This document shows positions 1 through 64,000 of a DNA stretch of 64,000 nucleotides, one piece after another (positions within the stretch are counted from its first letter, which is position 1; the number at the start of each line of letters is the position of its first letter). Under the pieces are notes generated by a model. It made no database searches. It worked only from the letters and a program-made list of their open reading frames with translations, and was not told where the DNA came from. The stretch lies in contig NZ_KL647083.1 in the NCBI RefSeq assembly GCF_000725625.1, positions 124,001-188,000 of the forward strand, given 5' to 3'. The DNA comes from Streptomyces sp. NRRL F-6676 (GTDB lineage: Bacteria > Actinomycetota > Actinomycetes > Streptomycetales > Streptomycetaceae). A program made the translations under genes and the position numbers.

Positions 1-1
1 G

Positions 2-1669
2 GAGCTGACCGCCGGCGCGGGGCGGTACGCGGCGGAGCAGCGGGAGGCGCTGATCGCCGAGGGGGCGGTCCGGCCGTCGGAGCGGTGGCCGGGGTATCTC
101 GAGACCGCGCGGGACATCGAGTGCAACTCGCCCTCCGCCGCGGCCTCCCTCGCCGCCGGACACGGCTCCAACGCGCTGTCGGAGTGGCGGACGGTGGAGG
201 AGGACTTCCCCCTCGTCGACTACCTCGGTCACTCCTGGCGGCCGCCCCGCAAGGCCTGGCTGGTCCGCGGGTCGAACGTGGCGGGGCGGGACCTGGTGCG
301 GCGGCTGTGGCTGCCGGAGGGCCTGGTCACGCTCGCCGCGGCGCACCTCCCGCCGCTCGGCGAGGAGGACCCCACCAAGAGCGCCCTGCGCCGGTACGTC
401 CAGGAGGGCTACGACGCCACCGCCTCGTACAGCCAGAAGCAGGCGCTGGCCGACGAGTTGCACTACTTCCTGACTCAGATGCGGCCCGGCGACACCGTCT
501 GCACGATCTCCGGCGGACAGCTGTACGTCGGCCTCGTCGAGGGGCGGGCGGAGCAGGTCGAGTCCGAGGGCGGGCTCGCCAACCTGCGCCGCAGAACGGC
601 GTGGCGGCCCGAGGGCGTGCCGTACGACGCGCTGCCGGAGGCGTTGCAGCAGAAGCTGTCCGTGCAGCACGACGTCGTGGACCTGACCCCCGTGCTCCCC
701 CTCGTCGACGGACTCGGCCGCAGCGACGAGGAACTGGCCGAGGAGGCCGGGTCCGCGGACGGCGACGCCACCGCGGAGGCGGCGGCCCTCGTCGCCCGCC
801 GCGACCCCGAACTGCCCGCGCCCACCGACGCGCTGGCCGCCGAACTGCTGGTGCACGACCCCGCCTGGCTGGCCGAGGTGCGCGATCTGCTCGCCGACGA
901 GCGGCAGTTGGTGTTCCACGGCCCGCCGGGCACCGGCAAGACCTACCTCGCGCTGAGGCTCGCCGAGTACTTCGGGGGCGGGCCCGAGCAGGTCAAGCTG
1001 GTGCAGTTCCATCCCTCGTACGCGTACGAGGACTTCTTCGAGGGGTTCCGGCCCCAGGAGGACCCCGAGACACGGGAGGTCGCCTTCCGGCTGACCGCCG
1101 GACCGCTGCGCGAGCTCGCCGACCTCGCCTCCCGCGAGGGGAACCGGCACGTCCCGCACTTCCTGGTCATCGACGAGATCAACCGGGCCAACCTGGCGAA
1201 GGTCTTCGGCGAGCTGTACTTCCTCCTGGAGTACCGCAACAAGTCGGTGCGGCTGACCTACTCGGGGGACGACTTCGCGCTGCCGCCCAACCTGTTCGTG
1301 ATCGGCACGATGAACACCGCCGACCGGTCCATCGCCCTGGTGGACGCGGCGATGCGGCGGCGGTTCGCGTTCGTGGAGCTGTCGCCGCGCGTGGAGCCGA
1401 CGCGCGGGCTGCTGCGCCGCTGGCTCGCCCGGGAGGAGCGCGGCGCCGAGCCCGCCGATCTGCTCGACGCGCTCAACTCCCGCATCGACGACCCCGACTT
1501 CCGCATCGGGCCGTCGTACCTGATGAAGAAGGGGGTCTACCGGGAGGGCGGCCTGGAACGCACCTGGCGGACCAAGATCCTGCCCTTGCTGGAGGAGCAC
1601 CACTACGGGGAGGGCGTGGACGTCGAGAAGCGGTACGGCCCGGCGGCGCTGCGGGAGTCGCTGGGGTGA
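2..1669 (+). CDS. mcrB: McrB-like AAA+ GTPase subunit of a type IV (McrBC) restriction system, 5' end outside window
   Basis: The reading frame is open from the first bases of the window, so the N-terminus is missing; GTG 194 is only an internal codon. About 555 residues are visible. The C-terminal half is a McrB-type AAA+ motor: Walker A GPPGTGKT near visible residue 307, Walker B FLVIDEINRAN near 387 (the DEINRA form is typical of McrB), and sensor segment IGTMNTADRS near 435 followed by AAMRRRFAF. In E. coli McrBC this subunit is a GTP-driven ring that recognises modified cytosine and translocates DNA for the McrC nuclease. The N-terminal specificity region here does not resemble a domain I can name, so the recognised modification is unknown. 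The stop overlaps the mcrC start (GTGA), which indicates translational coupling. Confidence 0.9.
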   Translation, partial: ELTAGAGRYAAEQREALIAEGAVRPSERWPGYLETARDIECNSPSAAASLAAGHGSNALSEWRTVEEDFPLVDYLGHSWRPPRKAWLVRGSNVAGRDLVRRLWLPEGLVTLAAAHLPPLGEEDPTKSALRRYVQEGYDATASYSQKQALADELHYFLTQMRPGDTVCTISGGQLYVGLVEGRAEQVESEGGLANLRRRTAWRPEGVPYDALPEALQQKLSVQHDVVDLTPVLPLVDGLGRSDEELAEEAGSADGDATAEAAALVARRDPELPAPTDALAAELLVHDPAWLAEVRDLLADERQLVFHGPPGTGKTYLALRLAEYFGGGPEQVKLVQFHPSYAYEDFFEGFRPQEDPETREVAFRLTAGPLRELADLASREGNRHVPHFLVIDEINRANLAKVFGELYFLLEYRNKSVRLTYSGDDFALPPNLFVIGTMNTADRSIALVDAAMRRRFAFVELSPRVEPTRGLLRRWLAREERGAEPADLLDALNSRIDDPDFRIGPSYLMKKGVYREGGLERTWRTKILPLLEEHHYGEGVDVEKRYGPAALRESLG

Positions 1670-2955
1670 GCACGGTCGTCGAGCCGGTCGAGCACGGGCC
1701 GGCCCGGAGCATCGACCTCGTCGAGTACGGCCCGGCCCGCAGCATCGCCCTGCCCGACGCGGTGGGGCGGGCGCTCGCGGTCGGGAACGTCGTGGACGCG
1801 GCCCCGGACCCGTACGCGCCCGGGCACTGGTCACTGCGCGCCGGCAGCAGGGTCGGCGCGGTCGCGCTCACCGTGCCGGGGGCCGGGGCGCCCGTGACCG
1901 TGCGGGTCGCCCCGAAGGTGCCGATCGCCCGGCTGTTCTTCCTGCTCGGCTACAGCCTCGACCCGAGGGGCCCCTGGCGGGAGGGGGACGTCGACGTCGC
2001 CGGGCACCGGGAGCTGCTGCCCGCGCTCGCCCACGCCGTCGAACGGCAGGTCGACCGGGCCCTGCGGCAGGGCCTGCTCCAGGGCTACCGGGAGACGGAG
2101 GCAAGCGCCCTGGTCGTGCGCGGCCGGATCCGGGAGGCCGAGCAGATCCGGCGGCGGTTCGGCGCGGTGCCGCCGGTCGAGGTGGCGTACGACGAGTTCA
2201 CCACCGACATCGCGGAGAACCGCCTGCTGCGCATGGCGGTGGAGCGCCTGCTGCGGCTGCCCGGCGTGCCGCGCGAGGTGCGGCGCCGGCTGCTGCACCA
2301 GCGGGCCCGGCTCGCGGACGTCACCCCCGTCATACGCGGGCAGCGGCTGCCGGACTGGCGGCCGACCCGGCTCAACGCCCGCTACCACCAGGCGCTGCGC
2401 CTGGCCGGTGCCGTCCTGGAGGACGCCTCGCCCGAGCACGCGCCCGGCGGACTGCGCATCGAGGGGTTCCTGTTCGACATGAACCGGCTCTTCGAGGACT
2501 TCGTGACGTGTGCCCTGCGCGAGGCGGTGCGCGGCTCGGGGCACACGGCCCGGTTGCAGGACGCCCACACCCTCGACGAGGCGTCGGCCGTCCGGATGCG
2601 GCCCGACTTCGTGCTCTACGGGCCGGACGGCACCCCGTGCGCGGTCGCGGACGCCAAGTACAAGGCGGAGAAGGCCGTGTACAAGGTGCGGGCGCGGGGC
2701 CGTCTCCCGCGCGGGCCGGGCGGTTTCCCCGAGGCCGACCTGTACCAGATGCTGGCGTACTGCACCGCGCTCGGCCTGCCCGAAGGGCACCTGGTCTACG
2801 CGAAGGGCAACGCCGCGCACGCCGCCCACCGGGTGCGCCACGCGGGCGTTCTGATCCACCAGCACGCCCTCGACCTGGACCAGGAACCGGCGGGGCTGCT
2901 GGCCGACATCGCCGAGGTGGCGCGACGGATGCGGGTGAGCGCCGCGCCCGTATGA
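1666..2955 (+). CDS. mcrC: McrC-family nuclease subunit of the McrBC restriction system
   Basis: 429 residues from GTG 1666, which overlaps the mcrB stop. The open frame continues upstream to position 85, but that part is the out-of-frame shadow of mcrB. The protein shows the McrC layout: an N-terminal beta-rich domain and helical middle, then a PD-(D/E)xK nuclease core with RPDFVLYGPDG near residue 311 and VADAKYK near 328 supplying the catalytic D...DxK residues. McrC docks on the McrB ring and cuts DNA during translocation. Coupling to mcrB and the 31-bp gap to the next gene on the same strand suggest one operon. Confidence 0.9.
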   Translation: MSTVVEPVEHGPARSIDLVEYGPARSIALPDAVGRALAVGNVVDAAPDPYAPGHWSLRAGSRVGAVALTVPGAGAPVTVRVAPKVPIARLFFLLGYSLDPRGPWREGDVDVAGHRELLPALAHAVERQVDRALRQGLLQGYRETEASALVVRGRIREAEQIRRRFGAVPPVEVAYDEFTTDIAENRLLRMAVERLLRLPGVPREVRRRLLHQRARLADVTPVIRGQRLPDWRPTRLNARYHQALRLAGAVLEDASPEHAPGGLRIEGFLFDMNRLFEDFVTCALREAVRGSGHTARLQDAHTLDEASAVRMRPDFVLYGPDGTPCAVADAKYKAEKAVYKVRARGRLPRGPGGFPEADLYQMLAYCTALGLPEGHLVYAKGNAAHAAHRVRHAGVLIHQHALDLDQEPAGLLADIAEVARRMRVSAAPV

Positions 2956-2994
2956 TCGGACACGTTTCGTCCGTTCAGGTGGGGAGTGGGCCTC

Positions 2995-5142
2995 GTGCCG
3001 CAGCTGGCGTTCGCCAACAGCTTCTGGGAGAGCTACGACTCCCTGGAGAAGTCCGTCAGGAACGGCGTGCGCAAGGCGATGCAGAAGTTCCAGCTGCTCA
3101 GCGTCCCGGAGCTGCAACAGGACAAGGGGCTGCACCTGGAGTCGGTCGAGAAGGCCGCCGACACCCGGATGCGGACCATCCGCATCAACGACTTCTGGCG
3201 CGGCGTCGTCCTCGCCCCCGACGACGGCAGCGACGTGTTCCTGCTCGTCAACGTCGTCCCGCACGACGACGCCTACACCTGGGCCGCCAAGCGCCTGTAC
3301 ACGACGAACTCGGCGACCCGCGCGCTGGAGGTCCGCAACGCCGTCGCGATCGACCAGCTCACCCCCGCCCTGGAGAAGGCGGCGGCCGACGCGCCCACGC
3401 TGCTGTTCGCGAAGTACTCCGACACCGTCCTGCGTGAACTGGGCATCGACGACCAGGTGCTGCGGGCGGTGCGGACCGTCATCGACAAGCAGCAGCTCGA
3501 CGCTTTCCAGACGCTGCTGCCGGAGGACCAGTACGAGGTCCTGTACTTCCTGGCCGACGGGTACAGCCCCGAGGTGGTCTACCGGGACGTGGTCACCGCC
3601 CGCCGTCCCGTCGACGCGGGGCCGGACCCGGACGAGAGCCTGGCCGCCGCCATCGCCAACACCCGCAGCCGGATCACGCTGGTCAGCGGGCCCGAGGAGC
3701 TGGCCGACATCCTGGAGAAGCCGTTCGCCGCCTGGCGGGTGTTCCTGCACCCCTCGCAGCGGCGGGTGGCCTATCGGGTGTCGTACGGCGGTCCGGTGCA
3801 GGTCACCGGCGGTCCGGGCACCGGAAAGACGGTCGCGGCCCTGCACCGCGTCAAGCATCTGCTCACCCGCTCCCCCGACAGCCGGATCCTGCTCACCACG
3901 TACACCAACGCGCTGGCGGCCTCACTCCGCGAGAACCTCGCCCTCCTCCTGGGCAGCGGCGACGGCGGCGGCGCGGCACTGCTCGACCGGGTCGAGGTGA
4001 CGACGGTCAACGCGTACGCGCACGCCGTCGTCACCCGTCTCGACGGCAGGGCCCCCTCCCCCGTCGGCGACCGCGACGAACGGCAGCTGTGGAGCCGCGT
4101 CGTCAAGCAGCTCGGCCTGCCGTGGACGGAGCAGTTCCTGGCGCAGGAGTACCGGCATGTGATCCTCGCCCAGGACCTGCGCACCCTCGACGCCTACCGG
4201 GCCGCCTCCCGGCGGGGCCGCGGCAGCGCGCTGTCCCCCGTCAGACGGGAGCAGCTGTGGCCGGCCGTCGAACTGTTCGAGCGGATGCTGCGCGACCGCG
4301 GCTCCACGACCTATCTGAAGGTGTGCGCCCGCGCGGCCGAACTGCTGTCCGCCTCCGCCCCGACACATGACCACGTCGTCGTGGACGAGGCGCAGGACCT
4401 GCACCCCGCGCAGTGGCGGGTGCTGCGCGGCGCCGTACGGCCCGGCAACGACGACCTGTTCCTCACGGGCGACCCGCACCAGCGGATCTACGACGCGAAG
4501 GTGTCGCTCGGCTCCCTGGGCATCCCGGTCGCCGGCCGCACCCACCGGCTGCGCGTCAACTACCGCAGTACGGAGGAGATCCTGGCCTGGTCGACGGGGA
4601 TCATGACACCGGTGTCGGTCGACGACCTCAGCGGCGAGGGCTCCGACACCCTGGCCGGCTACCGGTCCCTGCTGCACGGCCGCAGACCGCACGTGGACGC
4701 GTACGGCTCGGAAACGGCGGAGGTCGCGGCGCTCGTCGAGCGGGTGCGGGGATGGATCGCGCAGGGTATCCGCCCCTCCGAGATCGGCGTGTGCGCCCGT
4801 TTCAACGTGTTGCTCGACAAGGCGTACGACCGGCTGCGCGCGGCCGGGGTGCCGGTGGTCCGGGTCCGGGACAACCCGGGCGCGGACGAGGAGGGCGTGC
4901 GGCTGGCCACCATGCACGCCATGAAGGGGCTGGAGTTCCGGTGCGTGGCGGTGCTGGGGGCGACGGCGAGCGCGGTGCCGTTCATCCGCGAGGTGACGCC
5001 GGCGGCGGTGGACGCGTTGCAGCACGGGTCGGACCTGCTGCGCGAGCGGTGCCTGTTGTTCGTGGCGTGCACGAGGGCGCGGGAGGCGCTGGCGGTGTCG
5101 TGGAGCGGGACGGGGAGTCCGTTCGTACCGCGGCAGCAGTGA
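2995..5142 (+). CDS. UvrD/REP-like superfamily 1 helicase with RelE-like N-terminal domain
   Basis: About 715 residues from GTG 2995, chosen because GGTGGGGAG lies a normal distance upstream; an in-frame GTG at 2986 lies inside that ribosome site. The C-terminal two thirds is an SF1 helicase: Walker A GGPGTGKT near residue 272, DEAQD near 462, a TGDPHQRIYD motif III region, and TMHAMKGLEF near 638 (motif V). Residues 1-115 do not belong to the motor: the segment RIRINDFWRGVVLAPDDG...VVPHDDAYTWAA resembles the RelE/ParE toxin fold, with basic and aromatic residues in similar positions. The gene follows mcrC by 39 bp and probably shares its transcript, so a role in processing cut or invading DNA is inferred, not shown. 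Confidence 0.8.
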   Translation: MPQLAFANSFWESYDSLEKSVRNGVRKAMQKFQLLSVPELQQDKGLHLESVEKAADTRMRTIRINDFWRGVVLAPDDGSDVFLLVNVVPHDDAYTWAAKRLYTTNSATRALEVRNAVAIDQLTPALEKAAADAPTLLFAKYSDTVLRELGIDDQVLRAVRTVIDKQQLDAFQTLLPEDQYEVLYFLADGYSPEVVYRDVVTARRPVDAGPDPDESLAAAIANTRSRITLVSGPEELADILEKPFAAWRVFLHPSQRRVAYRVSYGGPVQVTGGPGTGKTVAALHRVKHLLTRSPDSRILLTTYTNALAASLRENLALLLGSGDGGGAALLDRVEVTTVNAYAHAVVTRLDGRAPSPVGDRDERQLWSRVVKQLGLPWTEQFLAQEYRHVILAQDLRTLDAYRAASRRGRGSALSPVRREQLWPAVELFERMLRDRGSTTYLKVCARAAELLSASAPTHDHVVVDEAQDLHPAQWRVLRGAVRPGNDDLFLTGDPHQRIYDAKVSLGSLGIPVAGRTHRLRVNYRSTEEILAWSTGIMTPVSVDDLSGEGSDTLAGYRSLLHGRRPHVDAYGSETAEVAALVERVRGWIAQGIRPSEIGVCARFNVLLDKAYDRLRAAGVPVVRVRDNPGADEEGVRLATMHAMKGLEFRCVAVLGATASAVPFIREVTPAAVDALQHGSDLLRERCLLFVACTRAREALAVSWSGTGSPFVPRQQ

Positions 5143-5157
5143 CCTGCCGTCCCCGTC

Positions 5158-6816
5158 TCAGTCCCCCGGCCGCAGCGCCCCGTTGCCCAAGCCGTCCCGC
5201 GCCAGCGTCGCCGCCTCGCGGCTGAGTTCCGCCACTCGCCCGGCCCGTTCCTCGAACTCCCGCAGGGCGCGGAACGCCGCGCCGTACCGGCGTTGTTCGT
5301 CGATGTCCATCTGCGGGACGCGCGCGCCCTTGCCGTCCAGGCGGAACGTGCCGCTGGCGCTGGTGGAGCGCCGGTTGTTGGCGGCGCTGCGCAGGAAGCC
5401 GCGCAGGAAGTCCGTGTCGAGCTGGTCGCTGACGGAGGCGGGCTCGGGCGTGCCGTAGGCGACGAGCCCGGCGCGCGCGAGGTCGGCGACGCTGACGGTG
5501 GGGCCGTCCTGGATGCCGGGGCCGTCGGTACCGGTGAGCGCCGGCAGCAGTTCGGCCAACGCCCGTACCTGCTCGGCCAGTTCGTCGCGCAGTGCCTCGT
5601 ACTCGGCGGCGTACTCGCGGTGGGTCTCCACGACGTGGCGGCCCGGGGTGAGGTCGACGGTGTCGTTGAGGAGGTCGATCAGCGCCACGTCGGCGCACTG
5701 GTCGGGCCGTGCCTCGAGCGTGCCGTCGGGGTCGTTCGTGGTGAGGTCGACCATGCGGACGTGAGTGGCGGCGTCGCCCGGGGAGAGCGGGCGGCGCAGC
5801 TGCCACAGGTGCACGGGCAGCGCGTGCGAGACGGCCGTGCCCGGGGGCAGGGCGGTGACCTGGGTGAGGATGCCCCGGCGGACGAGTTCGGCCCGGATGC
5901 GGCGGCCGGCCTTGCGGTAGGCGACGGAGGCGGACATCACCATGAGGACCCGGCCGCCGGGCGCGGTATGCGCGTAGGCGTGCTGGAGCCAGGCGAGTTC
6001 GCCCTCGGCCCGGGAGGGGGTGCCCAGTTCCCAGCGGGGGTCCAGGAGAAGTTCCTCGCGCCCCCAGTCGGAGTCGGCCACCGGTGGGTCGCAGACGACG
6101 AGGTCGGCCCTGAGCCCCGGCAGGCGGTCGTCGCGCAGGGAGTCGCCCGTCTCGATCTCGACGCCGCCGCGTCCGGTGAGGCGGGCGCGCAGCCGGGCGA
6201 AGCGTGCGCTGTCGGCGTCGGCCTCCTGGCCGTACCGCTTCGGTCCCTGCTCGGGGCCGACGGCGAGGAGGAGCGTGCCGATGCCGCAGGCGGGGTCGAG
6301 GAGCGTGGCGTCGGCTGCCGGCTGGCCCGCGAAGTGCCGTACGGCGCGGACGACGCGCGGGGAGGTGATCTGGTCCGAACCGGCCCTGCGGACGGAGTCG
6401 GTGAGGCGTTCGACGAGGGCGGTCACCACGTCGTGCGCGGAGGTGTCCGCCGCCAGGGTGCGCACCAGGCGGGCCGCCTCTGCGGGGAGCCGATCCGGGG
6501 TCTCGTCCGACGGTGCGGAGAGCACCTGTGCGACATCGGCGAGTCCGCGGATCATTTCGTCGCCGTAGGCACTGCGCAGTGCCTGCCACAGCTGGACCTC
6601 GTCCGAGACGTCCTGCCCCTTGCGCTGCCGGTCCAGCCACGCCTGCACCTCGGCGAGGGCGAACAGCGGGCTGTGGGCGCCGCCGCCCGCGGGCAGCGGG
6701 AAGTCGTCGTAACGCCGCCGCCAGTTGGAGACCGCCGCTCTGGTCACCCCCGCGAGCCGCGCGATCTCTGCGCCGGAGACCAGCGGACCGGCGGAGGAAG
6801 CGGCGTTGTCCGTCAT
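5158..6816 (-). CDS. HTH-fused N6-adenine DNA methyltransferase (HsdM-like)
   Basis: 552 residues from ATG 6816; a frame extension to 6888 lacks a ribosome site and runs into the AT-rich promoter. Residues 10-65 form a helix-turn-helix (VSGAEIARLAGVTRAAVSNW). The catalytic domain follows: SAM-binding motif I LLDPACGIGT near 172 and motif IV VCDPPV near 242. HsdM-type enzymes normally carry NPP(F/Y) there; here Asn is Asp and the aromatic residue is Val. The pattern ELAWLQHAY...PGGRVLMVM matches type I modification subunits. No HsdS or HsdR gene is adjacent; the C-terminal 200 residues could hold target recognition. It is convergent with the helicase gene (15 bp between ends), pairing a methyltransferase with a modification-dependent nuclease. 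Confidence 0.85.
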   Translation of the reverse strand: MTDNAASSAGPLVSGAEIARLAGVTRAAVSNWRRRYDDFPLPAGGGAHSPLFALAEVQAWLDRQRKGQDVSDEVQLWQALRSAYGDEMIRGLADVAQVLSAPSDETPDRLPAEAARLVRTLAADTSAHDVVTALVERLTDSVRRAGSDQITSPRVVRAVRHFAGQPAADATLLDPACGIGTLLLAVGPEQGPKRYGQEADADSARFARLRARLTGRGGVEIETGDSLRDDRLPGLRADLVVCDPPVADSDWGREELLLDPRWELGTPSRAEGELAWLQHAYAHTAPGGRVLMVMSASVAYRKAGRRIRAELVRRGILTQVTALPPGTAVSHALPVHLWQLRRPLSPGDAATHVRMVDLTTNDPDGTLEARPDQCADVALIDLLNDTVDLTPGRHVVETHREYAAEYEALRDELAEQVRALAELLPALTGTDGPGIQDGPTVSVADLARAGLVAYGTPEPASVSDQLDTDFLRGFLRSAANNRRSTSASGTFRLDGKGARVPQMDIDEQRRYGAAFRALREFEERAGRVAELSREAATLARDGLGNGALRPGD

Positions 6817-6837
6817 GCGGGCCACCGTACACGGGTA

Positions 6838-6915
6838 ACAGAACCGTCTCAACGGCAAACGTGTTGATGTGGTACACAGCGCACACAATCCGAATGAATG
6901 TATACGACACGTTCA
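6838..6915. promoter_or_regulatory. AT-rich divergent promoter region between the HTH-methyltransferase and the DUF574 gene
   Basis: This is the least GC-rich stretch in the first 10 kb. It contains AACGTGT near 6858 and its inverse ACACGTT near 6908, plus GTATAC at about 6901. It lies between two divergent genes, one of which begins with a helix-turn-helix, so it may hold that protein's own operator. Exact promoter elements cannot be assigned from sequence alone. Confidence 0.35.
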
Positions 6916-7021
6916 GTCGCGGAGGAGCGGAAGGAGGTGGGGCCGCCGCCGGACCGCGCTTCCCCTTCCCAGTACGCCAAAGTGCTGGTCGGCGGGCGGA
7001 CTTGCGGGAGAGGATGGGGGC

Positions 7022-7843
7022 ATGACGGTTGAAGGCAGCTCCATCGACCCCAGCAAGCCCAGCATCGCACGCGTGTACGACTACCTGCTCGGCGGCAAGG
7101 ACAACTACGCCTCGGACCGCGAGGTCGGTGACGTGTTCAAGCGCGATCTGCCCGGCTCGGTGGCCATCGCCTTCGCCAACCGTGCGGCCCTGACCCGGGC
7201 GGTCGCGGAGATCGCGACGACGACCGGGATACGGCAGTTCGTCGACCTCGGCAGCGGCCTCCCGACCGCCGACAACGTCCACCAGGTCGCCCAGCGGCAC
7301 GCGCCCGAGTCCCGGGTCGTGTACGTCGACATCGACCCCCAGGTACTGGTCCACGGGCGGGCGCTGCTGGAGCAGAACGACCGGACGCGGGTGGTACGGG
7401 CCGACGTGCGCGACCCCGCGGGCGTCCGCAACCACCCGGACACGCTGGAGTTGATCGACTTCGACCGCCCCGTCGCCGTCATGTTCAGCGCGATCCTCCA
7501 CCACGTCAACGACGAGGAGGACCCGGCCGGAATCGTCCGCTACTGGCGCGACCGCGTACCGGCCGGAAGCCACTTCTTCGTCAGCCACTTCCGCTCCGGC
7601 AACAACCCGGAGACCGAGGAGGCCGAGCGCGTCCTCCAGCAGACCTTCGGCCGCGGCCGCTGGCGCACAGACAAGGAGATCGAGGCCCTGCTCGACGGCC
7701 TGGAGATCCTCGATCCCGGCATCGTGCCGGCCTCGCTGTGGCGCCCGGAGACGGTCGACAGCCCGTGGGGCGGCAACGGCGGCGAACAGGACCTCACCGT
7801 CTGGCAACGCCTCATCGCGGCGGGGCTGGCCAGGAAGGCGTAG
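7022..7843 (+). CDS. DUF574-family SAM-dependent methyltransferase
   Basis: 273 residues from ATG 7022, preceded by GAGAGGATGGGGG. It has the actinobacterial DUF574 (Methyltransf_19) signature: PSIARVYDYLLGGKDNYASDR at the N-terminus and FVDLGSGLPTADNVHQVA near residues 73-90 as SAM-binding motif I, then VYVDIDPQV. These proteins are abundant in Streptomyces, often beside regulators of the XRE/DUF397 type, and their substrates are mostly unknown. A clear paralogue lies at 21039-21896. The gene is divergent from the HTH-methyltransferase and ends 23 bp before the convergent ECF sigma gene. Confidence 0.85.
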   Translation: MTVEGSSIDPSKPSIARVYDYLLGGKDNYASDREVGDVFKRDLPGSVAIAFANRAALTRAVAEIATTTGIRQFVDLGSGLPTADNVHQVAQRHAPESRVVYVDIDPQVLVHGRALLEQNDRTRVVRADVRDPAGVRNHPDTLELIDFDRPVAVMFSAILHHVNDEEDPAGIVRYWRDRVPAGSHFFVSHFRSGNNPETEEAERVLQQTFGRGRWRTDKEIEALLDGLEILDPGIVPASLWRPETVDSPWGGNGGEQDLTVWQRLIAAGLARKA

Positions 7844-7866
7844 GGAGCCTGCTCCCAGGGCTCGGG

Positions 7867-8826
7867 TCAGTCCCAGAGCTGCAGCTTGTCCGGGTTGCGG
7901 ACGGCCCAGATGCGGGTCACGCGTCCGGCGGTGAGGGCGAACGAGGCCACCGTCAGGACGGTGCCGGCGCGGTGGGCGACCAGGCCCGGGGTGCCGTTGA
8001 CCGACCGTTCCGAGAGTTCGAGTCCGGGGGCCCGCTCGGCCATGGCGACCATGTACCGGGCGATGCGCGTACCGCCCTCGACCGGGTGCGGGGCGGCACC
8101 GGCGAGGCCGCCACCGTCCGCGGTCATCACGGCCTCCGGGTCGAGAAGGCCGATCAGGGCCGTGATGTCCCTGCTCTCCCAGGCCTCCTTGACCCGGCGG
8201 ACCGCCTCGGCCTGGCCGGCCGTCACCGCGGCGTGCCCCGCCGCTTCCACCCGCCGCCGGGCGGAGGCCGCCAACTGCTTGCAGGCACCGGGGGTACGGC
8301 CGAGGACGCCGGCGATCTCGGCGAACGAGTACCGGAAGACGTCGTGCAGGACGAACGCCACCCGCTCGGCGGGCGTCATCGTCTCCAGGACGACGAGGAA
8401 GGCCATGGTCACCGACTCGTCGAGGACGATCTGGTCGGCGGGGTCGAGGGACACGGTGGGACCGGCGAGGGCCAGGGCACCGCCGCGATCACCCTCCCGC
8501 CCTCTCCGCTCCCCCCGGTCGGGCAGCGGGTCCGGCAGCCACGCGCCGACATACCGTTCCCGGCGGGAGCGCGCCGACCCGAGCACATCCAGACAGACGC
8601 GCCCGGTCACCGTCGTCAGCCAGGCTCCCGGGGACACGATCCCGTCCCGGCGGCTCCCCGGCAGCGCGTACCAGCGGGCGTACGCCTCCTGCACGGCGTC
8701 CTCGGCCTCGGCCAGCGAGCCGAGCAACCGGTAGGCGACGTTGAGCAGTTGACGCCGCTCACCCTCGACGCCCCCGGCGCCCGCGGCACCCCCGGCACCC
8801 CCGACGTCCGTCCCCACCACCCCCAT
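7867..8826 (-). CDS. ECF41-type RNA polymerase sigma factor with SnoaL-like C-terminal domain
   Basis: 319 residues from ATG 8826 (GTG 8835 is an alternative). Region 2 is LLNVAYRLLGSLAEAEDAVQEAYARW, and region 4 contains YSFAEIAGVLGRTPGACKQLAASARR. The C-terminal 120 residues form a SnoaL-like domain. Marks of the ECF41 group are visible: AWLPDPLPD in the linker (WLPEP-like), TADGGG (DGGGK-like, with the Lys replaced) and VRNPDKL near the C-terminus. In this group the C-terminal domain replaces a separate anti-sigma factor and tunes activity. ECF41 genes usually sit beside an oxidoreductase, epimerase or carboxymuconolactone decarboxylase; here the divergent neighbour is a small membrane protein. 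Confidence 0.88.
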   Translation of the reverse strand: MGVVGTDVGGAGGAAGAGGVEGERRQLLNVAYRLLGSLAEAEDAVQEAYARWYALPGSRRDGIVSPGAWLTTVTGRVCLDVLGSARSRRERYVGAWLPDPLPDRGERRGREGDRGGALALAGPTVSLDPADQIVLDESVTMAFLVVLETMTPAERVAFVLHDVFRYSFAEIAGVLGRTPGACKQLAASARRRVEAAGHAAVTAGQAEAVRRVKEAWESRDITALIGLLDPEAVMTADGGGLAGAAPHPVEGGTRIARYMVAMAERAPGLELSERSVNGTPGLVAHRAGTVLTVASFALTAGRVTRIWAVRNPDKLQLWD

Positions 8827-8947
8827 GCACCGCACCCCCCACTGCGACGACCGCCTCCCGCCTTACCTTTCGCGGCCCCGTGTCGTCGTGCTGGTGAGAC
8901 CTTATCGATCCACGCGGCCTCCGGGCGGCGGAAAAGGGGGACGTGAC

Positions 8948-9322
8948 ATGGCCACCCAGGTGACGGCACGGCGGCACCGCTTCTCGCTCCTGCGCACCGC
9001 GATCGCGCTGCAAACCCTGACCATCTTCCTCCAGGCGGTCTCCGCCGGGCTGTTGCTGACCTCGTCCTACGGGGAGACGCTGCACAGCGCCGGGGCGCGC
9101 GTGATGTACGGGGCGTCGATGCTGTACGTCCTCGCGGCGGTACTGGCGTGGAAGCCGGGCGGCGGCTCACCGCGCCCCGTCGCGCACGCCCTCGGTTTCC
9201 TCGCCCTCGCCTCCGCCCAGGTCGCCCTCGGCATCGCCCACGTCCCGTCGGTCCATCTCCCGCTGGGCGTCCTGATGTTCGGCCTGAGCGTGCTGGCGCT
9301 GACCCGGCCGCCGGCCCGCTGA
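8948..9322 (+). CDS. Small integral membrane protein of unknown function
   Basis: 124 residues from ATG 8948 with an AAAAGGGGGACGTGAC leader. Four hydrophobic segments are visible, approximately residues 15-38, 52-68, 80-98 and 103-118. A basic N-terminus (TARRHRF) suggests a cytoplasmic start. I do not recognise a family motif. It is divergent from the ECF41-type sigma gene across about 120 bp, so it is the most likely local target of that sigma factor. Confidence 0.65.
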
Positions 9323-9369
9323 CCGTCCCGCCACCGAGAATGGGGTGGCGGGCCGGAACCGCCCGCACC

Positions 9370-9432
9370 TACGCCCGCCATTGCGGCCACGCCGACCTGC
9401 TGCGCGAGCGCATCGACGGGCGGGTGGGGCAG
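9370..9432 (+). pseudogene. 3'-terminal fragment of a DinB-family gene
   Basis: Sixty-three bases here match the last codons of the intact DinB-family gene at 19367-19428 with a single visible difference. They encode [21 protein letters not shown]. The stop is missing (CAGCGA instead of CAGTGA), and the sequence before it does not match the intact gene. It is a copied tail, not a gene. Confidence 0.8.
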
Positions 9433-9532
9433 CGAGGGGGAGCGTCGTATGGCGATGCCGTTCCCGGTGAGGCATCCCGGTGACGCACCAGCCCGACCGC
9501 GTCCAGCTGTGCTGGGCGGCACAGCACACCGG

Positions 9533-10406
9533 TCAGGTGCTGTGCTGGAAGCGCACCGGTTCACCCAGCACCGCATCGGCACCGTCTGCGGGAGCCGTCG
9601 CGGTCGCCGGCCGGGCGGCGTGCTCGTCCGGCAGCGACGCCGTGCCTGTCGCTTCCGGCGTCCACCGGGCCGGCCGCTGGTCGCCCAGCTCGCGCCACCC
9701 GTGGGGGGGGGCTCCGTGCCGAACGACAGGCAGGCGAGTACGGGGATGGTGAACTCGGCGAGGGAGGCGCCGCCGTGGTAGCCGGCCCTGTGGGCGGTGT
9801 GGCGGGAGTCGGCGTCCCACAGGGCGACGACGGACGCCCCGGGTTCGGGCCACACGCGCGGCCCCGTCAGGGTGATCTCGGGCTCCGCAAGCGGGCCGCC
9901 GGCGGACAGACGGTGGCGGGCGGGCGGCGACGGCCGGACGGTGACGGGCGGACGGTGACGGGCGGAGGAACGGTCGGTGGCGGTGTCGATCCTGGTGCCG
10001 TGCCGTGCCGTGCCGGTCGACGACGTGGCCGTGGTCGCTGGTGAGGACGACCGCCATGCCCTGGGTGGCCGCCACCCGCAGCAGGTCGCGCAGACCGGGC
10101 ACGTCGTCGATCCGCCAGGCGCCGTCGCCGAACTTCGGCTCCTTGGCGAGCCGGTCGTCAATGGCGTTGAGGACGACGGCGCCGTGGGTCCTGCCGTCGG
10201 CCAGCGCCTCCGTGAGGGCCGAACCGAAGGTGCCGCCCGCGGTCTCGGTGCGTAGGTCGTCCTTGTGGAACACGGCGGCGGGAGCCCCGCCCCCACAGTT
10301 TCAGCACGGGGAACAGCCGCTTCTCGTCGGCCTGGGTGCCCTTCATCAGGGTGCCCGGGCACGATGTCGTCGACTCCGCCCGGACGATGGTCGGCACCCC
10401 GACATG
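9533..10406 (-). pseudogene. pglZ: Degraded pglZ (BREX/Pgl phage-defence protein) remnant
   Basis: Only about 290 residues of a protein usually over 800 long remain, in three or more frames. From the 5' side: [18 protein letters not shown] and [18 protein letters not shown] near 10405-10290, then after a shift [35 protein letters not shown] and [13 protein letters not shown], which is the alkaline-phosphatase-like PglZ core. A second shift near 9990 gives [17 protein letters not shown] and [21 protein letters not shown] third shift falls at a run of eight G (on +) near 9703-9710, after which [15 protein letters not shown] resumes. Frameshifts and N-terminal loss mean it is dead. No pglX, pglW or pglY lies nearby in this window. 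Confidence 0.82.
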
Positions 10407-10409
10407 GCT

Positions 10410-11165
10410 TCAACGCGGGCCGGCGTAGTCGCCGAGCCCGACCCGGCCGAGGCCGGACGGCAGCCCTCGCACGGCCATCGCGACGGCCTCGTCCGCCGTC
10501 GCGAACAGGCCGAGGTCCGGGGTGAGGAACCCCCTGCCCACCCCGTACGTGCCGTCGCCGCCCGCAGTCAGACACGGCCCGACGACGGCCAGGTTCGGAC
10601 GAATGGTGGCCGAGAAGCGCAGCGCCCAGTGGCTCGTGAACGGATAGAGGGCCCGCAGCGCCGGCTCCGCGTACGCCGCCTCGATGAGGGCCTGGTAACT
10701 CTCCCGCCAGGCGTACTCCAGTTCGCGCGCCTCCTTGAGCATGCCCCGCCACTCGGACTCGGCCAGGCCCACAGGATCGCGGTCGGGTACCTCGAACCGG
10801 CCGGTCAGGTGCACGAAAGGCGCCGCGCGGCGGATGTCGTCCAGGGCCGCCCCGTCGTGCCACCCCCTGGCGGCCCTGGCGATCTGTGCCAGGTCGCCGG
10901 TCCTGCCGCAGATCAAGGACAGTCCCTGGAACGGCTCCGCACCGTCGACCGCCCACCGCCGCTCGTGCGACCACGCGGTGATACGGAGCGGCTCGCGGTG
11001 AGCCACCGTGCTCGGCACGCTCGCGTGGAGCAGCGGGGCGGAGTCGGGGGACGTGACGGGGACGGCCGCGAGAGCGCCTCCCGCCTCGCGCCGGAGGGCT
11101 GCGGCGAGGCTGCCGCACTTCTCGATCTCGGAGTACAGGACGGAGGGTTCAGGAGGGGTGGCCAC
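10410..11165 (-). CDS. DUF6193-family protein
   Basis: 251 residues from GTG 11165. The segments [34 protein letters not shown] and [14 protein letters not shown] resemble the DUF6193 family, which Streptomyces annotations often place near natural-product or accessory genes; the biochemical role is unknown. No signal peptide or membrane segment is seen. The reading frame is intact, unlike the pglZ remnant directly downstream (4 bp away), so it may be the only working gene of this insertion besides the XRE trio. Confidence 0.65.
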
Positions 11166-11601
11166 GGCTCCCGATTGTGCCCGCCCCCAGGTCGGCGGTG
11201 AGTTCCCGGATCAACCAGCGGATGAGGGGCCGGTGGTCGGGCTTGGCTGGGCGGGGACATGGCCATCCGGACGAGGAGTCCTCGTCGTCAGGGGTGAGAT
11301 GGCGGGGACGGCTTCCCGCCCGTCGAGGGCGCAGGCCGGTCGGCCCGTGCGCTTGGTCGCGACGGCAGGGATGTGCGGCGGAGCCCTGCCCCAAGTGGCT
11401 TTGTGTGTTGGCCTCGTTGGGGCTCTGTGCGGTGAGTGCGGGTGGCTGCGGGCTTGGGCGTCGTGACGGTGGTCGCAGCGTGGGGAGCGACCGCCGTCGC
11501 GACCGGACGCCTCGCAGCGGACGTTGGCCGTGGTGGCGGTGGACGGCGGTGCGGTACGCGGTGGGTGCGGCGTCGGGGGCGCGGGGTGTCGCTGCGGGTC
11601 C
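11166..11601. other. Intergenic stretch without a recognisable gene
   Basis: About 430 bp separate the DUF6193 gene from the hairpin after the DUF397 gene. Several open frames cross it on both strands, but none has family resemblance or a good ribosome site. I see no RNA gene or repeat. Confidence 0.5.
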
Positions 11602-11652
11602 GGGCATGCGCAGGGCCCCCGGCAAGCGCATGCCCGTCGAGGGCCCTGCGAT
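11602..11652 (-). terminator. Hairpin downstream of the DUF397 gene
   Basis: GGGCATGCGC at 11602-11611 pairs with GCGCATGCCC at 11626-11635, and AGGGCCC just inside can pair with GGGCCCT near 11642-11648. The competing stems lie immediately beyond the DUF397 stop codon. No T-tract follows, as is usual for Streptomyces terminators. Confidence 0.5.
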
Positions 11653-11666
11653 TGGTACCGCCCCTG

Positions 11667-11870
11667 TCAGAGGGTGGCGAACTCGACGAACGCGGTCCAC
11701 GCCGTGGGTTCTACGGCGAGGGCAGCGCGGGTGGTGTCTTTTGAGTCGCGGACGTGGATCGTGGCGGGGGTGGCGGCCACCTCGACGCATTCACCGCCCG
11801 AGCCCGTGCTGTAACTGCTCTTGACCCAGGCCGACTCGGGGATCGGCGCTATGAGCTGTTGGGCGTTCAT
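11667..11870 (-). CDS. DUF397 small regulatory protein
   Basis: 67 residues from ATG 11870, overlapping the stop of the upstream XRE gene (ATGA). AWVKSSYSTGSGGECVEVA and IHVRDSKD are the family hallmarks (WxKSSYSG..GGxCVEVA, VRDSKD). DUF397 proteins act with a DUF5753 XRE partner as a small regulator/antagonist pair in Streptomyces, as in the WhiJ-type systems. Translational coupling to the XRE gene fits that partnership. Confidence 0.9.
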   Translation of the reverse strand: MNAQQLIAPIPESAWVKSSYSTGSGGECVEVAATPATIHVRDSKDTTRAALAVEPTAWTAFVEFATL

Positions 11871-12697
11871 CTCTCTCCAAGCAACTTCTCGACGATGGCC
11901 AGCGACTCACGCGGAGTGAGCGCCTGGGCCCGAAGGATGCCGTACTGCTCCTCGATCTCCCGTACCTGCCTCCGCTCCGTGTAGAGACGGCTGTCCTTGT
12001 ACGCCTCCACGTAGGCGATCCTCTGCCCTTCGTGCGTCTCGATCAAGGTGAAGGGGCCTTCCAGCCCAGCATGCTCGTCGCGCTCAATCGGCATCACCTG
12101 GATCTCGACGTTACGCCGATGCCCGTACAGCAGAACCTGCTCCAACTGGCCCCGCATCACGTCTCGGCCGCCGAGCGGACGCCGTAGTACGAACTCCTCG
12201 ATGACAAAGCTGATGGTGGGCATCGGGGTTCGGGAGAAGACCTCCTGGCGTGCCAAGCGAGCCGCGACCCGCTGAGTGATGGTCTCCTCGTCCAGCAGCG
12301 GACGCCACATGGAGAACACAGCTCGCGCGTAATCCTCCGTCTGCAATAGTCCTGGCACTGCCTTTGTCGCGAACACATGCAGGGCTGCCGCCTTGGTCTC
12401 CAACCTGGCCGCGTCCCGGAAGAAGGCCGGGTACTGGGCGCGAGCCACCTCCTCCTTACCCGCGCACAACACCCCACCCGCCTGCAGCAGTTCGTCCACC
12501 TGGTCGATGAACCTCGACGGCGGGATACGCCGTGCCAGTTCGAACGACGTGATCGCCGAGGCCGAGTAGCCCGTGAGCGAACCGAGTTTCGCCCGGTCGA
12601 GCCCTGCCCGTTCCCTGAACAGCCTCAACTGTCGTCCGAACACGCACAGCATGCCCGTCCCGACCTCGTACTCCGGCTGCTGAACCTCGTCGTTCAT
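11867..12697 (-). CDS. XRE-family (DUF5753) transcriptional regulator, WhiJ-like
   Basis: 276 residues from ATG 12697 with GGGAGG eight bases upstream; the longer frame to 12745 lacks this. The N-terminal HTH_31-type domain is at residues 17-70 (LRLFRERAGLDRAKLGSLTG...ITSFELARR). The C-terminal DUF5753 domain includes VPGLLQTEDYARAV near residue 117 and RRNVEIQVMP. It forms the usual trio with the coupled DUF397 gene and the divergent ATP-binding gene. The AGAGTC-N10-GACTCT inverted repeat in the divergent promoter is its probable operator. Confidence 0.92.
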   Translation of the reverse strand: MNDEVQQPEYEVGTGMLCVFGRQLRLFRERAGLDRAKLGSLTGYSASAITSFELARRIPPSRFIDQVDELLQAGGVLCAGKEEVARAQYPAFFRDAARLETKAAALHVFATKAVPGLLQTEDYARAVFSMWRPLLDEETITQRVAARLARQEVFSRTPMPTISFVIEEFVLRRPLGGRDVMRGQLEQVLLYGHRRNVEIQVMPIERDEHAGLEGPFTLIETHEGQRIAYVEAYKDSRLYTERRQVREIEEQYGILRAQALTPRESLAIVEKLLGER

Positions 12698-12845
12698 GCC
12701 GTGGACCTCCCGTACGACCATGTCACCGGCCTCCGCCCCGCCCAACGCACGGTCGGCACGCCGGTCACGCCAAGATCAAGTACAAGCGCGCCCATGGTAT
12801 GTACAGGCCCCACCCGTCACGGCTCGCTCCTGTTCAACGCTACGC

Positions 12846-12867
12846 AGAGTCCATAATCGTCGACTCT
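12846..12867. promoter_or_regulatory. Inverted repeat AGAGTC-N10-GACTCT, candidate XRE operator
   Basis: AGAGTC (12846-12851) and GACTCT (12862-12867) form perfect 6-bp arms separated by ten bases. The repeat lies between the divergent XRE regulator and ATP-binding genes and ends at the ATG at 12868. Binding here would block both promoter and ribosome access for the ATPase gene. Confidence 0.5.
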
Positions 12868-13350
12868 ATGAAGTCAACAACGCCCTCGAATGGGCATATG
12901 CCACAACGCGCCGCGCCCGAACACGAGTTCACCATGCGCTTCACCTCGACGCCCCGAGGTGCGCGTCTTGCCCGCCGGCTCGTCTCGCACCGGCTGGACT
13001 CCTGGGGTCACCCCTACGCAAGCCCGGTCAACGAGACGCTCACCCTCATCACCGCGGAGCTCACCGCCAACGCCGTACGCCACGGCCACGTCCCCGGTCG
13101 GGACTTCCACGTCCGGCTCACGCTCGCCGAAGACGTCCTACGCATCGAGGTGACCGACACCCGCGCGGAGAAGCAGCCTCCGGCCAGTCCCCCGGCGGCG
13201 ACCGACTCGCTGTCCGAGTCCGGGCGGGGCCTGCTTCTCGTCACCGCGCTCGCGGACGGATGGGGCGTCAGCCCTCGCCCGGCCGCTCCTGGCAAGACCG
13301 TGTGGGCGGAGCTGTACGTACAGGAACGGAGCCACCCGGGGTGCCCGTGA
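12868..13350 (+). CDS. ATP-binding protein, anti-sigma (RsbW/SpoIIAB) HATPase type
   Basis: 160 residues from ATG 12868; ATG 12898 is an equally possible start. The HATPase_c_2 fold shows in NETLTLITAELTANAVRHG (N box with E/N residues for Mg-ATP) and SGRGLLLVTALADGWGV (G box). Family members bind ATP and act as anti-sigma kinases or as partners of XRE/DUF397 pairs. The gene is divergent from that pair here, completing the standard Streptomyces trio. Its target sigma or anti-sigma antagonist cannot be named from the context. Confidence 0.85.
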   Translation: MKSTTPSNGHMPQRAAPEHEFTMRFTSTPRGARLARRLVSHRLDSWGHPYASPVNETLTLITAELTANAVRHGHVPGRDFHVRLTLAEDVLRIEVTDTRAEKQPPASPPAATDSLSESGRGLLLVTALADGWGVSPRPAAPGKTVWAELYVQERSHPGCP

Positions 13351-13380
13351 CGGCGCCGTCCGGATCAGCCGGTCCGGCGC

Positions 13381-13577
13381 GCTGACCAGGTCCGCGCCCT
13401 CACTGCGGGCGTACCACCAGGGCATGACCGACCGGCTCGTCGCCGTGGCCGCGGAGGCACTGGCCGCGCGCGGCGGCGCCGGTTCCCCGGGCGACCCCGA
13501 ACCGCACATCGCCGCGATCGCCCTGTTCCGGCTGTGGTCCGCCGACGGAATCGGGCCAGGATGATGACGTTCTGACA
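13381..13577 (+). pseudogene. 3' fragment of a TetR-family gene
   Basis: Positions 13381-13540 match 20575-20734 of the intact TetR gene at high identity, encoding SLRAYHQGMTDRLVAVAAEAL...DPEPHIAAIALFRLWS. The next about 220 bp of the gene are missing, and then GATGATG...TTCTGACAG near 13560-13577 matches the sequence around the intact gene's 3' end (about 20966-20981). The HTH-encoding 5' part is absent, so this is a dead tail copy. Confidence 0.85.
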
Positions 13578-13630
13578 GCCAGGGGCCGGCGGCCGAACAC
13601 CTGGAGTGGGCCGCTCGTTCGGTGCCGCTG

Positions 13631-14146
13631 CTACCGGCTCCTCGGAGGCCGTCGCACCTCGAAGTGGAAGCACCCGTATTCCAGGGCTCTGACGTGCACG
13701 AGCACCACGTGCGGATCGTTGAAGGCATCGTCGAAGGCCGCGTCGAAGCCAGTGATGGCGTCCTCGGGGATCTCCAGAAGGCGGCCGCCCGCGATACGGC
13801 CGCGGGCGTCATAGCGGCGCACCGTGCGCAGGGCTCCCGGCCGGGCGAAGGGGTAGTTCCCGTCGGGGGTGAAGCCGCCACAGTCGTCGGCATGGATGAA
13901 GACGGGACCCTGCTCGTCGTACGCGCCCGGATCCGCACCGCTCGTGGCGGCCCAGCGGCGCAATGGGGCGTACGAGACAAGGGCGATCCGCTCGCCGAGC
14001 GTGATGGGGCGCAGGCAGCAACGCAGCGGAGAGCCCACGTCGTCGCCGGTCGCGATGTACGGGGCGCAGGGACGGCCGGCGTCGTCGACCGTCCGCAGTT
14101 CCTTCAGGGCGGCTGCGCCAATGGGCAGCACGGTGTATCTGGTCAT
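13631..14146 (-). CDS. DUF1203 domain protein
   Basis: 171 residues from ATG 14146 (the open frame continues upstream to 14341 without similarity). The pattern is DUF1203-like: CRCCLR-type segment PLRCCLRPITLGERIALVSYAP, PVFIHADDCGGF and FHFEVRRP at the end, where His and Asp residues are characteristic. Function is unknown; these are small cytoplasmic proteins of the aminoacyl-modifying or hydrolytic type only by inference. It is a single gene between the TetR fragment and the oxidase gene. Confidence 0.7.
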   Translation of the reverse strand: MTRYTVLPIGAAALKELRTVDDAGRPCAPYIATGDDVGSPLRCCLRPITLGERIALVSYAPLRRWAATSGADPGAYDEQGPVFIHADDCGGFTPDGNYPFARPGALRTVRRYDARGRIAGGRLLEIPEDAITGFDAAFDDAFNDPHVVLVHVRALEYGCFHFEVRRPPRSR

Positions 14147-14353
14147 GAGCCCATGCTGGGCGGGTGCACGGACGATTGCTGGCAGGAAATCGACGTCAAG
14201 CCGGGGTGGGTCTGTCGCTGGTGCGGACGGAGCCGGTGCGAGCTGCTTCGTACTCACCGGCGCGGTCCCGCACTGGCGCGACGGCGCCTTCCGCGCGGCG
14301 AAGGACGCCGGTGGCATGCCGCCGGTCGCCCCCGCCTCCACTGACGGTGTCGT

Positions 14354-16372
14354 TCACCCCGTATGGATCTCCAGGGCAACCCGCACCGCCGACTCCACGG
14401 CGCCCTCGATCCAGGCCGGCTTGACCGACGTGTGGTCACCGGCGAAGTGCAGTGGCCCTTCGGACACGGGGATGGAGTGCAGCAGTTCCGTGTGCTGGCC
14501 GGGCAGGAGTACGGACGCCTCCCCGTAGGCGTAGGGGTCGCGCAGCCAGCTCTGGGTGCGTCCCGCGCCGGTGTAGAAGACCTCGATGCGGCGGCCGTAG
14601 ACCTGCTGGAGGCCGCACAGGGCGTGCGGGTACCGTGCCTCGCCGTCCAGGGAGTCCCAGCGCATCGCGTCGTCCGCCCAGCTGTAGGAGGCCAGCACCA
14701 CGCCTCCCGCGCTGCCGGCGACCGGGTGGGAGGGGTGGAACATGAACCGGTTGGCGTTGTCCGAGACCGAGCCGCCGCCCACGACGTGGACCGCCTCCGG
14801 CTCGTCGCGCGCGAGCGCGCGGTTGGCGGCGTAGTGGGTGCGCTGACCGGCCGTGATGTGCCCGTCGGGCACGGAGGGGTGGGCGCCGAGCAGGCTGCCG
14901 TCCGCGGCGGCGCGGCCGGTGCGGTAGGCGTCGTAGAGGCCCGGGTCGATGGCGCGCAGCTCGCGTTTCCAGTCGGCCTCGTCGAACTCCCACCAGCGGC
15001 GGCTGAACTCCAGCAGCACCTTGGTCGCGCTGTCGTAGTGCAGTTCGGTGACCGCGCGGCGCTTGCCGTAGGACATGGGCGGGTCGATCTGCACGTGCCG
15101 CAGTCCGGCGAACGGCACCGTGACCACGGCGGCGTCCGCGGTGAACTGCTCGCGCACGACGGGGCCTTCGCGGCCCTCGGAGACGGTGTCCACCCACACG
15201 TGCGGGCCCTTGTCCCGGACGTGCTCGGTGTCCGGGGAGGGGCGGTCGGGGTGGTGGTACTCGATGCGCGTGACGCGCCGGTCGAACCGCACGTCCTTGC
15301 GCACCCGTTCCAGGAGGGCGTCCGGCAGTACTGCCGTGCCGCCCTCCAGTTCGTAGAAGGGGGTGTCGGGACTGATGAGGGAGGACCCGATGAAGCTGTG
15401 GATGAAGGACAGGGGCAGCCGTGAGGTGAGGTTCTCCAGGGTGCCGATCAGGTCGACGGTCCGCTCGTCGAGGCCGGCGTGTTCGGTGAGGAAGCGGAAC
15501 ATCGACCAGTCGCCGAACCGCTGCACCACCCGGGCCCAGCCCCGCAGCCGCTCCGGGAGCGGCTTGTCGACCCGCTTGCCGTCCTGGCCGACGGTACTGA
15601 ACTCGTCGCGCACCGGGTCCAGCACGGAGCGCAGGATGGTGGCGGCGGGAGTGTCCCAGTGGGCCCGGGGGACACCGAAGGACCGGTTCACCCGCCGGGG
15701 CGCGCGGGCGTAGTCGGCGCGCCGCACGCGAATGCCGTTGACGTGGATCCAGGTGTGGTTGACGGGGCGTCCCTCGGAGTCGACGTCGACGTAGTAGAAG
15801 GGCCGCTTCTTCAGGCCGAACCTGTCGATCAGCTCCATCACCAGGGGGTGGCTGCCGGGGATGCGCATCGCGCCCGCTTCGGCGTACTGACGGGGATCGG
15901 CGAAGGGCTGCCCGGCGCCCTCGTGGCCGCCCTTGCGGAAGGTCTTGATCCGTCCGCCCGCGCGGTTGCCGTTGGCCTCCAGCACCGTCACCCGGTGACC
16001 GGCCTCCCTCAGCAGCCAGGCGGCGACCAGCCCGGCCGGGCCGGCACCGACGACGAGGACGTCCTTGGCCCGCGCGCGCCGACCGGTGGGCAGTCCGTCC
16101 TTGAGGACGCGGCGGTAACGCGGGACGAGTTGGTGGTCGTCGGAGTCGAGGACGAGCAGTGCGCGGGCGACGACGAGGCACCGGTCGAAGCCGGGGCCGG
16201 ACGCGGCCGGGGTGGTGGGGGCGGCCGGGGCCGCCGGTACGGGCAGAGCCGTGGCGGGCCCCGCGGTCAGAGCGGTCGCCGCGGCGGCCGTTCCCGCCAC
16301 CGCCGCGAAGCTCCTGCGGGAAAGGCGGGAAAGACCGTCCTGTGTGCGGATCACCGCGTGTTCGTCAGCCAT
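14354..16372 (-). CDS. L-glutamate-oxidase-like flavin amine oxidase, Tat-exported
   Basis: 672 residues from ATG 16372. Residues 16-45 look like a Tat signal ([13 protein letters not shown], then an Ala-rich hydrophobic run). The FAD fold begins with [17 protein letters not shown] near residue 105 and [16 protein letters not shown]. It closely follows Streptomyces L-glutamate oxidase: [38 protein letters not shown] with the Arg and His that bind the substrate in that enzyme, [20 protein letters not shown], and [22 protein letters not shown]. Oxidative deamination of an L-amino acid to a 2-oxo acid, ammonia and H2O2 outside the cell is expected; glutamate is the leading but unproven substrate. 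It stands alone, divergent from the channel gene. Confidence 0.85.
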
Positions 16373-16512
16373 GGCGGCTTTTGTACCGGTGGCCGCGCCC
16401 CGGCGCCGCAGTTCACGGCGTTGTTGACCCTAAGGAGCGAAACCCCGGCAAACCCTGACGGTACGACGGGTCGACGGAAGCGGAGGCGCCGTTCCTGCGG
16501 AAGCGGAAGCGC

Positions 16513-16558
16513 GCCGTCCGGCGGGGCGCCCTGCGAGGACGGCGCCCCGCGGGACGGC
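16513..16558. other. Strong hairpin in the divergent oxidase/channel intergenic region
   Basis: An 18-bp arm starting GCCGTCCGGCGGGGCGCC at 16513-16530 pairs, with one mismatch, with 16541-16558. The 402-bp region has no gene. It also holds a direct repeat of about 27 bp (CCGGTCCGGCCGCGC...GAGCGCCGG near 16682 and 16718). Because both flanking genes diverge, this is not a simple 3' terminator; it would lie in the 5' leader of the channel gene if transcription starts upstream of it. Confidence 0.45.
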
Positions 16559-16774
16559 GGGAAACCCGAAGGGATGAATGCCGACCGGACTCCGTCCGCC
16601 GTCCTGGCCGGTCCCTCACACTGCGGACGAGGATCCGCGTCCGTGCTCTCCGGCGGCCCGCGCGGCACCCCGTGTGCGCGGCGCCGGTCCGGCCGCGCGA
16701 GAGCGCCGGACGAGACCGGTCCGGCCGCGCACGAGCGCCGGTCGAGAAGGGGGAAGGAAGGGGGAGGAAGGGAG

Positions 16775-18673
16775 ATGGCACAGCGGCGCACTCCGTTCGG
16801 CGCGAGAGCCCGTTACTGGTTCGACAGCACGCTGGCCCGCGGCACCTCCGCCCTCTTCGGCTGGATGGCGCTGTTGTGTCTGGGCGCCGTCGTCCCGGCC
16901 AGTGCGGTGCTGGTGTGGACCGACCCCGACGCGCCGGCGTCCCTGAGGGACCGGCTGGCACAGGTGTGGCACCTCACCGGGGAGACGCTGCGGCTGGGCG
17001 GTGCGACGGGCACACCGCTGCGGGTGCTGATGTCGGTGCTGCTCGCGCTGATCGCCCTGCTGTACGTCTCGACGCTCGTCGGCCTGATCACGACGGCGCT
17101 CACGGAGCGGCTCACCGCGCTGCGGCGGGGCCGGTCCACCGTGCTCGAACAGGGGCACACCGTGGTGCTGGGGTGGTCGGAGCAGGTCTTCACGGTGGTC
17201 GGCGAGCTGGTGGCCGCCAACGCCAACCAGCGGCGTGCGGCGGTGGCCGTGCTGGCCGACCGGGACAAGACCGCGATGGAGGAGGCCCTGGCCACGAAGG
17301 TGGGCCCCCTGGGCCGTACGCGGCTGATCTGCCGCAGCGGTCCCACCACCGACCCGGCCGTGCTCGCCCTGGCCAGTCCCGCCACGGCCGGGGTCGTGCT
17401 GGTCCTGCCCCGTGACGAACCCGACGCCGACGCCGAGGTGGTGAAGACGCTGCTGGCGCTCCGGGCGGCGCCGGCCGGGAAGGGCAACCATCCGCTCGTC
17501 GTCGCCGCCGTCCGGGACGACCGCCACCGCCTGGCCGCCGAGCTCGCCGCCGGGCCGGGCGGCGTCGTCCTGGAGAGCGACACCGTCACCGCCCGGATGA
17601 TCGTCCAGACCGCCCGCCGCTCCGGACTCTCCCTCGTCCACCAGGAGCTGCTCGACTTCGCCGGCGACGAGTTCTACCTGGTCGCCGAAGCCTCCCTGAC
17701 CGGGCGCCCGTTCGGCGAGGCGCTGCTGTCCTATGCGACGTCGAGCGTCGTCGGGGTGATGCGCGGGGACACTCCACTGCTCAGCCCGCCGCCGGGGACG
17801 CCTCTGCTCCCGGACGACCTGCTCATCGTCCTCACCCGGGACGACGACACGGCCCGGCCGGAGGACTGCGCGGAGCTGGCCGAGGAGGGGGCGATGACGG
17901 CCGGTCCCCCGACGCCCGCGCGGCCGGAGCGGATCCTGCTGCTGGGCTGGAACCGCCGGGCGCCGCTCGTCGTCGACCAGTTGCGCCGCCGCAGCCGGCC
18001 CGGATCGGCCGTCGACGTGGTGGCGGACGGCGGTGGAGCGACGGCACGGGAGGTCGGCGGGACCGTCGCGCGCGGCGGCACCGGCGTGGCCCTGACCCTG
18101 CACCACGGGGACATCACCCGTCCCGAGACCCTGCGCCGCCTGGACGTCCACTCCTACGACAGCGTGATCGTGCTCGGCCGGGACCCCGCGCCCGGGCAGC
18201 CCCCGGACGACCCCGACAACCGCACGCTCGTCACCCTCCTGCTCCTGCGGCGGCTGGAGGAGGCCACCGGGCGCCGACTGCCGGTCGTGACCGAGCTGAT
18301 CGACGACCGCAACCGTGCGCTGGCGCCGATCAGCCCCGGAGCCGACGTCATCATCAGCGGCAAGCTCATCGGGTTGCTCATGGCCCAGGTCTCGCAGAAC
18401 CGGCACCTGGCGGCGGTGTTCGAGGAGCTGTTCTCCGCGGACGGCACCGGGGTCCGCCTGCGGCCGGCCGGCGACTACGTGCTGCCGGGGTGCGAGACGT
18501 CCTTCGCCACGGTCGTGGCCGCGGCACGTCGCCGCGGCGAATGCGCCATCGGTTACCGCAGCCACGACGGCTCCTCGTCGGGTCCCGGCTACGGTCTGCG
18601 GATCAACCCGCACAAGGCGGAGCGGCGCCGCTGGTCGGCCGAGGACGAGGTGGTCGTCGTCGGCGAGGACTGA
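16775..18673 (+). CDS. CASTOR/POLLUX-type ion channel with paired RCK-like domains
   Basis: 632 residues from ATG 16775, preceded by GGAGGAAGGGAG. Two N-terminal membrane segments (about residues 25-50 and 85-108) flank a short pore-like loop, then two TrkA-N/RCK-like units follow: HTVVLGWSEQVFTVVGEL near 128 and ERILLLGWNRRAPLVVDQL near 385. This is the layout of plant CASTOR/POLLUX and their bacterial relatives, which form tetrameric cation channels gated by their cytoplasmic ring. Ion choice in bacteria is not settled, K+ or Ca2+ being the likely options. The gene is alone and the next gene lies 195 bp downstream. Confidence 0.85.
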   Translation: MAQRRTPFGARARYWFDSTLARGTSALFGWMALLCLGAVVPASAVLVWTDPDAPASLRDRLAQVWHLTGETLRLGGATGTPLRVLMSVLLALIALLYVSTLVGLITTALTERLTALRRGRSTVLEQGHTVVLGWSEQVFTVVGELVAANANQRRAAVAVLADRDKTAMEEALATKVGPLGRTRLICRSGPTTDPAVLALASPATAGVVLVLPRDEPDADAEVVKTLLALRAAPAGKGNHPLVVAAVRDDRHRLAAELAAGPGGVVLESDTVTARMIVQTARRSGLSLVHQELLDFAGDEFYLVAEASLTGRPFGEALLSYATSSVVGVMRGDTPLLSPPPGTPLLPDDLLIVLTRDDDTARPEDCAELAEEGAMTAGPPTPARPERILLLGWNRRAPLVVDQLRRRSRPGSAVDVVADGGGATAREVGGTVARGGTGVALTLHHGDITRPETLRRLDVHSYDSVIVLGRDPAPGQPPDDPDNRTLVTLLLLRRLEEATGRRLPVVTELIDDRNRALAPISPGADVIISGKLIGLLMAQVSQNRHLAAVFEELFSADGTGVRLRPAGDYVLPGCETSFATVVAAARRRGECAIGYRSHDGSSSGPGYGLRINPHKAERRRWSAEDEVVVVGED

Positions 18674-18868
18674 GGGGGACGCCGACGGGACACGGGGGCA
18701 CGGGGGCACGGGGGCACGGGGCACCGCGACGAGGCAGGGAACCGGGTGGGCGCGCACGACGGCCGGATTCTCCGTCCGGACGCGAGCGAAACAGGCTGTG
18801 GCCGGGGCCCTTTCCGGCACTCGGAAATCGGTGGTGGGTTCGGGCCGCCCCGCACGAACATGGGGTGC

Positions 18869-19429
18869 ATGACCGACCAACCCGCACGATGGACCCGAGC
18901 GACCGTCTACCCCGACATGTGGGCCGACCCGGACGACGACCCCCGCAACAGCGAGGGCCGCTCCCCGGACGGTGAACTCGCCACGCTGGACGACTTCCTG
19001 GCCAACTACCGCATGACGCTGCGGATGAAGTGCGAGGGCCTGGACGCGGAGCAGCTTGCCCGCCGGTCCGCGCCGCCCTCGACGATGTCCCTGCTCGGCC
19101 TGGTCCGGCACCTCGCCGAGGCGGAACGGGACTGGCGCAACTGGATCAGCGAGGGCGACCCGCTGCCCAAGCTGTACGGCGCGCGTGACGCGGACTTCGA
19201 CGGCGCCGTCGCCGCGCCGGGGGAGATCGAGGCGGCGTACGACGCGCTGGCCCGCGAACAGGCCGCGACCGACGCCGCGCTGGCCGCGCACCCGGACCTC
19301 GGCGAGCGCCTGGGCAAGGACGGGATCGCCGTCCGCGAACTCCTGGTCCACAGGATCGAGGAGTACGCCCGCCACTGCGGCCACGCCGACCTGCTGCGCG
19401 AGCGCATCGACGGGCGGGTGGGGCAGTGA
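18869..19429 (+). CDS. DinB-superfamily (DUF664-like) protein
   Basis: 186 residues from ATG 18869. The four-helix DinB pattern is visible: LDDFLANYRMTLRMKCEGLDAEQLARR near residue 45, MSLLGLVRHLAEAERDW near 75 with the first metal-binding His, and [23 protein letters not shown] at the end with the other His residues. Members act as metal-dependent thiol transferases or remain uncharacterised. Its last 63 bases are duplicated at 9370-9432. Confidence 0.85.
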   Translation: MTDQPARWTRATVYPDMWADPDDDPRNSEGRSPDGELATLDDFLANYRMTLRMKCEGLDAEQLARRSAPPSTMSLLGLVRHLAEAERDWRNWISEGDPLPKLYGARDADFDGAVAAPGEIEAAYDALAREQAATDAALAAHPDLGERLGKDGIAVRELLVHRIEEYARHCGHADLLRERIDGRVGQ

Positions 19430-19456
19430 CGAACGCCGCCGGAGCCGGTCGGGACC

Positions 19457-19579
19457 GGACGGGGCGGACGGGGCGGACGGGGCGGACGGGGCGGACGGGG
19501 CGGACGGGGCGGACGGGGCGGAGCGAACAGCGCTGAGCGGACAGCACTGAGCGGACAGCACTGAGCGGACAGCGCTGAG
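19457..19579. repeat. Two adjacent short tandem repeats (9 bp x7 and 14 bp x3.6)
   Basis: GGACGGGGC repeats seven times from 19457 to 19519. A second array with unit AGCACTGAGCGGAC or AGCGCTGAGCGGAC follows at 19529-19579. They lie between the convergent DinB and SRPBCC genes. The G-runs could form quadruplexes, and the copy number is likely to vary among strains. Confidence 0.85.
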
Positions 19580-19628
19580 TGGTCCGGGTCGGTCGGAGCG
19601 GGTCCTCCTTCTCCCGCCCGTGCGTTCT

Positions 19629-20072
19629 TCACACCGAGGCCGTCTCCTCCAGGACCGCCGGCAGCCCCACCGTCAGCATCTTGCGGCGGACGCGGCCCAG
19701 GATCCGGGACATGAGGAGGCCGCCCGCGCCCGTGAAGCCGGTGTGGTCGTAGGTGAAGCGGGTGCCGCCGGCGTGGGGTTCGACGTGGTACGTGACCTCG
19801 GTGGTCTCGCCGCCGCCGTGGTCGGTCCACGAGTAGCGCAGCAGGCGAGGGGCGTCGGCCTCCCGTACGACGCAGTCGACGATGCCGCTCCAGCCGGGCT
19901 TCGGTTTCGCGACGAAGCGGAACTCCGTGCCGACGACAGGGGCGAACCCCTCCGGGCGGGCGCCGGCGCCCGTCGCCGTCCACAGCGGTATGAGGTCGGG
20001 GTCGGTCACCGCCCGCCAGACCTGGGCGGGGGCGTACGGATAGTCGCGGACGATATGGATGGTGCTGCTCAT
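19629..20072 (-). CDS. SRPBCC (START-like/AHSA1) family protein
   Basis: 147 residues from ATG 20072. The helix-grip fold pattern is clear: IVRDYPYAPAQVWRAVTDPDLIPLW at the N-terminus, GTEFRFVAKPKPGW in the middle and TRFTYDHTGFTG before the C-terminal helix. These proteins bind hydrophobic ligands and a few are hydrolases or cyclases; no substrate can be assigned. It is divergent from the TetR gene across a 100-bp region with a perfect operator-like palindrome, so it is probably the target that TetR controls. Confidence 0.85.
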   Translation of the reverse strand: MSSTIHIVRDYPYAPAQVWRAVTDPDLIPLWTATGAGARPEGFAPVVGTEFRFVAKPKPGWSGIVDCVVREADAPRLLRYSWTDHGGGETTEVTYHVEPHAGGTRFTYDHTGFTGAGGLLMSRILGRVRRKMLTVGLPAVLEETASV

Positions 20073-20126
20073 GGCGCTCCCCTGGGCTGTGACCGCTACC
20101 GATCTCAATCTCTATAGTCGCTGGAA

Positions 20127-20145
20127 AATTACAGTAGCAGTAATT
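20127..20145. promoter_or_regulatory. Palindrome AATTAC-N7-GTAATT, candidate TetR operator
   Basis: AATTAC (20127-20132) and GTAATT (20140-20145) are exact inverse complements around a 7-bp centre, in an AT-rich patch between the divergent SRPBCC and TetR starts. Length and position are typical of TetR autoregulatory operators controlling both genes. Confidence 0.65.
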
Positions 20146-20172
20146 ATCCCGTCGCCGTACTACTCTGGCGGC

Positions 20173-20970
20173 ATGAGCACGGTGGACTGGACCGCATGGC
20201 GCCCGCAGCCGGAGCCCGGGGCCGAGGGGTTGCGGGAGCGGAAGAAGCGGCTGCTGCGGCAGCGGCTCTCCGACACCGCGACCGAGATGTTCCTCGAACG
20301 CGGCTTCGACGCCGTCCGTGTGTCGGAGATCGCCCACGCCTGCGACGTCTCCGAGAAGACGGTCTTCAACCACTTCCCGACCAAGGAGTCGCTGATCCTG
20401 GACCGGGGCGAAGCCACGGCGGCCGCGCTGCGCACCGGCCTGGCCGATCCGGACCGCTCCCCGGTCGAGGCCGCGCTGGGGATGCTCTCCGACGAACTGC
20501 GCGCCCTGACCTCCTGGCTCGCCGCGCAGGACGATCCGCGTGACGCCGCCGCCCGGATCAGACGGTTCGGCGCGCTGATCAGGTCCACGCCCTCACTGCG
20601 GGCCTACCACCAGGACATGACCGACCGGCTCGTCGCCGTCGCCGCCGAGGCACTGGCCGAGCGCGGCGACGGCGGTTCCCCGGGCGACCCCGAACCGCAC
20701 ATCGCGGCGATCGCCCTGCTCGGGCTGTGGTCCGTGCAGTTCCGCAGCCTGGCGAGGCATCTGGCCGACGACACCCGCACCCCCGGCCGGCTCCACGACG
20801 CGGTCACCGCCGACGTCCGCCGCGCGGCCGGCCTCCTCGACACCGGCCTCGCCGCCCTGGCCTCCCCTGCCGGAAACGGCCGTACGCCCGACGGCGCCCA
20901 GGGCCGCGCCCCCGCGCACGCCCCCGCACACACACCCGTACGCCCCACCGTCGAAAACATGCCAAGATGA
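20173..20970 (+). CDS. TetR-family transcriptional regulator
   Basis: 265 residues from ATG 20173. The HTH lies at residues 25-72: RQRLSDTATEMFLERGFDAVRVSEIAHACDVSEKTVFNHFPTKESL in outline. The C-terminal ligand domain is typical of TetR (LIRSTPSLRAYHQDMTDRLV), ending in a Pro/Ala-rich tail of about 30 residues. It is divergent from the SRPBCC gene and likely represses both itself and that gene through the palindrome at 20127-20145. A truncated copy of its 3' half lies at 13381-13577. Confidence 0.9.
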   Translation: MSTVDWTAWRPQPEPGAEGLRERKKRLLRQRLSDTATEMFLERGFDAVRVSEIAHACDVSEKTVFNHFPTKESLILDRGEATAAALRTGLADPDRSPVEAALGMLSDELRALTSWLAAQDDPRDAAARIRRFGALIRSTPSLRAYHQDMTDRLVAVAAEALAERGDGGSPGDPEPHIAAIALLGLWSVQFRSLARHLADDTRTPGRLHDAVTADVRRAAGLLDTGLAALASPAGNGRTPDGAQGRAPAHAPAHTPVRPTVENMPR

Positions 20971-21038
20971 TGTTCTGACAGTCACTCACCGCCCTTCGTA
21001 CGGCGGTGGGATGCGAGTCCAGGACGGAGCCAGCCTGC

Positions 21039-21896
21039 ATGACCTCCCCGACCTCCCCCAGCACCGACGGCACCTCCGGCAGCGGCGGCGGTGCCGGTGA
21101 CGCCGGCGGCGCCTCGTACCGGATCGACACGAGCAAGCCGCACCCCGCACGGATGTACGACTACTTCCTGGGCGGCAAGGACAACTACGAGGTCGACCAG
21201 GAGGCCGCCGAGCAGTTCATGAAGGTGGCGCCGGAGGTGCGGGACGGGGTCCGCGCCAACCGGTACTTCATGCACCGCGCCGTCCGGCACGTTGTCGCCG
21301 AGGGCGGGGTGCGGCAGATCCTCGACATCGGCACCGGGCTGCCCACCGCGCCCAACGTGCACCAGATCGCGCGGGCCGTCGCGCCCGGGACCCGGGTCGC
21401 CTACGTCGACAACGACCCGATCGTCAGCGCGCACTCCCGGGCCCTCATGGACCAGGACGACACCTCCGTCGTCCTCGCCGACCTGCGCGATCCGCGCGGC
21501 GTCCTCGACCACCCCGAGGTCCGCCGGGTCATCGACTTCGACCAGCCGGTGGCGTTGCTGCTGGTGGCCATCGTGCACTTCCTGTCCGAGGCGCGGGACC
21601 CCGACGGCATCCTCGCCACCCTGCGCGACGCGCTGCCGACCGGCTCCTACCTCGTGCTGTCGCACGCCACGGGCGACCTGCACGAGGACCACCGCGAGGA
21701 CGCCGCGGCCATCTACAAGAGGGCCACCGCGAGCATGAACCTCCGCCCGCACGCCCGCATCCTGGACTTCTTCGGCGACTTCACGCTGCTGGAGCCCGGC
21801 CTCGTCACGGTTCCGGAGTGGCGTCCCGACGAGCCGGCGGAGGCGGGCGCGCCGCCCATCGGCATCTACGGCGGCGTCGCCCGCAAGGACGGCTGA
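21039..21896 (+). CDS. DUF574-family SAM-dependent methyltransferase (second copy)
   Basis: 285 residues from ATG 21039; the frame opens at 21006 without a better start. After a Gly/Ser-rich N-terminal stretch come RIDTSKPHPARMYDYFLGGKD, the family signature, and ILDIGTGLPTAPNVHQIA as SAM motif I. It is clearly related to the 7022-7843 protein in YDYxLGGKDNY and VDxDP motifs but diverges elsewhere. It lies 68 bp after TetR on the same strand and is followed by a strong terminator, so it may be read with TetR. Confidence 0.87.
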   Translation: MTSPTSPSTDGTSGSGGGAGDAGGASYRIDTSKPHPARMYDYFLGGKDNYEVDQEAAEQFMKVAPEVRDGVRANRYFMHRAVRHVVAEGGVRQILDIGTGLPTAPNVHQIARAVAPGTRVAYVDNDPIVSAHSRALMDQDDTSVVLADLRDPRGVLDHPEVRRVIDFDQPVALLLVAIVHFLSEARDPDGILATLRDALPTGSYLVLSHATGDLHEDHREDAAAIYKRATASMNLRPHARILDFFGDFTLLEPGLVTVPEWRPDEPAEAGAPPIGIYGGVARKDG

Positions 21897-21937
21897 CCCG
21901 GCCCCGTGAGGGGCGCGGTGCCGGAGCCGAAGACGGA

Positions 21938-21975
21938 CCCTCCGCCACGACCCGTCAGGTGGTCGTGGCGGAGGG
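21938..21975. terminator. Bidirectional terminator hairpin
   Basis: A perfect 15-bp stem, CCCTCCGCCACGACC at 21938-21952 with its complement at 21961-21975, encloses an 8-base loop. It lies between the convergent DUF574 gene (ends 21896) and the protease gene (ends 21991). Confidence 0.85.
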
Positions 21976-21990
21976 CAACTCACTGCGTCG

Positions 21991-23184
21991 TCACGCCGTG
22001 TGCAGCGTCAGTCCGTAGCGGTTGAGCACCTCGTTGATCGGCTGGAACCACGTCTCGCCGCCCGAGGTGCAGTTGCCCCAGCCGCCCGACGTCGTGCCCT
22101 GCGCCTGGTCGCCGCTGATGAACGAGCCGCCGGAGTCGCCGGGTTCGGCGCACACGTTGGTCTTGGTCATCTGGTGCACCGCGCCCTCGGCGTAGTTGAC
22201 GGTCTCGTTCTTCGCGAGGACCGTCCCGCAGTGCCAGTGGGAGGTCGAGCCGGAGCGGCATATCGACGCCCCGACCGGCGCCTCGCCCGAGCCCCGCACC
22301 AGCTGGTCGGAGACGGTGCCCCAGCCGAGGACGACCGGCACGGTCCACCAGCCGCTCCCGACGTTGACCCACGCGTAGTCGTTGTCGGGGAACGAGGAGC
22401 CCTGGAAGTTGCCGATGTAGGTGTGGTCCCAGCCGCTGACGCTCATGCCGGGCGTGCCGCAGTGGCCGGCGGTGATGAAGCCGCCGTACACCGAGAAGCC
22501 GATGGAACAGCGGACGTTGCCCGTGTAGTACGGGTCGCCGCCGACGGTTCCGGCGGCGAGCGTACGCGGCTGCTGGTTCGTCTCCTGGACGGTCACCGGA
22601 CCGGCCTTGCGGGCGCGGGCCACGAACGCCTCGACATCGTTGTCGCTCTTCTGGGAGTCGACGACGGTGACGGTGACGGTGCTGGACTTCGGGTCGACGT
22701 GCCAGCCGGCGACGCCGTCGGGCGCGTCCATCGCGTTGAGCTTGGTCATGGTCGAGTCGAGTGTGCGTTCGGTGTGTGCGACACGGGTGACGGCCGCGCC
22801 GGTGGCCTCGACGGCGGCGCGGTGCGTGTCGCCCGCCAGGCCGACCACGAGCGTGCCGCGCTTGACATCGAACCACGAGCCGCCGTACGTGGCGCCGGCC
22901 GCCTTGCGGGCGGCCTTCTCGACGGTGCGGGCCGTGGTTTCGGCGGCGAGGCGGTCGGTGGCCTGGGACTTCGTCAGGTGCAGGTCGCGCTGGAGGGCGT
23001 CGATCAGGGCGGGGGAGGCTGCGGCCCTGCTCTTGGTGGGGGTGCTCTGGGGGGTGGCGTCGGGGGTGGCCGCGGAGGCCTGGCCGAGGCCTGCGGCGGC
23101 GGTGACGAGGAGGAGGGCGGCGGAGAGGGTGGTGGCGCGGAGGGTGGTGGCACGGGGAGTCGTGGTGGTTTTGCTGCGTCTCAT
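21991..23184 (-). CDS. Secreted S1-family (streptogrisin/alpha-lytic type) serine protease with propeptide
   Basis: 397 residues from ATG 23184. A signal peptide (basic start, hydrophobic core LSAALLLVTAAAGLG, cleavage near QASA-AT) is followed by a propeptide of about 165 residues with the alpha-lytic pro-domain pattern (LVVGLAGDTHRAAVEATGA). The mature protease contains the triad: His in GGFITAGHCG, Asp in NDYAWV and Ser in AEPGDSGGSF. Four Cys residues could form the usual disulfides. Such enzymes are made as self-processing zymogens. No regulator gene is adjacent, but a perfect LacI-type palindrome lies upstream. Confidence 0.92.
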   Translation of the reverse strand: MRRSKTTTTPRATTLRATTLSAALLLVTAAAGLGQASAATPDATPQSTPTKSRAAASPALIDALQRDLHLTKSQATDRLAAETTARTVEKAARKAAGATYGGSWFDVKRGTLVVGLAGDTHRAAVEATGAAVTRVAHTERTLDSTMTKLNAMDAPDGVAGWHVDPKSSTVTVTVVDSQKSDNDVEAFVARARKAGPVTVQETNQQPRTLAAGTVGGDPYYTGNVRCSIGFSVYGGFITAGHCGTPGMSVSGWDHTYIGNFQGSSFPDNDYAWVNVGSGWWTVPVVLGWGTVSDQLVRGSGEAPVGASICRSGSTSHWHCGTVLAKNETVNYAEGAVHQMTKTNVCAEPGDSGGSFISGDQAQGTTSGGWGNCTSGGETWFQPINEVLNRYGLTLHTA

Positions 23185-23249
23185 GGGGGTGCCTTTCGTC
23201 GTCCGGTGCTCTGTGGGGGGATGGAGCGAGGTGGGGCGGACGGGCGAAC

Positions 23250-23263
23250 TGAGAGCGCTCTCA
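23250..23263. promoter_or_regulatory. Perfect palindrome TGAGAGCGCTCTCA upstream of the protease
   Basis: The 14-bp sequence is its own complement and differs from the CebR box TGGGAGCGCTCCCA by one symmetric base change. It lies 66 bp before the protease start, where it could regulate this promoter. LacI-family repressors recognise this kind of site. Confidence 0.65.
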
Positions 23264-23479
23264 GGGTGGTTCTCGTGGAGAGGGTAACGGGGAAGGCAAG
23301 TCAGGTCCATGCCAAGCGAGGTGATTGGTACGGTCCATTTGTGCCGAGGCACTCTTTCGGGGAGGGGCTCCGCCCCTTGGACCCCCGGAGAGCTCGGGTG
23401 GGTGGGGTTGAGTGGGGAGCGCGGGTGGGTGGGGGGTTGCCCACGCACCCGCACAAGACGACGAACCGCCACCACCCCC

Positions 23480-23510
23480 CAGGGGCGCGGGGAACTGCGC
23501 GACCAACCAC
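23480..23510. repeat. Dispersed intergenic repeat element (GGGGCGCGGGGAACTGCGCG type)
   Basis: The motif appears in the 449-bp gap between the protease and AsnC genes. Related copies are at 44411-44436, 44651-44680, 47611-47650, 61955-61980, 62041-62062 and 62121-62160. Copies occur in both orientations and only near gene ends. The remaining sequence of this gap (23264-23633) holds no gene that I can support. Confidence 0.75.
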
Positions 23511-23633
23511 CACGCCCCCGCACCAGACCACGAACCGCCACCACCCGCGTCCCGAACCCTTCGCCCCGGCTCCCGTTCCCGTGGCGGAGCCGTGTGGACG
23601 ACACGGCACCGCGTTCCCCGGGCGGCGGCCTTG

Positions 23634-24668
23634 TCAGTACGTGGCCAGTGCGCGCGGGGGGATGATCCTGCCCGTGGCGCGGCCGGTGGCGTCCAGGAGC
23701 CAGCCCATTCTCTTGGGGGTGCGCAGGTTGATCGCGTTGTCGCGGAGGCGGAGCCAGGGCAGGTGGTGGCCCAGGGTCCGTTCGATGCGGAGCATGTCGT
23801 GCGGGGAGCGGGTCCAGAACGTCATGGCGAGGTTGGCGTCGCCGGTGGTGGACAGGCACATCCGCAGTTCCGGCATGGTGGCGAGCGCGCGGACGGTCCT
23901 GCGGTGGTCGGCGGGTTCCACGTGGGCGGTCCAGGTGCTGCTGACGGTCCAACTGGAGACCTCGGCGGCGAGTTCGCAGCGGAAGGAGAGCAGGTCCGAC
24001 GCGAGCAGCCGGGCGAGCTGCCGGCGCACGGTGGCCGGATTGCGTCCGGTCGAGCGTGCCAGGTCCGCCGCGGTGGCGCGTCCGTCGGCGGCGAGTGCCT
24101 CGATGAGGGGCCACGCGTGTCGCGGCGGTGGCGGCGGGACCGCCGCCGTGTCGCGGCGGGCGGCCGCTTCGAAGGCCGCTTCCTCGGCGGGACCGAGGGC
24201 GTCCAGACGCCAGTGACTGCCGTGGCGGTGGACCGCCGTGGCGACATGGGTGCGCTGCCGGGCCACTCCGGGCAGGGTCTCGAGGTCGTCGAGGACGAAC
24301 GCGGTGAGCGCGGCGAGGTTCTCGGTGATGACGGTCAGGAGCAGGTCCCGGCCACGCGTCGACTCCTCGACGGTGACCGCGCGCGGGTCCGCGCAGACGG
24401 CGTCCACGACCGCCCGCCGGGCACCGGGCAGGCAGTCCACCTCGACCAGGGCGAGCGTGACACGCCGGTAGCTGCCGCCCGGGTGGGCGGTGATCCAGGC
24501 GAGGCCGTGTCTGCGCAGCCTGGCCCATCGGGCGGCTTCGCCGGCCGCGGTCGTCCCCAGGATGCGCGCCGCTTCGGCCCATGGGATCCGGGGGGCGATC
24601 TGGAGACCGTGCAGCAACCTCAGGTCCCTCTCGTCGAGCTCCGCCTGCTCCGCATGCACGGAAATCAC
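23634..24668 (-). CDS. Lrp/AsnC-family transcriptional regulator, double-HTH type
   Basis: About 344 residues if GTG 24668 is the start; GTG 24659 and a frame extension to 24713 are alternatives because no ribosome site is decisive. It has two AsnC units in one chain: an HTH at residues 10-55 (LDERDLRLLHGLQIAPRIPWAEAARIL) with an RAM-like segment, then a second HTH near 185-225 (WPLIEALAADGRATAADLARSTGRNPATVRRQL) and a second effector segment (MRMCLSTTGDANLAMTF-like). It is divergent from the M20 amidohydrolase gene and likely senses an amino acid or acyl amino acid. Confidence 0.8.
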   Translation of the reverse strand: MISVHAEQAELDERDLRLLHGLQIAPRIPWAEAARILGTTAAGEAARWARLRRHGLAWITAHPGGSYRRVTLALVEVDCLPGARRAVVDAVCADPRAVTVEESTRGRDLLLTVITENLAALTAFVLDDLETLPGVARQRTHVATAVHRHGSHWRLDALGPAEEAAFEAAARRDTAAVPPPPPRHAWPLIEALAADGRATAADLARSTGRNPATVRRQLARLLASDLLSFRCELAAEVSSWTVSSTWTAHVEPADHRRTVRALATMPELRMCLSTTGDANLAMTFWTRSPHDMLRIERTLGHHLPWLRLRDNAINLRTPKRMGWLLDATGRATGRIIPPRALATY

Positions 24669-24762
24669 GGATCCAGTCTTCCAGATGCGCGAATCCACCG
24701 GAATCCCCCTCACGAGTCAGCGGCATCGCATACTCGCTCTCCCCGGATGCACGGAGGACGGA

Positions 24763-26013
24763 ATGGCGGTGCGGGACGACATGACGACGACGGTGCCGGA
24801 CGACGCGCGGGCCATGCGGGACGAGCTGATCCGGTTCCGGCGGCTGCTGCACGCGCGGCCGGAACTCGGGCTGGACCTGCCGTATACGCAGCAGGCGGTG
24901 CTGGCCGCGCTCGACGGCCTGCCGCTGGAGATCTCGACGGGGAAGGAACTCACCTCCGTCACGGCGGTGCTGCGCGGGCACGCCGCGGCACCCGGCCGGC
25001 CGCCGGTGCTGCTGCGGGCGGACATGGACGCGGTGCCGGTGCGGGAGGAGACGGAGCTGCCGTTCGCCTCCACCGCGGCGGAGGCGGCGCACGCCTGCGG
25101 GCACGACCTGCACACCGCCATGCTCGTCGGCGCGGCCCGGCTGCTCGCCGCCCGGCAGGCGGACCTGGCGAACGACGTCGTACTGATGTTCCAGCCGGGA
25201 GAGGAGGGCTGGGAGGGCGCCCGGGCGATGCTGGCGGAGGGGGTGCTCGACGCGGCCGGCGAGCGGGTCGGCGCGGCCTACGCGCTGCATGTGTTCTCGA
25301 CCCTGCCGCAGGGCTTCCACCTGCGGACGGGGACGATGCTGGCCTCCTCCTCGTCCCTGGACGTCACTGTGCGCGGCGGTGGCGGGCACGCTTCGGCGCC
25401 CCATCTGACGCGGGATCCGGTGCCGGTGGCGGCCGAGATGATCACGGCGTTGCAGACGCTGGTCACCCGCCGGGTCGATGTGTTCGATCCGGCCGTCCTC
25501 ACGGTGGGTGTGGTGCGGGCCGGGACACGCCGCAACGTCATCCCACCGACGGCCCGGTTCGAGGCGACCCTGCGCACCTTCTCCGACGCGACCGCCGTCC
25601 GGATCGGTGACGAGGTCCGGCAGCTCCTCGCGGGCATCGCCGCCGGGCACGGCGTCGAGGCCGACGTCCGGTTCGCGCGGGAACGCCCGGCGACGGTCAA
25701 CGATCCCGGCGAGACCGCCTTCGCGGAGCGCACGGTCACCGAGGTCTTCGGTGCGGACCGGCTGAGCCCGTTGCCGCACCCGTTCACCGGCTCGGAGGAC
25801 TTCTCGCGGGTACTGGCCGAGGTGCCCGGGGCCTTCGTCGCCCTGGGCGCCCTGCCCGCCGGCGCGGCCCCGGACACCGCGCCCTTCAACCACAGCGGAC
25901 GGGCGCTCTTCGACGAGACGGTGCTCCCCATGGGCGCCGCACTGCTCGCGGAACTCGCCCTGCGCCGCCCCGAACTCACCCTGCCCGTCGCATCCCCGCA
26001 GGAGCACCGATGA
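24763..26013 (+). CDS. M20-family metal-dependent amidohydrolase
   Basis: 416 residues from ATG 24763 (ACGGAGGACGGA leader). The M20D pattern is present: LLHARPELGLDLPYTQ, LLRADMDAVPV with the metal-site Asp, HACGHDLHTAMLVGAA with the His-rich motif, and MFQPGEEGWEGA with the catalytic and metal Glu pair. The dimerisation domain follows (VRGGGGHASAPH). Relatives hydrolyse N-acyl or N-aryl amino acids (hippurate, IAA-amino acid and similar). It is the first gene of a coupled operon with an MFS transporter and a cyclase-family gene, divergent from AsnC. Confidence 0.9.
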   Translation: MAVRDDMTTTVPDDARAMRDELIRFRRLLHARPELGLDLPYTQQAVLAALDGLPLEISTGKELTSVTAVLRGHAAAPGRPPVLLRADMDAVPVREETELPFASTAAEAAHACGHDLHTAMLVGAARLLAARQADLANDVVLMFQPGEEGWEGARAMLAEGVLDAAGERVGAAYALHVFSTLPQGFHLRTGTMLASSSSLDVTVRGGGGHASAPHLTRDPVPVAAEMITALQTLVTRRVDVFDPAVLTVGVVRAGTRRNVIPPTARFEATLRTFSDATAVRIGDEVRQLLAGIAAGHGVEADVRFARERPATVNDPGETAFAERTVTEVFGADRLSPLPHPFTGSEDFSRVLAEVPGAFVALGALPAGAAPDTAPFNHSGRALFDETVLPMGAALLAELALRRPELTLPVASPQEHR

Positions 26014-27461
26014 CCACGACCTCTTCCGCGGGCGGCCGGCGGCACGTCGGCCGCACCCTGTTCGGCATCTGCGTCGGCCATGCGCTCGAGTGGTACGACT
26101 GGGGTATCTACACGATCTTCGTACCGTTCTTCGCCGGCCAGTTCTTCCCCGGGGACGCCGCGGGATCGGCCGTCCTGTCGGGCCTCGCCGTCTTCGCCGT
26201 CGGCTTCGTGGCCCGGCCGCTCGGCGGACTGCTCGTCGGCCGGCTCGCCGACCGGGTCGGCCGGCGCCCGATGATGAGCCTCACCGTCGGCGGCATGGCC
26301 GCAGCGAGCCTGCTCATCGGCGTCGCGCCGACCTACGCCACGGCCGGCGTGGGAGCGTCGTTGATCCTCCTGTCGTGCCGGGTGCTCCAGGGGCTGGCGA
26401 CGGGCGGTGAACTCCCCTCCGCCCAGACGTACTTGTCCGAGCAGGCGCCCGCCCGTCGACGCGGCCTGTGGTCCAGCCTCATCTACATCGCGAGCGTCGG
26501 CGGCAACGCGGTCGGCGTCCTGCTCGGGCTGGTGCTGTCGCTGACGCTGTCGCACGAGGACATGCTCGCCTACGGGTGGCGCATCCCGTTCGTCGTCGGT
26601 GGCGTCCTGGGCGTGGTCGCGCTGTGGGTCCGGCGTTCGCTCACGGAGTCGGCGGCCTTCGTCAAGGAGCAGGAGCAGGAACGGGAGCGGGAGCGGGAGC
26701 AGGAAGAGGAGCGGGAAGAGGAGGGGGAGCAGCGAGGGGAACGGCCGACGCGCGAGCAGCCGTTCTGGGCCGACCTGGTCCGGCACCGCCGCGCGGCCCT
26801 TCAGGTGGTCGGGATGTCGGTCGGCCCGACCGTCGTCTACTACGCCTGGGTCATCGCGGCGCCCGCCTACGCCATCACCGAACGGCACCTCGACTCGACG
26901 GCGGCCCTGCTGGCCGGCGTCCTGTCCAGCCTGGTGCTCATCGCGGTGCTCCCCCTCTGGGGAGCCCTCTCCGACCGCGTCGGACGGCGCCCCGTCATGC
27001 TGATCAGCCACCTCGGCACCGCCGCGACACTGTTCCCCCTCCAGGCGCTCGACCTCGGGAACGCCGTGCAGTTGGGCCTCGCGATGTCCCTCGCGATGGT
27101 CTTCATCGGCGCGGGCGTGTCGATCCTCCCGGCGGCGTACGCGGAGATGTTCCCGACCCGCATTCGGACCGCCGGGCTCGCGGTGCCGTATTCGGTGGCG
27201 GTGGCCGCGTTCGGCGGGACCGCCCCCTATTTGCAGACCTGGGTCGGCCAGATGTTCGGACCCGCGTTCTTCACCGGTTACGTCGTCCTCCTGCTGCTGG
27301 TGTCGGCGGTGACCGTGCTGACGCTCGGGGAAGGCCGGGGCACGGACCTGAGCGCGCTCGGCCAAGAGGGTCGGGCGGACCAGGCAGACCAGGAAGACCA
27401 GGCAGACGAAGCAACGATCAGAAAGGCTGAGGTTCATGACCCCGCTCGACATGCTGGCTGA
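26010..27461 (+). CDS. MFS transporter, metabolite:H+ symporter type
   Basis: 483 residues from ATG 26010, overlapping the amidohydrolase stop (ATGA). Twelve membrane segments are expected. The sugar/metabolite symporter signatures are visible: GHALEWYDWGIYTIF in TM1 and GRLADRVGRRPMM in the first cytoplasmic loop, repeated as GALSDRVGRRPVM in the second half. The central loop after TM6 is an unusual Glu/Arg run (EQEQEREREREQEEEREEE, about residues 218-240). Substrate is inferred to be the acyl amino acid that the operon handles. Confidence 0.88.
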   Translation: MTTTSSAGGRRHVGRTLFGICVGHALEWYDWGIYTIFVPFFAGQFFPGDAAGSAVLSGLAVFAVGFVARPLGGLLVGRLADRVGRRPMMSLTVGGMAAASLLIGVAPTYATAGVGASLILLSCRVLQGLATGGELPSAQTYLSEQAPARRRGLWSSLIYIASVGGNAVGVLLGLVLSLTLSHEDMLAYGWRIPFVVGGVLGVVALWVRRSLTESAAFVKEQEQEREREREQEEEREEEGEQRGERPTREQPFWADLVRHRRAALQVVGMSVGPTVVYYAWVIAAPAYAITERHLDSTAALLAGVLSSLVLIAVLPLWGALSDRVGRRPVMLISHLGTAATLFPLQALDLGNAVQLGLAMSLAMVFIGAGVSILPAAYAEMFPTRIRTAGLAVPYSVAVAAFGGTAPYLQTWVGQMFGPAFFTGYVVLLLLVSAVTVLTLGEGRGTDLSALGQEGRADQADQEDQADEATIRKAEVHDPARHAG

Positions 27462-28245
27462 CGGCGTCACGGTCGTCGATCTCGCGCAACCGTTCGAGGT
27501 CGGCATGCCGTCCTCGCCCACGCACCCACCGTTCGAGTTCGCGCTGCGCCACCGCCACGGCGACGTTCCCTACCCCGACGGACTCACCGGTTCGCACGAG
27601 ATCATGGTGCTGGGCGGGCACGTCGGCACCCACATGGACGCGCTGAGCCATGTGGCCGTCGACGGCACGCTGCACGGCGGCCTGCCCGTCGCCGACGCGG
27701 TACGGGCGGGCCGGTACCGGAGTCACGGCATCGACCAGGTACGTCCCTTGTTCTGCCGCGGGGTGCTGTACGACGTGCCGCGCAGCCGGAAGGTCCCACG
27801 CCTGGAGCCGGGGGCGGCCGTCGGCGTGGCCGACCTGGAAGCCGGCCCCGAGCCGCGCCCCGGCGACGTGGCGCTGATCCGGACCGGGTGGGGGCAGTTG
27901 TGGGAGGACGCGCGTGCCTACGTCGGCGACGCGTCCGGCGTGCCCGGCCTCGATCTGGCGGGCGCGGAATGGCTGGCCGAAAGGCAGGTGGCGGCCGTCG
28001 GCGCGGACACGCTCGCGCTCGAACACCGGCCGCCCGGTCCGGGCCCCGCGGGGCTCCCGGTCCACCGCCTGCTGCTGCACGGGCACGGCATCCATCTGAT
28101 CGAGGTGATGAGGCTGGAGGAGCTGGCCGCGGCCCTGGCCTCGGCCCACACCGCGGAGTTCCTCTTCATCGGCGCCCCGCTCAACGTGGTGGGCGCCACG
28201 GGCGCCCCCCTACGCCCCCTGGCAGTGCTGGCCGGCATCCCGTAG
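27436..28245 (+). CDS. Cyclase-family protein (kynurenine-formamidase-like metal hydrolase)
   Basis: 269 residues from ATG 27436, overlapping the transporter end by 26 bp. LGGHVGTHMDALSHV is the HxGTHxDxxxH metal-binding signature of the cyclase/formamidase family (PF04199), and HGHGIHLIEVMRLEEL is the conserved C-terminal segment. Family members hydrolyse N-formylkynurenine, isatin and related amides. Together with an M20 amidohydrolase and a transporter, it suggests catabolism of an aromatic amide or N-acyl amino acid. Confidence 0.85.
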   Translation: MTPLDMLADGVTVVDLAQPFEVGMPSSPTHPPFEFALRHRHGDVPYPDGLTGSHEIMVLGGHVGTHMDALSHVAVDGTLHGGLPVADAVRAGRYRSHGIDQVRPLFCRGVLYDVPRSRKVPRLEPGAAVGVADLEAGPEPRPGDVALIRTGWGQLWEDARAYVGDASGVPGLDLAGAEWLAERQVAAVGADTLALEHRPPGPGPAGLPVHRLLLHGHGIHLIEVMRLEELAAALASAHTAEFLFIGAPLNVVGATGAPLRPLAVLAGIP

Positions 28246-28300
28246 GTGCGCCGGGCTGCGTCCCTCCGCGACTCCGCCGCGCAGGCGCGACCAGCCACGA

Positions 28301-28380
28301 CGCACCCGCACCCGGACACGAACCCGCACCCGCACCCGCACCCGCACCCGCACCCGGACATGAACCCGAGCCCCAGCCCC
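28301..28380. repeat. Hexamer tandem repeat of the CACCCG type
   Basis: ACCCGC units run almost uninterrupted from about 28301 to 28360, with GGACATGAACCC-like variants around them. It lies between the convergent cyclase gene and DMT gene. No gene is supported in the 142-bp gap. Confidence 0.7.
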
Positions 28381-28387
28381 GAACCCC

Positions 28388-29257
28388 TCACCCCGGCTCG
28401 CGCTCCCGCGCGTCCGACCCCGGCATCGCGGGATGGCGCGCGAGGACGAACACCCCCGTGACGACCGCCGCGAGGCCGGCCGTCGCCCAGGCGAGGGCCG
28501 CCGGATCGGTGTGGAGCCGGTCGCCGAGGAAGCCGATCCCGCAGGCGATCCCGGCGATCGGCTCCGCCGCGGTCAGCGCCGGCAGCGACATCCGCAACGG
28601 CCCCGCCTCGAACGCGCTCTGCACCAGCATCAGCCCGGTCACCGCGAGCGCGACGATCGTGTACGGCTCCCAGCTCGCCAGCAGCGCCGGGATCCCGTCG
28701 TCGGCGATGATCTGGCTGGAGACCCGGGTCAGCGCGTCCTGCAACCCGTACAGCGCGCCCGCCGCCGCGGCCAGCAGCGGCGGTTCCTCGAAGAACGGCA
28801 GGTGCCGCGCCACCACGATCAGCGCCAGCGCCACGCCCACCACCAGGCCGAACACCAGCCAGTGCCGCAACGCCCCGACCTGCGCGTCGGTGCCGGTCGG
28901 CCGCCCGGCCAGGATGAACGCGGCCACCCCGCCGCTCAGCAGCAGCACCCCGCTCCAGCCGGAGCCGCCCAGCCGCTCCCCGCTCATCCAGCGGGCCAGT
29001 GCCATCGCGAAGAGCAGGTTCGTGGCCAGCAGCGGTTCCACCTTGGACAGGTCGCCCTTGCTGAGCGCCACCGCGCTGAGGATCTGACCCACCACCATGC
29101 AGCCGATGCCGCCCAGCCACAGCGGCACCCGGACCAGGTCCCACAGCAGCCGGAAGGAGAGCATGTCGGAGACGGGCGCCCGCTCGGCGGCGTGCTGCTG
29201 GAGCACGAAGCCGAGGCCGAGCAGACAGGCGGCGATCAGACCGAAGAGGTAGACCAC
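28388..29257 (-). CDS. DMT/EamA-superfamily membrane transporter
   Basis: 289 residues from GTG 29257, with GGAG upstream. Nine to ten hydrophobic segments are visible, from YLFGLIAACLLGLGFVL at residue 3 to AGLAAVVTGVFVLA near 265. The DMT layout of two EamA halves fits, with ALSKGDLSKVEPLLATNLLFAMA in the first half and TAAEPIAGIACGIGFLGDRL in the second. Substrate is unknown. It faces the N-formylglutamate amidohydrolase gene divergently. Confidence 0.82.
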   Translation of the reverse strand: MVYLFGLIAACLLGLGFVLQQHAAERAPVSDMLSFRLLWDLVRVPLWLGGIGCMVVGQILSAVALSKGDLSKVEPLLATNLLFAMALARWMSGERLGGSGWSGVLLLSGGVAAFILAGRPTGTDAQVGALRHWLVFGLVVGVALALIVVARHLPFFEEPPLLAAAAGALYGLQDALTRVSSQIIADDGIPALLASWEPYTIVALAVTGLMLVQSAFEAGPLRMSLPALTAAEPIAGIACGIGFLGDRLHTDPAALAWATAGLAAVVTGVFVLARHPAMPGSDAREREPG

Positions 29258-29481
29258 GGGCGACTCGCTCCTCCGCGATATGTGTTCCCCCGTTTTCCCT
29301 TCCGTTCAGTCTCGCCCCCGGGCCCCCGGACGGGACGCAAGGGGGCGCGCGGCGGACATGTCCTATGATCACCGCACCTGATCGGGTGTGGTCCCCGCAC
29401 GACACCGGGCCGGGTGAGGCGGGGGGCGTGCTTGCCCCTCGACGTACGAACCACGACGACACACACCGAGGGTCACCCCGT

Positions 29482-30279
29482 ATGCATCCCCAGAATCATC
29501 AGTACTTCCCGGGTTCGCCCGACTCCCCCGTCATCCTCCACGTCCCCCACTCCTCCCGCGCGATACCGGAGGGCGTACGGCACGGGATCACGCTCGACGA
29601 CGCCGCGCTCGGCACCGAGCTGGACCACATCACGGACGCGCACACGGCGGAGCTCGCCGCCGCCACCGCCGACCGCTGCGCCACCGCCCCCTGGCGGTTC
29701 GTCAACCGGCTGTCGCGGCTGGTCGTGGACCCCGAGCGGTTCCCGGACGAGCGCGAGGAGATGCTCTCCGTCGGCATGGGCGCGGTCTACACGCGGACCA
29801 CGCACGGGCAAGAGCTCCGCCCGGAGCCGTACGACGCACGGCCGCTCGTCGAGACGTACTTCCGTCCCTACGCCGCCGCCATGACCGACGCCGTCGCCGA
29901 GCGGCTGGCCGCCGTGGGGCGGGCGGTGATCGTGGACGTGCACTCGTACCCGACCGTGCGACTGCCGTACGAACTGCACGGCGACGGCCCCCGCCCGCCG
30001 ATCTGCCTGGGCCGGGACGCCTTCCACACCCCGGACGCGCTGCTCGCCCACGCGAAGCGGGCCTTCGCCCGCTTCGGCGGCACGGGGATCGACAGCCCGT
30101 TCCAGGGAACGTACGTTCCCCTGCGGTACTACGAGCGGGACCCCCGGGTCACCGCACTGATGATCGAGATCCGGCGCGACGTCTACATGACGGAACCGGG
30201 CGGCCCGTACGGCCCGGGGCTCGACGCGCTCGCGGACGCGCTGGCGGAGCTGGTCGGCGCGGCCGGAGCCACTGCCTGA
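29482..30279 (+). CDS. N-formylglutamate amidohydrolase family protein
   Basis: 265 residues from ATG 29482 preceded by GAGGGTC. PVILHVPHSSRAIPEGV carries the HVPHSS metal-binding motif, VVDPERFPDE the second conserved block, and VIVDVHSYPT the third. The enzyme class releases formate from N-formyl amino acids such as N-formylglutamate, in histidine degradation. No hut gene is adjacent, so the natural substrate may differ. Confidence 0.85.
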   Translation: MHPQNHQYFPGSPDSPVILHVPHSSRAIPEGVRHGITLDDAALGTELDHITDAHTAELAAATADRCATAPWRFVNRLSRLVVDPERFPDEREEMLSVGMGAVYTRTTHGQELRPEPYDARPLVETYFRPYAAAMTDAVAERLAAVGRAVIVDVHSYPTVRLPYELHGDGPRPPICLGRDAFHTPDALLAHAKRAFARFGGTGIDSPFQGTYVPLRYYERDPRVTALMIEIRRDVYMTEPGGPYGPGLDALADALAELVGAAGATA

Positions 30280-30285
30280 CGGCGG

Positions 30286-31581
30286 TCAGCTCCGTCGTGC
30301 TCCGTCCCTGGGGCGCCGCGCCGCAGCCGGTGCCGGAAGGCGGACGGGACCGTCCGGCGCCGGAACGTGGTGGGGGAAGCGGATGCGCAGGGCCAGGGCG
30401 GCGAGTGCCGAGAGCAGGACGGTCGCGGCCGCCAGGACCAGCGCCCGACGGTACCCGTGGTGCAGCAGGGGCGCGGCGGCGAGCGGGCCGAGGATCTGCC
30501 CGACGGAGTACCCGGCGGTCAGCAGCGCCACGGCACGCGGGAAGCGCAGCTGTGTGCCCGTCGCCAGCGCGAGCGTGCTCACGCCGATGAAGGTGGCGCC
30601 GAAGAGGACCGCGGAGAGCAGCGCGGCGGCGACCGATCGGGACAGCGCGGGCAGCGCGATCCCCACGGCCTGCACGAGCAGCGCGGCCGCCAGCAGGGTC
30701 GGCCGGGACCAGCGCCGGCCGAGCCCGGCCCACAGCGCGGAGGAGGGGACGGCGGCCAGGCCGACGAGCACCCAGGCACCGCTGCCGATCCAGCCGGGCG
30801 AGCTCTGCTCGATGGCCGCGACCAGGAAGGTTCCGGCGACGATGTAGCCGATGCCCTCCAGCGTGTACGACACGAACAGGGCGCCGAACCAGGGATGGGT
30901 GCGCGGTGGCCGTGTGGTCCCCGGGGTGGCGGGCGTGGCGGCCGTCTGTGCCGCCTGCTCGGGCCGCAGGCCCCAGGCGGCGAGGGTCAGCGCGGCGGCC
31001 AGGGCGGCGGCGGCCCACCAGGCGGTCCGCCAGTCGCCGGCCGAGCGGAGTACGAGGACCAGCAGCCCCGACAGGGCGATGCCGGTGCCGACCCCGCCGA
31101 ACGCCCAGCCCGGCAGGTGGGCCGGGTGCTCCCGCAGATGGCTGAGCAGGGAGCTCGCGGAGATGACGAAGATCAGCGCGCTGAAGACGCCGGCAGCCAG
31201 CCGGAGCAGCAGCCACACCGTCGTGCTGTGCGTCAGCGGCATGGCGGCGAGCGAGGCGACCAGGGCGAGGAGCGCGCCGCGCAGTACGGCCGGGGAGCGC
31301 ACCAGCCGCGGCAGGAACGTGCCCGCGAGTGCCCCGGCCAGATAGCCGACGTAGTTGGCGGTGGCGAGGTCGGCGCCCGTGCCGGCGGAGAGTCCGGCCT
31401 GTGCCTGCATCAGCGGCAGGATCGGTGTGTAGACGAACCGTCCGACGCCCATGCCGGTCGCGAGCGCGGCCCCGGCCTGGGCGACGTGGAGCCACGGGGT
31501 GCGCGCGCCGCCGCCCGCGGCACGCGTGCGGACGGGGGCGGGGGCGGCGCCGGTTCCGCGGTCCTGCTGCCTGCTTGCCAT
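30286..31581 (-). CDS. MFS transporter of the YbfB/YjiJ family
   Basis: 431 residues from ATG 31581. The YbfB/YjiJ signature is at the first helix: QAGAALATGMGVGRFVYTPILPLM. Twelve membrane segments are expected, with FVSYTLEGIGYIVAGTFLVAAI opening the second half. Family members export or import small metabolites, but substrates are poorly known. It is convergent with the amidohydrolase gene (6 bp between ends). Confidence 0.85.
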   Translation of the reverse strand: MASRQQDRGTGAAPAPVRTRAAGGGARTPWLHVAQAGAALATGMGVGRFVYTPILPLMQAQAGLSAGTGADLATANYVGYLAGALAGTFLPRLVRSPAVLRGALLALVASLAAMPLTHSTTVWLLLRLAAGVFSALIFVISASSLLSHLREHPAHLPGWAFGGVGTGIALSGLLVLVLRSAGDWRTAWWAAAALAAALTLAAWGLRPEQAAQTAATPATPGTTRPPRTHPWFGALFVSYTLEGIGYIVAGTFLVAAIEQSSPGWIGSGAWVLVGLAAVPSSALWAGLGRRWSRPTLLAAALLVQAVGIALPALSRSVAAALLSAVLFGATFIGVSTLALATGTQLRFPRAVALLTAGYSVGQILGPLAAAPLLHHGYRRALVLAAATVLLSALAALALRIRFPHHVPAPDGPVRLPAPAAARRPRDGARRS

Positions 31582-31675
31582 GGCCCCAAGGGTGGGCCGC
31601 CGGCCCCGGCGAGCGCCAGGACCGGCTTCCTCCCTGCTGGGAGGCCGAACCTCCCACGGACCCCGTACGGGTGCG

Positions 31676-31853
31676 GCCCGGACCCGGATCGCGTCACCGT
31701 CCGGGGCGACATCGCCGACCCGGCCACGGCCGCGCGCGTGGCCGCCGCCGGCGACCTCCCGTCGGCGGCGGCGATGGTCCGCGAGGTGGCGACGACGGCG
31801 TGACCGAGCTTGCGGTACGCCTGGACGAGCCCGGCGCCGATGCCCTCCCGCAC
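31676..31853. pseudogene. Short-chain dehydrogenase remnants in opposite orientations
   Basis: On the minus strand 31853 to about 31764 encodes REGIGAGLVQAYRKLGHAVV and TSRTIAAAD, a typical SDR cofactor region. The expected continuation appears on the plus strand at about 31684-31745 as DRVTVRGDIADPATAARV. Between them lies an inverted repeat GCCGCCG...CGGCGGC near 31742-31768. The simplest reading is an SDR gene with an inverted internal piece and both ends deleted. The rest of the gap up to 31976 holds nothing else that I can support. Confidence 0.55.
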
Positions 31854-31976
31854 TTCCCTTCACCGGTCCGCCGACGCACCCCCTCTGACCTGCGGTGGGA
31901 GGCTGTGCCTTCGGGTGGGAGCGGACAGGTCGGGCCGAGGGTCCGGACCGGAGCCCCGCCCGCGCGGGTCCGTACG

Positions 31977-32915
31977 ATGACCTCCGTGGAGTTGCGTCAG
32001 TTGCGGTACTTCGTCGCGGTGGCCGAGGAGCTGAACTTCGGCCGGGCCGCGAAGCGGCTGCTCATCGCGGGGCCGTCCCTGTCCCAGCAGATCAAGGCGC
32101 TGGAGCGGGACCTCGGCGTGCGGCTCTTCGACCGCGACCGCCGCTCGGTCGCCCTCACCCCGGCCGGCGCGGCCCTGCTCCCGCACGTCCACGACCTGCT
32201 GGAGCGCGCCGACGACCTGCGCGGCCGCGCCGCCAGGATCGCCGGCTCGGAGATCGTCCGGCTCGGCCACGTCAACTGGCTGCCGCCGGACCTGACCGCC
32301 CGTACGCCGGCCGGGGCGCGGGTGCACGTCGACACCTGGGTCGCGCCCTCGCACACCCAGGCGGCCCGGGTCGCGGACGGCAGCCTCGACCTCGCGGTGT
32401 GCTGGGTCCGCCGCCGGGACCTGGCGGAGCGCGGGCTGGAGGCGCGGCCGATCGGCGCGGACCGCCTGTACGCGGTGGCCACCCGGCTGCCGGACGAGGA
32501 GGTGCGCGCCCGGGACGTCGTCGCCCTGCTGGACAGCGACGTCACGACGTGGTCGTCGTGGAACGTCTACGCCGGGGAACTGGCCCGGGCCACCGGCGCC
32601 CGCGCGGTCCGCATCACCGACGGCGGCATCACGGGACCGGCCTTCTACGACCACGTCCGCCGCTCGCCCCGCCCGATCCTCAACTGTCCCAAGTCCCAGA
32701 CGGCCCCGCTGCCACCCGACCTGGTCGCCCGCCCCGTCGCCGCACCGAGGATCTACTGGACGTGGTCACTGGTGTGGCGCCGCGACGAGACCCGCGAGGC
32801 GGTACTGCGCACCGTCGACGCCCTCACGGAGGGAATCGGCGACCTCGGCCTGGACGCCCCGGACGTCTGGCTCCCCGAGGACGACCCGCACATGCGACGA
32901 GGGCCGCGACCGTAA
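31977..32915 (+). CDS. LysR-family transcriptional regulator
   Basis: 312 residues from ATG 31977. HTH: VELRQLRYFVAVAEELNFGRAAKRLLIAGPSLSQQIKALE, in the usual position at the N-terminus. The effector domain follows but is a little divergent (VGWLPPDLT-like, NVYAGELARATGARAVRI). It is preceded by the SDR remnants, which may be the lost target gene of this LysR. The stop codon lies inside the terminator loop. Confidence 0.88.
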   Translation: MTSVELRQLRYFVAVAEELNFGRAAKRLLIAGPSLSQQIKALERDLGVRLFDRDRRSVALTPAGAALLPHVHDLLERADDLRGRAARIAGSEIVRLGHVNWLPPDLTARTPAGARVHVDTWVAPSHTQAARVADGSLDLAVCWVRRRDLAERGLEARPIGADRLYAVATRLPDEEVRARDVVALLDSDVTTWSSWNVYAGELARATGARAVRITDGGITGPAFYDHVRRSPRPILNCPKSQTAPLPPDLVARPVAAPRIYWTWSLVWRRDETREAVLRTVDALTEGIGDLGLDAPDVWLPEDDPHMRRGPRP

Positions 32916-32929
32916 GGTCGAGGCCCTCG
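32898..32929. terminator. Terminator hairpin with the lysR stop codon in its loop
   Basis: CGAGGGCCGCGACC (32898-32911) pairs with 32916-32929 with one mismatch, leaving loop GTAA that contains the last bases of the lysR gene. It separates lysR from the tRNA gene on the other strand. Confidence 0.75.
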
Positions 32930-32959
32930 CAGGTGTGCCGATCACGTCGATCGAATAAG

Positions 32960-33044
32960 TGTCCGAGGGGGGACTTGAACCCCCACGCCCGATAAAGGGC
33001 ACTAGCACCTCAAGCTAGCGCGTCTGCCATTCCGCCACCCGGAC
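32960..33044 (-). tRNA. tRNA-Leu (anticodon GAG)
   Basis: The minus strand folds as a class II tRNA of 85 nt. The acceptor GTCCGGG pairs with the 3' CTCGGAC, and the discriminator is A. The anticodon arm is CTAGC-TTGAGGT-GCTAG with anticodon GAG, the extra arm is long, and GGGGGTTCAAGTCCCCC is the T arm. No CCA is encoded. It reads CUC codons. Confidence 0.95.
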
Positions 33045-33177
33045 GAGGTGTCCGTCGCCCGGCCGGGGTGGGGCCCCGCGGCGACACGGACAACAATACC
33101 AAGCTTTGGCGGTGCCTTTCACCTGCGTATCCGTCGGGTGGAGGGGGCGGACCGGGGGCGGGGGCCGGGTGGGGCGG

Positions 33178-34176
<999 letters not shown>

Positions 34177-34193
34177 GTCGCTGCTCAGCCTCC

Positions 34194-35612
34194 TCAAGGG
34201 GCGGTCGGGTCGGGTACGGAGGTGGGTATCCGGGTGTAGACGGCGTTCTTCGCGGCGCTCTCCTCGACGGCGGCGAGCACGCGCTGCACCCGCAGTCCGT
34301 CGGCGAAGGAGGGCTCGGGGCGGCGGCCCTCGGCGATCGCGTGGACGAGGTCGCGGACCTGGTGGACGAAGGTGTGCTCGTAACCGAGCCCGTGGCCCGG
34401 CGGCCACCAGGCGTCCAGGTAGGGATGATCGGGTTCGGTGACGAGGATGCGGCGGAAGCCCGCGTGCTCCCCCGGCTCCGTGCCGTCGTGGTACGAGAGT
34501 TCGTTGAGCCGCTCCAGGTCGAAGGCCAACGAGCCGCGCTCACCGTTGAGTTCGAGGCGCAGGGAGTTCTTGCGGCCGGTGGCGTAGCGGGTGGCCTCGA
34601 AGGAGGCGAGGGCGCCGGAGGCGAAACGGCCGGTGAAGACGGCGGCGTCGTCCACGGTGACCTCGCCCGTGGCCACGCCGGTGACTTCGCCCATGGCCAC
34701 GCCGGTGACCGCGTCCGTCGCCTCGCCGGTGGCACCGTCCGCAGACCCCGACGGCCCCGACGGCCCCGCCGAGAGCCCCCGCCCCGCGCCGGTGGCCGTC
34801 GTGGCCGCCGGCAGCGGCCGGTGCCGTACGAACGTCTCGGTGAGCGCCGAGACGCCCGCGAGCCGCTCCCCGGTCAGGTACTGCGCCAGGTCGACGACGT
34901 GGGCGCCGAGGTCGCCGAGCGCGCCGGACCCGGCGCGTTCCCGGCGCAGCCGCCAGGTCAGCGGGGCGCCGGGGTCCACCAGCCAGTCCTGGAGGTACGT
35001 CACCCGTACGTGTCGCAGTCGGCCGAGGCGCCCCTCGGCGACCATGCGGCGGGCCAGCGCGGTGGCCGGGAGGCGCCGGTAGTTGAAGCCGGTCATCGCC
35101 AACTGGCCCCGGCTGTACGCCTCTTCGGCGGCCCGGGTCATCGCCTCCGCCTCCGCGACCGTGTTGGCCAGCGGCTTCTCGCACAGGACGTGCTTGCCGG
35201 CGGCGAGCGCGGCCAGCGCGATGTCGGCGTGGCTGTCGCCGGGGGTGCAGATGTCGACGAGGTCGATGTCGTCGCGTGCCACCAGGGCCCGCCAGTCGGT
35301 CTCGGTGCTCGCCCAGCCGTGCCGGCCGGCGGCCAGGCGTACGGCGTCGGCGTTCCGCCCGCAGAGCGCGACCGGGACCGGGTTCAGCGGCAGGTCGAAG
35401 ACCCGCCCGGCGGTACGCCAGGCCTGGGAGTGGGCGGCGCCCATGAAGGCGTGGCCCACCATGCCGACCCGCAGCGGCGGCGCGGCCGCCGAGGGACGCG
35501 CGACCACCGCGGTGGCACGCCCCCCGGCGACCTCCCCCACCTCCCCCGTTCCCCCCGGCTCCCAAGGCTCTCCCAGCTTCCCCGGCTTCCCCGGCTCTCC
35601 CGGCTCCCTCAT
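34194..35612 (-). CDS. Gfo/Idh/MocA-family NAD(P)-dependent oxidoreductase
   Basis: 472 residues from ATG 35612 (ACGAGGAGGACAGCC leader). After a Gly/Pro/Glu-rich start of about 30 residues, the Rossmann fold begins with [17 protein letters not shown], and [12 protein letters not shown] carries the conserved EKP motif. [14 protein letters not shown] is the catalytic Asp/His region. An extra low-complexity insert of about 45 residues ([18 protein letters not shown] onward) separates two halves of the C-terminal beta domain. Substrate is likely a cyclitol or sugar brought in by the adjacent ABC importer. Confidence 0.9.
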
Positions 35613-35670
35613 ACGGCTGTCCTCCTCGTCGTCGTGGCGCGGCGCGCCCGGTGCGGCGCTGCCGGCCGCC

Positions 35671-36723
35671 TCACTTGAAGCCCGTGGACATGTACCGGTC
35701 GACGTTCTCCTTGTCGACGACGGCCGAGTAGCAGGTCAGCGACGCGGGGATCTCGAACTCGGCGAGCCCGGAGACGCCCTTGCCCTGGCCGAGCGCACGG
35801 GCCAGGTCGATCGCGGAGGCTGCCATCGTCGGCGGGTAGAGCACGGTCGCCTTCAGCACGCCCCGGTCCGCCTTGATGGCCTGGAACGCGGAGAGCGCGC
35901 CGGCGCCGCCGACCATCAGGAAGTCGTCCCGCCCGGCCTGCTCGACGGCGCGCAGCGCGCCCACGCCCTGGTCGTCGTCGTGGTTCCAGAGCGCGTCGAA
36001 GTCCTGCTGGGCCTGGAGGAGCTGGGCCATCTTGGCCTGCCCGGACTCGACGGTGAACTCGGCGGCCTGGCGGGCCACCTTCTTGATGTTCGGGTAGTTC
36101 TTCAAGGCGTCGTCGAACCCTTGCGTGCGCTGTTTGGTGAGTTCCAGGTTGTCCAGTCCGGCCAGCTCGACGACCTTGGCGTCCGCCTTGTCCTTGAGCC
36201 GTTCGCCGATGTAGTGGCCGGCGTTGAGGCCCATGCCGTAGTTGTCGCCGCCGATCCAGCAGCGGTATGCCTGCGGCGAGTCGAAGACGCGGTCGAGGTT
36301 GACGACGGGGATGCCGGCGCGCATCGCCTCGAGCCCGGCCCGGGTGAGGGCCTTGCCGTCGGCGGGGAGGACGACCAGGACGTCGACCTTCTTGTTGATG
36401 AGCGTCTCGATCTGGCCGATCTGCTGGGCGGTGTCGTTGGAGCCCTCGGTGACCTCCAGGGTGACGTCCGGGTACTTCTCGGCGCGCTTCCTGGCGTTGT
36501 CGTTGATGGCGTTGAGCCAGCCGTGGTCGGCCTGCGGTCCCGCATAGCCGATGGTGACGCGTCTGCCGGGCTTGTCGTCGGCGGCGGGGCCGTCGTTCGC
36601 GGCCGCCCTGCCGTCGCCGTCGTCGTCCGGGTCGTTGCTGGTGCAGCCGGTGAGGAGGGCACCGGCGGACACGGCGGCGGCTCCGAACAGCAGTCCTCTG
36701 CGGGAGGAGGTGAGCTGGTGCAT
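35671..36723 (-). CDS. Sugar ABC transporter substrate-binding lipoprotein (RbsB-like)
   Basis: 350 residues from ATG 36723 (AGGAAAGGGTTCACAGTC leader). The N-terminus is a lipoprotein signal with lipobox LLTGC near residues 23-27, so the protein is anchored outside the membrane. The two-lobed periplasmic-binding fold follows the ribose/inositol group: HGWLNAINDNARKRAEKY, VLVVLPADGKALTRAGLEA, and LWNHDDDQGVGALRAV. It lies 17 bp after the permease gene and delivers substrate to it. Confidence 0.92.
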   Translation of the reverse strand: MHQLTSSRRGLLFGAAAVSAGALLTGCTSNDPDDDGDGRAAANDGPAADDKPGRRVTIGYAGPQADHGWLNAINDNARKRAEKYPDVTLEVTEGSNDTAQQIGQIETLINKKVDVLVVLPADGKALTRAGLEAMRAGIPVVNLDRVFDSPQAYRCWIGGDNYGMGLNAGHYIGERLKDKADAKVVELAGLDNLELTKQRTQGFDDALKNYPNIKKVARQAAEFTVESGQAKMAQLLQAQQDFDALWNHDDDQGVGALRAVEQAGRDDFLMVGGAGALSAFQAIKADRGVLKATVLYPPTMAASAIDLARALGQGKGVSGLAEFEIPASLTCYSAVVDKENVDRYMSTGFK

Positions 36724-36740
36724 GACTGTGAACCCTTTCC

Positions 36741-37760
36741 TCAGGTCGTGCTCGCGGTACGGCGCTGGACCAGCACGGCGGCGACGATGATCGCGCCCTT
36801 GGCGATCTGCTGGACGTCGCTCTGCAAGTTGTTCAGGGCGAAGAGATCGGTGATCGTGGTGAAGATCAGCACGCCGAGGACGGAGCCGCTGATGGTCCCC
36901 CGGCCGCCGCTGAGCAGAGTGCCGCCGATGATCACGGCGGCGATGGCGTCGAGTTCGTAGAGGTTGCCGTTGGTGTTCTGGCCCGAGCCGGCCAGGACGA
37001 TCAGCAGGAAGGCGGCGATGCCGCAGCACAGCCCGGAGAGCAGATAGAGGTAGAGCCGCTGGCGGCGGACGTCGATGCCGGCCAGCCGGGCGGCCTCCGG
37101 GTTGCCGCCGACGGCGACCGTGCGGCGGCCGAAGGTGGTCCGGTTGAACACCAGCCAGCCGACGACCGTGACCGCCGCGAACACCAGCACCAGCGGCGGC
37201 ACGCCGAGCACATACGCGTCCCGCTCGCCGAGGTCGAGGACGCCCGGCACGGTGACGACCTGGGTGCGGCCGTCGGTGATCTGGAGGGCGAGGCCGCGCG
37301 CGGAGGCCAGCATGGCGAGCGTGGCGATGAACGGGACCAGGCCGCCGTACGCGATGAGCACCCCGTTGACCAGCCCGCAGCCGAGGCCGACCAGGACCGC
37401 GGTGAGGAGGATGCCGCCGAAGCCGTAGCTCTGGGTGGCGACCGTGGTGGCCCACACCGAGGACAGGGCGACGATCGCGCCGACGGACAGGTCGATGCCG
37501 CCGGAGGCGATCACGAACGTCATGCCGACGCTGAGGACGCCGATCACGGAGGCCTGGGTGAGGACGAGTTGGAGGTTGCGGGTGTCGAGGAACTCGTCCG
37601 GCCTGGTGAGGCCGCCGATGAGGACCAGGACGGCGAGGACGCCGAGCAGGGTGAGGGTGCGGACGTCCGCGTGGACCGGCAGGCCCCGCCGGGCGGGCCG
37701 CCCGGCCGGCGGGGCGGCCTTTCCGGTGCCGTCCCGGGGCGGGGACACGTGCTGTGTCAT
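36741..37760 (-). CDS. Sugar ABC transporter permease (RbsC-like)
   Basis: 339 residues from ATG 37760, which overlaps the ATPase stop (ATGA). About ten hydrophobic helices are visible. The family blocks ASGGIDLSVGAIVALSSV near residue 90 and AAVIIGGTLLSGGRGTISGSVLGVL near 270 are the conserved BPD_transp_2 segments. It forms the membrane channel of a CUT2-type importer with its neighbours. Confidence 0.93.
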   Translation of the reverse strand: MTQHVSPPRDGTGKAAPPAGRPARRGLPVHADVRTLTLLGVLAVLVLIGGLTRPDEFLDTRNLQLVLTQASVIGVLSVGMTFVIASGGIDLSVGAIVALSSVWATTVATQSYGFGGILLTAVLVGLGCGLVNGVLIAYGGLVPFIATLAMLASARGLALQITDGRTQVVTVPGVLDLGERDAYVLGVPPLVLVFAAVTVVGWLVFNRTTFGRRTVAVGGNPEAARLAGIDVRRQRLYLYLLSGLCCGIAAFLLIVLAGSGQNTNGNLYELDAIAAVIIGGTLLSGGRGTISGSVLGVLIFTTITDLFALNNLQSDVQQIAKGAIIVAAVLVQRRTASTT

Positions 37761-39337
37761 GAGGCCGGGCTCCCTTCCCAGGAGGAGTCGCTGGACAGGT
37801 TCTCGCGCGCGTCCCGGTGCGCGTTCATGACGAGATCGAGTACGCGGTGCTCGTCGAGCGCGCGGGCGGGTGCCTCGTGGACGACGCGGCCCTCGCGGAG
37901 CACCAGGACACGGTCGGCGAGGCCGAGCACCTCGGGGATCTCGCTGGAGACCAGCAGGACGGCGAGACCCGCGTCGGCCAGCCGCCGGATCACCGCGTAG
38001 AGCTCGGCGCGGGCGCCGACGTCGACACCGCGCGTGGGTTCGTCGAGCAGCAGGACCCGGCAGCCGCGCAGCAGCCAGCGGGCGAGGACCGCCTTCTGCT
38101 GATTGCCGCCGGACAGGGTGCGCACGGGCACGGCGGGGTCGTCGGGGCGCAGCGACAGCTCCCGGGTGGCGGTCCGGGCGGCCTCGCGTTCGGCGCGCCG
38201 GTCGAGCCAGCCGCCGCGCGCGAAGCGGGGCAGTGCGGAGACGGAGACGTTGCGGGTGACGGACTCCAGCATCAGCAGGGCCTGCGCCTTGCGCTCCTCG
38301 GGGGCGAGGCCGAGCCCGGCGCGGACGGCGGCGCGCACGCTGCCGGGCCTGAGCGGGCGGCCGTCGACGAGGACGTGGCCGGTGCTCGGGCGGCGGGCGC
38401 CGTAGACCGTCTCCAGGATCTCGGAGCGGCCGGAGCCGACGAGTCCGGCGAGGCCGACGATCTCGCCGGGGCGGACGTCGAGGTCGAGCGGGGCGAACTC
38501 GCCGTGCCGGGAGAGGCCGCGGACGCTCAGTACGGGGGTGGCGGCGACCCCCGATCCCTCATCTGATCGGTCCGGCCGGTCCGGGAAGACGTACTCGATG
38601 TTCCGGCCGGTCATCAGCGCCACCAGCTCGCGGGTGGGCGTCGACCGGGCGGGCAGTCCGCCGGCGACGGCGCGGCCGTCCTTGAGGACGGTGACCCGGT
38701 CGCCGATGCGGCGGATCTCCTCCAGGCGGTGCGAGATGTACACGACGGCGACGTCGGCGGCGGTGAGGTCGGTGACGATGCGGAACAGGTTGTCGACCTC
38801 GTCGGGGTCGAGGGCGGCGGAGGGTTCGTCCATCACGATGAGGCGTGCGTCGTGGGAGAGCGCCCGCGCCATGGACACGATCTGCCGCTGCGCCGCCGGG
38901 AGTTCGCCTACCGGGCGACCGGGGCGGATCTCCGGGTGCCCGAGCCGTTCGAGCAGCGCCGCCGTCGCCGACCTCGCCGCCCTTCCCCGTACGACGAAGC
39001 CCGCGCGGGTCGGCTCATGGCCCAGGTGGACGTTCTCGGCGACCGACAGATGATCCACGAGGTCGAGTTCCTGGTAGATCGTGGCGATGCCGAGGCGCAT
39101 GGCGGCCATGGGCGAGCGGAGGGTGACGGGCTCGCCGCGCCAGCGGAGGGTGCCGGCGTCGGGCTGGTGGGCGCCGGCCAGCACCTTGATGAGGGTGGAC
39201 TTGCCGGCGCCGTTCTGGCCGAGCAGGCAGTGCACCTCGCCGGCCCGGACGTCGAGGTCGACGCCGTCCAGGGCGCGGACGCCGGGGAAGGTCTTGGTGA
39301 CGGAGGACATGCTGAGCAGGGGTGGTTCCGGTGCCAT
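37757..39337 (-). CDS. Sugar ABC transporter ATP-binding protein (RbsA-like, two NBDs)
   Basis: 526 residues from ATG 39337. Two nucleotide-binding domains are fused, as in CUT2 importers: the first has LLGQNGAGKSTLIKVLAGA (Walker A) and LIVMDEPSAALDPDE (Walker B); the second has a degenerate GLAGLVGSGRSEIL P-loop, the LSGGNQQKAVLARWL signature and LLLDEPTRGVDVGA. It is the first gene of the operon ATPase-permease-binding protein-dehydrogenase-isomerase, all coupled or closely spaced. Confidence 0.93.
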   Translation of the reverse strand: MAPEPPLLSMSSVTKTFPGVRALDGVDLDVRAGEVHCLLGQNGAGKSTLIKVLAGAHQPDAGTLRWRGEPVTLRSPMAAMRLGIATIYQELDLVDHLSVAENVHLGHEPTRAGFVVRGRAARSATAALLERLGHPEIRPGRPVGELPAAQRQIVSMARALSHDARLIVMDEPSAALDPDEVDNLFRIVTDLTAADVAVVYISHRLEEIRRIGDRVTVLKDGRAVAGGLPARSTPTRELVALMTGRNIEYVFPDRPDRSDEGSGVAATPVLSVRGLSRHGEFAPLDLDVRPGEIVGLAGLVGSGRSEILETVYGARRPSTGHVLVDGRPLRPGSVRAAVRAGLGLAPEERKAQALLMLESVTRNVSVSALPRFARGGWLDRRAEREAARTATRELSLRPDDPAVPVRTLSGGNQQKAVLARWLLRGCRVLLLDEPTRGVDVGARAELYAVIRRLADAGLAVLLVSSEIPEVLGLADRVLVLREGRVVHEAPARALDEHRVLDLVMNAHRDARENLSSDSSWEGSPAS

Positions 39338-39384
39338 GTGAGGTCCCCTCGGCGGGCGTACGGACGGCCGGAGTCAGGACAGGG

Positions 39385-39525
39385 CTGCTCGGTCCGGTGG
39401 GACGGAGCCGGTGCGGTGGGCTGGGGCGGAGCCGGTGCGGTGCGGTGCGGTGGGTGGGCCGGTGCGGCGTGGTGTGTGGGGCCGGTGCGGCGTGTGGGGG
39501 CCGGTTCGCGCGGGGGCGCGGCCGG
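39385..39525. repeat. Simple-sequence region of GGTGCGG units
   Basis: GGTGCGG and GGGCCGGTGCGG repeat between the ROK gene end and the ATPase start. No conserved operator can be picked out, although the sugar operon promoter must lie in this region. Confidence 0.6.
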
Positions 39526-40707
39526 TTACGCCGGTGAGAACAGGTGGTCGCTGATGAGCCGGGCCGCGCCGATGACGCCGGCGGTGGGGCCCAGCTCGCC
39601 CAGCACGATGGGGAGGTTGCCGGTCGCCAGCGGCAGCGACTGGCGGTAGACCTGGGTGCGGATCGCGGCGAGCAGGGTGTGACCGAGGCCGGTGACCCCG
39701 CCGCCGATCACCACCAGGCCCGGGTTGAAGAAGCTGACCAGGCCCGCGATGACCTGGCCGGTACGGGTGCCGCCCTCCCTGATGAGGTCGAGCGAGGTGG
39801 CGTCGCCCGCGGCGGCCGCGGCGGCGACGTCGACGGCGCTCAGGCCCCCGTTCGCCTCCAGTCGGCTCGCGAGCTCGGCCGACAGGCCCTGCCGGGCGGC
39901 CTCCGCCGCGTCGCGGGCGAGCGCGGCACCGCTGAAGTGGGCCTCCAGGCAGCCCCGGTTGCCGCAGGCGCACTGCCGTCCGTCGGGCACGGCCTGGATG
40001 TGCCCGATGTCGCCCGCACTGCCCGTCGTCCCGCGGTGGACGTGGCCGCCGACGACGATGCCGCAGCCGATGCCGGTGCCGATCTTGACGCAGAGGAAGT
40101 CGGCGACGGTGCGGGCGACGCCCGCGTGCTGCTCCCCCAGCGCCATGAGGTTCACGTCGTTGTCGACGAGGACCGGGCAGCCGAGCTCCTGGCTGAGCGC
40201 CTCCCGTACGGGGAAGCCGTCCCAGCCGGGCATGATCGGCGGCGCCACCGGGACGCCCTCGGGGAAGCGGACCGGTCCGGGTACGCCGATGCCGGCGCCG
40301 TCGAACCCCTCCGCCCACCCGGCGGCCCTGAGCTTGGCCGCCAGGGACAAGACCTGCTCGAAGACCGCGACCGGGCCTTCGCGCACGTCCATGGGCTCGT
40401 TGAGGTGGCCGAGGATCTCCAGCTCGGCGTTGGTGACGGCGACGTCGACGGAGGTCGCGCCGATGTCGACGCCGAGGAAGCGGAGTCGCGGATTGAGGCG
40501 GACGTTGTGGGAGCGGCGGCCGCCGCGCGAGGCGGCGAGTCCGTCGGCGACGACAAGGCCCGTCTCCAGCAGCCGGTCCACCTCCACGGCCAGCTTGGAC
40601 CGTGACAGATCGACCTGGTCGCCGAGGCGGGCCCGGGAGTTGGGGCCGCCGTCGCGCAACAGCCGGAGCAGATGGGCCTGGTGTGCGTTGCCCGGACGTG
40701 CCGTCAT
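39526..40707 (-). CDS. ROK-family transcriptional regulator
   Basis: 393 residues from ATG 40707; GTG 40716, close to a GGGGAGG stretch, is also possible. A winged HTH occupies the first 80 residues (LLRLLRDGGPNSRARLGDQVDLSRSKLAVEVDRL). The ROK domain then shows FLGVDIGATSVDVAV (phosphate 1), VKIGTGIGCGIVVGG with the active-site region, and HIQAVPDGRQCACGNRGCLEAHFS, the Cys-rich zinc signature. It lies upstream of the sugar operon on the same strand and is the natural candidate to sense its substrate. Confidence 0.92.
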   Translation of the reverse strand: MTARPGNAHQAHLLRLLRDGGPNSRARLGDQVDLSRSKLAVEVDRLLETGLVVADGLAASRGGRRSHNVRLNPRLRFLGVDIGATSVDVAVTNAELEILGHLNEPMDVREGPVAVFEQVLSLAAKLRAAGWAEGFDGAGIGVPGPVRFPEGVPVAPPIMPGWDGFPVREALSQELGCPVLVDNDVNLMALGEQHAGVARTVADFLCVKIGTGIGCGIVVGGHVHRGTTGSAGDIGHIQAVPDGRQCACGNRGCLEAHFSGAALARDAAEAARQGLSAELASRLEANGGLSAVDVAAAAAAGDATSLDLIREGGTRTGQVIAGLVSFFNPGLVVIGGGVTGLGHTLLAAIRTQVYRQSLPLATGNLPIVLGELGPTAGVIGAARLISDHLFSPA

Positions 40708-40892
40708 GCGCCTCACGAGCCCCTCCCCGCCCCAATTCGGCCTGTGCGCGGCGGTGTTCGGCCGCGTTGGTGGCTTGCTCGGTAAGGGAACGTAGCAGCG
40801 CCTGCCGAACCTGGGAAGAAGCTGTGCGCGGATTGCTCGTTCTTTCTCCTCGCACAGGACAAAGTCCGGCACGAACGGGGCCGCGGCAGGGT

Positions 40893-41537
40893 TCAGTGAC
40901 GTATGTCCTCGGTGTGGGCGCGCATCAGCGCGGACGCGCGGGAGGCGTCGCCGTCCGCGATCGCGGCCGTGATCGCCCGGTGTTCGGCCCAGGCCCGCGG
41001 GCCGCGCTGCCGGGCGGCGGGGTCGTGGTACCAGCGCACCCGGCGGTCGATCCGGGCGGCCAGTTCGGCGAGGACCGCGTTGCCGGAGAGCTCGATGACC
41101 TTGGCATGGAAGCGGGCACCGAGGGCGACCGCGCCGTCCACGTCGCCGGCCGACAGGGCCCGTTCGCCCTCCGCGCACAGCACCTCCAGCGCGCCGGCGC
41201 CGTCCGCGCCGGCGGCCGTGGCGGCGAGCCGGGCGGCCTCGCCCTCCAGCAGCGTGCGTACGGTGCCGAGTTGCCCGGCCTCGGCCTCCGTCGGCTCGTG
41301 CACGAAGGCACCCTGGGCGGGTCTGAGGTCCACCCAGCCCTCGGTGCTCAGCCGTTGCAGCGCCTCGCGCACCGGCTGCCGCGAGACGCCGAGGTGCCGG
41401 GCGAGTTCGCTCTCGACGAGGTGCCGGCCGGGCGGCAGGGCGCGGCTGGTGATGAGGTCGAGCAGCGCCTCGTGGACCCGGTCGCGCAGCGGCCCGGGCC
41501 GCGCCGGCATCGCGCCCCGCGGCAGTTCCGTCGACAA
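40893..41537 (-). CDS. GntR/FadR-family transcriptional regulator
   Basis: 214 residues from TTG 41537, chosen because AAGGGAG lies seven bases upstream; ATG 41510 is the first ATG. Winged HTH: ALPPGRHLVESELARHLGVSRQPVREALQRLSTEGWVDL, the GntR pattern. The C-terminal helical FCD domain has HAKVIELSGNAVLAELAARID and the His/Asp residues of its metal or acid site (EHRAITAAIADGDA). It precedes a gap and is followed by the FabH-like and OFA genes on the same strand, so it is possibly the regulator of an organic-acid operon. Confidence 0.9.
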   Translation of the reverse strand: MSTELPRGAMPARPGPLRDRVHEALLDLITSRALPPGRHLVESELARHLGVSRQPVREALQRLSTEGWVDLRPAQGAFVHEPTEAEAGQLGTVRTLLEGEAARLAATAAGADGAGALEVLCAEGERALSAGDVDGAVALGARFHAKVIELSGNAVLAELAARIDRRVRWYHDPAARQRGPRAWAEHRAITAAIADGDASRASALMRAHTEDIRH

Positions 41538-41587
41538 CGTCGGCTCCCTTCCGGAACCAGTGGTGGCCGGCCCACCCCTTGTGACGC

Positions 41588-42562
41588 TCAGGGGCAGCGG
41601 ATCACCTGTCCCGCGTACGACAGATTGCCGCCGAAACCGAAGAGGAGCACCGGGTCGCCGGTGGTCAGTTCGCCGCGCTCGACGAGCTTGGAGAGGGCGA
41701 GCGGGATGCTGGCGGCGGAGGTGTTGCCGGACTCGGTGACGTCCCGGGCGACGACGGCGTTGACGGCGCCGATCTTCTCGGCGAGCGGTTCGATGATGCG
41801 CAGGTTGGCCTGGTGCAGCACGACTCCGGCGAGGTCCGCGGGCGCGATGCCGGAGCGTTCGCACACCTGGCGGGCGATGGCCGGGAGACGGGTGGTCGCC
41901 CAGCGGTAGACGCTCTGGCCCTCCTGGGCGAAGCGCGGCGGGGTGCCCTCGATGCGTACGGCGTGCCCCATCTCGGGTACGGAACCCCACAGCACGGGCC
42001 CGATGCCGGGCCGCGCGTCCGCTCCGTCGGCCCCGGCGGGCCTTTCGACGTCGGCCTCGACGACGGCCGCGCCGGCCCCGTCGCCGACCAGGACGCAGGT
42101 CGTACGGTCCGTCCAGTCCGTGACCTCGGACATCTTGTCGGCGCCGATGACCAGCGCACGGGTGGCGGCGCCCGCGCGGACGGCGTGGTCGGCGGTGGCC
42201 AGCGCGTGCGGGAACCCGGCGCAGACGACGTTGACGTCCATCGCGGCCGGCGAGGGGATGCCGAGGCGGGCGGCGACGCGGGCGGCGGTGTTCGGGGACC
42301 GGTCGATCGCCGTGGAGGTGGCGACGACGACGAGGTCGACGGTCTCGGGGCCGTGCCCGGCCGCGGCGAGGGCCTTGGCGGCGGCGTGCGCGGCGAGTTC
42401 GTCGACCGGCTCGTCGGGCCCGGCGATGTGCCGGGTGCGGATGCCCACCCGGCTGCGGATCCACTCGTCACTGGTGTCGACCATGCCCGCCAGGTCCTCG
42501 TTGGTGAGGATCCCGGCGGGCTGGTAATGGCCGACGGCGGTGAGGCGTGAGCCGTGCGTCAT
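41588..42562 (-). CDS. FabH-like beta-ketoacyl-ACP synthase III
   Basis: 324 residues from ATG 42562. The catalytic triad of the KAS III family is complete: Cys in VNVVCAGFPHAL, His in VVLHQANLRII and Asn in ESGNTSAASIPL. The first domain starts ...GHYQPAGILTNEDLAGMVDTSDEWI, typical of FabH, and the chain ends FGFGGNLSYAGQVI. It has no adjacent fatty-acid genes; it could initiate a small acyl chain or serve a natural-product step. It overlaps nothing and lies between GntR and the OFA genes. Confidence 0.9.
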   Translation of the reverse strand: MTHGSRLTAVGHYQPAGILTNEDLAGMVDTSDEWIRSRVGIRTRHIAGPDEPVDELAAHAAAKALAAAGHGPETVDLVVVATSTAIDRSPNTAARVAARLGIPSPAAMDVNVVCAGFPHALATADHAVRAGAATRALVIGADKMSEVTDWTDRTTCVLVGDGAGAAVVEADVERPAGADGADARPGIGPVLWGSVPEMGHAVRIEGTPPRFAQEGQSVYRWATTRLPAIARQVCERSGIAPADLAGVVLHQANLRIIEPLAEKIGAVNAVVARDVTESGNTSAASIPLALSKLVERGELTTGDPVLLFGFGGNLSYAGQVIRCP

Positions 42563-42718
42563 GGTGGTCCCCCTGGTGCGTGGGTGGCGGATCCACCAGT
42601 CTGATCAGTGACTCACGGGTACGGCGGCAGGTGAAACGACAGGAAAGCGGGAGGCGGATTGTCGGCTTCCGTCAGTGCCCGGCACCCGGGCCGCAAAGCG
42701 TTCGTTCACCCGGTGGAG

Positions 42719-42850
42719 TCACCCGGTGAACAGTTGCGTCGCCTTGCGCACCAGTTCGTACAGACCGTAGGCGAGCGGGGCGCCCACCCACAGCCAGGAG
42801 AGGGCGATCAGCGGGCGGCGGTCAGGCGGCGGACTGCTCTCGCCGGTCAT
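42719..42850 (-). CDS. 43-residue MFS transporter small subunit
   Basis: ATG 42850 to stop 42719 encodes MTGESSPPPDRRPLIALSWL followed by WVGAPLAYGLYELVRKATQL and a four-residue end (FTG). One membrane helix is flanked by charged residues. It overlaps the end of the OFA transporter gene by 29 bp on the same strand. This matches the short proteins annotated as MFS transporter small subunits next to OFA transporters in Streptomyces. Its size keeps it below most gene-finding cut-offs. Confidence 0.85.
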   Translation of the reverse strand: MTGESSPPPDRRPLIALSWLWVGAPLAYGLYELVRKATQLFTG

Positions 42851-44180
42851 CGGCGGCCTCCTTGCCGGATACGGGGACGTGGTGACGGGGGTGGACGGGG
42901 CGGACGAGTTCGTTGGCGACGAAGCCGACGACGAGCAGCCCGATCATGATGAGGAAGGACAGGGTGTAGAGGTCGGCGCCGTGCTTGCCCGCGTCCTCCT
43001 GGTGGTCGGCGATCCAGTTGACGATCAGCGGGCCGAGGACGCCGGCCAGGGACCAGGCGGTGAGCAGCCGGCCGTGGATGGCGCCGACCTGGTAGGTGCC
43101 GAAGAGGTCCTTCAGATAGGCGGGGGCGGTCGAGAAGCCGCCGCCGTAGAAGGAGAGGACGACCAGCGCGCACAGCACGAACAGCGGCTTGGAGTCGTCG
43201 CCGAACAGGGCGATCAGTGCGTACATCACGGCGCCGACGCCGAGGTAGACGCGGTAGATGTTCTTCCGGCCGATCAGGTCGGAGGTGGTGGACCAGCCGA
43301 TGCGGCCCGCCATGTTGGCCGCGGACAGCAGGGCGACGAAGCCGGCCGCCGCGGAGACGGAGACGGGGGTCGACGAGCCCGCGAAGAAGTCCGTGATCAT
43401 CGGCGCGGCCTTCTCCAGGATGCCGATGCCGGCGGTCACGTTGGTGACCAGCACCACCCACAGCAGCCAGAACTGCGGGGTGCGGACGGCGCTGCGGGCG
43501 GAGACGCGCACGGGGGCTGCGGCCGGGGCCTCGGCTCCGGCCGTCTCCTCCCCGGCCGCCGGGGTGACGGGGGTGCGCTCGCGCGGCACCCGGACGAGAA
43601 GGACACCGAGGGTCATGAAGACGGCGTACGCCAGTCCGTGCACGAGGAACGCGAGGGCGATGCCCCCGCTGTCGGTGCCGAAGGACTCCAGCATCTGCGC
43701 CGACCAGGGCGAGGCGATCAGCGCGCCGCCGCCGAAGCCCATGATGGCGATGCCGGTGGCCATGCCGGGGCGGTCCGGGAACCACTTGATGAGGGTGGAG
43801 ACCGGGGAGATGTATCCGATGCCGAGGCCGATGCCGCCGACGAAGCCGTAGCCGAGGACGATCAGCCAGTACTGCTCGGTGGCGGCGCCGAGGGCGGACA
43901 GCAGGAAGCCGGAGGAGAAGCAGACCAGGGCGACGGTCATGGCCCAGCGGGGCCCGTTGCGCTCGACGAGCGTGCCGCCGAAGGCGGCGGACAGGCCGAG
44001 CATCACGATGCCGAGCTGGAAGGGGAGGGCGCTCTGGGTGCCGGAGAGGTCCAGGGCGGATTCGAGCGGCGGCTTGAACACGCTCCAGGCGTAGGCCTGG
44101 CCGATGGAGAGGTGAACGGCGAGGGCGGCCGGGGGAACGAGCCAGCGGCTCCAGCCGGGGGGTGCGACAGGGGGGCTCAT
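42822..44180 (-). CDS. OFA-family MFS transporter (oxalate/formate antiporter type)
   Basis: 452 residues from ATG 44180. Twelve helices are visible. OFA signatures include HLSIGQAYAWSVFKPPLESAL in TM1, RPGMATGIAIMGFGGGALIASP, and GRIGWSTTSDLIGRKNIYR in the second half. OxlT-type relatives exchange oxalate and formate; others move short organic acids. The adjacent small-subunit gene strengthens the assignment. Its start lies 3 bp from the end of the repeat-extended SDR gene. Confidence 0.9.
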   Translation of the reverse strand: MSPPVAPPGWSRWLVPPAALAVHLSIGQAYAWSVFKPPLESALDLSGTQSALPFQLGIVMLGLSAAFGGTLVERNGPRWAMTVALVCFSSGFLLSALGAATEQYWLIVLGYGFVGGIGLGIGYISPVSTLIKWFPDRPGMATGIAIMGFGGGALIASPWSAQMLESFGTDSGGIALAFLVHGLAYAVFMTLGVLLVRVPRERTPVTPAAGEETAGAEAPAAAPVRVSARSAVRTPQFWLLWVVLVTNVTAGIGILEKAAPMITDFFAGSSTPVSVSAAAGFVALLSAANMAGRIGWSTTSDLIGRKNIYRVYLGVGAVMYALIALFGDDSKPLFVLCALVVLSFYGGGFSTAPAYLKDLFGTYQVGAIHGRLLTAWSLAGVLGPLIVNWIADHQEDAGKHGADLYTLSFLIMIGLLVVGFVANELVRPVHPRHHVPVSGKEAADDRREQSAA

Positions 44181-44183
44181 GGA

Positions 44184-45596
44184 TCAAGAACGGTAGGGAC
44201 GCGGAGGGTAGTTGAGAAGGCAACGGTCTGCGCGTATGCGGTGAACGGTACGGTGCGCGCGACGAACGGTTCCTGTGGGGCGGTGAGCGGTCGCAGCGGT
44301 GCGGCTCGACCGCATTCTCCGGCCGACAGGAGCCCGGGGGCTCCGCCCCTGGACCCCGGGTTCCCGCTCGGTGGGTTCGGTTCGTTGGCGGGTGCGGCCG
44401 CGTCGTGGCTGGTCGCGCAGTTCCCCGCGCCCCTGAAAAACCTGGGGCGCCCCCTGGCTTCGAAGGGGCCCAGGGCTGTGTCCATCCGCGGCTCCACCGC
44501 ACGAGGCACGAGCAGCCACGCCCTGAAGAGGCCCGGAGCTGTGTCCACCCGCGGCTCCACCGCACGGGGCGCGAGTGGCCGCGCTCTGAAGGGGCGCGGG
44601 GCTGTGTCCATCCGCGGCTCCGCCGCGCGGAGCGCGAGCAGCCGCGCCCTGAAGGGGCGCGGGGAACTGCGCGACCAGCCCCCACCCGCCCGCGCCCCCC
44701 GAAACCCCCGTCAGCCGCTCGGCCGTCTCCCACAGGCGCCGGGCGATCTCGGGGTCGGTCGCGTCCCGGTTGAGGCGGGCCTCGACCACCGGCCCCCGTG
44801 TCTCGAAGAAAGAGCCCGGCCCGAAGAACTGACCGCCCCGTACCTCGGGGTCCGTCGCCGCCCGCAACTGCGGCAACGCACCCTGCTCGACCGGCTGTGT
44901 GACCAGCAGACCACCCCGCGCGATCATCCGCCCCACCCTCCCCCGGTGCTCCCACGCCCGCGGCGTCAGATTCGTACGAGTGAGCCCCGGATGGGCGAGC
45001 ACGCTCGCCACTGAGGACCCCACCCCCCGCAACCGCCGGTCGAGCTCCATCCCGAACACCGTCGCCGCGAGCTTCGACCGCCCGTACGCACGGGCCGCGT
45101 CGTAGTCCCGCTCCGACATCAGGTCGTCGAAGTCGAGGTGCGCGTTCTTGTGCGTGATGGAGCTGAGGCTCACCACCCGCGCGGCCGGCGCCGCCGAGAG
45201 ACTGCCGAGCAGCAACCCGGTCAACGCGAAGTGCCCCAGCAGATTCGTACCGAAGTGCAGCTCGAAGCCGTCGGCAGACGTACGGCGCGGCCCCAGCAGC
45301 ACCAGCCCCGCATTGTTGACCAGCAGGTCGATCACCGGATGGTCGGCCGCCAGCTTCGTGGCGAACGCCCGCACCGACGCGAGCGAGGCGAGATCCAGCT
45401 CCCGCACCTCGACGTCCCCGCCCATCCGGCGCGCGGCCTCCTCCCCGGCAGCGGTGTTCCGGACGGCGAGCACCACCCGGGCACCCCGCCGCGCCAGCTC
45501 GGTCGCGGTGACCAGCCCGAGGCCCGAGTTGGCCCCGCTCACGACGGCGACCCTGCCGTGCTGGTCGGGGATGCGGTCGGCGGTCCATCCGGTCAT
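44184..45596 (-). CDS. Short-chain dehydrogenase with a repeat-derived C-terminal extension
   Basis: 470 residues from ATG 45596. Residues 1-300 are a standard SDR: VAVVSGANSGLGLVTATEL (cofactor motif), NNAG, SLSSITHKN (catalytic Ser) and YGRSKLAA (Tyr-x-x-x-Lys). The domain should end near ERLTGVS at about 44700. Instead the frame continues through a dispersed repeat (GLVAQFPAPLQG) and three 63-bp repeats to 44184, adding about 170 low-complexity residues. The repeat length is a multiple of three, so no stop appears. The real gene may once have ended near 44700. It is divergent from the MmyB-like regulator. Confidence 0.85.
   Translation of the reverse strand: MTGWTADRIPDQHGRVAVVSGANSGLGLVTATELARRGARVVLAVRNTAAGEEAARRMGGDVEVRELDLASLASVRAFATKLAADHPVIDLLVNNAGLVLLGPRRTSADGFELHFGTNLLGHFALTGLLLGSLSAAPAARVVSLSSITHKNAHLDFDDLMSERDYDAARAYGRSKLAATVFGMELDRRLRGVGSSVASVLAHPGLTRTNLTPRAWEHRGRVGRMIARGGLLVTQPVEQGALPQLRAATDPEVRGGQFFGPGSFFETRGPVVEARLNRDATDPEIARRLWETAERLTGVSGGAGGWGLVAQFPAPLQGAAARAPRGGAADGHSPAPLQSAATRAPCGGAAGGHSSGPLQGVAARASCGGAADGHSPGPLRSQGAPQVFQGRGELRDQPRRGRTRQRTEPTEREPGVQGRSPRAPVGRRMRSSRTAATAHRPTGTVRRAHRTVHRIRADRCLLNYPPRPYRS
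44462..44650. repeat. Three tandem copies of a 63-bp repeat
   Basis: The unit carries CTGTGTCCATCCGCGGCTCC at 44476, 44539 and 44602, exactly 63 bp apart. Each copy starts near GAAGGGGC. It lies inside the extended part of the SDR reading frame and encodes a 21-residue repeat (QGAAARAPRGGAADG type). A fourth partial copy merges into the dispersed element at 44651. Confidence 0.9.
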
Positions 45597-45718
45597 CTGC
45601 TGCTCCTGGTGGCATCGGTGCGTCGGCGTGTCGATGTGTCGGGTCGGCGGCGCGCCACGGCGCGCCGGCCCGGCCACGTTAGGAGCGGTGCGGGCCGGCT
45701 CGATGGTCCGCGTTTCCC

Positions 45719-45735
45719 TAGGTCCCCGGGACCTA
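45719..45735. promoter_or_regulatory. Perfect 17-bp palindrome TAGGTCCCCGGGACCTA, candidate MmyB-like regulator operator
   Basis: Two 8-base arms, TAGGTCCC and GGGACCTA, surround one base. The site is between the divergent SDR (start 45596) and MmyB-like regulator (start 45770) genes. Linked MmyB-like regulator and SDR genes commonly share such a palindrome in actinomycetes, where the regulator controls both. Confidence 0.75.
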
Positions 45736-45769
45736 CCTTGCGCATTCAGGAGGGCGGCACACTTGCCGT

Positions 45770-46651
45770 ATGAGCAGCCCGCACCCGTACGCCCGCGAAC
45801 TCGGCGACTTCCTGCGCGCCCGTCGCGGCCGGATCGCCCCGCGCGACGTCGGTCTCGAGCCGGGCGGCCGGCGCAAGGTGACCGGGCTGCGGCGCGAGGA
45901 ACTGGCGCTGCTGGCCGGGCTGAGCACCGACTACTACCAGCGGATGGAACAGGGCCGGGAGGTACGCCCGTCCGACGGCGTCCTGGACGCGCTGGCCGGC
46001 GCGCTCGGCCTCGACGACGCCGAACGCCGGCATCTGTTCACCCTGGCCCGCGCCGCCCGCCGGCCCGCGCCCGCCCCGCCGGACCGCGCCCCGGAACGCG
46101 TGCCGCAGCGCACCCGCCGGCTGCTGCGCGTCATGGACACCCCGGCCGTCGTCCTCGGCAGGCACCTGGACCTGCTCGACTGGAACGAGATGGCCGAGGC
46201 CCTGCTCGGCGACCCGTCCGGGCTCCCGCCCGACCGGCTCAACATGCTCCTGCTGCTGTTCGACGACGAACTGAACCACGGACGGCGCTGCCAGGACTGG
46301 GAGCGCCAGGCGCTGGACTACATCGGCATGCTCCGCACCGCCGTCGCCGCCGACCCCACGCATCCGCGCGCCACCGCGATCGTCGGCGAACTGAGCATCC
46401 GCAGCGCCGAGTTCCGGCGGCTGTGGGCCCGGCACGACGTGCGCGCGTCGGTCAGCGGCACGAAGACGTTCCGGGCGCCCGAGGTGGGGGACCTGGTCCT
46501 GGACTGGGACACGTATCCGCTGCCCGGCAGCCCCGGGCCGGTGATGCTGGTCTTCACCGCCGAGCCGGGCCCCGCCGCGGACCGGCTGCGGCTGCTGGCG
46601 TCCCTGCGCGCGACCCGCTCGGCCGGTGCGGGACGGGGGCGGGGTGATTGA
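45770..46651 (+). CDS. MmyB-like XRE-family transcriptional regulator
   Basis: 293 residues from ATG 45770. N-terminal XRE HTH: VTGLRREELALLAGLSTDYYQRMEQGREVRPS, residues 38-70. The C-terminal MmyB ligand domain begins near residue 105 (RRLLRVMDTPAVVLGRHLDLLDWNEMAEALLGD) and includes WARHDVRASVSGTKTF, matching the PAS-like fatty-acid-binding domain of the family. The divergent SDR gene is its expected target. Confidence 0.92.
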   Translation: MSSPHPYARELGDFLRARRGRIAPRDVGLEPGGRRKVTGLRREELALLAGLSTDYYQRMEQGREVRPSDGVLDALAGALGLDDAERRHLFTLARAARRPAPAPPDRAPERVPQRTRRLLRVMDTPAVVLGRHLDLLDWNEMAEALLGDPSGLPPDRLNMLLLLFDDELNHGRRCQDWERQALDYIGMLRTAVAADPTHPRATAIVGELSIRSAEFRRLWARHDVRASVSGTKTFRAPEVGDLVLDWDTYPLPGSPGPVMLVFTAEPGPAADRLRLLASLRATRSAGAGRGRGD

Positions 46652-46731
46652 TCCGGCGCCCCGTGGCAACCTCTGTTCCAAGGGCCGCTTCGGCCGCCAG
46701 TACGACGCAGGGAACCGGGGCTGATCGGGAC

Positions 46732-47598
46732 ATGGGACGGGTCACGGAACGACGCAGGGTCATCCGCATCCGCGACGGGGCGGTCTCCGCCCGGCCGGAC
46801 ACGCTCGTCGCCGAGGAGCCACTGGAGATCCGGCTCAACGGCAGACAGCTCGCGATCACCATGCGCACCCCCGGCGACGACTTCGCGCTCGCCGCCGGGT
46901 TCCTGGTGAGCGAGGGGGTGCTGGGCGCGGGCGACGAGCTGCGGAACATCGTGTACTGCGCGGGCGCTACGGCGGAAGGTTCGAACACGTACAACGTCGT
47001 GGACGTCCAGACCGCGCCGGACGTCGTGATCCCCGACATCACCCTCGAACGCAACGTGTACACGACGTCGTCCTGCGGGCTCTGCGGCAAGGCGAGCCTG
47101 GACGCGGTCCGTACGACGGCCCGCTGGGCGATCGACGACGACGCCGGGGCCGCCGGGTCGTCGCCGATGCGGCTGGAGCCGGAGCTGCTGGCCGGCCTGC
47201 CGGACCGGCTCCGCGCCGCCCAGCGCGTCTTCGACCGCACCGGCGGGCTGCACGCGGCGGCGCTGTTCTCGGAGGACGGCGAGCTGCTGGACATACGGGA
47301 GGACGTGGGCCGGCACAACGCGGTCGACAAGCTGGTGGGCCGCGCGCTCCAGAACGACGCGCTGCCGTTGTCCCGCACGATCCTGATGGTCTCGGGGCGG
47401 GCGTCCTTCGAGCTGGCCCAGAAGGCGGTCATGGCCGGCATCCCGGTCCTGGCCGCGGTCTCGGCCCCGTCCTCCCTGGCGGTCGACCTGGCGGCGGAAA
47501 CGGGCCTCACGCTGATCGGTTTCCTCCGCGGCACGTCCATGAACGTGTACGCCGGCGACCACCGGCTCGCCCTGGGGGCAGCGACACCCCGGGTCTGA
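46732..47598 (+). CDS. fdhD: FdhD, formate dehydrogenase accessory sulfurtransferase
   Basis: 288 residues from ATG 46732. RVIRIRDGAVSARPDTLVAEEPLEIRLNG begins the family pattern; TTSSCGLCGKASL has the CxxC pair that carries persulfide sulfur from IscS to the Mo-bis-PGD cofactor. SGRASFELAQKAVMAGIPVLAAVSAPSSLAVDLA is the conserved C-terminal block. Formate dehydrogenase itself is not in the window. An OFA-type transporter lies 2.5 kb away. Confidence 0.94.
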   Translation: MGRVTERRRVIRIRDGAVSARPDTLVAEEPLEIRLNGRQLAITMRTPGDDFALAAGFLVSEGVLGAGDELRNIVYCAGATAEGSNTYNVVDVQTAPDVVIPDITLERNVYTTSSCGLCGKASLDAVRTTARWAIDDDAGAAGSSPMRLEPELLAGLPDRLRAAQRVFDRTGGLHAAALFSEDGELLDIREDVGRHNAVDKLVGRALQNDALPLSRTILMVSGRASFELAQKAVMAGIPVLAAVSAPSSLAVDLAAETGLTLIGFLRGTSMNVYAGDHRLALGAATPRV

Positions 47599-47600
47599 GG

Positions 47601-47650
47601 GCGCCCCCTGCTTTTCAGGGGGCGCGGGGAACCGCGCGACAAGCCACAAC
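47601..47650. repeat. Hairpin plus dispersed repeat after fdhD
   Basis: GCGCCCCCTG (47601-47610) pairs with CAGGGGGCGC (47616-47625) across CTTTT, immediately after the fdhD stop codon, and could act as a terminator. It merges into a copy of the GGGGCGCGGGGAACCGCGCG repeat. Confidence 0.7.
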
Positions 47651-47758
47651 CGGGCGGGCGGAGGCGAGAACAGCCCGGGCCGGTGATGTCCTCCGTGCAC
47701 CACCGACCCGGCCGGCGGCGAACCGCCACCTACTTCAGCGTTCCGCACGCCGCAACCG

Positions 47759-48628
47759 TCACTGCCCCGCCCGTCGCAACCGCGCCCCACCCGCCAGCAC
47801 CGCTCCCGCCAGCGCCTCCGCCGCGGGCCGAGCCGCCCCCGCCCGCTCCGCGTGCACCAGCACGAAGTCCACCTCCCCCAGCACCGGCAGCCCTACCCGC
47901 TCCGGCACCCGCACCAACCCCGGCGGCACCAGACCCCGCGAGTGCGCCATCACGCCGAGCCCCGCCCGCGCCGCCGCCACCAGCCCGTTCAGGCTCGCGC
48001 TCGTACACGTGATCCGCCAGGCCCGCCCCGCCCGCTCCAGCGCCCGCAGCGCCAGCTCCCGGGTGATCCCCGGCGGCGGATAGACGATCAGCGGCACCGG
48101 CCGCGCCGGATCCAGCCGGAACCGCTCCGCCCCGATCCACACCAGCTCGTCGTGGCGGACGAGCTGCCCCCGCGGGTCCCCGTCCCGCCGCTTGGCCAGC
48201 ACCAGATCGAGCTGCCCGGCCGCGAGCCGCTCGTGCAGCGTGCCCGACAGCTCCACCGTCAGCTCCAGATCGACCTCGGGGTTCTCCCGCCGGAACCCCT
48301 CCAGGATCTCCGGCAGCCGGGTCAGGACGAAGTCCTCCGACGCCCCGAACCGCAGCCGCCCGCGCGGTCGCGCACCGCCGAAGTGTGCCGCCGCCTGCTC
48401 GTGCACCTCCAGGATCCGGCGCGCGAAGCCGAGCATCGCCTCGCCGTCCTCCGTCAGCTCCACGGAGTGGGTGTCCCGGGCGAACAGCGCCCGGCCGGTC
48501 GCGTCCTCGAGCCGGCGCACATGCTGGCTGACCGTCGACTGGCGCAGCCCGAGCCGCCGCGCGGCCTGCGTGAAGCTCAGCGTCCGCGCCACCGCGAGGA
48601 AGGTACGCAGCTGGGAGGGCTCGTACAT
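47759..48628 (-). CDS. LysR-family transcriptional regulator
   Basis: 289 residues from ATG 48628. HTH at residues 1-58: PSQLRTFLAVARTLSFTQAARRLGLRQSTVSQHVRRLE. Effector domain: LRFGASEDFVLTRLPEILEGF and GQLDLVLAKRRDGD. It is divergent from the bile-acid-type symporter gene, which is its likely target. Confidence 0.9.
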   Translation of the reverse strand: MYEPSQLRTFLAVARTLSFTQAARRLGLRQSTVSQHVRRLEDATGRALFARDTHSVELTEDGEAMLGFARRILEVHEQAAAHFGGARPRGRLRFGASEDFVLTRLPEILEGFRRENPEVDLELTVELSGTLHERLAAGQLDLVLAKRRDGDPRGQLVRHDELVWIGAERFRLDPARPVPLIVYPPPGITRELALRALERAGRAWRITCTSASLNGLVAAARAGLGVMAHSRGLVPPGLVRVPERVGLPVLGEVDFVLVHAERAGAARPAAEALAGAVLAGGARLRRAGQ

Positions 48629-48790
48629 GGCGGCCACCCTAGCCGTTCATCACGGAACACGAACACAGTAAGAGGGGCGTACGGGTTTCCCGATAGCCCT
48701 GGTGGGTCGGACCATGGAGACCTGGAAGAAGCGCACCCGGGCCCCGCGAGCGGACCCGGGCCCGCATCGCACACGACGTGGTGGAGCACA

Positions 48791-49822
48791 GTGAAACGCC
48801 TGCGATGGCCGCGATGGATGCCCGTCGACCCGTACATCGTCCTGCTGCTGGCGACGGTGGGGCTCGCGGCCCTCGTCCCGGCGCGCGACACCGCCGCCGA
48901 CGCGGTCTCCGGCGCCTCCACGGCCGCGATCGCCTTCCTCTTCTTCCTCTACGGGGCCCGGCTCTCCACCCGTGAGGCGATGGACGGGCTGCGCCACTGG
49001 CGGCTCCATGTCACCGTCCTGATCTGCACCTTCGTCGTCTTCCCGCTGCTCGGCCTGGCCGCGCGCGGGCTCGTGCCGGTGCTGCTGACGCACTCCCTCT
49101 ACACCGGGCTGCTCTTCCTCACGCTCGTCCCGTCCACCATCCAGTCCTCGATCGCGTTCACCTCCATCGCCCGCGGCAACGTGCCCGCCGCGATCTGCGC
49201 GGGCTCCTTCTCCTCGCTCGCCGGGATCGTCGTCACGCCGTTGCTCGCGGCGGGGCTGCTCGGTGACAGCGGGGGCGGGTTCTCCGTGGACTCCCTGGTC
49301 AAGATCGTGCTTCAGCTTCTCGTGCCGTTCATGGCCGGGCAGGTGCTGCGGCGCTGGATCGGGGGGTTCGTGGCCCGGCACAAGAAGGTGCTGGGGCTCG
49401 TCGACCGGGGTTCGATCCTGCTGGTCGTCTACTCGGCGTTCAGCGAGGGCATGGTGCGGGGGATCTGGCACCAGGTGAGCCTGGCCCGGCTGGCCGGGCT
49501 GCTTGGGGTGGAGGCGGTGCTGCTCGCGGTGATGCTGGCGCTGACCTGGTACGGGGCGCGGGCGCTGGGGTTCGGGCGCGAGGACCGGATCGCGATCCAG
49601 TTCGCGGGGTCGAAGAAGTCGCTGGCGTCGGGGCTGCCGATGGCGAGTGTGCTGTTCGGGGCGCAGGCGTCGTTGGCGGTGTTGCCGCTGATGCTGTTCC
49701 ACCAGATGCAGCTGATGGTGTGCGCGGTGATCGCCCGGCGGCGGGCGAGGGACGGCGACGCGCAACCACCGAGCGACCGCCCATCCGCCCCTACCCGAAA
49801 ACCAACCCCTACTCCTCGGTAA
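48791..49822 (+). CDS. Bile acid:sodium symporter family transporter (SLC10A7-like)
   Basis: 343 residues from GTG 48791. GVAHSTTAIAFLFFLYGARLSTREAM-like segments (ASTAAIAFLFFLYGARL) and VPSTIQSSIAFTSIARGNVPAAICAGSFSSLAGI match the SBF/SLC10A7 core; FAGSKKSLASGLPMASVLFG is the typical late motif. Ten helices are expected. Such proteins move organic anions; the exact substrate is unknown. The partner LysR gene is divergent. Confidence 0.88.
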   Translation: MKRLRWPRWMPVDPYIVLLLATVGLAALVPARDTAADAVSGASTAAIAFLFFLYGARLSTREAMDGLRHWRLHVTVLICTFVVFPLLGLAARGLVPVLLTHSLYTGLLFLTLVPSTIQSSIAFTSIARGNVPAAICAGSFSSLAGIVVTPLLAAGLLGDSGGGFSVDSLVKIVLQLLVPFMAGQVLRRWIGGFVARHKKVLGLVDRGSILLVVYSAFSEGMVRGIWHQVSLARLAGLLGVEAVLLAVMLALTWYGARALGFGREDRIAIQFAGSKKSLASGLPMASVLFGAQASLAVLPLMLFHQMQLMVCAVIARRRARDGDAQPPSDRPSAPTRKPTPTPR

Positions 49823-50043
49823 CCGTTCGCACTCGGTGCATGCCCCGGGCAGATCCCGTGGAGATTGCGGGCCCGGAACTTACCCCGACGTCAGGTTTCC
49901 GTCCCGCCCCGACCCATGTCAGCGCACTTTCTCGCGCTGACCAGCACGTTCCGTGAACGGCGCTCATATTTCAACCCACTCCCGCCCCGCCGCGCCGTGG
50001 GGTAGCTTTCACGCCCTGTCCGGGAGCGCACGAGGAGCGGGGT

Positions 50044-51873
50044 TTGCACGAGTTCACCAACCCTCCGCCGACGACGTCGCAGCCGCCCGTGGGCGGACTG
50101 GCCGACGTCGTCTTCGAGTATGCCCACGAGGACCCGTCGCGCATCGCCCTGGGCCGCAAGGGACCCGACGGCCGCTGGCGCGACGTCACCGCCGCCGAGT
50201 TCCGTGACGAGGTGCTGGCGCTGGCCAAGGGCCTGCTCGTGCAGGGCGTCCGCTTCGGCGACCGGGTCGCCATCATGTGCCCCACCCGCTACGAGTGGAC
50301 CCTGTTCGACTTCGCGCTGTGGTCCATCGGCGCCGAGGTCGTCCCGGTCTATCCGACGTCCTCCGCCGAGCAGGTCTGCTGGATGCTGCACGACGCGCAG
50401 GTCAGCGCCGCGATGGTGGAGCACGAGGACCACGCGATGACGATCGCCACGGTCATCGACCGCCTCCCCCGGCTGCACCGGCTGTGGCAGCTGGACAGGG
50501 GAGCGGTGCAGGAGCTGTACGACGCGGGCGCGCATGTCGACGACGACACGGTCCACCGGCACCGGCAGGCGGTCACCCCCGACACGGTGGCCACGATCAT
50601 CTACACCTCGGGCACCACCGGCCGCCCCAAGGGCTGCGTCCTCACCCACGGCAACCTGATGTTCGAGGCGGACACGGTGATCGAGCGCTGGGAGCCGGTG
50701 TTCCACTCCCGCCGCGGCGACCAGGCGTCGACCCTGCTGTTCCTGCCGCTGGCGCACGTCTTCGGGCGGATGGTGGAGGTCGCCGCGATCCGCGGCCGGG
50801 TCACGTTCGGCCACCAGCCCCAGCTCAGCGCCTCCGCGCTGCTGCCCGACCTGGCCGCGTTCCGGCCGACGTTCTTCCTGGCGGTGCCGTACATCTTCGA
50901 GAAGGTCTTCAACGCCGCCCGCCGCAAGGCCGAGAAGGAGGGCAGGGCGGGACCGTTCGAGAAGGCCGTGGAGGTGGCGGTCAGATACGCCGACGCCGTG
51001 GAGGCCAAGGCCTGGGGCATCGGGCCGGGGCCGACGGCGGGGCTGCGGATGCAGCACCAGGTCTTCGACAAGCTGGTCTACGCCAAGATCCGCGCCGCGA
51101 TGGGCGGCAGGGTCCGGCACGCGATGTCCGGCGGCTCGGCGATGGACCGCCGTCTCGGGCTGTTCTTCGCGGGCGCGGGCGTCCAGATCTACGAGGGCTA
51201 CGGGCTGACGGAGTCGACGGCGGCCGCGACCGCCAATCCGCCCGAGCGCACCCGCTACGGCACGGTCGGCCAGGCCATCCCGGGCATGTCCGTGCACATC
51301 GCGGAGGACGGCGAGGTCTGGCTGCGCGGCGACAACGTCTTCCAGGGCTACCTCAACAACGAGAAGGCCACCGACGAGGCGCTGCACGACGGCTGGCTGG
51401 CCACCGGCGACCTCGGCACCCTCGACGAGGACGGCTACCTCACCATCACCGGGCGCAAGAAGGAGATCCTGGTCACCTCCGGCGGCAAGAGCGTCTCGCC
51501 CGGGCCGCTGGAGGAGCGGGTGCGGGACCATCCGCTGGTCGCCCAGTGCCTGGTCGTCGGCAACGACCGGCCGTACGTGGCGGCGCTGGTCACCCTGGAC
51601 CAGGAGGCGGTGGAGCACTGGTTGCAGATGCGCGGCAAGCCGCGGCTGGAGCCGGCCCGGCTGGTGCGCGACCCGGATCTGGAGACCGAGGTGCGGCGCG
51701 CGGTGGTCGCCGCCAACACGCAGGTCTCCCGGGCGGAGCAGATCCGTACGTTCCGCATCCTGGCGAACCAGTTCACCGAGGAGCACGGGCTGCTCACGCC
51801 CTCGCTGAAGCTGAAGCGCCGGGCGATCGAGAACGCCTACGAGGCCGTGGTGGAGGCGCTGTACCAGGCGTGA
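50044..51873 (+). CDS. Long-chain fatty acyl-CoA synthetase (FadD-type)
   Basis: 609 residues from TTG 50044, with GAGGAGCGGGG just upstream. The adenylation motifs are clear: TIIYTSGTTGRPKGCVLTHGN near residue 181 (P-loop), YGLTESTAAAT, ATGDLGTLDEDGYLTITGRKKE (ATP-binding Asp/Arg) and the final Lys in LLTPSLKLKR. It activates fatty acids with ATP and CoA. No helper gene is adjacent. Confidence 0.9.
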   Translation: MHEFTNPPPTTSQPPVGGLADVVFEYAHEDPSRIALGRKGPDGRWRDVTAAEFRDEVLALAKGLLVQGVRFGDRVAIMCPTRYEWTLFDFALWSIGAEVVPVYPTSSAEQVCWMLHDAQVSAAMVEHEDHAMTIATVIDRLPRLHRLWQLDRGAVQELYDAGAHVDDDTVHRHRQAVTPDTVATIIYTSGTTGRPKGCVLTHGNLMFEADTVIERWEPVFHSRRGDQASTLLFLPLAHVFGRMVEVAAIRGRVTFGHQPQLSASALLPDLAAFRPTFFLAVPYIFEKVFNAARRKAEKEGRAGPFEKAVEVAVRYADAVEAKAWGIGPGPTAGLRMQHQVFDKLVYAKIRAAMGGRVRHAMSGGSAMDRRLGLFFAGAGVQIYEGYGLTESTAAATANPPERTRYGTVGQAIPGMSVHIAEDGEVWLRGDNVFQGYLNNEKATDEALHDGWLATGDLGTLDEDGYLTITGRKKEILVTSGGKSVSPGPLEERVRDHPLVAQCLVVGNDRPYVAALVTLDQEAVEHWLQMRGKPRLEPARLVRDPDLETEVRRAVVAANTQVSRAEQIRTFRILANQFTEEHGLLTPSLKLKRRAIENAYEAVVEALYQA

Positions 51874-52093
51874 GGGAACCTTTCGCCTCGCCGTCCCCGC
51901 CCCGCTGCCCCTCCCCCTGTCCTTCCGTCCCTGCCCCCGGCCCCGGCACGGAGCAGACCTCCCGGAATGCATCACGGAGCGTGATCGTTGACGATGGGGT
52001 AAGCGGGCGGAGGAACGGGCAGGAGCACCCTCGTGTGTCCTGACGGGCGTCCCGCCCGCCGCACCCATCGACAACCTAAGGATAAGAGAGCTC

Positions 52094-52927
52094 GTGAGCA
52101 GCAAGGTCCCCCCGATCATCCTCAACAACGGCGTCGAGATGCCCCAGCTGGGCTTCGGCGTCTGGCAGGTGGCGGACGACGAGGCGGAGCGTGCCGTCGG
52201 CACCGCCCTTCAGGCGGGCTACCGCAGCATCGACACCGCCGCGATCTACGGCAACGAGGAGGGCACCGGCCGGGCGATCGCCTCCGCCGGGCTCCCCCGC
52301 GAGGAGCTCTTCGTCACCACCAAGCTGTGGAACGCCGACCAGGGCTACGACAGCACCCTGCGCGCTTTCGACACCTCCCTGAAGAAGCTCGGCCTGGAGT
52401 ACGTGGATCTCTACCTGATCCACTGGCCGATGCCGGACCGGGGTCTGTTCGTCGACACCTACAAGGCGTTCGAGAAGCTGTACGAGGAGGGCCGCGCCAA
52501 GGCGATCGGCGTCTCCAACTTCCTGCCCGAGCATCTGACGACGCTGCTGGAGGCGACCTCGGTCGTCCCGGCGGTCAACCAGATCGAGCTGCACCCGCAT
52601 TTGCAGCAGCGGGCGGCGCGCGAGGTCCACGCGGAGCAGGGCATCGCGACGGAGGCATGGTCCCCCCTCGGCTCCGGCAAGGGGCTGCTGGACGTGCCGG
52701 CGCTGGTGGCCATCGCGCGGAAGCACGGGCGGACGCCCGCGCAGGTGGTGCTGCGCTGGCATGTGCAGCTGGGCAACATCGTGATCCCGAAGTCCGTGAC
52801 GCCGTCGCGGATCAAGGAGAACATCGAGGTCTTCGACTTCTCGCTGGACGACGAGGACCTGGGCGCGATCAGCGCGCTCAACGAGGACCGGCGGATCGGC
52901 TCCGACCCGGCCGACGTCAACGGCTGA
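52094..52927 (+). CDS. Aldo/keto reductase
   Basis: 277 residues from GTG 52094. The AKR TIM-barrel catalytic set is present: [18 protein letters not shown] (catalytic Asp and Tyr), VTTKLW (Lys), and YLIHWPMP (His). AKAIGVSNF and [15 protein letters not shown] form the NADPH-binding end. It reduces aldehydes or ketones in the 2,5-diketogluconate reductase subgroup. It is a single gene followed by a strong terminator. Confidence 0.93.
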
Positions 52928-52940
52928 CAACCGTCGCGGA

Positions 52941-52988
52941 GCCGGGCTCCGTTCCTCCGGCCGGTAGGACGGAGGAACGGAGCCCGGC
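52941..52988. terminator. Bidirectional terminator with 19-bp perfect stem
   Basis: GCCGGGCTCCGTTCCTCCG (52941-52959) pairs without mismatch with 52970-52988 around a 10-base loop. It separates the convergent aldo/keto reductase and GH6 genes. Confidence 0.92.
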
Positions 52989-53001
52989 CGCTACGGGCCG
53001 C

Positions 53002-54738
53002 CTACGACAGCGGCGGGGAGGCGTTCTTCATCAGTTCCTGGAACTGGGCGGAGAACCAGTGGCCCGACAGCGGGGCGTCCGGAAGGGCGCCCGACATGCT
53101 GTTGCCGTTGCGTGCGTTGCCCGTGTACGTCGGGTCGCACATCCGGTCGAAGCCCTTGCCCTCGTCGTTGTCGACGGCCTGGCTCGCGCCGTCGGACTCA
53201 CCCGGGGGCTTCATCCACACATAGGCGTCGATCCCGGCCTCGGGCGCCGCCTGCGGGCGCTCGCCCAGGCCGGCGCCGGACTGGTTGCACCAGTTGCCGA
53301 CGTGGATGCGGCGGTCGATGCGCCCGCCCTCGACATACGTGTCGACACTGGTCTTGGCCCCCGGCCCGGTGGGCCGCTGGGAACCGCCCCAGCCGTTGCG
53401 GGAGGTGTCGATCAGCATGCCGATGTCGGAGTTGAAGCCGGCCGAGATCGCCTCCTCGCGGAAGGCCTGGGCGTACGACAGCTCGTCGACGTACCGGTTC
53501 CAGTCCACCCACTTGGACTGGCGCACGGAGGTGCCGTTGACGGTGTCGTCGATGGTGAAGTTCTCCTCCTTCAGCGCACTGTAGTTGGCGGTGTTGGTGA
53601 TGAAGCCCTGCACGTCGTCGACGCTCGCGCCCTCACTGGTGGCCGCCTGCGCGAACAGCTGCGCCGTGGGACCGAAGTTGTCGTCCCAGCCGAGCCAGCC
53701 GTGGTGGCCTGCGTCCACGTAGTTGTAGACGTTGGGGATCGCGCCGAGCTGGGCCAGGGCGTAGCCGACGCCCTTCACGTAGTTGCCGTTGGCCTTCATC
53801 GTGTCGCACTGGGGCGTGGCGGTCGCCTTGCTCCCGGTGTTGGTGACGAGGTTGGGCAGCGAGTCGATCTCGATCGTGGCGACGATCCGCAGCGAGGCGT
53901 ACTTGGCGTCGGAGAGGATGTCGGCGATCGGGTCGATGAAGTCCGACTTGTACTTGTCGATGTCGTCCGGGCCGAGCTCGCCGTTGGAGGCGAGGGCCGA
54001 GCAGTCGCGGCCGGGCAGGTCGTAGACGACCAGCTGGACGACCTCCTCACCGCTGCCCTTCTGCTCCAGCGCCGCGTCGAGGTGGTCGCGCAGGCCCATG
54101 CCTCCGTTGACGCCGTCGATGGCGGCGATGCGGTCCAGCCATACGCCGGTCGGCTCGTCGGCGACCCGGTCGCCGCCCGGTTCGGCGGCGGCGAGGGCGG
54201 ACCACTCGGGGTTCACGTACACCTTGGCGCCGGCGTACGGGTTGTCGACGCGGTCCGACGGGTCGGTGGTGCCGCCGCCGTCGTCCCCGCCGCCCCCGTC
54301 GTCCCCGCCGCCGCTGCCGTCGTCGACGTTGCAGGTGGCGCCGTCGAGGGTGAAGCTGGTGGGCACGGCGTTGGAGCCGCTGTAGGTGCCCTGGAAGCCG
54401 AAGCTGGTCGAACCGCCGGTGGCCAGGGTGCCGTTGTAGCTCTCGTTGGCGGCGGTGACGGTGCTGCCGCTCTGGCTGACCTTGGCGTTCCAGCCGCTGG
54501 TGACCTTCTGGCTGCCGGCGTAGGACCACTTCAGCGACCAACTGGTCTTGGCGGCGCTGTTGTTCTTGACGGTGACGCTGGCGGTGAAGCCGGAGCCCCA
54601 GTCGTTCTGTATCTGGTAGTCGACGGAGCAGGGAACGGCCGCGGTGGCGGCGCCTGCGGTGGGTGCCATGAGGGCGGTGCCCGTCCCCCCGGCGACCAGC
54701 GCCAGGGCGGCGAACAACGCTGTTCTGGTACGGCTCAT
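53002..54738 (-). CDS. Secreted GH6 cellulase (exocellulase/CbhA type) with N-terminal CBM2
   Basis: 578 residues from ATG 54738. Signal peptide to about residue 30. CBM2 at 36-138 ([21 protein letters not shown], with the Trp ladder WSLKWSY and WNAKVSQ). A Gly/Asp-rich linker (GGGDDGGGGDDGGG) leads to the GH6 domain from about 165, with YDLPGRDCSALASNGEL and VATIEIDSLPNLVTN holding catalytic-region Asp and the exo-type loops. It attacks cellulose chains from the non-reducing end. Its 5' end lies 65 bp after the GH5 remnant on the same strand, so it is probably co-transcribed from the shared CebR-box promoter. Confidence 0.93.
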   Translation of the reverse strand: MSRTRTALFAALALVAGGTGTALMAPTAGAATAAVPCSVDYQIQNDWGSGFTASVTVKNNSAAKTSWSLKWSYAGSQKVTSGWNAKVSQSGSTVTAANESYNGTLATGGSTSFGFQGTYSGSNAVPTSFTLDGATCNVDDGSGGGDDGGGGDDGGGTTDPSDRVDNPYAGAKVYVNPEWSALAAAEPGGDRVADEPTGVWLDRIAAIDGVNGGMGLRDHLDAALEQKGSGEEVVQLVVYDLPGRDCSALASNGELGPDDIDKYKSDFIDPIADILSDAKYASLRIVATIEIDSLPNLVTNTGSKATATPQCDTMKANGNYVKGVGYALAQLGAIPNVYNYVDAGHHGWLGWDDNFGPTAQLFAQAATSEGASVDDVQGFITNTANYSALKEENFTIDDTVNGTSVRQSKWVDWNRYVDELSYAQAFREEAISAGFNSDIGMLIDTSRNGWGGSQRPTGPGAKTSVDTYVEGGRIDRRIHVGNWCNQSGAGLGERPQAAPEAGIDAYVWMKPPGESDGASQAVDNDEGKGFDRMCDPTYTGNARNGNSMSGALPDAPLSGHWFSAQFQELMKNASPPLS

Positions 54739-54803
54739 GAGTGCGGTTTTCCTTCTTCCTGTCGGGTGTTGTCCCGGTTGGGTCCGTGTGGTGCCGTGCG
54801 GGG

Positions 54804-55550
54804 TCATCCGTTCAGGGCGCGCAGTCGGTCGCGCGGCCCGGCTCCGTACGACGCGGGTGTGCCGTCGTAGTCGGAGATCAGGGAGGGACCCGAGGAGCGG
54901 TCCCAGGTGTTCCAGGGCCGGCCCGGGCAGGGCAGGTCCCGGTCGTCGAACCACTTCATGACCTGGTCGGTGAAGGAGTGCGCGCAGGTGTTCTCGCCGG
55001 TCTCCCCGGCCACCAGCGGCATTTCGGCCGCGACCGGGGCGGGGTTGATGCCGTGCGCCTCGACGCGGGCCAGGTCCCTGACCGCGTCGAGGCGGTGGGC
55101 GCCGCCGTACTCGGCCTCGACGTCGGAAAGGCCCGGCCGGCACTCCTCGTTGAGCGGGACGCGGACGGTGCCGGCGTCCCGGTCGGCGATCGCCTGGAGG
55201 GCGTCGTCGTCGACCGGGCCGTCCCGGATGCCGTGGCCCTGGACGCGACGGGACTCGCCGCCGGAGCGGTTCACTCCGAGCAGCCGCCGGCTCTGGCCGT
55301 CGGCGTCGGCGATCCCGTTGCCGGAGACGTGCGGTTCGGGCGGCACACCGTCCTCGCCGTCGTCCGGCGGGTCGGTGGGGCCGACCGGCGGATCGGTGGG
55401 ATCCGTCGTGCCGCCGTCGGCGTCGCGGGCGGAGTGCTCCACCGTGCGGACGGGGGCGGCCGACGCCGTGACCACCGGAACCGTCACGCCCGCCGGGCGC
55501 ACGACCGCGCCGGTCACAGCTAAAAGCAATGAACGCGGGGGGTGTCGCAT
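54804..55550 (-). pseudogene. GH5 endoglucanase gene with its catalytic core deleted
   Basis: The frame is open from ATG 55550 (AAGGAG leader) to 54804, 248 residues. It starts with a signal-like segment and a Thr/Asp/Pro linker, then DADGQSRRLLGVNRSGGESR and VQGHGIRDGPVDDDALQAI, the beginning of a GH5 domain. After AHGINPAPVAAE it jumps to MPLVAGETGENTCAHSFTDQ, which is the end of the domain. The central about 200 residues with the acid/base NEP Glu are missing. Several Trp positions of relatives now read Arg (IRDG, ADRDAG, ECRPG, RPWN). It cannot hydrolyse cellulose, yet the reading frame remains intact. Confidence 0.85.
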
Positions 55551-55600
55551 GAGCGACTCCTTGCAGCTCGGTCGTGTCCGGGGCGGACGCGTCGACTGAA

Positions 55601-55614
55601 TGGAATCGCTCCCA
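55601..55614. promoter_or_regulatory. Degenerate CebR box TGGAATCGCTCCCA before the GH5-GH6 genes
   Basis: Two mismatches from the CebR operator TGGGAGCGCTCCCA. It lies 51 bp upstream of the GH5 remnant, in front of the minus-strand unit that also includes GH6. Confidence 0.75.
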
Positions 55615-55765
55615 CTGGTGTGGGGAAGGTAGCGCCAAGTCGTGGTGGAGGCCAAGGGGGTTGCGTCAGGAACACCGCGAAACCAGCCCCTCACCGTAGG
55701 TGAACTCCGCCGAAATCTTTTCGGCTCTTCACACGACTTGACCGCGAGGGCCCCTCTCCCCACTA

Positions 55766-55779
55766 TGGGAGCGCTCCCA
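55766..55779. promoter_or_regulatory. Perfect CebR box TGGGAGCGCTCCCA before GH48
   Basis: The exact palindrome that CebR, the Streptomyces cellobiose-responsive LacI-family repressor, recognises. It lies 62 bp upstream of the GH48 start. Cello-oligosaccharides would release the repressor and induce both transcription units. Confidence 0.9.
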
Positions 55780-55840
55780 CTGGTTCACAGCTTGTCGCTC
55801 CTCCCCCCACTTGCCAGAGCCGCAAGGAGGAACCAGCACG

Positions 55841-58762
55841 ATGGAACCCTCACGCAGACGCAGACGCCGTACCGCACGGCGGCTGTGGACCGCCGTCGTG
55901 GCGGCCCTCGCCCTTCCGTTCGCCCTGCTGTCGGCGGGATCGACGGCCGCGCACGCGGCCTCGGTCCAGTGCGGCGTCGACTACAAGACCAACGACTGGG
56001 GCTCCGGCTTCACCGCCGACCTCACCCTCACCAACCGGGGTTCCGAAGCCCTGGACGGCTGGACCCTGACGTACTCCTACGCGGGCAACCAGAAGCTCAG
56101 CAACGGCTGGAACGGCACCTGGTCGCAGTCCGGGCGGTCGGTCACCGTCAAGAACGCCTCCTACAACGGCAAGGTCGCCGCCGGCGCCGCCGTCACCACG
56201 GGCGGGCAGTTCACCTACAGCGGCAGCAACGCCGCCCCCACCGACTTCGCCGTCAACGGCACCAGCTGCACCGGCGCGCACCAGCCGCCGGTGACCGTGC
56301 TGACCAGCCCGAGCGCCGGCGCGGTCTACTCGCAGGGCGACGCGGTCCCGCTCGCGGCCACGGCCGCCGCGGCCGACGGGGCCTCGATCTCGAAGATCGA
56401 GTTCTACGACGACACCACACTGCTCGGCACCGACACCAGCGCGCCCTTCACGTACGCGGCCTCGGGGCTGTCCGTGGGCAGCCACTCGCTGGTGGCGAAG
56501 GCGTACGACAGCCTCGGCGCGTCGGCCGAGTCGACCCCGGTCGGCATCACCGTCGCCTCCGGTCCCGCCATCGTCGCCTCGCCTTCCCAACTGGGCGTCC
56601 AGCAGGGCAAGTCGGGCACCTACCAGGTGAAGCTGTCGACGAAGCCCTCGGCCGACGTGACCGTGACGACCGCCCGCACCGACGGCAACAGCGGACTGAC
56701 GCTCACCGGCGGCGACTCACTGACCTTCACCCCGTCGAACTGGGACACCGCGCAGAAAGTGACCGTCACCGCCGACGACTCCGGCACCGGCGCCGCCACC
56801 TTCACCTCGACGGCCACCGGCCACGCCAAGGCCACCGTGACCGTCACCGAACTCTCCGCCTCGACGGCGTACGACGCCCGCTTCCTGGACCTCTACGGGA
56901 AGATCACCGACCCGGCCAACGGCTACTTCTCCCCCGAGGGCATCCCGTACCACTCGGTGGAGACGCTGATCGTCGAGGCGCCCGACTACGGTCATGAGAC
57001 CACGTCGGAGGCGTACAGCTATCTGCTGTGGCTCCAGGCGATGTACGGCAAGGTCACCGGCGACTGGTCCAAGTTCAACGGCGCCTGGGACATCATGGAG
57101 AAGTACATGATCCCCACCCACGCCGACCAGCCGACCAGCTCGTTCTACAACGCGTCCAAACCGGCCACCTACGCGCCCGAGTACGACACCCCGGACGAGT
57201 ACCCGGCCGAGCTGGACACCGGCGTCTCGGTGGGCTCCGACCCGATCGCGGGCGAGCTGAAGAGCGCGTACGGCACGGACGACGTCTACGGGATGCACTG
57301 GATCCAGGACGTCGACAACGTCTACGGGTACGGCAACGCGCCCGGCAAGTGCGAGGCGGGCCCGACGGCCACCGGACCCTCGTACATCAACACCTTCCAG
57401 CGCGGACCGCAGGAGTCGGTCTGGGAGACGGTCCCGCAGCCGACCTGCGACGCCTTCACGTACGGCGGCAGGAACGGCTATCTGGACCTGTTCACCGGCG
57501 ACGCCTCCTACGCCAAGCAGTGGAAGTACACCGACGCCCCCGACGCCGACGCGCGCGCCGTACAGGCCGCGTACTGGGCGGACGTGTGGGCCAAGGAGCA
57601 GGGCAAGGGCGGCGACGTCTCCGCGACCGTCGGCAAGGCCGCGAAGATGGGCGACTATCTGCGCTACGCGATGTACGACAAGTACTTCAAGAAGATCGGC
57701 AACTGTGTCGGCCCGTCGAGCTGTGCGGCCGGCACCGGCAAGGACGCCTCGGACTATCTGCTCTCCTGGTACTACGCCTGGGGCGGCGCCACCGACACCA
57801 GCGCCGGCTGGGCCTGGCGGATCGGCTCCAGCCATGTCCACGGCGGCTACCAGAACCCGCTGGCCGCGTACGCGCTCAGCTCCTACGCCGACCTGAAGCC
57901 CAAGTCGTCCACCGGCTCGGCCGACTGGTCCACGTCCCTCGGCCGGCAGCTGGAGTTCTACCGCTGGCTGCAATCGGACGAGGGCGCGATCGCGGGCGGC
58001 GCGACCAACAGCTGGCAGGGCAGGTACGCCACCCCGCCGAGCGGCACGTCCACGTTCTACGGCATGTACTACGACGAGGCTCCCGTGTACCACGACCCGC
58101 CGTCCAACCAGTGGTTCGGCTTCCAGGCGTGGTCGATGGAGCGCGTCGCCGAGTACTACCAGCAGACGGGCGACGCCGACGCCAAGGCGGTCCTCGACAA
58201 GTGGGTCGACTGGGCGCTGTCCGAGACCACGATCAACCCGGACGGCACCTACCGGATACCCTCCACGCTCCACTGGTCGGGACAGCCGGACACCTGGAGC
58301 GCCTCCAGCCCCGGCGACAACAGCGGCCTGCACGTCACCGTCGCGGACTACACCAACGACGTGGGCGTGGCCGCCGCGTACGCCAAGACGCTGACGTACT
58401 ACGCCGCCAAGTCCGGTGACACGGAGGCGAAGACGACGGCGAAGGCCCTGCTCGACGGCGCGTGGGACAACTACCGGGACGACCTCGGCATCGCCGTCCC
58501 CGAGACCCGCGCCGACTACAACCGCTTCGGGGACAGTGTGTACGTCCCGAGCGGCTGGACCGGCACCATGCCCAACGGCGACGCGATCGACTCGTCGTCG
58601 ACGTTCGCCTCGATCCGCTCCTTCTACCAGGACGACCCGGCGTGGTCGAAGGTCGAGAGCTATCTGGAGGGCGGCGCCGCGCCCGTGTTCACGTACCACC
58701 GGTTCTGGGCCCAGGCGGACATCGCGCTCGCGATGGGCTCGTACGCGGAACTCCTCGAATAG
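55841..58762 (+). CDS. Secreted GH48 exocellulase with N-terminal CBM2
   Basis: 973 residues from ATG 55841 (CGCAAGGAGGAACC leader). Signal peptide to about residue 40. CBM2 follows at 44-145 ([20 protein letters not shown]). An Ig-like/Big segment at about 150-235 ([19 protein letters not shown]) and a second beta module ([20 protein letters not shown]) form linkers. The GH48 domain begins near 345: [18 protein letters not shown], then [18 protein letters not shown] with the catalytic Glu and [17 protein letters not shown]. It is processive from the reducing end and complements GH6. It is divergent from the GH6 unit over 290 bp with two CebR boxes. Confidence 0.95.
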
Positions 58763-58786
58763 CCCCCGCCCGAGGTTCCGCGTACG

Positions 58787-58856
58787 GGGTCCCGTCGCCT
58801 GGGGACGGGACCCGCACCGGGCCGGGCGGCCCTCCGCGCACGCGGGCCGCCCGGCC
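58787..58856. terminator. Two consecutive terminator hairpins after GH48
   Basis: GGGTCCCGTC (58787-58796) pairs with GACGGGACCC (58804-58813), and GGCCGGGCGGCCC (58820-58832) pairs with GGGCCGCCCGGCC (58844-58856). They lie between the convergent GH48 and membrane-protein genes. Confidence 0.85.
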
Positions 58857-58894
58857 GTCCGTTTCCCGTCCGCCCGGCGCGCGCCCGCCGGTGC

Positions 58895-59635
58895 TCAGTA
58901 GTTGCCGTTGGTGATCATGTCGCCGTCCTTGCCGTACACCGTGACGAGCCCGTTGTCGGACTCGTAGCAGCTGGTGAACGCCGAGGTGATCAGCTTGGCG
59001 TCGCCCGCGTTGGCACTCATGAAGCCGCCGGTGAAGTCGGTGAAGACCTCGGCCGAGTCGAGGATGTCGTTGCGCTTGTCGGTGCCGGTCACCTTGGTGA
59101 CGTGCTGGACGGCGTCCTTCTCGCCGGCGGTGCCCTTCTTGGCGACGCAGGCCTTGAACTGGTCGGCCTGGCTGCCGGTCGCCTTCTCGTCGCTCTTGGC
59201 ACCGCTCTTGTCGTCGTCCTTGGCGCCGGTGCCGCTCTTGTCGCTCTTATCGCCCTTGTCGCTCTTGGCGTCGCCGCCGCTCTTGGCCGCGTCGTCCTTC
59301 GCGGAGTCGTCCTTGGCCTGACTGCTGGAGGCGGTGCTCTTCTTGTCGTCGTCCCCGCCGCCCACGGCGGCGACGACGATGCCGAGGACCACGAAGAGGG
59401 CCAGCACGCCGAGACAGCTGAAGCCGACGATCTTGCCGGTGTTCCGGCGGGGCGGCTGCGGCATCGGCGGCGGGGTGCCCCAGCCGGGCTGCTGCGGGTA
59501 CTGCGGCGGGTAGGGCGCCTGCTGCTGCGGGTTCTGCTGGTACACCGGCGGCTGCTGGTGCGGCGGGTACGGCGCCTGTGGCGCGTCCTGCGCGTGCTGC
59601 GGGTCCTGCGGGAACTGCGGGTTTTGCGGGTTCAT
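58895..59635 (-). CDS. Single-pass membrane protein with Pro/Gln-rich cytoplasmic tail and Lys/Asp-rich linker
   Basis: 246 residues from ATG 59635 (GGGGGGACC leader). Residues 1-65 are Pro/Gln/Tyr-rich (PQFPQDPQHAQDAPQ...QPPVYQQNPQQQ). A membrane helix is at about 72-95 (VGFSCLGVLALFVVLGIVVAAV). Then comes a Lys/Asp/Ser-rich linker of about 75 residues and an outer domain with two Cys (FKACVAKK and FTSCYESDNG). This DUF4190-like/secreted-tail design is common in actinomycetes, but I cannot name a function. Confidence 0.75.
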   Translation of the reverse strand: MNPQNPQFPQDPQHAQDAPQAPYPPHQQPPVYQQNPQQQAPYPPQYPQQPGWGTPPPMPQPPRRNTGKIVGFSCLGVLALFVVLGIVVAAVGGGDDDKKSTASSSQAKDDSAKDDAAKSGGDAKSDKGDKSDKSGTGAKDDDKSGAKSDEKATGSQADQFKACVAKKGTAGEKDAVQHVTKVTGTDKRNDILDSAEVFTDFTGGFMSANAGDAKLITSAFTSCYESDNGLVTVYGKDGDMITNGNY

Positions 59636-59787
59636 GGTCCCCCCATGGTGAGGCTGTGGTGCATGTGGATGACTCGTGTAAGGAGGACATGGTTGCGGAA
59701 ACGAGACGTACATCACTCTTACGCGTCAAAGGGGGTCGAGGTCTCGTTCCCGCACTGGGCGCGCGGGCCCCGGCCGGGCGCGGCGGC

Positions 59788-60651
59788 TCAGTAGCGCTCT
59801 CGGTAGGCCTTCAGGACGTCCCGCGTGCGGGCGGCCGAGGCGGCGTGGGCGGACATGTGGTCCAGGACTTCGAGGTGGGTGGCGACCTCCTGGCGGTTGT
59901 CCAGGTAGAGCGCGCCCGTGAGGTACTCGCTGTAGACCATGTCGGGCAGTTCCGGCTGGGCGAAGCGGAACAGGGTGAAGGACGTGTACGTGCCGGGATG
60001 CGGGCCGGACGCGAACTCGGCGACCTGGAGCGTGATCCGGTCGTTCTCGGAGGCCTCGAGAAGCCGGTCCAGCTGGTTCCGCATCACCTCGGGCCGCACG
60101 CTGACCGGCCGCAGCAGTGCCGTTTCGTCCATGATGACCCACAGATGGGGGGCGTCCTCGCGGGCGAGCAGCTTCTGCCGGTGCATCCGCAGCGACACAT
60201 GCCGTTCGACGTCCTGGGGGCTGGTCTGCCCGATCGTGCCGGCCTCCATGACGGCCCGCGCGTAGTCCTCCGTCTGGAGCAGTCCGGGCGCGAAGTGCGG
60301 CTCGTAGGAGCGGATGACGCGTGCCGCGCCCTCCAGGCTGACGTGCATGCTGAACCAGTCGGGCAGCACGTCGTGGTACCGCTGCCACCAGCCGGGTTCA
60401 TTGGCGGCCTCGACCAGCGCGACGAACGCGGCGACCTCGTGCTCCGGGACGCCGTACGTGGTGAGCAGCACCTGGACGTACGGGATCTTCAGCGTCACCT
60501 CGGCCATTTCCATGCGCCGCACGGTGGCCGGGGCGACCCGCAGTACCTGTGCGGCCACCTCCCGGCGCAGTCCGGCCGCCTCGCGCAGCTCCTGAAGCCG
60601 TCGGCCGAGCACGACCTGGCCCACGGTGGGCGCGGCCCGCCGTTCGCTCAC
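59788..60651 (-). CDS. XRE-family (DUF5753) transcriptional regulator
   Basis: 287 residues from GTG 60651, which has GGGGAGGC directly upstream; the longer frame to 60726 does not. HTH at residues 12-65 (VVLGRRLQELREAAGLRREVAAQVLRVAPATVRRME). DUF5753 follows with FAPGLLQTEDYARAVMEAG and NDRITLQVAEFASG. Unlike the trio near 12 kb, no DUF397 or ATPase partner is adjacent. Confidence 0.9.
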   Translation of the reverse strand: MSERRAAPTVGQVVLGRRLQELREAAGLRREVAAQVLRVAPATVRRMEMAEVTLKIPYVQVLLTTYGVPEHEVAAFVALVEAANEPGWWQRYHDVLPDWFSMHVSLEGAARVIRSYEPHFAPGLLQTEDYARAVMEAGTIGQTSPQDVERHVSLRMHRQKLLAREDAPHLWVIMDETALLRPVSVRPEVMRNQLDRLLEASENDRITLQVAEFASGPHPGTYTSFTLFRFAQPELPDMVYSEYLTGALYLDNRQEVATHLEVLDHMSAHAASAARTRDVLKAYRERY

Positions 60652-60824
60652 GCCACGCCTCCCCACGTGCCGAAGTGTGCGCGCGGTGTGGCGTTCCCCT
60701 GAATCCGCCTCCACCGCTTCCCGCATGAGATCATGTCATCCGATCGGAATGCCAGTCCTCTGAGGTACTTGGCCGTCCCGGAGGACGGGCGTACACCTGT
60801 GAATTCCTGAAGAGGAGCGAGGTC

Positions 60825-61130
60825 ATGGCGGTCGAACCCCTGTCGCAGGAGGAGATCGATCACCGGCTGGCGGAGCTGCCCGGCTGGTCGCTGACGGACG
60901 GCCGGCTCACCCGGTCCTACCGCCTCGGCTCCCATTTCGCGGCGACCGCGATGGTCGTGCACATCGCCCAGGTCCAGGAGGAGTTGAACCACCACTCCGA
61001 CCTCACCCTGGGGTACGACACGGTCGCGCTGACCGTGCACACGCACAGCGCGGGCGGCGCCGTCACCGCGCTCGACTTCGGCCTCGCCCGCCGGGTGGCG
61101 GACCTCGCGCCCGCGCACGGCGCGCACTGA
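60825..61130 (+). CDS. 4a-hydroxytetrahydrobiopterin dehydratase (PCD/DCoH)
   Basis: 101 residues from ATG 60825 (GAAGAGGAGCGAGG leader). Pterin-binding signature: SHFAATAMVVHIAQVQEELNHHSDL with the His pair HH and NHHSDLTLGYDTV, and final DFGLARRVADLA. The enzyme regenerates pterin cofactor after aromatic amino-acid hydroxylation. A class I methyltransferase follows 32 bp downstream. Confidence 0.92.
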   Translation: MAVEPLSQEEIDHRLAELPGWSLTDGRLTRSYRLGSHFAATAMVVHIAQVQEELNHHSDLTLGYDTVALTVHTHSAGGAVTALDFGLARRVADLAPAHGAH

Positions 61131-61162
61131 CCCGACCGGGCGCGCCGAGGGGGAGGCCGGGG

Positions 61163-61906
61163 ATGCTCGACTACGACCAGGAGGCCGAGCGGTACGACGA
61201 CCTGCGCGGCGGCGAGCCCCGTGCGGCGGCCGCCGCCGAGGCCGTGCTCGCGCTGCTGCCGGACGGGGCGCGCACGCTCCTGGACGCGGCGTGCGGCACG
61301 GGCATCGTCACCCGCCGCCTCGCCGCGGCCCGGCCGGGCACGCGGGTGGTGGGGGCCGATCTCTCCCTGGAGATGGCCCGCCGGGCGGCCGCGCGGCTGC
61401 CCGGCGCGGTGGTGCGCGCCGACGCCCGACGGCTGCCGTTCCCCGACGGCCGCTTCGACGCGGTCACCACGGTGTGGCTGCTGCATCTCGCCCCGCACGC
61501 GGACGGGGTACGGGCCATGGTCGCCGAGTGCGCCCGGGTGCTGGCGCCGGGCGGGGTGTGGGTGACGACGGTCGACAAGGCCGCCGCGCACAACGTGGGC
61601 AGCGACATCGACGCGGTGATGGCCTCGCGGCCGCACAGTGAGCCGCGGGACGCGGCGGACGACGTCGCGGCGTACGCCGCCGGGGCCGGGCTGGTGCCCG
61701 CCGGGCGGGGCGAGTTCCGGGGGCAGGGACGCAGCCCCCGTCGGGCGCTCGCGGATCTGCGCCGGGGGTGGTTCGTGACGCTTCCGCCGGGGGACCCGGC
61801 GGCGGCCCCGTACGCGGCACGGCTCGCCGCGCTGCCCGACCAGGACCGGGCCCGCCCGGCCCCACGGTTCGCCTTACGGGCGTTCCGTCGGCCGGGGGGC
61901 GCCTGA
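61163..61906 (+). CDS. Class I SAM-dependent methyltransferase
   Basis: 247 residues from ATG 61163. SAM motif I is LLDAACGTGIVTRRLAAA near residue 37; [20 protein letters not shown] and RADARRLPFPDGRFDAVTTVWLLHLAP are motifs II-IV of the UbiE/Methyltransf_11 type. Substrate unknown. It is in line with the pterin dehydratase gene and likely in its transcript. Confidence 0.88.
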   Translation: MLDYDQEAERYDDLRGGEPRAAAAAEAVLALLPDGARTLLDAACGTGIVTRRLAAARPGTRVVGADLSLEMARRAAARLPGAVVRADARRLPFPDGRFDAVTTVWLLHLAPHADGVRAMVAECARVLAPGGVWVTTVDKAAAHNVGSDIDAVMASRPHSEPRDAADDVAAYAAGAGLVPAGRGEFRGQGRSPRRALADLRRGWFVTLPPGDPAAAPYAARLAALPDQDRARPAPRFALRAFRRPGGA

Positions 61907-62197
61907 TGGCTCGGGGGTTCGCGTTGTCCCGGCGGGTGCGGGTGATTCGTGGTTGCCCGCGCAGTTCCCCGCGCCCCTAACGGCGCCTAGCAGCTCGGGA
62001 GTTCGGGTTGTCTCGCGGGTGCGGGTGGAGGGTGGTTGCCCGCGCAGTTCCCCGCGCTCCTAACGGCCATCGGTGGTTGCTCGCGCCCACGCGGCGCAGC
62101 CGCACGTCGACACAGCCCCCCGGCTTTTCAGGGGCGCGGGGAACTGCGCGACAAGCCACAGCCGACCCGCACCCGCCGACGCACCCGAACCCCCGAG
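61907..62197. repeat. Intergenic region with three copies of the dispersed repeat
   Basis: GCGCAGTTCCCCGCGCCCCTAA near 61960, a close variant near 62041-62062, and the inverse CTTTTCAGGGGCGCGGGGAACT near 62125 lie between the methyltransferase and dnaK ends. The first two are in one orientation and the third in the other. No gene is supported here. Confidence 0.8.

Positions 62198-64000
<1,803 letters not shown>

Follow-up and report, generated by a model that had tools for sequence, protein, structure and literature searches.

A streptomycete type IV McrBC cassette with an optional RelE-fused helicase and a methyltransferase-like protein that may act as a transcription factor

The window, a 64,000-nucleotide stretch of the Streptomyces sp. 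NRRL F-6676 genome, carries near its start a cassette of four genes. The genes mcrB, mcrC and a helicase gene lie on the plus strand and face a convergent methyltransferase-like gene, here called MT (Table 1). All four were found where they had been placed before, the only amendment being that mcrB begins 151 bp ahead of the window.

Table 1. Positions of the cassette genes and their predicted features in the window
Feature	Position	Strand	Remarks
mcrB, 3' part	2..1669	+	gene of 606 aa, start 151 bp ahead of window
mcrC, PD-(D/E)xK nuclease subunit	1666..2955	+	PF10117, 175.9 bits; GTGA translational coupling
RelE-like domain + UvrD/GajB-like SF1 helicase fusion, ArmD-type	2995..5142	+	
RelE-like fold of helicase	2992..3279	+	model residues 3-98, numbering from codon 2986
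MT: HTH - HsdM-like SAM-binding fold - shortened HsdS-like C-terminus	5158..6816	-	
MT helix-turn-helix, residues 14-40	6697..6777	-	mean majority residue 0.96
Degenerate motif IV of MT, DPPV instead of (N/D/S)PP(Y/F/W)	6079..6090	-	
Putative operator GTGTACCACATCAAC upstream of MT	6863..6877	-	
Putative -10 hexamer TACGGT, MT promoter	6824..6829	-	consensus match only; 7 bp before ATG
Putative -35 hexamer TTGAGA, MT promoter	6847..6852	-	consensus match only; 17 bp from -10

The first two genes encode the hallmarks of a type IV McrBC system, namely a McrB GTPase with Walker A motif and NxxD signature and a McrC subunit with a PD-(D/E)xK motif. McrB comprises a DUF4357-like N-terminus (a match just under the cut-off), an uncharacterised middle domain and a McrB-type AAA+ GTPase domain with an NTAD signature (MNTADRS). 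The sequence profile of its N-terminus found no credible relative among solved structures (best E 0.27), and a PUA/EVE-like nature of the middle domain is a guess from the sequence pattern; the accessible part of a paper on EVE domains (PMC7641849) contributed nothing decisive. Walker A (GPPGTGKT) is preserved in 63 of 65 aligned McrB rows and GTMNTADRS in all 65, the window's protein included. In McrC, the PD motif is found in 62/65 aligned rows, with the remaining three gapped, and DAK in at least 59/65 (three gapped, three variant); the window's copy carries both. PADLOC returned no match for McrC.

The third gene product joins a RelE-like domain to an SF1 helicase, a type published as ArmD of ARMADA in the accessible part of PMC12458937. 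Structure comparison of the N-terminus bears out the RelE-like fold that had been proposed for it. At the sequence level, its profile found no credible relative among solved structures (best E 1.3), and no RelE family appeared among 25 of the 27 Pfam families listed for helicase members (E up to 1). Four residues of the domain (R66, R72, H93 and D94) are invariant in 19/19 sequences, which gives only a hint of ribosome-dependent RNase activity. The best PADLOC matches of the helicase, at about 98 bits, are to the GajB and NERD-UvrD models, and its relatives also occur in DISARM-like and type I restriction-modification (RM) loci.

Together, the four genes are a conserved streptomycete cassette. 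Across 121 genomes of the genus, MT adjoins McrC at 17 of 21 close McrC loci and McrC is present at 15 of 18 close helicase loci (counts without a 113-residue helicase fragment, G057:C1:7328373, and two MT fragments, one of 75 residues in G069 and one of 108 residues at 50% in G113). Among the best 80 of 283 MT relatives, McrB and McrC matches are found at 63 loci (in L146 as fragments only), and 52 of these 63 also carry a near full-length helicase. The four families do co-occur in this order and orientation. Gene order and orientation are fixed and spacing is short in most loci, with usually 17-140 bp between the aligned end of MT and that of the helicase. Pairwise distances of the four proteins correlate as well (Mantel r 0.83-0.96 over 51 loci), with kinship ignored in these values (no species-tree control).

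Linkage is not strict, however. The helicase is missing or incomplete at 11 of the 63 loci, one of them (L180) possibly clipped by a contig end, and is thus an optional accessory of the cassette. Four of the 21 close McrC loci lack an adjoining MT; one of these has an MT 28 kb away, and the genomes of the other three (G002, G076 and G118) contain no close MT anywhere. Conversely, MT stands alone at 14 of the best 80 loci. In L103 and L126 a 3' remnant of the helicase gene adjoins MT, indicating that mcrBC was lost and MT kept. MT persists after such loss in several lineages and remains under purifying selection: its median dN/dS is 0.17 when it belongs to a cassette and 0.26 when mcrBC is missing, as against 0.27 for McrB and McrC (pairs not independent).

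MT itself has the make-up of a degraded methyltransferase. It begins with a helix-turn-helix (HTH; model helices at residues 15-22 and 26-35), which is the best-conserved MT segment measured, and continues with a Rossmann methyltransferase fold of the N6_Mtase/HsdM type in which SAM motif I is present. NCBIfam gave no match for MT, and Pfam, NCBIfam and PADLOC offer no name for the four-gene set. In adenine-N6 methyltransferases, the catalytic motif IV follows the consensus (N/D/S)PP(Y/F/W). The aromatic residue is absent from all 103 rows of the MT clade (the tree left out the plain HsdM L086_3 and the broken MT of L164), the window's protein reading DPPV. A non-aromatic motif IV alone is no proof of lost activity, and since only 8 of 22 outgroup HTH-fused methyltransferases (HTH-MTases) have a canonical NPPF/Y, with nine showing HPPF/Y and five a non-aromatic motif, the contrast with presumed 'active' relatives is limited. 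The C-terminal HsdS-like domain is also shortened, measuring 72-75 aa (median 74) in MT and 116-163 aa (median 150.5) in the outgroup. We infer from these sequence features that MT descended from an HTH-carrying HsdM-HsdS-like enzyme and has lost catalysis.

The idea of a single four-gene defence system is partly supported: the conserved cassette bears it out, but marking or protection of self DNA by MT is not supported. The latter proposal could still be defended if MT were an active adenine methyltransferase with an unusual motif IV, guarding the genome from a McrBC that cuts unmethylated sites as LlaJI does. We hold this to be unlikely in view of the uniformly non-aromatic motif IV, the halved target-recognition region and the McrC loci without adjoining MT, three of them in genomes without any close MT; retention of MT after mcrBC loss points the same way, though orphan active methyltransferases can be kept too. 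MT might instead be a catalytically dead subunit that lends DNA binding to an active methyltransferase encoded elsewhere, in the manner of METTL14 or of M1M2S enzymes. Among solved structures, the closest in fold to MT is indeed one subunit of PacII, a heteromeric M1M2S enzyme, MT relatives are the first gene of type I HsdM-HsdS-HsdR operons in L086 and L087, and METTL14 (EPPL) is a pseudo-methyltransferase partner according to the accessible part of PMC6112310. Yet no additional gene family is a regular neighbour of the cassette across most loci, the largest flanking gene cluster having 11 members over 84 loci whose flanks are partly annotated, and the second HTH-MTase of the genome is itself atypical (HPPF), which leaves such a partnership, in our judgement, a small chance of being right.

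Analyzing the sequences upstream of MT, we found a palindrome, GTKKAC-N3-GTCAAC, about 60 bp before the gene, at an almost constant position near -60. With GTTGAC-N3-GTCAAC as query, 69 of 81 loci match at two or fewer mismatches and all 81 at three or fewer, compared with 4 and 50 of 810 shuffled sequences and 43 and 285 of 1500 random 250-mers from the same loci. Among early-branching relatives, L089 has no match at the usual place and L090 matches only at -232. The palindrome exceeds the 95% background level before 19 of 22 outgroup HTH-MTase genes. Of the other three, L183 and L191 show part of the site, whereas L098, alone in having an altered helix, shows none. The window's operator has three mismatches to GTTGAC-N3-GTCAAC, one of which falls in the right half (ATCAAC), elsewhere strict. 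Its score of 19.2 lies between the 95% and 99% levels, as do those of most MT promoters (median 22.3 vs 23.1), with a matrix built from these same sites and a background that includes true ones. A pattern scan of the window's own genome gave 14 places. Two of these are the promoter regions of the genome's pair of HTH-MTase genes, the pattern having been chosen with both already in view; several of the 14 lie inside genes, and we therefore claim no regulon.

The MT transcript is likely leaderless, its start codon following the putative -10 hexamer by 7 bp; GTGTACGGT is present in 50 of the 81 MT upstream stretches. A reading of the palindrome as a mere -35 element does not account for the whole of it: many loci have GTGTAC as the left half, and the likely -35 of MT comes only downstream of the site. 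Because it is outside the likely -35, its position does not fix the sign of autoregulation; both this sign and binding by MT are predictions, and the palindrome could alternatively be read by another regulator. In the sister branch, the mcrB promoter also carries the palindrome, above the 95% background level in 22/22 loci and above the 99% level in 14/22. It is found at mcrB in none of 39 loci of the window's own branch, and control of mcrBC is consequently unsupported there. This absence would suit an explanation in which MT, mcrBC and the helicase share a defence island and travel together as independent neighbours, without a common mechanism, as would the optional helicase, its relatives among DISARM-like and type I RM genes, and the solitary MT loci. 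The fixed arrangement and short spacing in most loci, and the operator common to MT and mcrB in the sister branch, make this explanation quite improbable.

Several parts of the cassette have published counterparts. Predicted DNA methyltransferases often accompany McrBC, as do DISARM-like cassettes and type I RM, and the methyltransferase-associated McrBC branches share with our locus the McrB GTPase with an NxxD-type signature and the McrC nuclease (Bell et al, 2024; PMC11090510); neither this helicase set nor an operator appears in the accessible part of that description, nor does an HTH-MTase whose motif IV is degenerate. ARMADA Type II (PMC12458937, accessible part) likewise has an ArmD-type RelE-UvrD helicase. 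It also has a YprA-like helicase, which the cassette lacks; in a DrmA-model search of the window's own genome the nearest match lies about 30 kb off and the other on another contig. A BrxHII-like helicase, a further ARMADA Type II component, is not among the four genes. Moreover, ArmB keeps NPPW where MT has DPPV, and the ArmB mutation N971A abolishes ARMADA defence (PMC12458937).

Autoregulation by an HTH-MTase is a proven precedent (PMC3978073). The N-terminal HTH of M.SsoII, a regulator of its system, has as its binding site a 15-bp quasipalindrome in the enzyme's own regulatory region (PMC3978073; PMC3874152), and MT resembles this enzyme in having an N-terminal HTH and a palindrome in its own promoter (with three mismatches in the window's copy). 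M.SsoII, M.Ecl18kI and M.EcoRII are, however, C5 enzymes of Type II systems (PMC3978073; PMC3874152), whereas MT is of the N6/HsdM type, is degraded in its catalytic and target-recognition parts, and lies next to a Type IV nuclease. LlaJI also combines McrBC-like nuclease genes with methyltransferase genes, but targets unmethylated DNA (PMC1459862); M1.LlaJI, classed as a C5 enzyme, represses its own gene (PMC3978073). These comparisons draw on the accessible portions of the papers. The present combination is named nowhere in the accessible literature, which was searched for the gene set itself, for restriction systems with an inactive methyltransferase and for autoregulators of the HTH-N6 kind, a body of texts that mostly leaves out subscription journals.

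Our favoured reading, with a probability of roughly 0.6, is a type IV restriction cassette in which the helicase is optional and the methyltransferase-like protein serves as a transcription factor that controls its own gene, and not mainly as a self-marking enzyme. Going by their families, McrB would recognise incoming DNA through its N-terminal domains and translocate on it, and McrC would cut it, with the RelE-fused SF1 motor presumably helping as an optional accessory. The ancestor of MT would have lost the motif IV aromatic residue and about half of the target-recognition region while retaining SAM motif I and the HTH. The present protein would most likely bind GTKKAC-N3-GTCAAC in its own promoter and autoregulate, perhaps with SAM as co-ligand, which is a guess; in the sister branch it would also bind the mcrB promoter and probably repress there. 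More tentatively, and at somewhat less than even odds, a whole streptomycete lineage of HTH-fused adenine methyltransferases may have turned into catalytically degraded, SAM-binding transcription switches on restriction systems, keeping one operator code, GTNNAC-N3-GTCAAC. Such switches would stand at the head of type I RM operons and opposite McrBC cassettes and, in one branch, would act on the mcrB promoter itself.

Methyltransferase genes next to McrBC have been called surprising for type IV systems (PMC11090510, accessible part), and they are puzzling because one would expect a nuclease directed against modified DNA to have no need of them. If MT is a degraded enzyme acting as a regulator, this paradox dissolves for the present branch, and methylome predictions made from the gene list would be wrong for such strains. 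The RelE-helicase beside McrBC carries a published ARMADA component into another nuclease system. The MT family would, in addition, provide a testable operator and show a switch from enzyme to transcription factor within one gene family; should the lineage-wide reading hold, a methylation enzyme would now serve a modification-dependent nuclease as its sensor-repressor.

The window (G000:C4:124001-188000) belongs to a genome of 8.1 Mb that has Streptomyces as its close relatives and holds a single McrC match. In the window, mcrC is coupled to mcrB and followed by the RelE-fused UvrD-type helicase gene, on which the N6-methyltransferase-like gene (here MT) converges. The spacings of the original prediction are borne out: 39 bp separate mcrC from the helicase gene, given the orthologous helicase start (GTG 2995), and 15 bp separate the convergent helicase and MT stops. 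McrB and McrC catalytic motifs are retained by most aligned relatives, as are helicase motifs in the majority of rows where that region survives (commonest form of each helicase motif in 55–59 of 65). On the downstream flank lie genes for a Methyltransf_19 SAM-methyltransferase and a SigJ-like sigma factor; since their homologues lie on the same side of MT in S. griseoaurantiacus (L103), where some 3 kb of different sequence intervenes, they look like site flanks outside the cassette.

Across 121 genomes of the genus, we counted 21 close McrC loci (≥ 59% identity, one partial), 24 close MT loci (≥ 55%), and 18 close helicase loci (≥ 61%, one partial), leaving out MT fragments in G069 (75 residues) and G113 (108 residues, 50%) and a 113-residue helicase fragment (G057:C1:7328373). 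McrC adjoins MT at 17 loci and the helicase at 15. Three loci (G029:C2, G105, G047) carry McrC and MT without the helicase, G101 has helicase and MT without a close McrC, and in G057 McrC and helicase stand together with MT about 28 kb away. An MT-profile scan of named genomes, from which the best 80 of 283 relatives were kept (a set chosen by similarity, not a census), agreed with the suggestion that the four families co-occur in relatives: McrB and McrC matches accompany MT at 63 of the 80 loci (as fragments only in L146), and 52 of these 63 have a helicase match of at least 600 residues, which in L176 lies on the opposite side of MT. At 14 of the 80, neither McrB, McrC, nor helicase was seen within the 8-kb flank; L108, L111, and L126 show partial or weak matches, and two of these loci lie close to the end of a contig. 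The MT tree requires a minimum of 7 changes in McrBC state (77 rows) and of 9 in helicase state (62 rows).

MT is under selection and persists beyond loss of the nuclease. For pairs with dS of 0.1–1, which are not independent, its median pairwise dN/dS is 0.173 in cassettes and 0.258 without mcrBC, compared with 0.269 for McrC and 0.272 for McrB. L103, the nearest MT relative, has homologues of the window's flanking genes on both sides and lacks the mcrBC–helicase stretch and the gene preceding mcrB; its alignment runs 39 bp past the MT stop and takes in the final 24 bp of the helicase gene. Similarly, L126 shows a 7.6-kb jump relative to L130, with the last 41 helicase codons remaining. From the alignments, both patterns are read as deletions that spared MT.

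Upstream of MT, at about −60, lies a palindrome, GTKKAC-N3-GTCAAC, a putative operator. Compared with GTTGAC-N3-GTCAAC, 69 of 81 loci (80 named loci and the window) have a copy with at most two mismatches and all 81 one with at most three; the corresponding counts are 4 and 50 of 810 in shuffled controls, and 43 and 285 of 1500 in random 250-mers from the same loci, although this last control also contains true sites. Three mismatches alone thus weigh little, and the case rests on the near-constant position and on the CAAC of the right half, invariant in 81/81. The window copy scores 19.2 bits; the background levels are 11.5 (95%) and 23.1 (99%). The pattern GTKDACNNNRTCAAC, picked after both promoters were seen, occurs at 14 places in the genome (control pattern, 3), two of which are the promoters of its two HTH-methyltransferase genes.

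Coordinates of features in the window and related loci
Feature	Location	Strand	Remark
mcrB	start 151 bp before window		3′ part inside
Putative operator copy GTGTACCACATCAAC	window 6863-6877	minus	3 mismatches to GTTGAC-N3-GTCAAC
Methyltransf_19 and SigJ-like genes	window 7022-7843 and 7867-8835		
Palindrome GTTGACATCATCAAC	L215:15015-15029 = G000:C4:99015-99029	minus	about 25 kb upstream of window
Second HTH-methyltransferase (L198)	G000:C2:140500-145500		699 aa, motif IV HPPF
MT relatives, degenerate motif IV (DPPL, EPPT)	L086:5958-9691; L087:7323 onward		at the head of type I RM operons
DUF6119 protein gene	L070:11528-13225		adjoins MT, divergent

The site extends to the outgroup of related HTH-methyltransferase genes (about 34–46% identical to MT), exceeding the 95% background level in 19 of 22, with a test untrained on them. 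MT and outgroup have the recognition helix RAAVSNWRRR in common; the one outgroup member with a changed helix (RATVTNWRRR, L098) is without the site. The early branches L089 and L090 lack such a site at the usual position. In the sister branch (the 22 mcrB-bearing loci among L155–L182, excluding L156, L158, L164, L173, L176, and L180), a site directly precedes the TAG-type −10-like hexamer of mcrB at all 22 loci; all 22 exceed the 95% background level, the best site exceeds the 99% level in 14, and 16 have a second copy farther upstream. The window's branch has the site before mcrB in 0 of 39. This distribution between MT and mcrB promoters supports autoregulation of MT through the putative operator throughout, and control of mcrB in the sister branch only.

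The second HTH-methyltransferase of the genome has a promoter palindrome of the same type, GTGAACCGAGTCAAC; relatives of this enzyme are widespread in the genus, and their catalysis may likewise be atypical. The L215 palindrome, which is operator-like, occupies a divergent promoter flanked by a sigma70/MzaA-like gene, itself next to a DrmA gene, and by a kinase–DruE-like helicase gene, so a further defence locus may come within reach of the same site. Among related loci, the neighbourhood is DISARM-like in L071, L072, L073, and L078, where a sigma70/MzaA-like and a DrmA-cluster gene stand back to back with mcrB. An SMC/LmuB-like gene lies a few genes upstream of mcrB in L066, L068, L069, L075, L079, and L080, and a HEC-07-like gene adjoins mcrB in L066 and L069 and lies a few genes off in L065, L067, and L068 (both names come from one cluster representative each). 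The DUF6119 cluster has further members in L065, L071–L073, and L086.

McrBC near methyltransferases and RelE–UvrD helicases in defence are already known; a degraded HTH–HsdM protein with an operator was not found named in the literature searched. M.SsoII, M.EcoRII, and M1.LlaJI represent the mechanism class proposed here (PMC3978073; PMC3874152); the MT cassette departs from them in that MT belongs to another catalytic family, its catalysis is degraded, and the nuclease is of Type IV. Type I HsdM–HsdS–HsdR operons in L086 and L087 begin with an MT relative that shares the motif IV loss and has a similar site upstream (2 mismatches); this arrangement fits a first-gene regulator. McrBC would attack foreign DNA, probably modified, and MT would be an autoregulating HTH protein on a degraded HsdM–HsdS chassis; for the sister branch, MT is pictured as seated on the core promoter of mcrBC, where it would probably keep these genes down.
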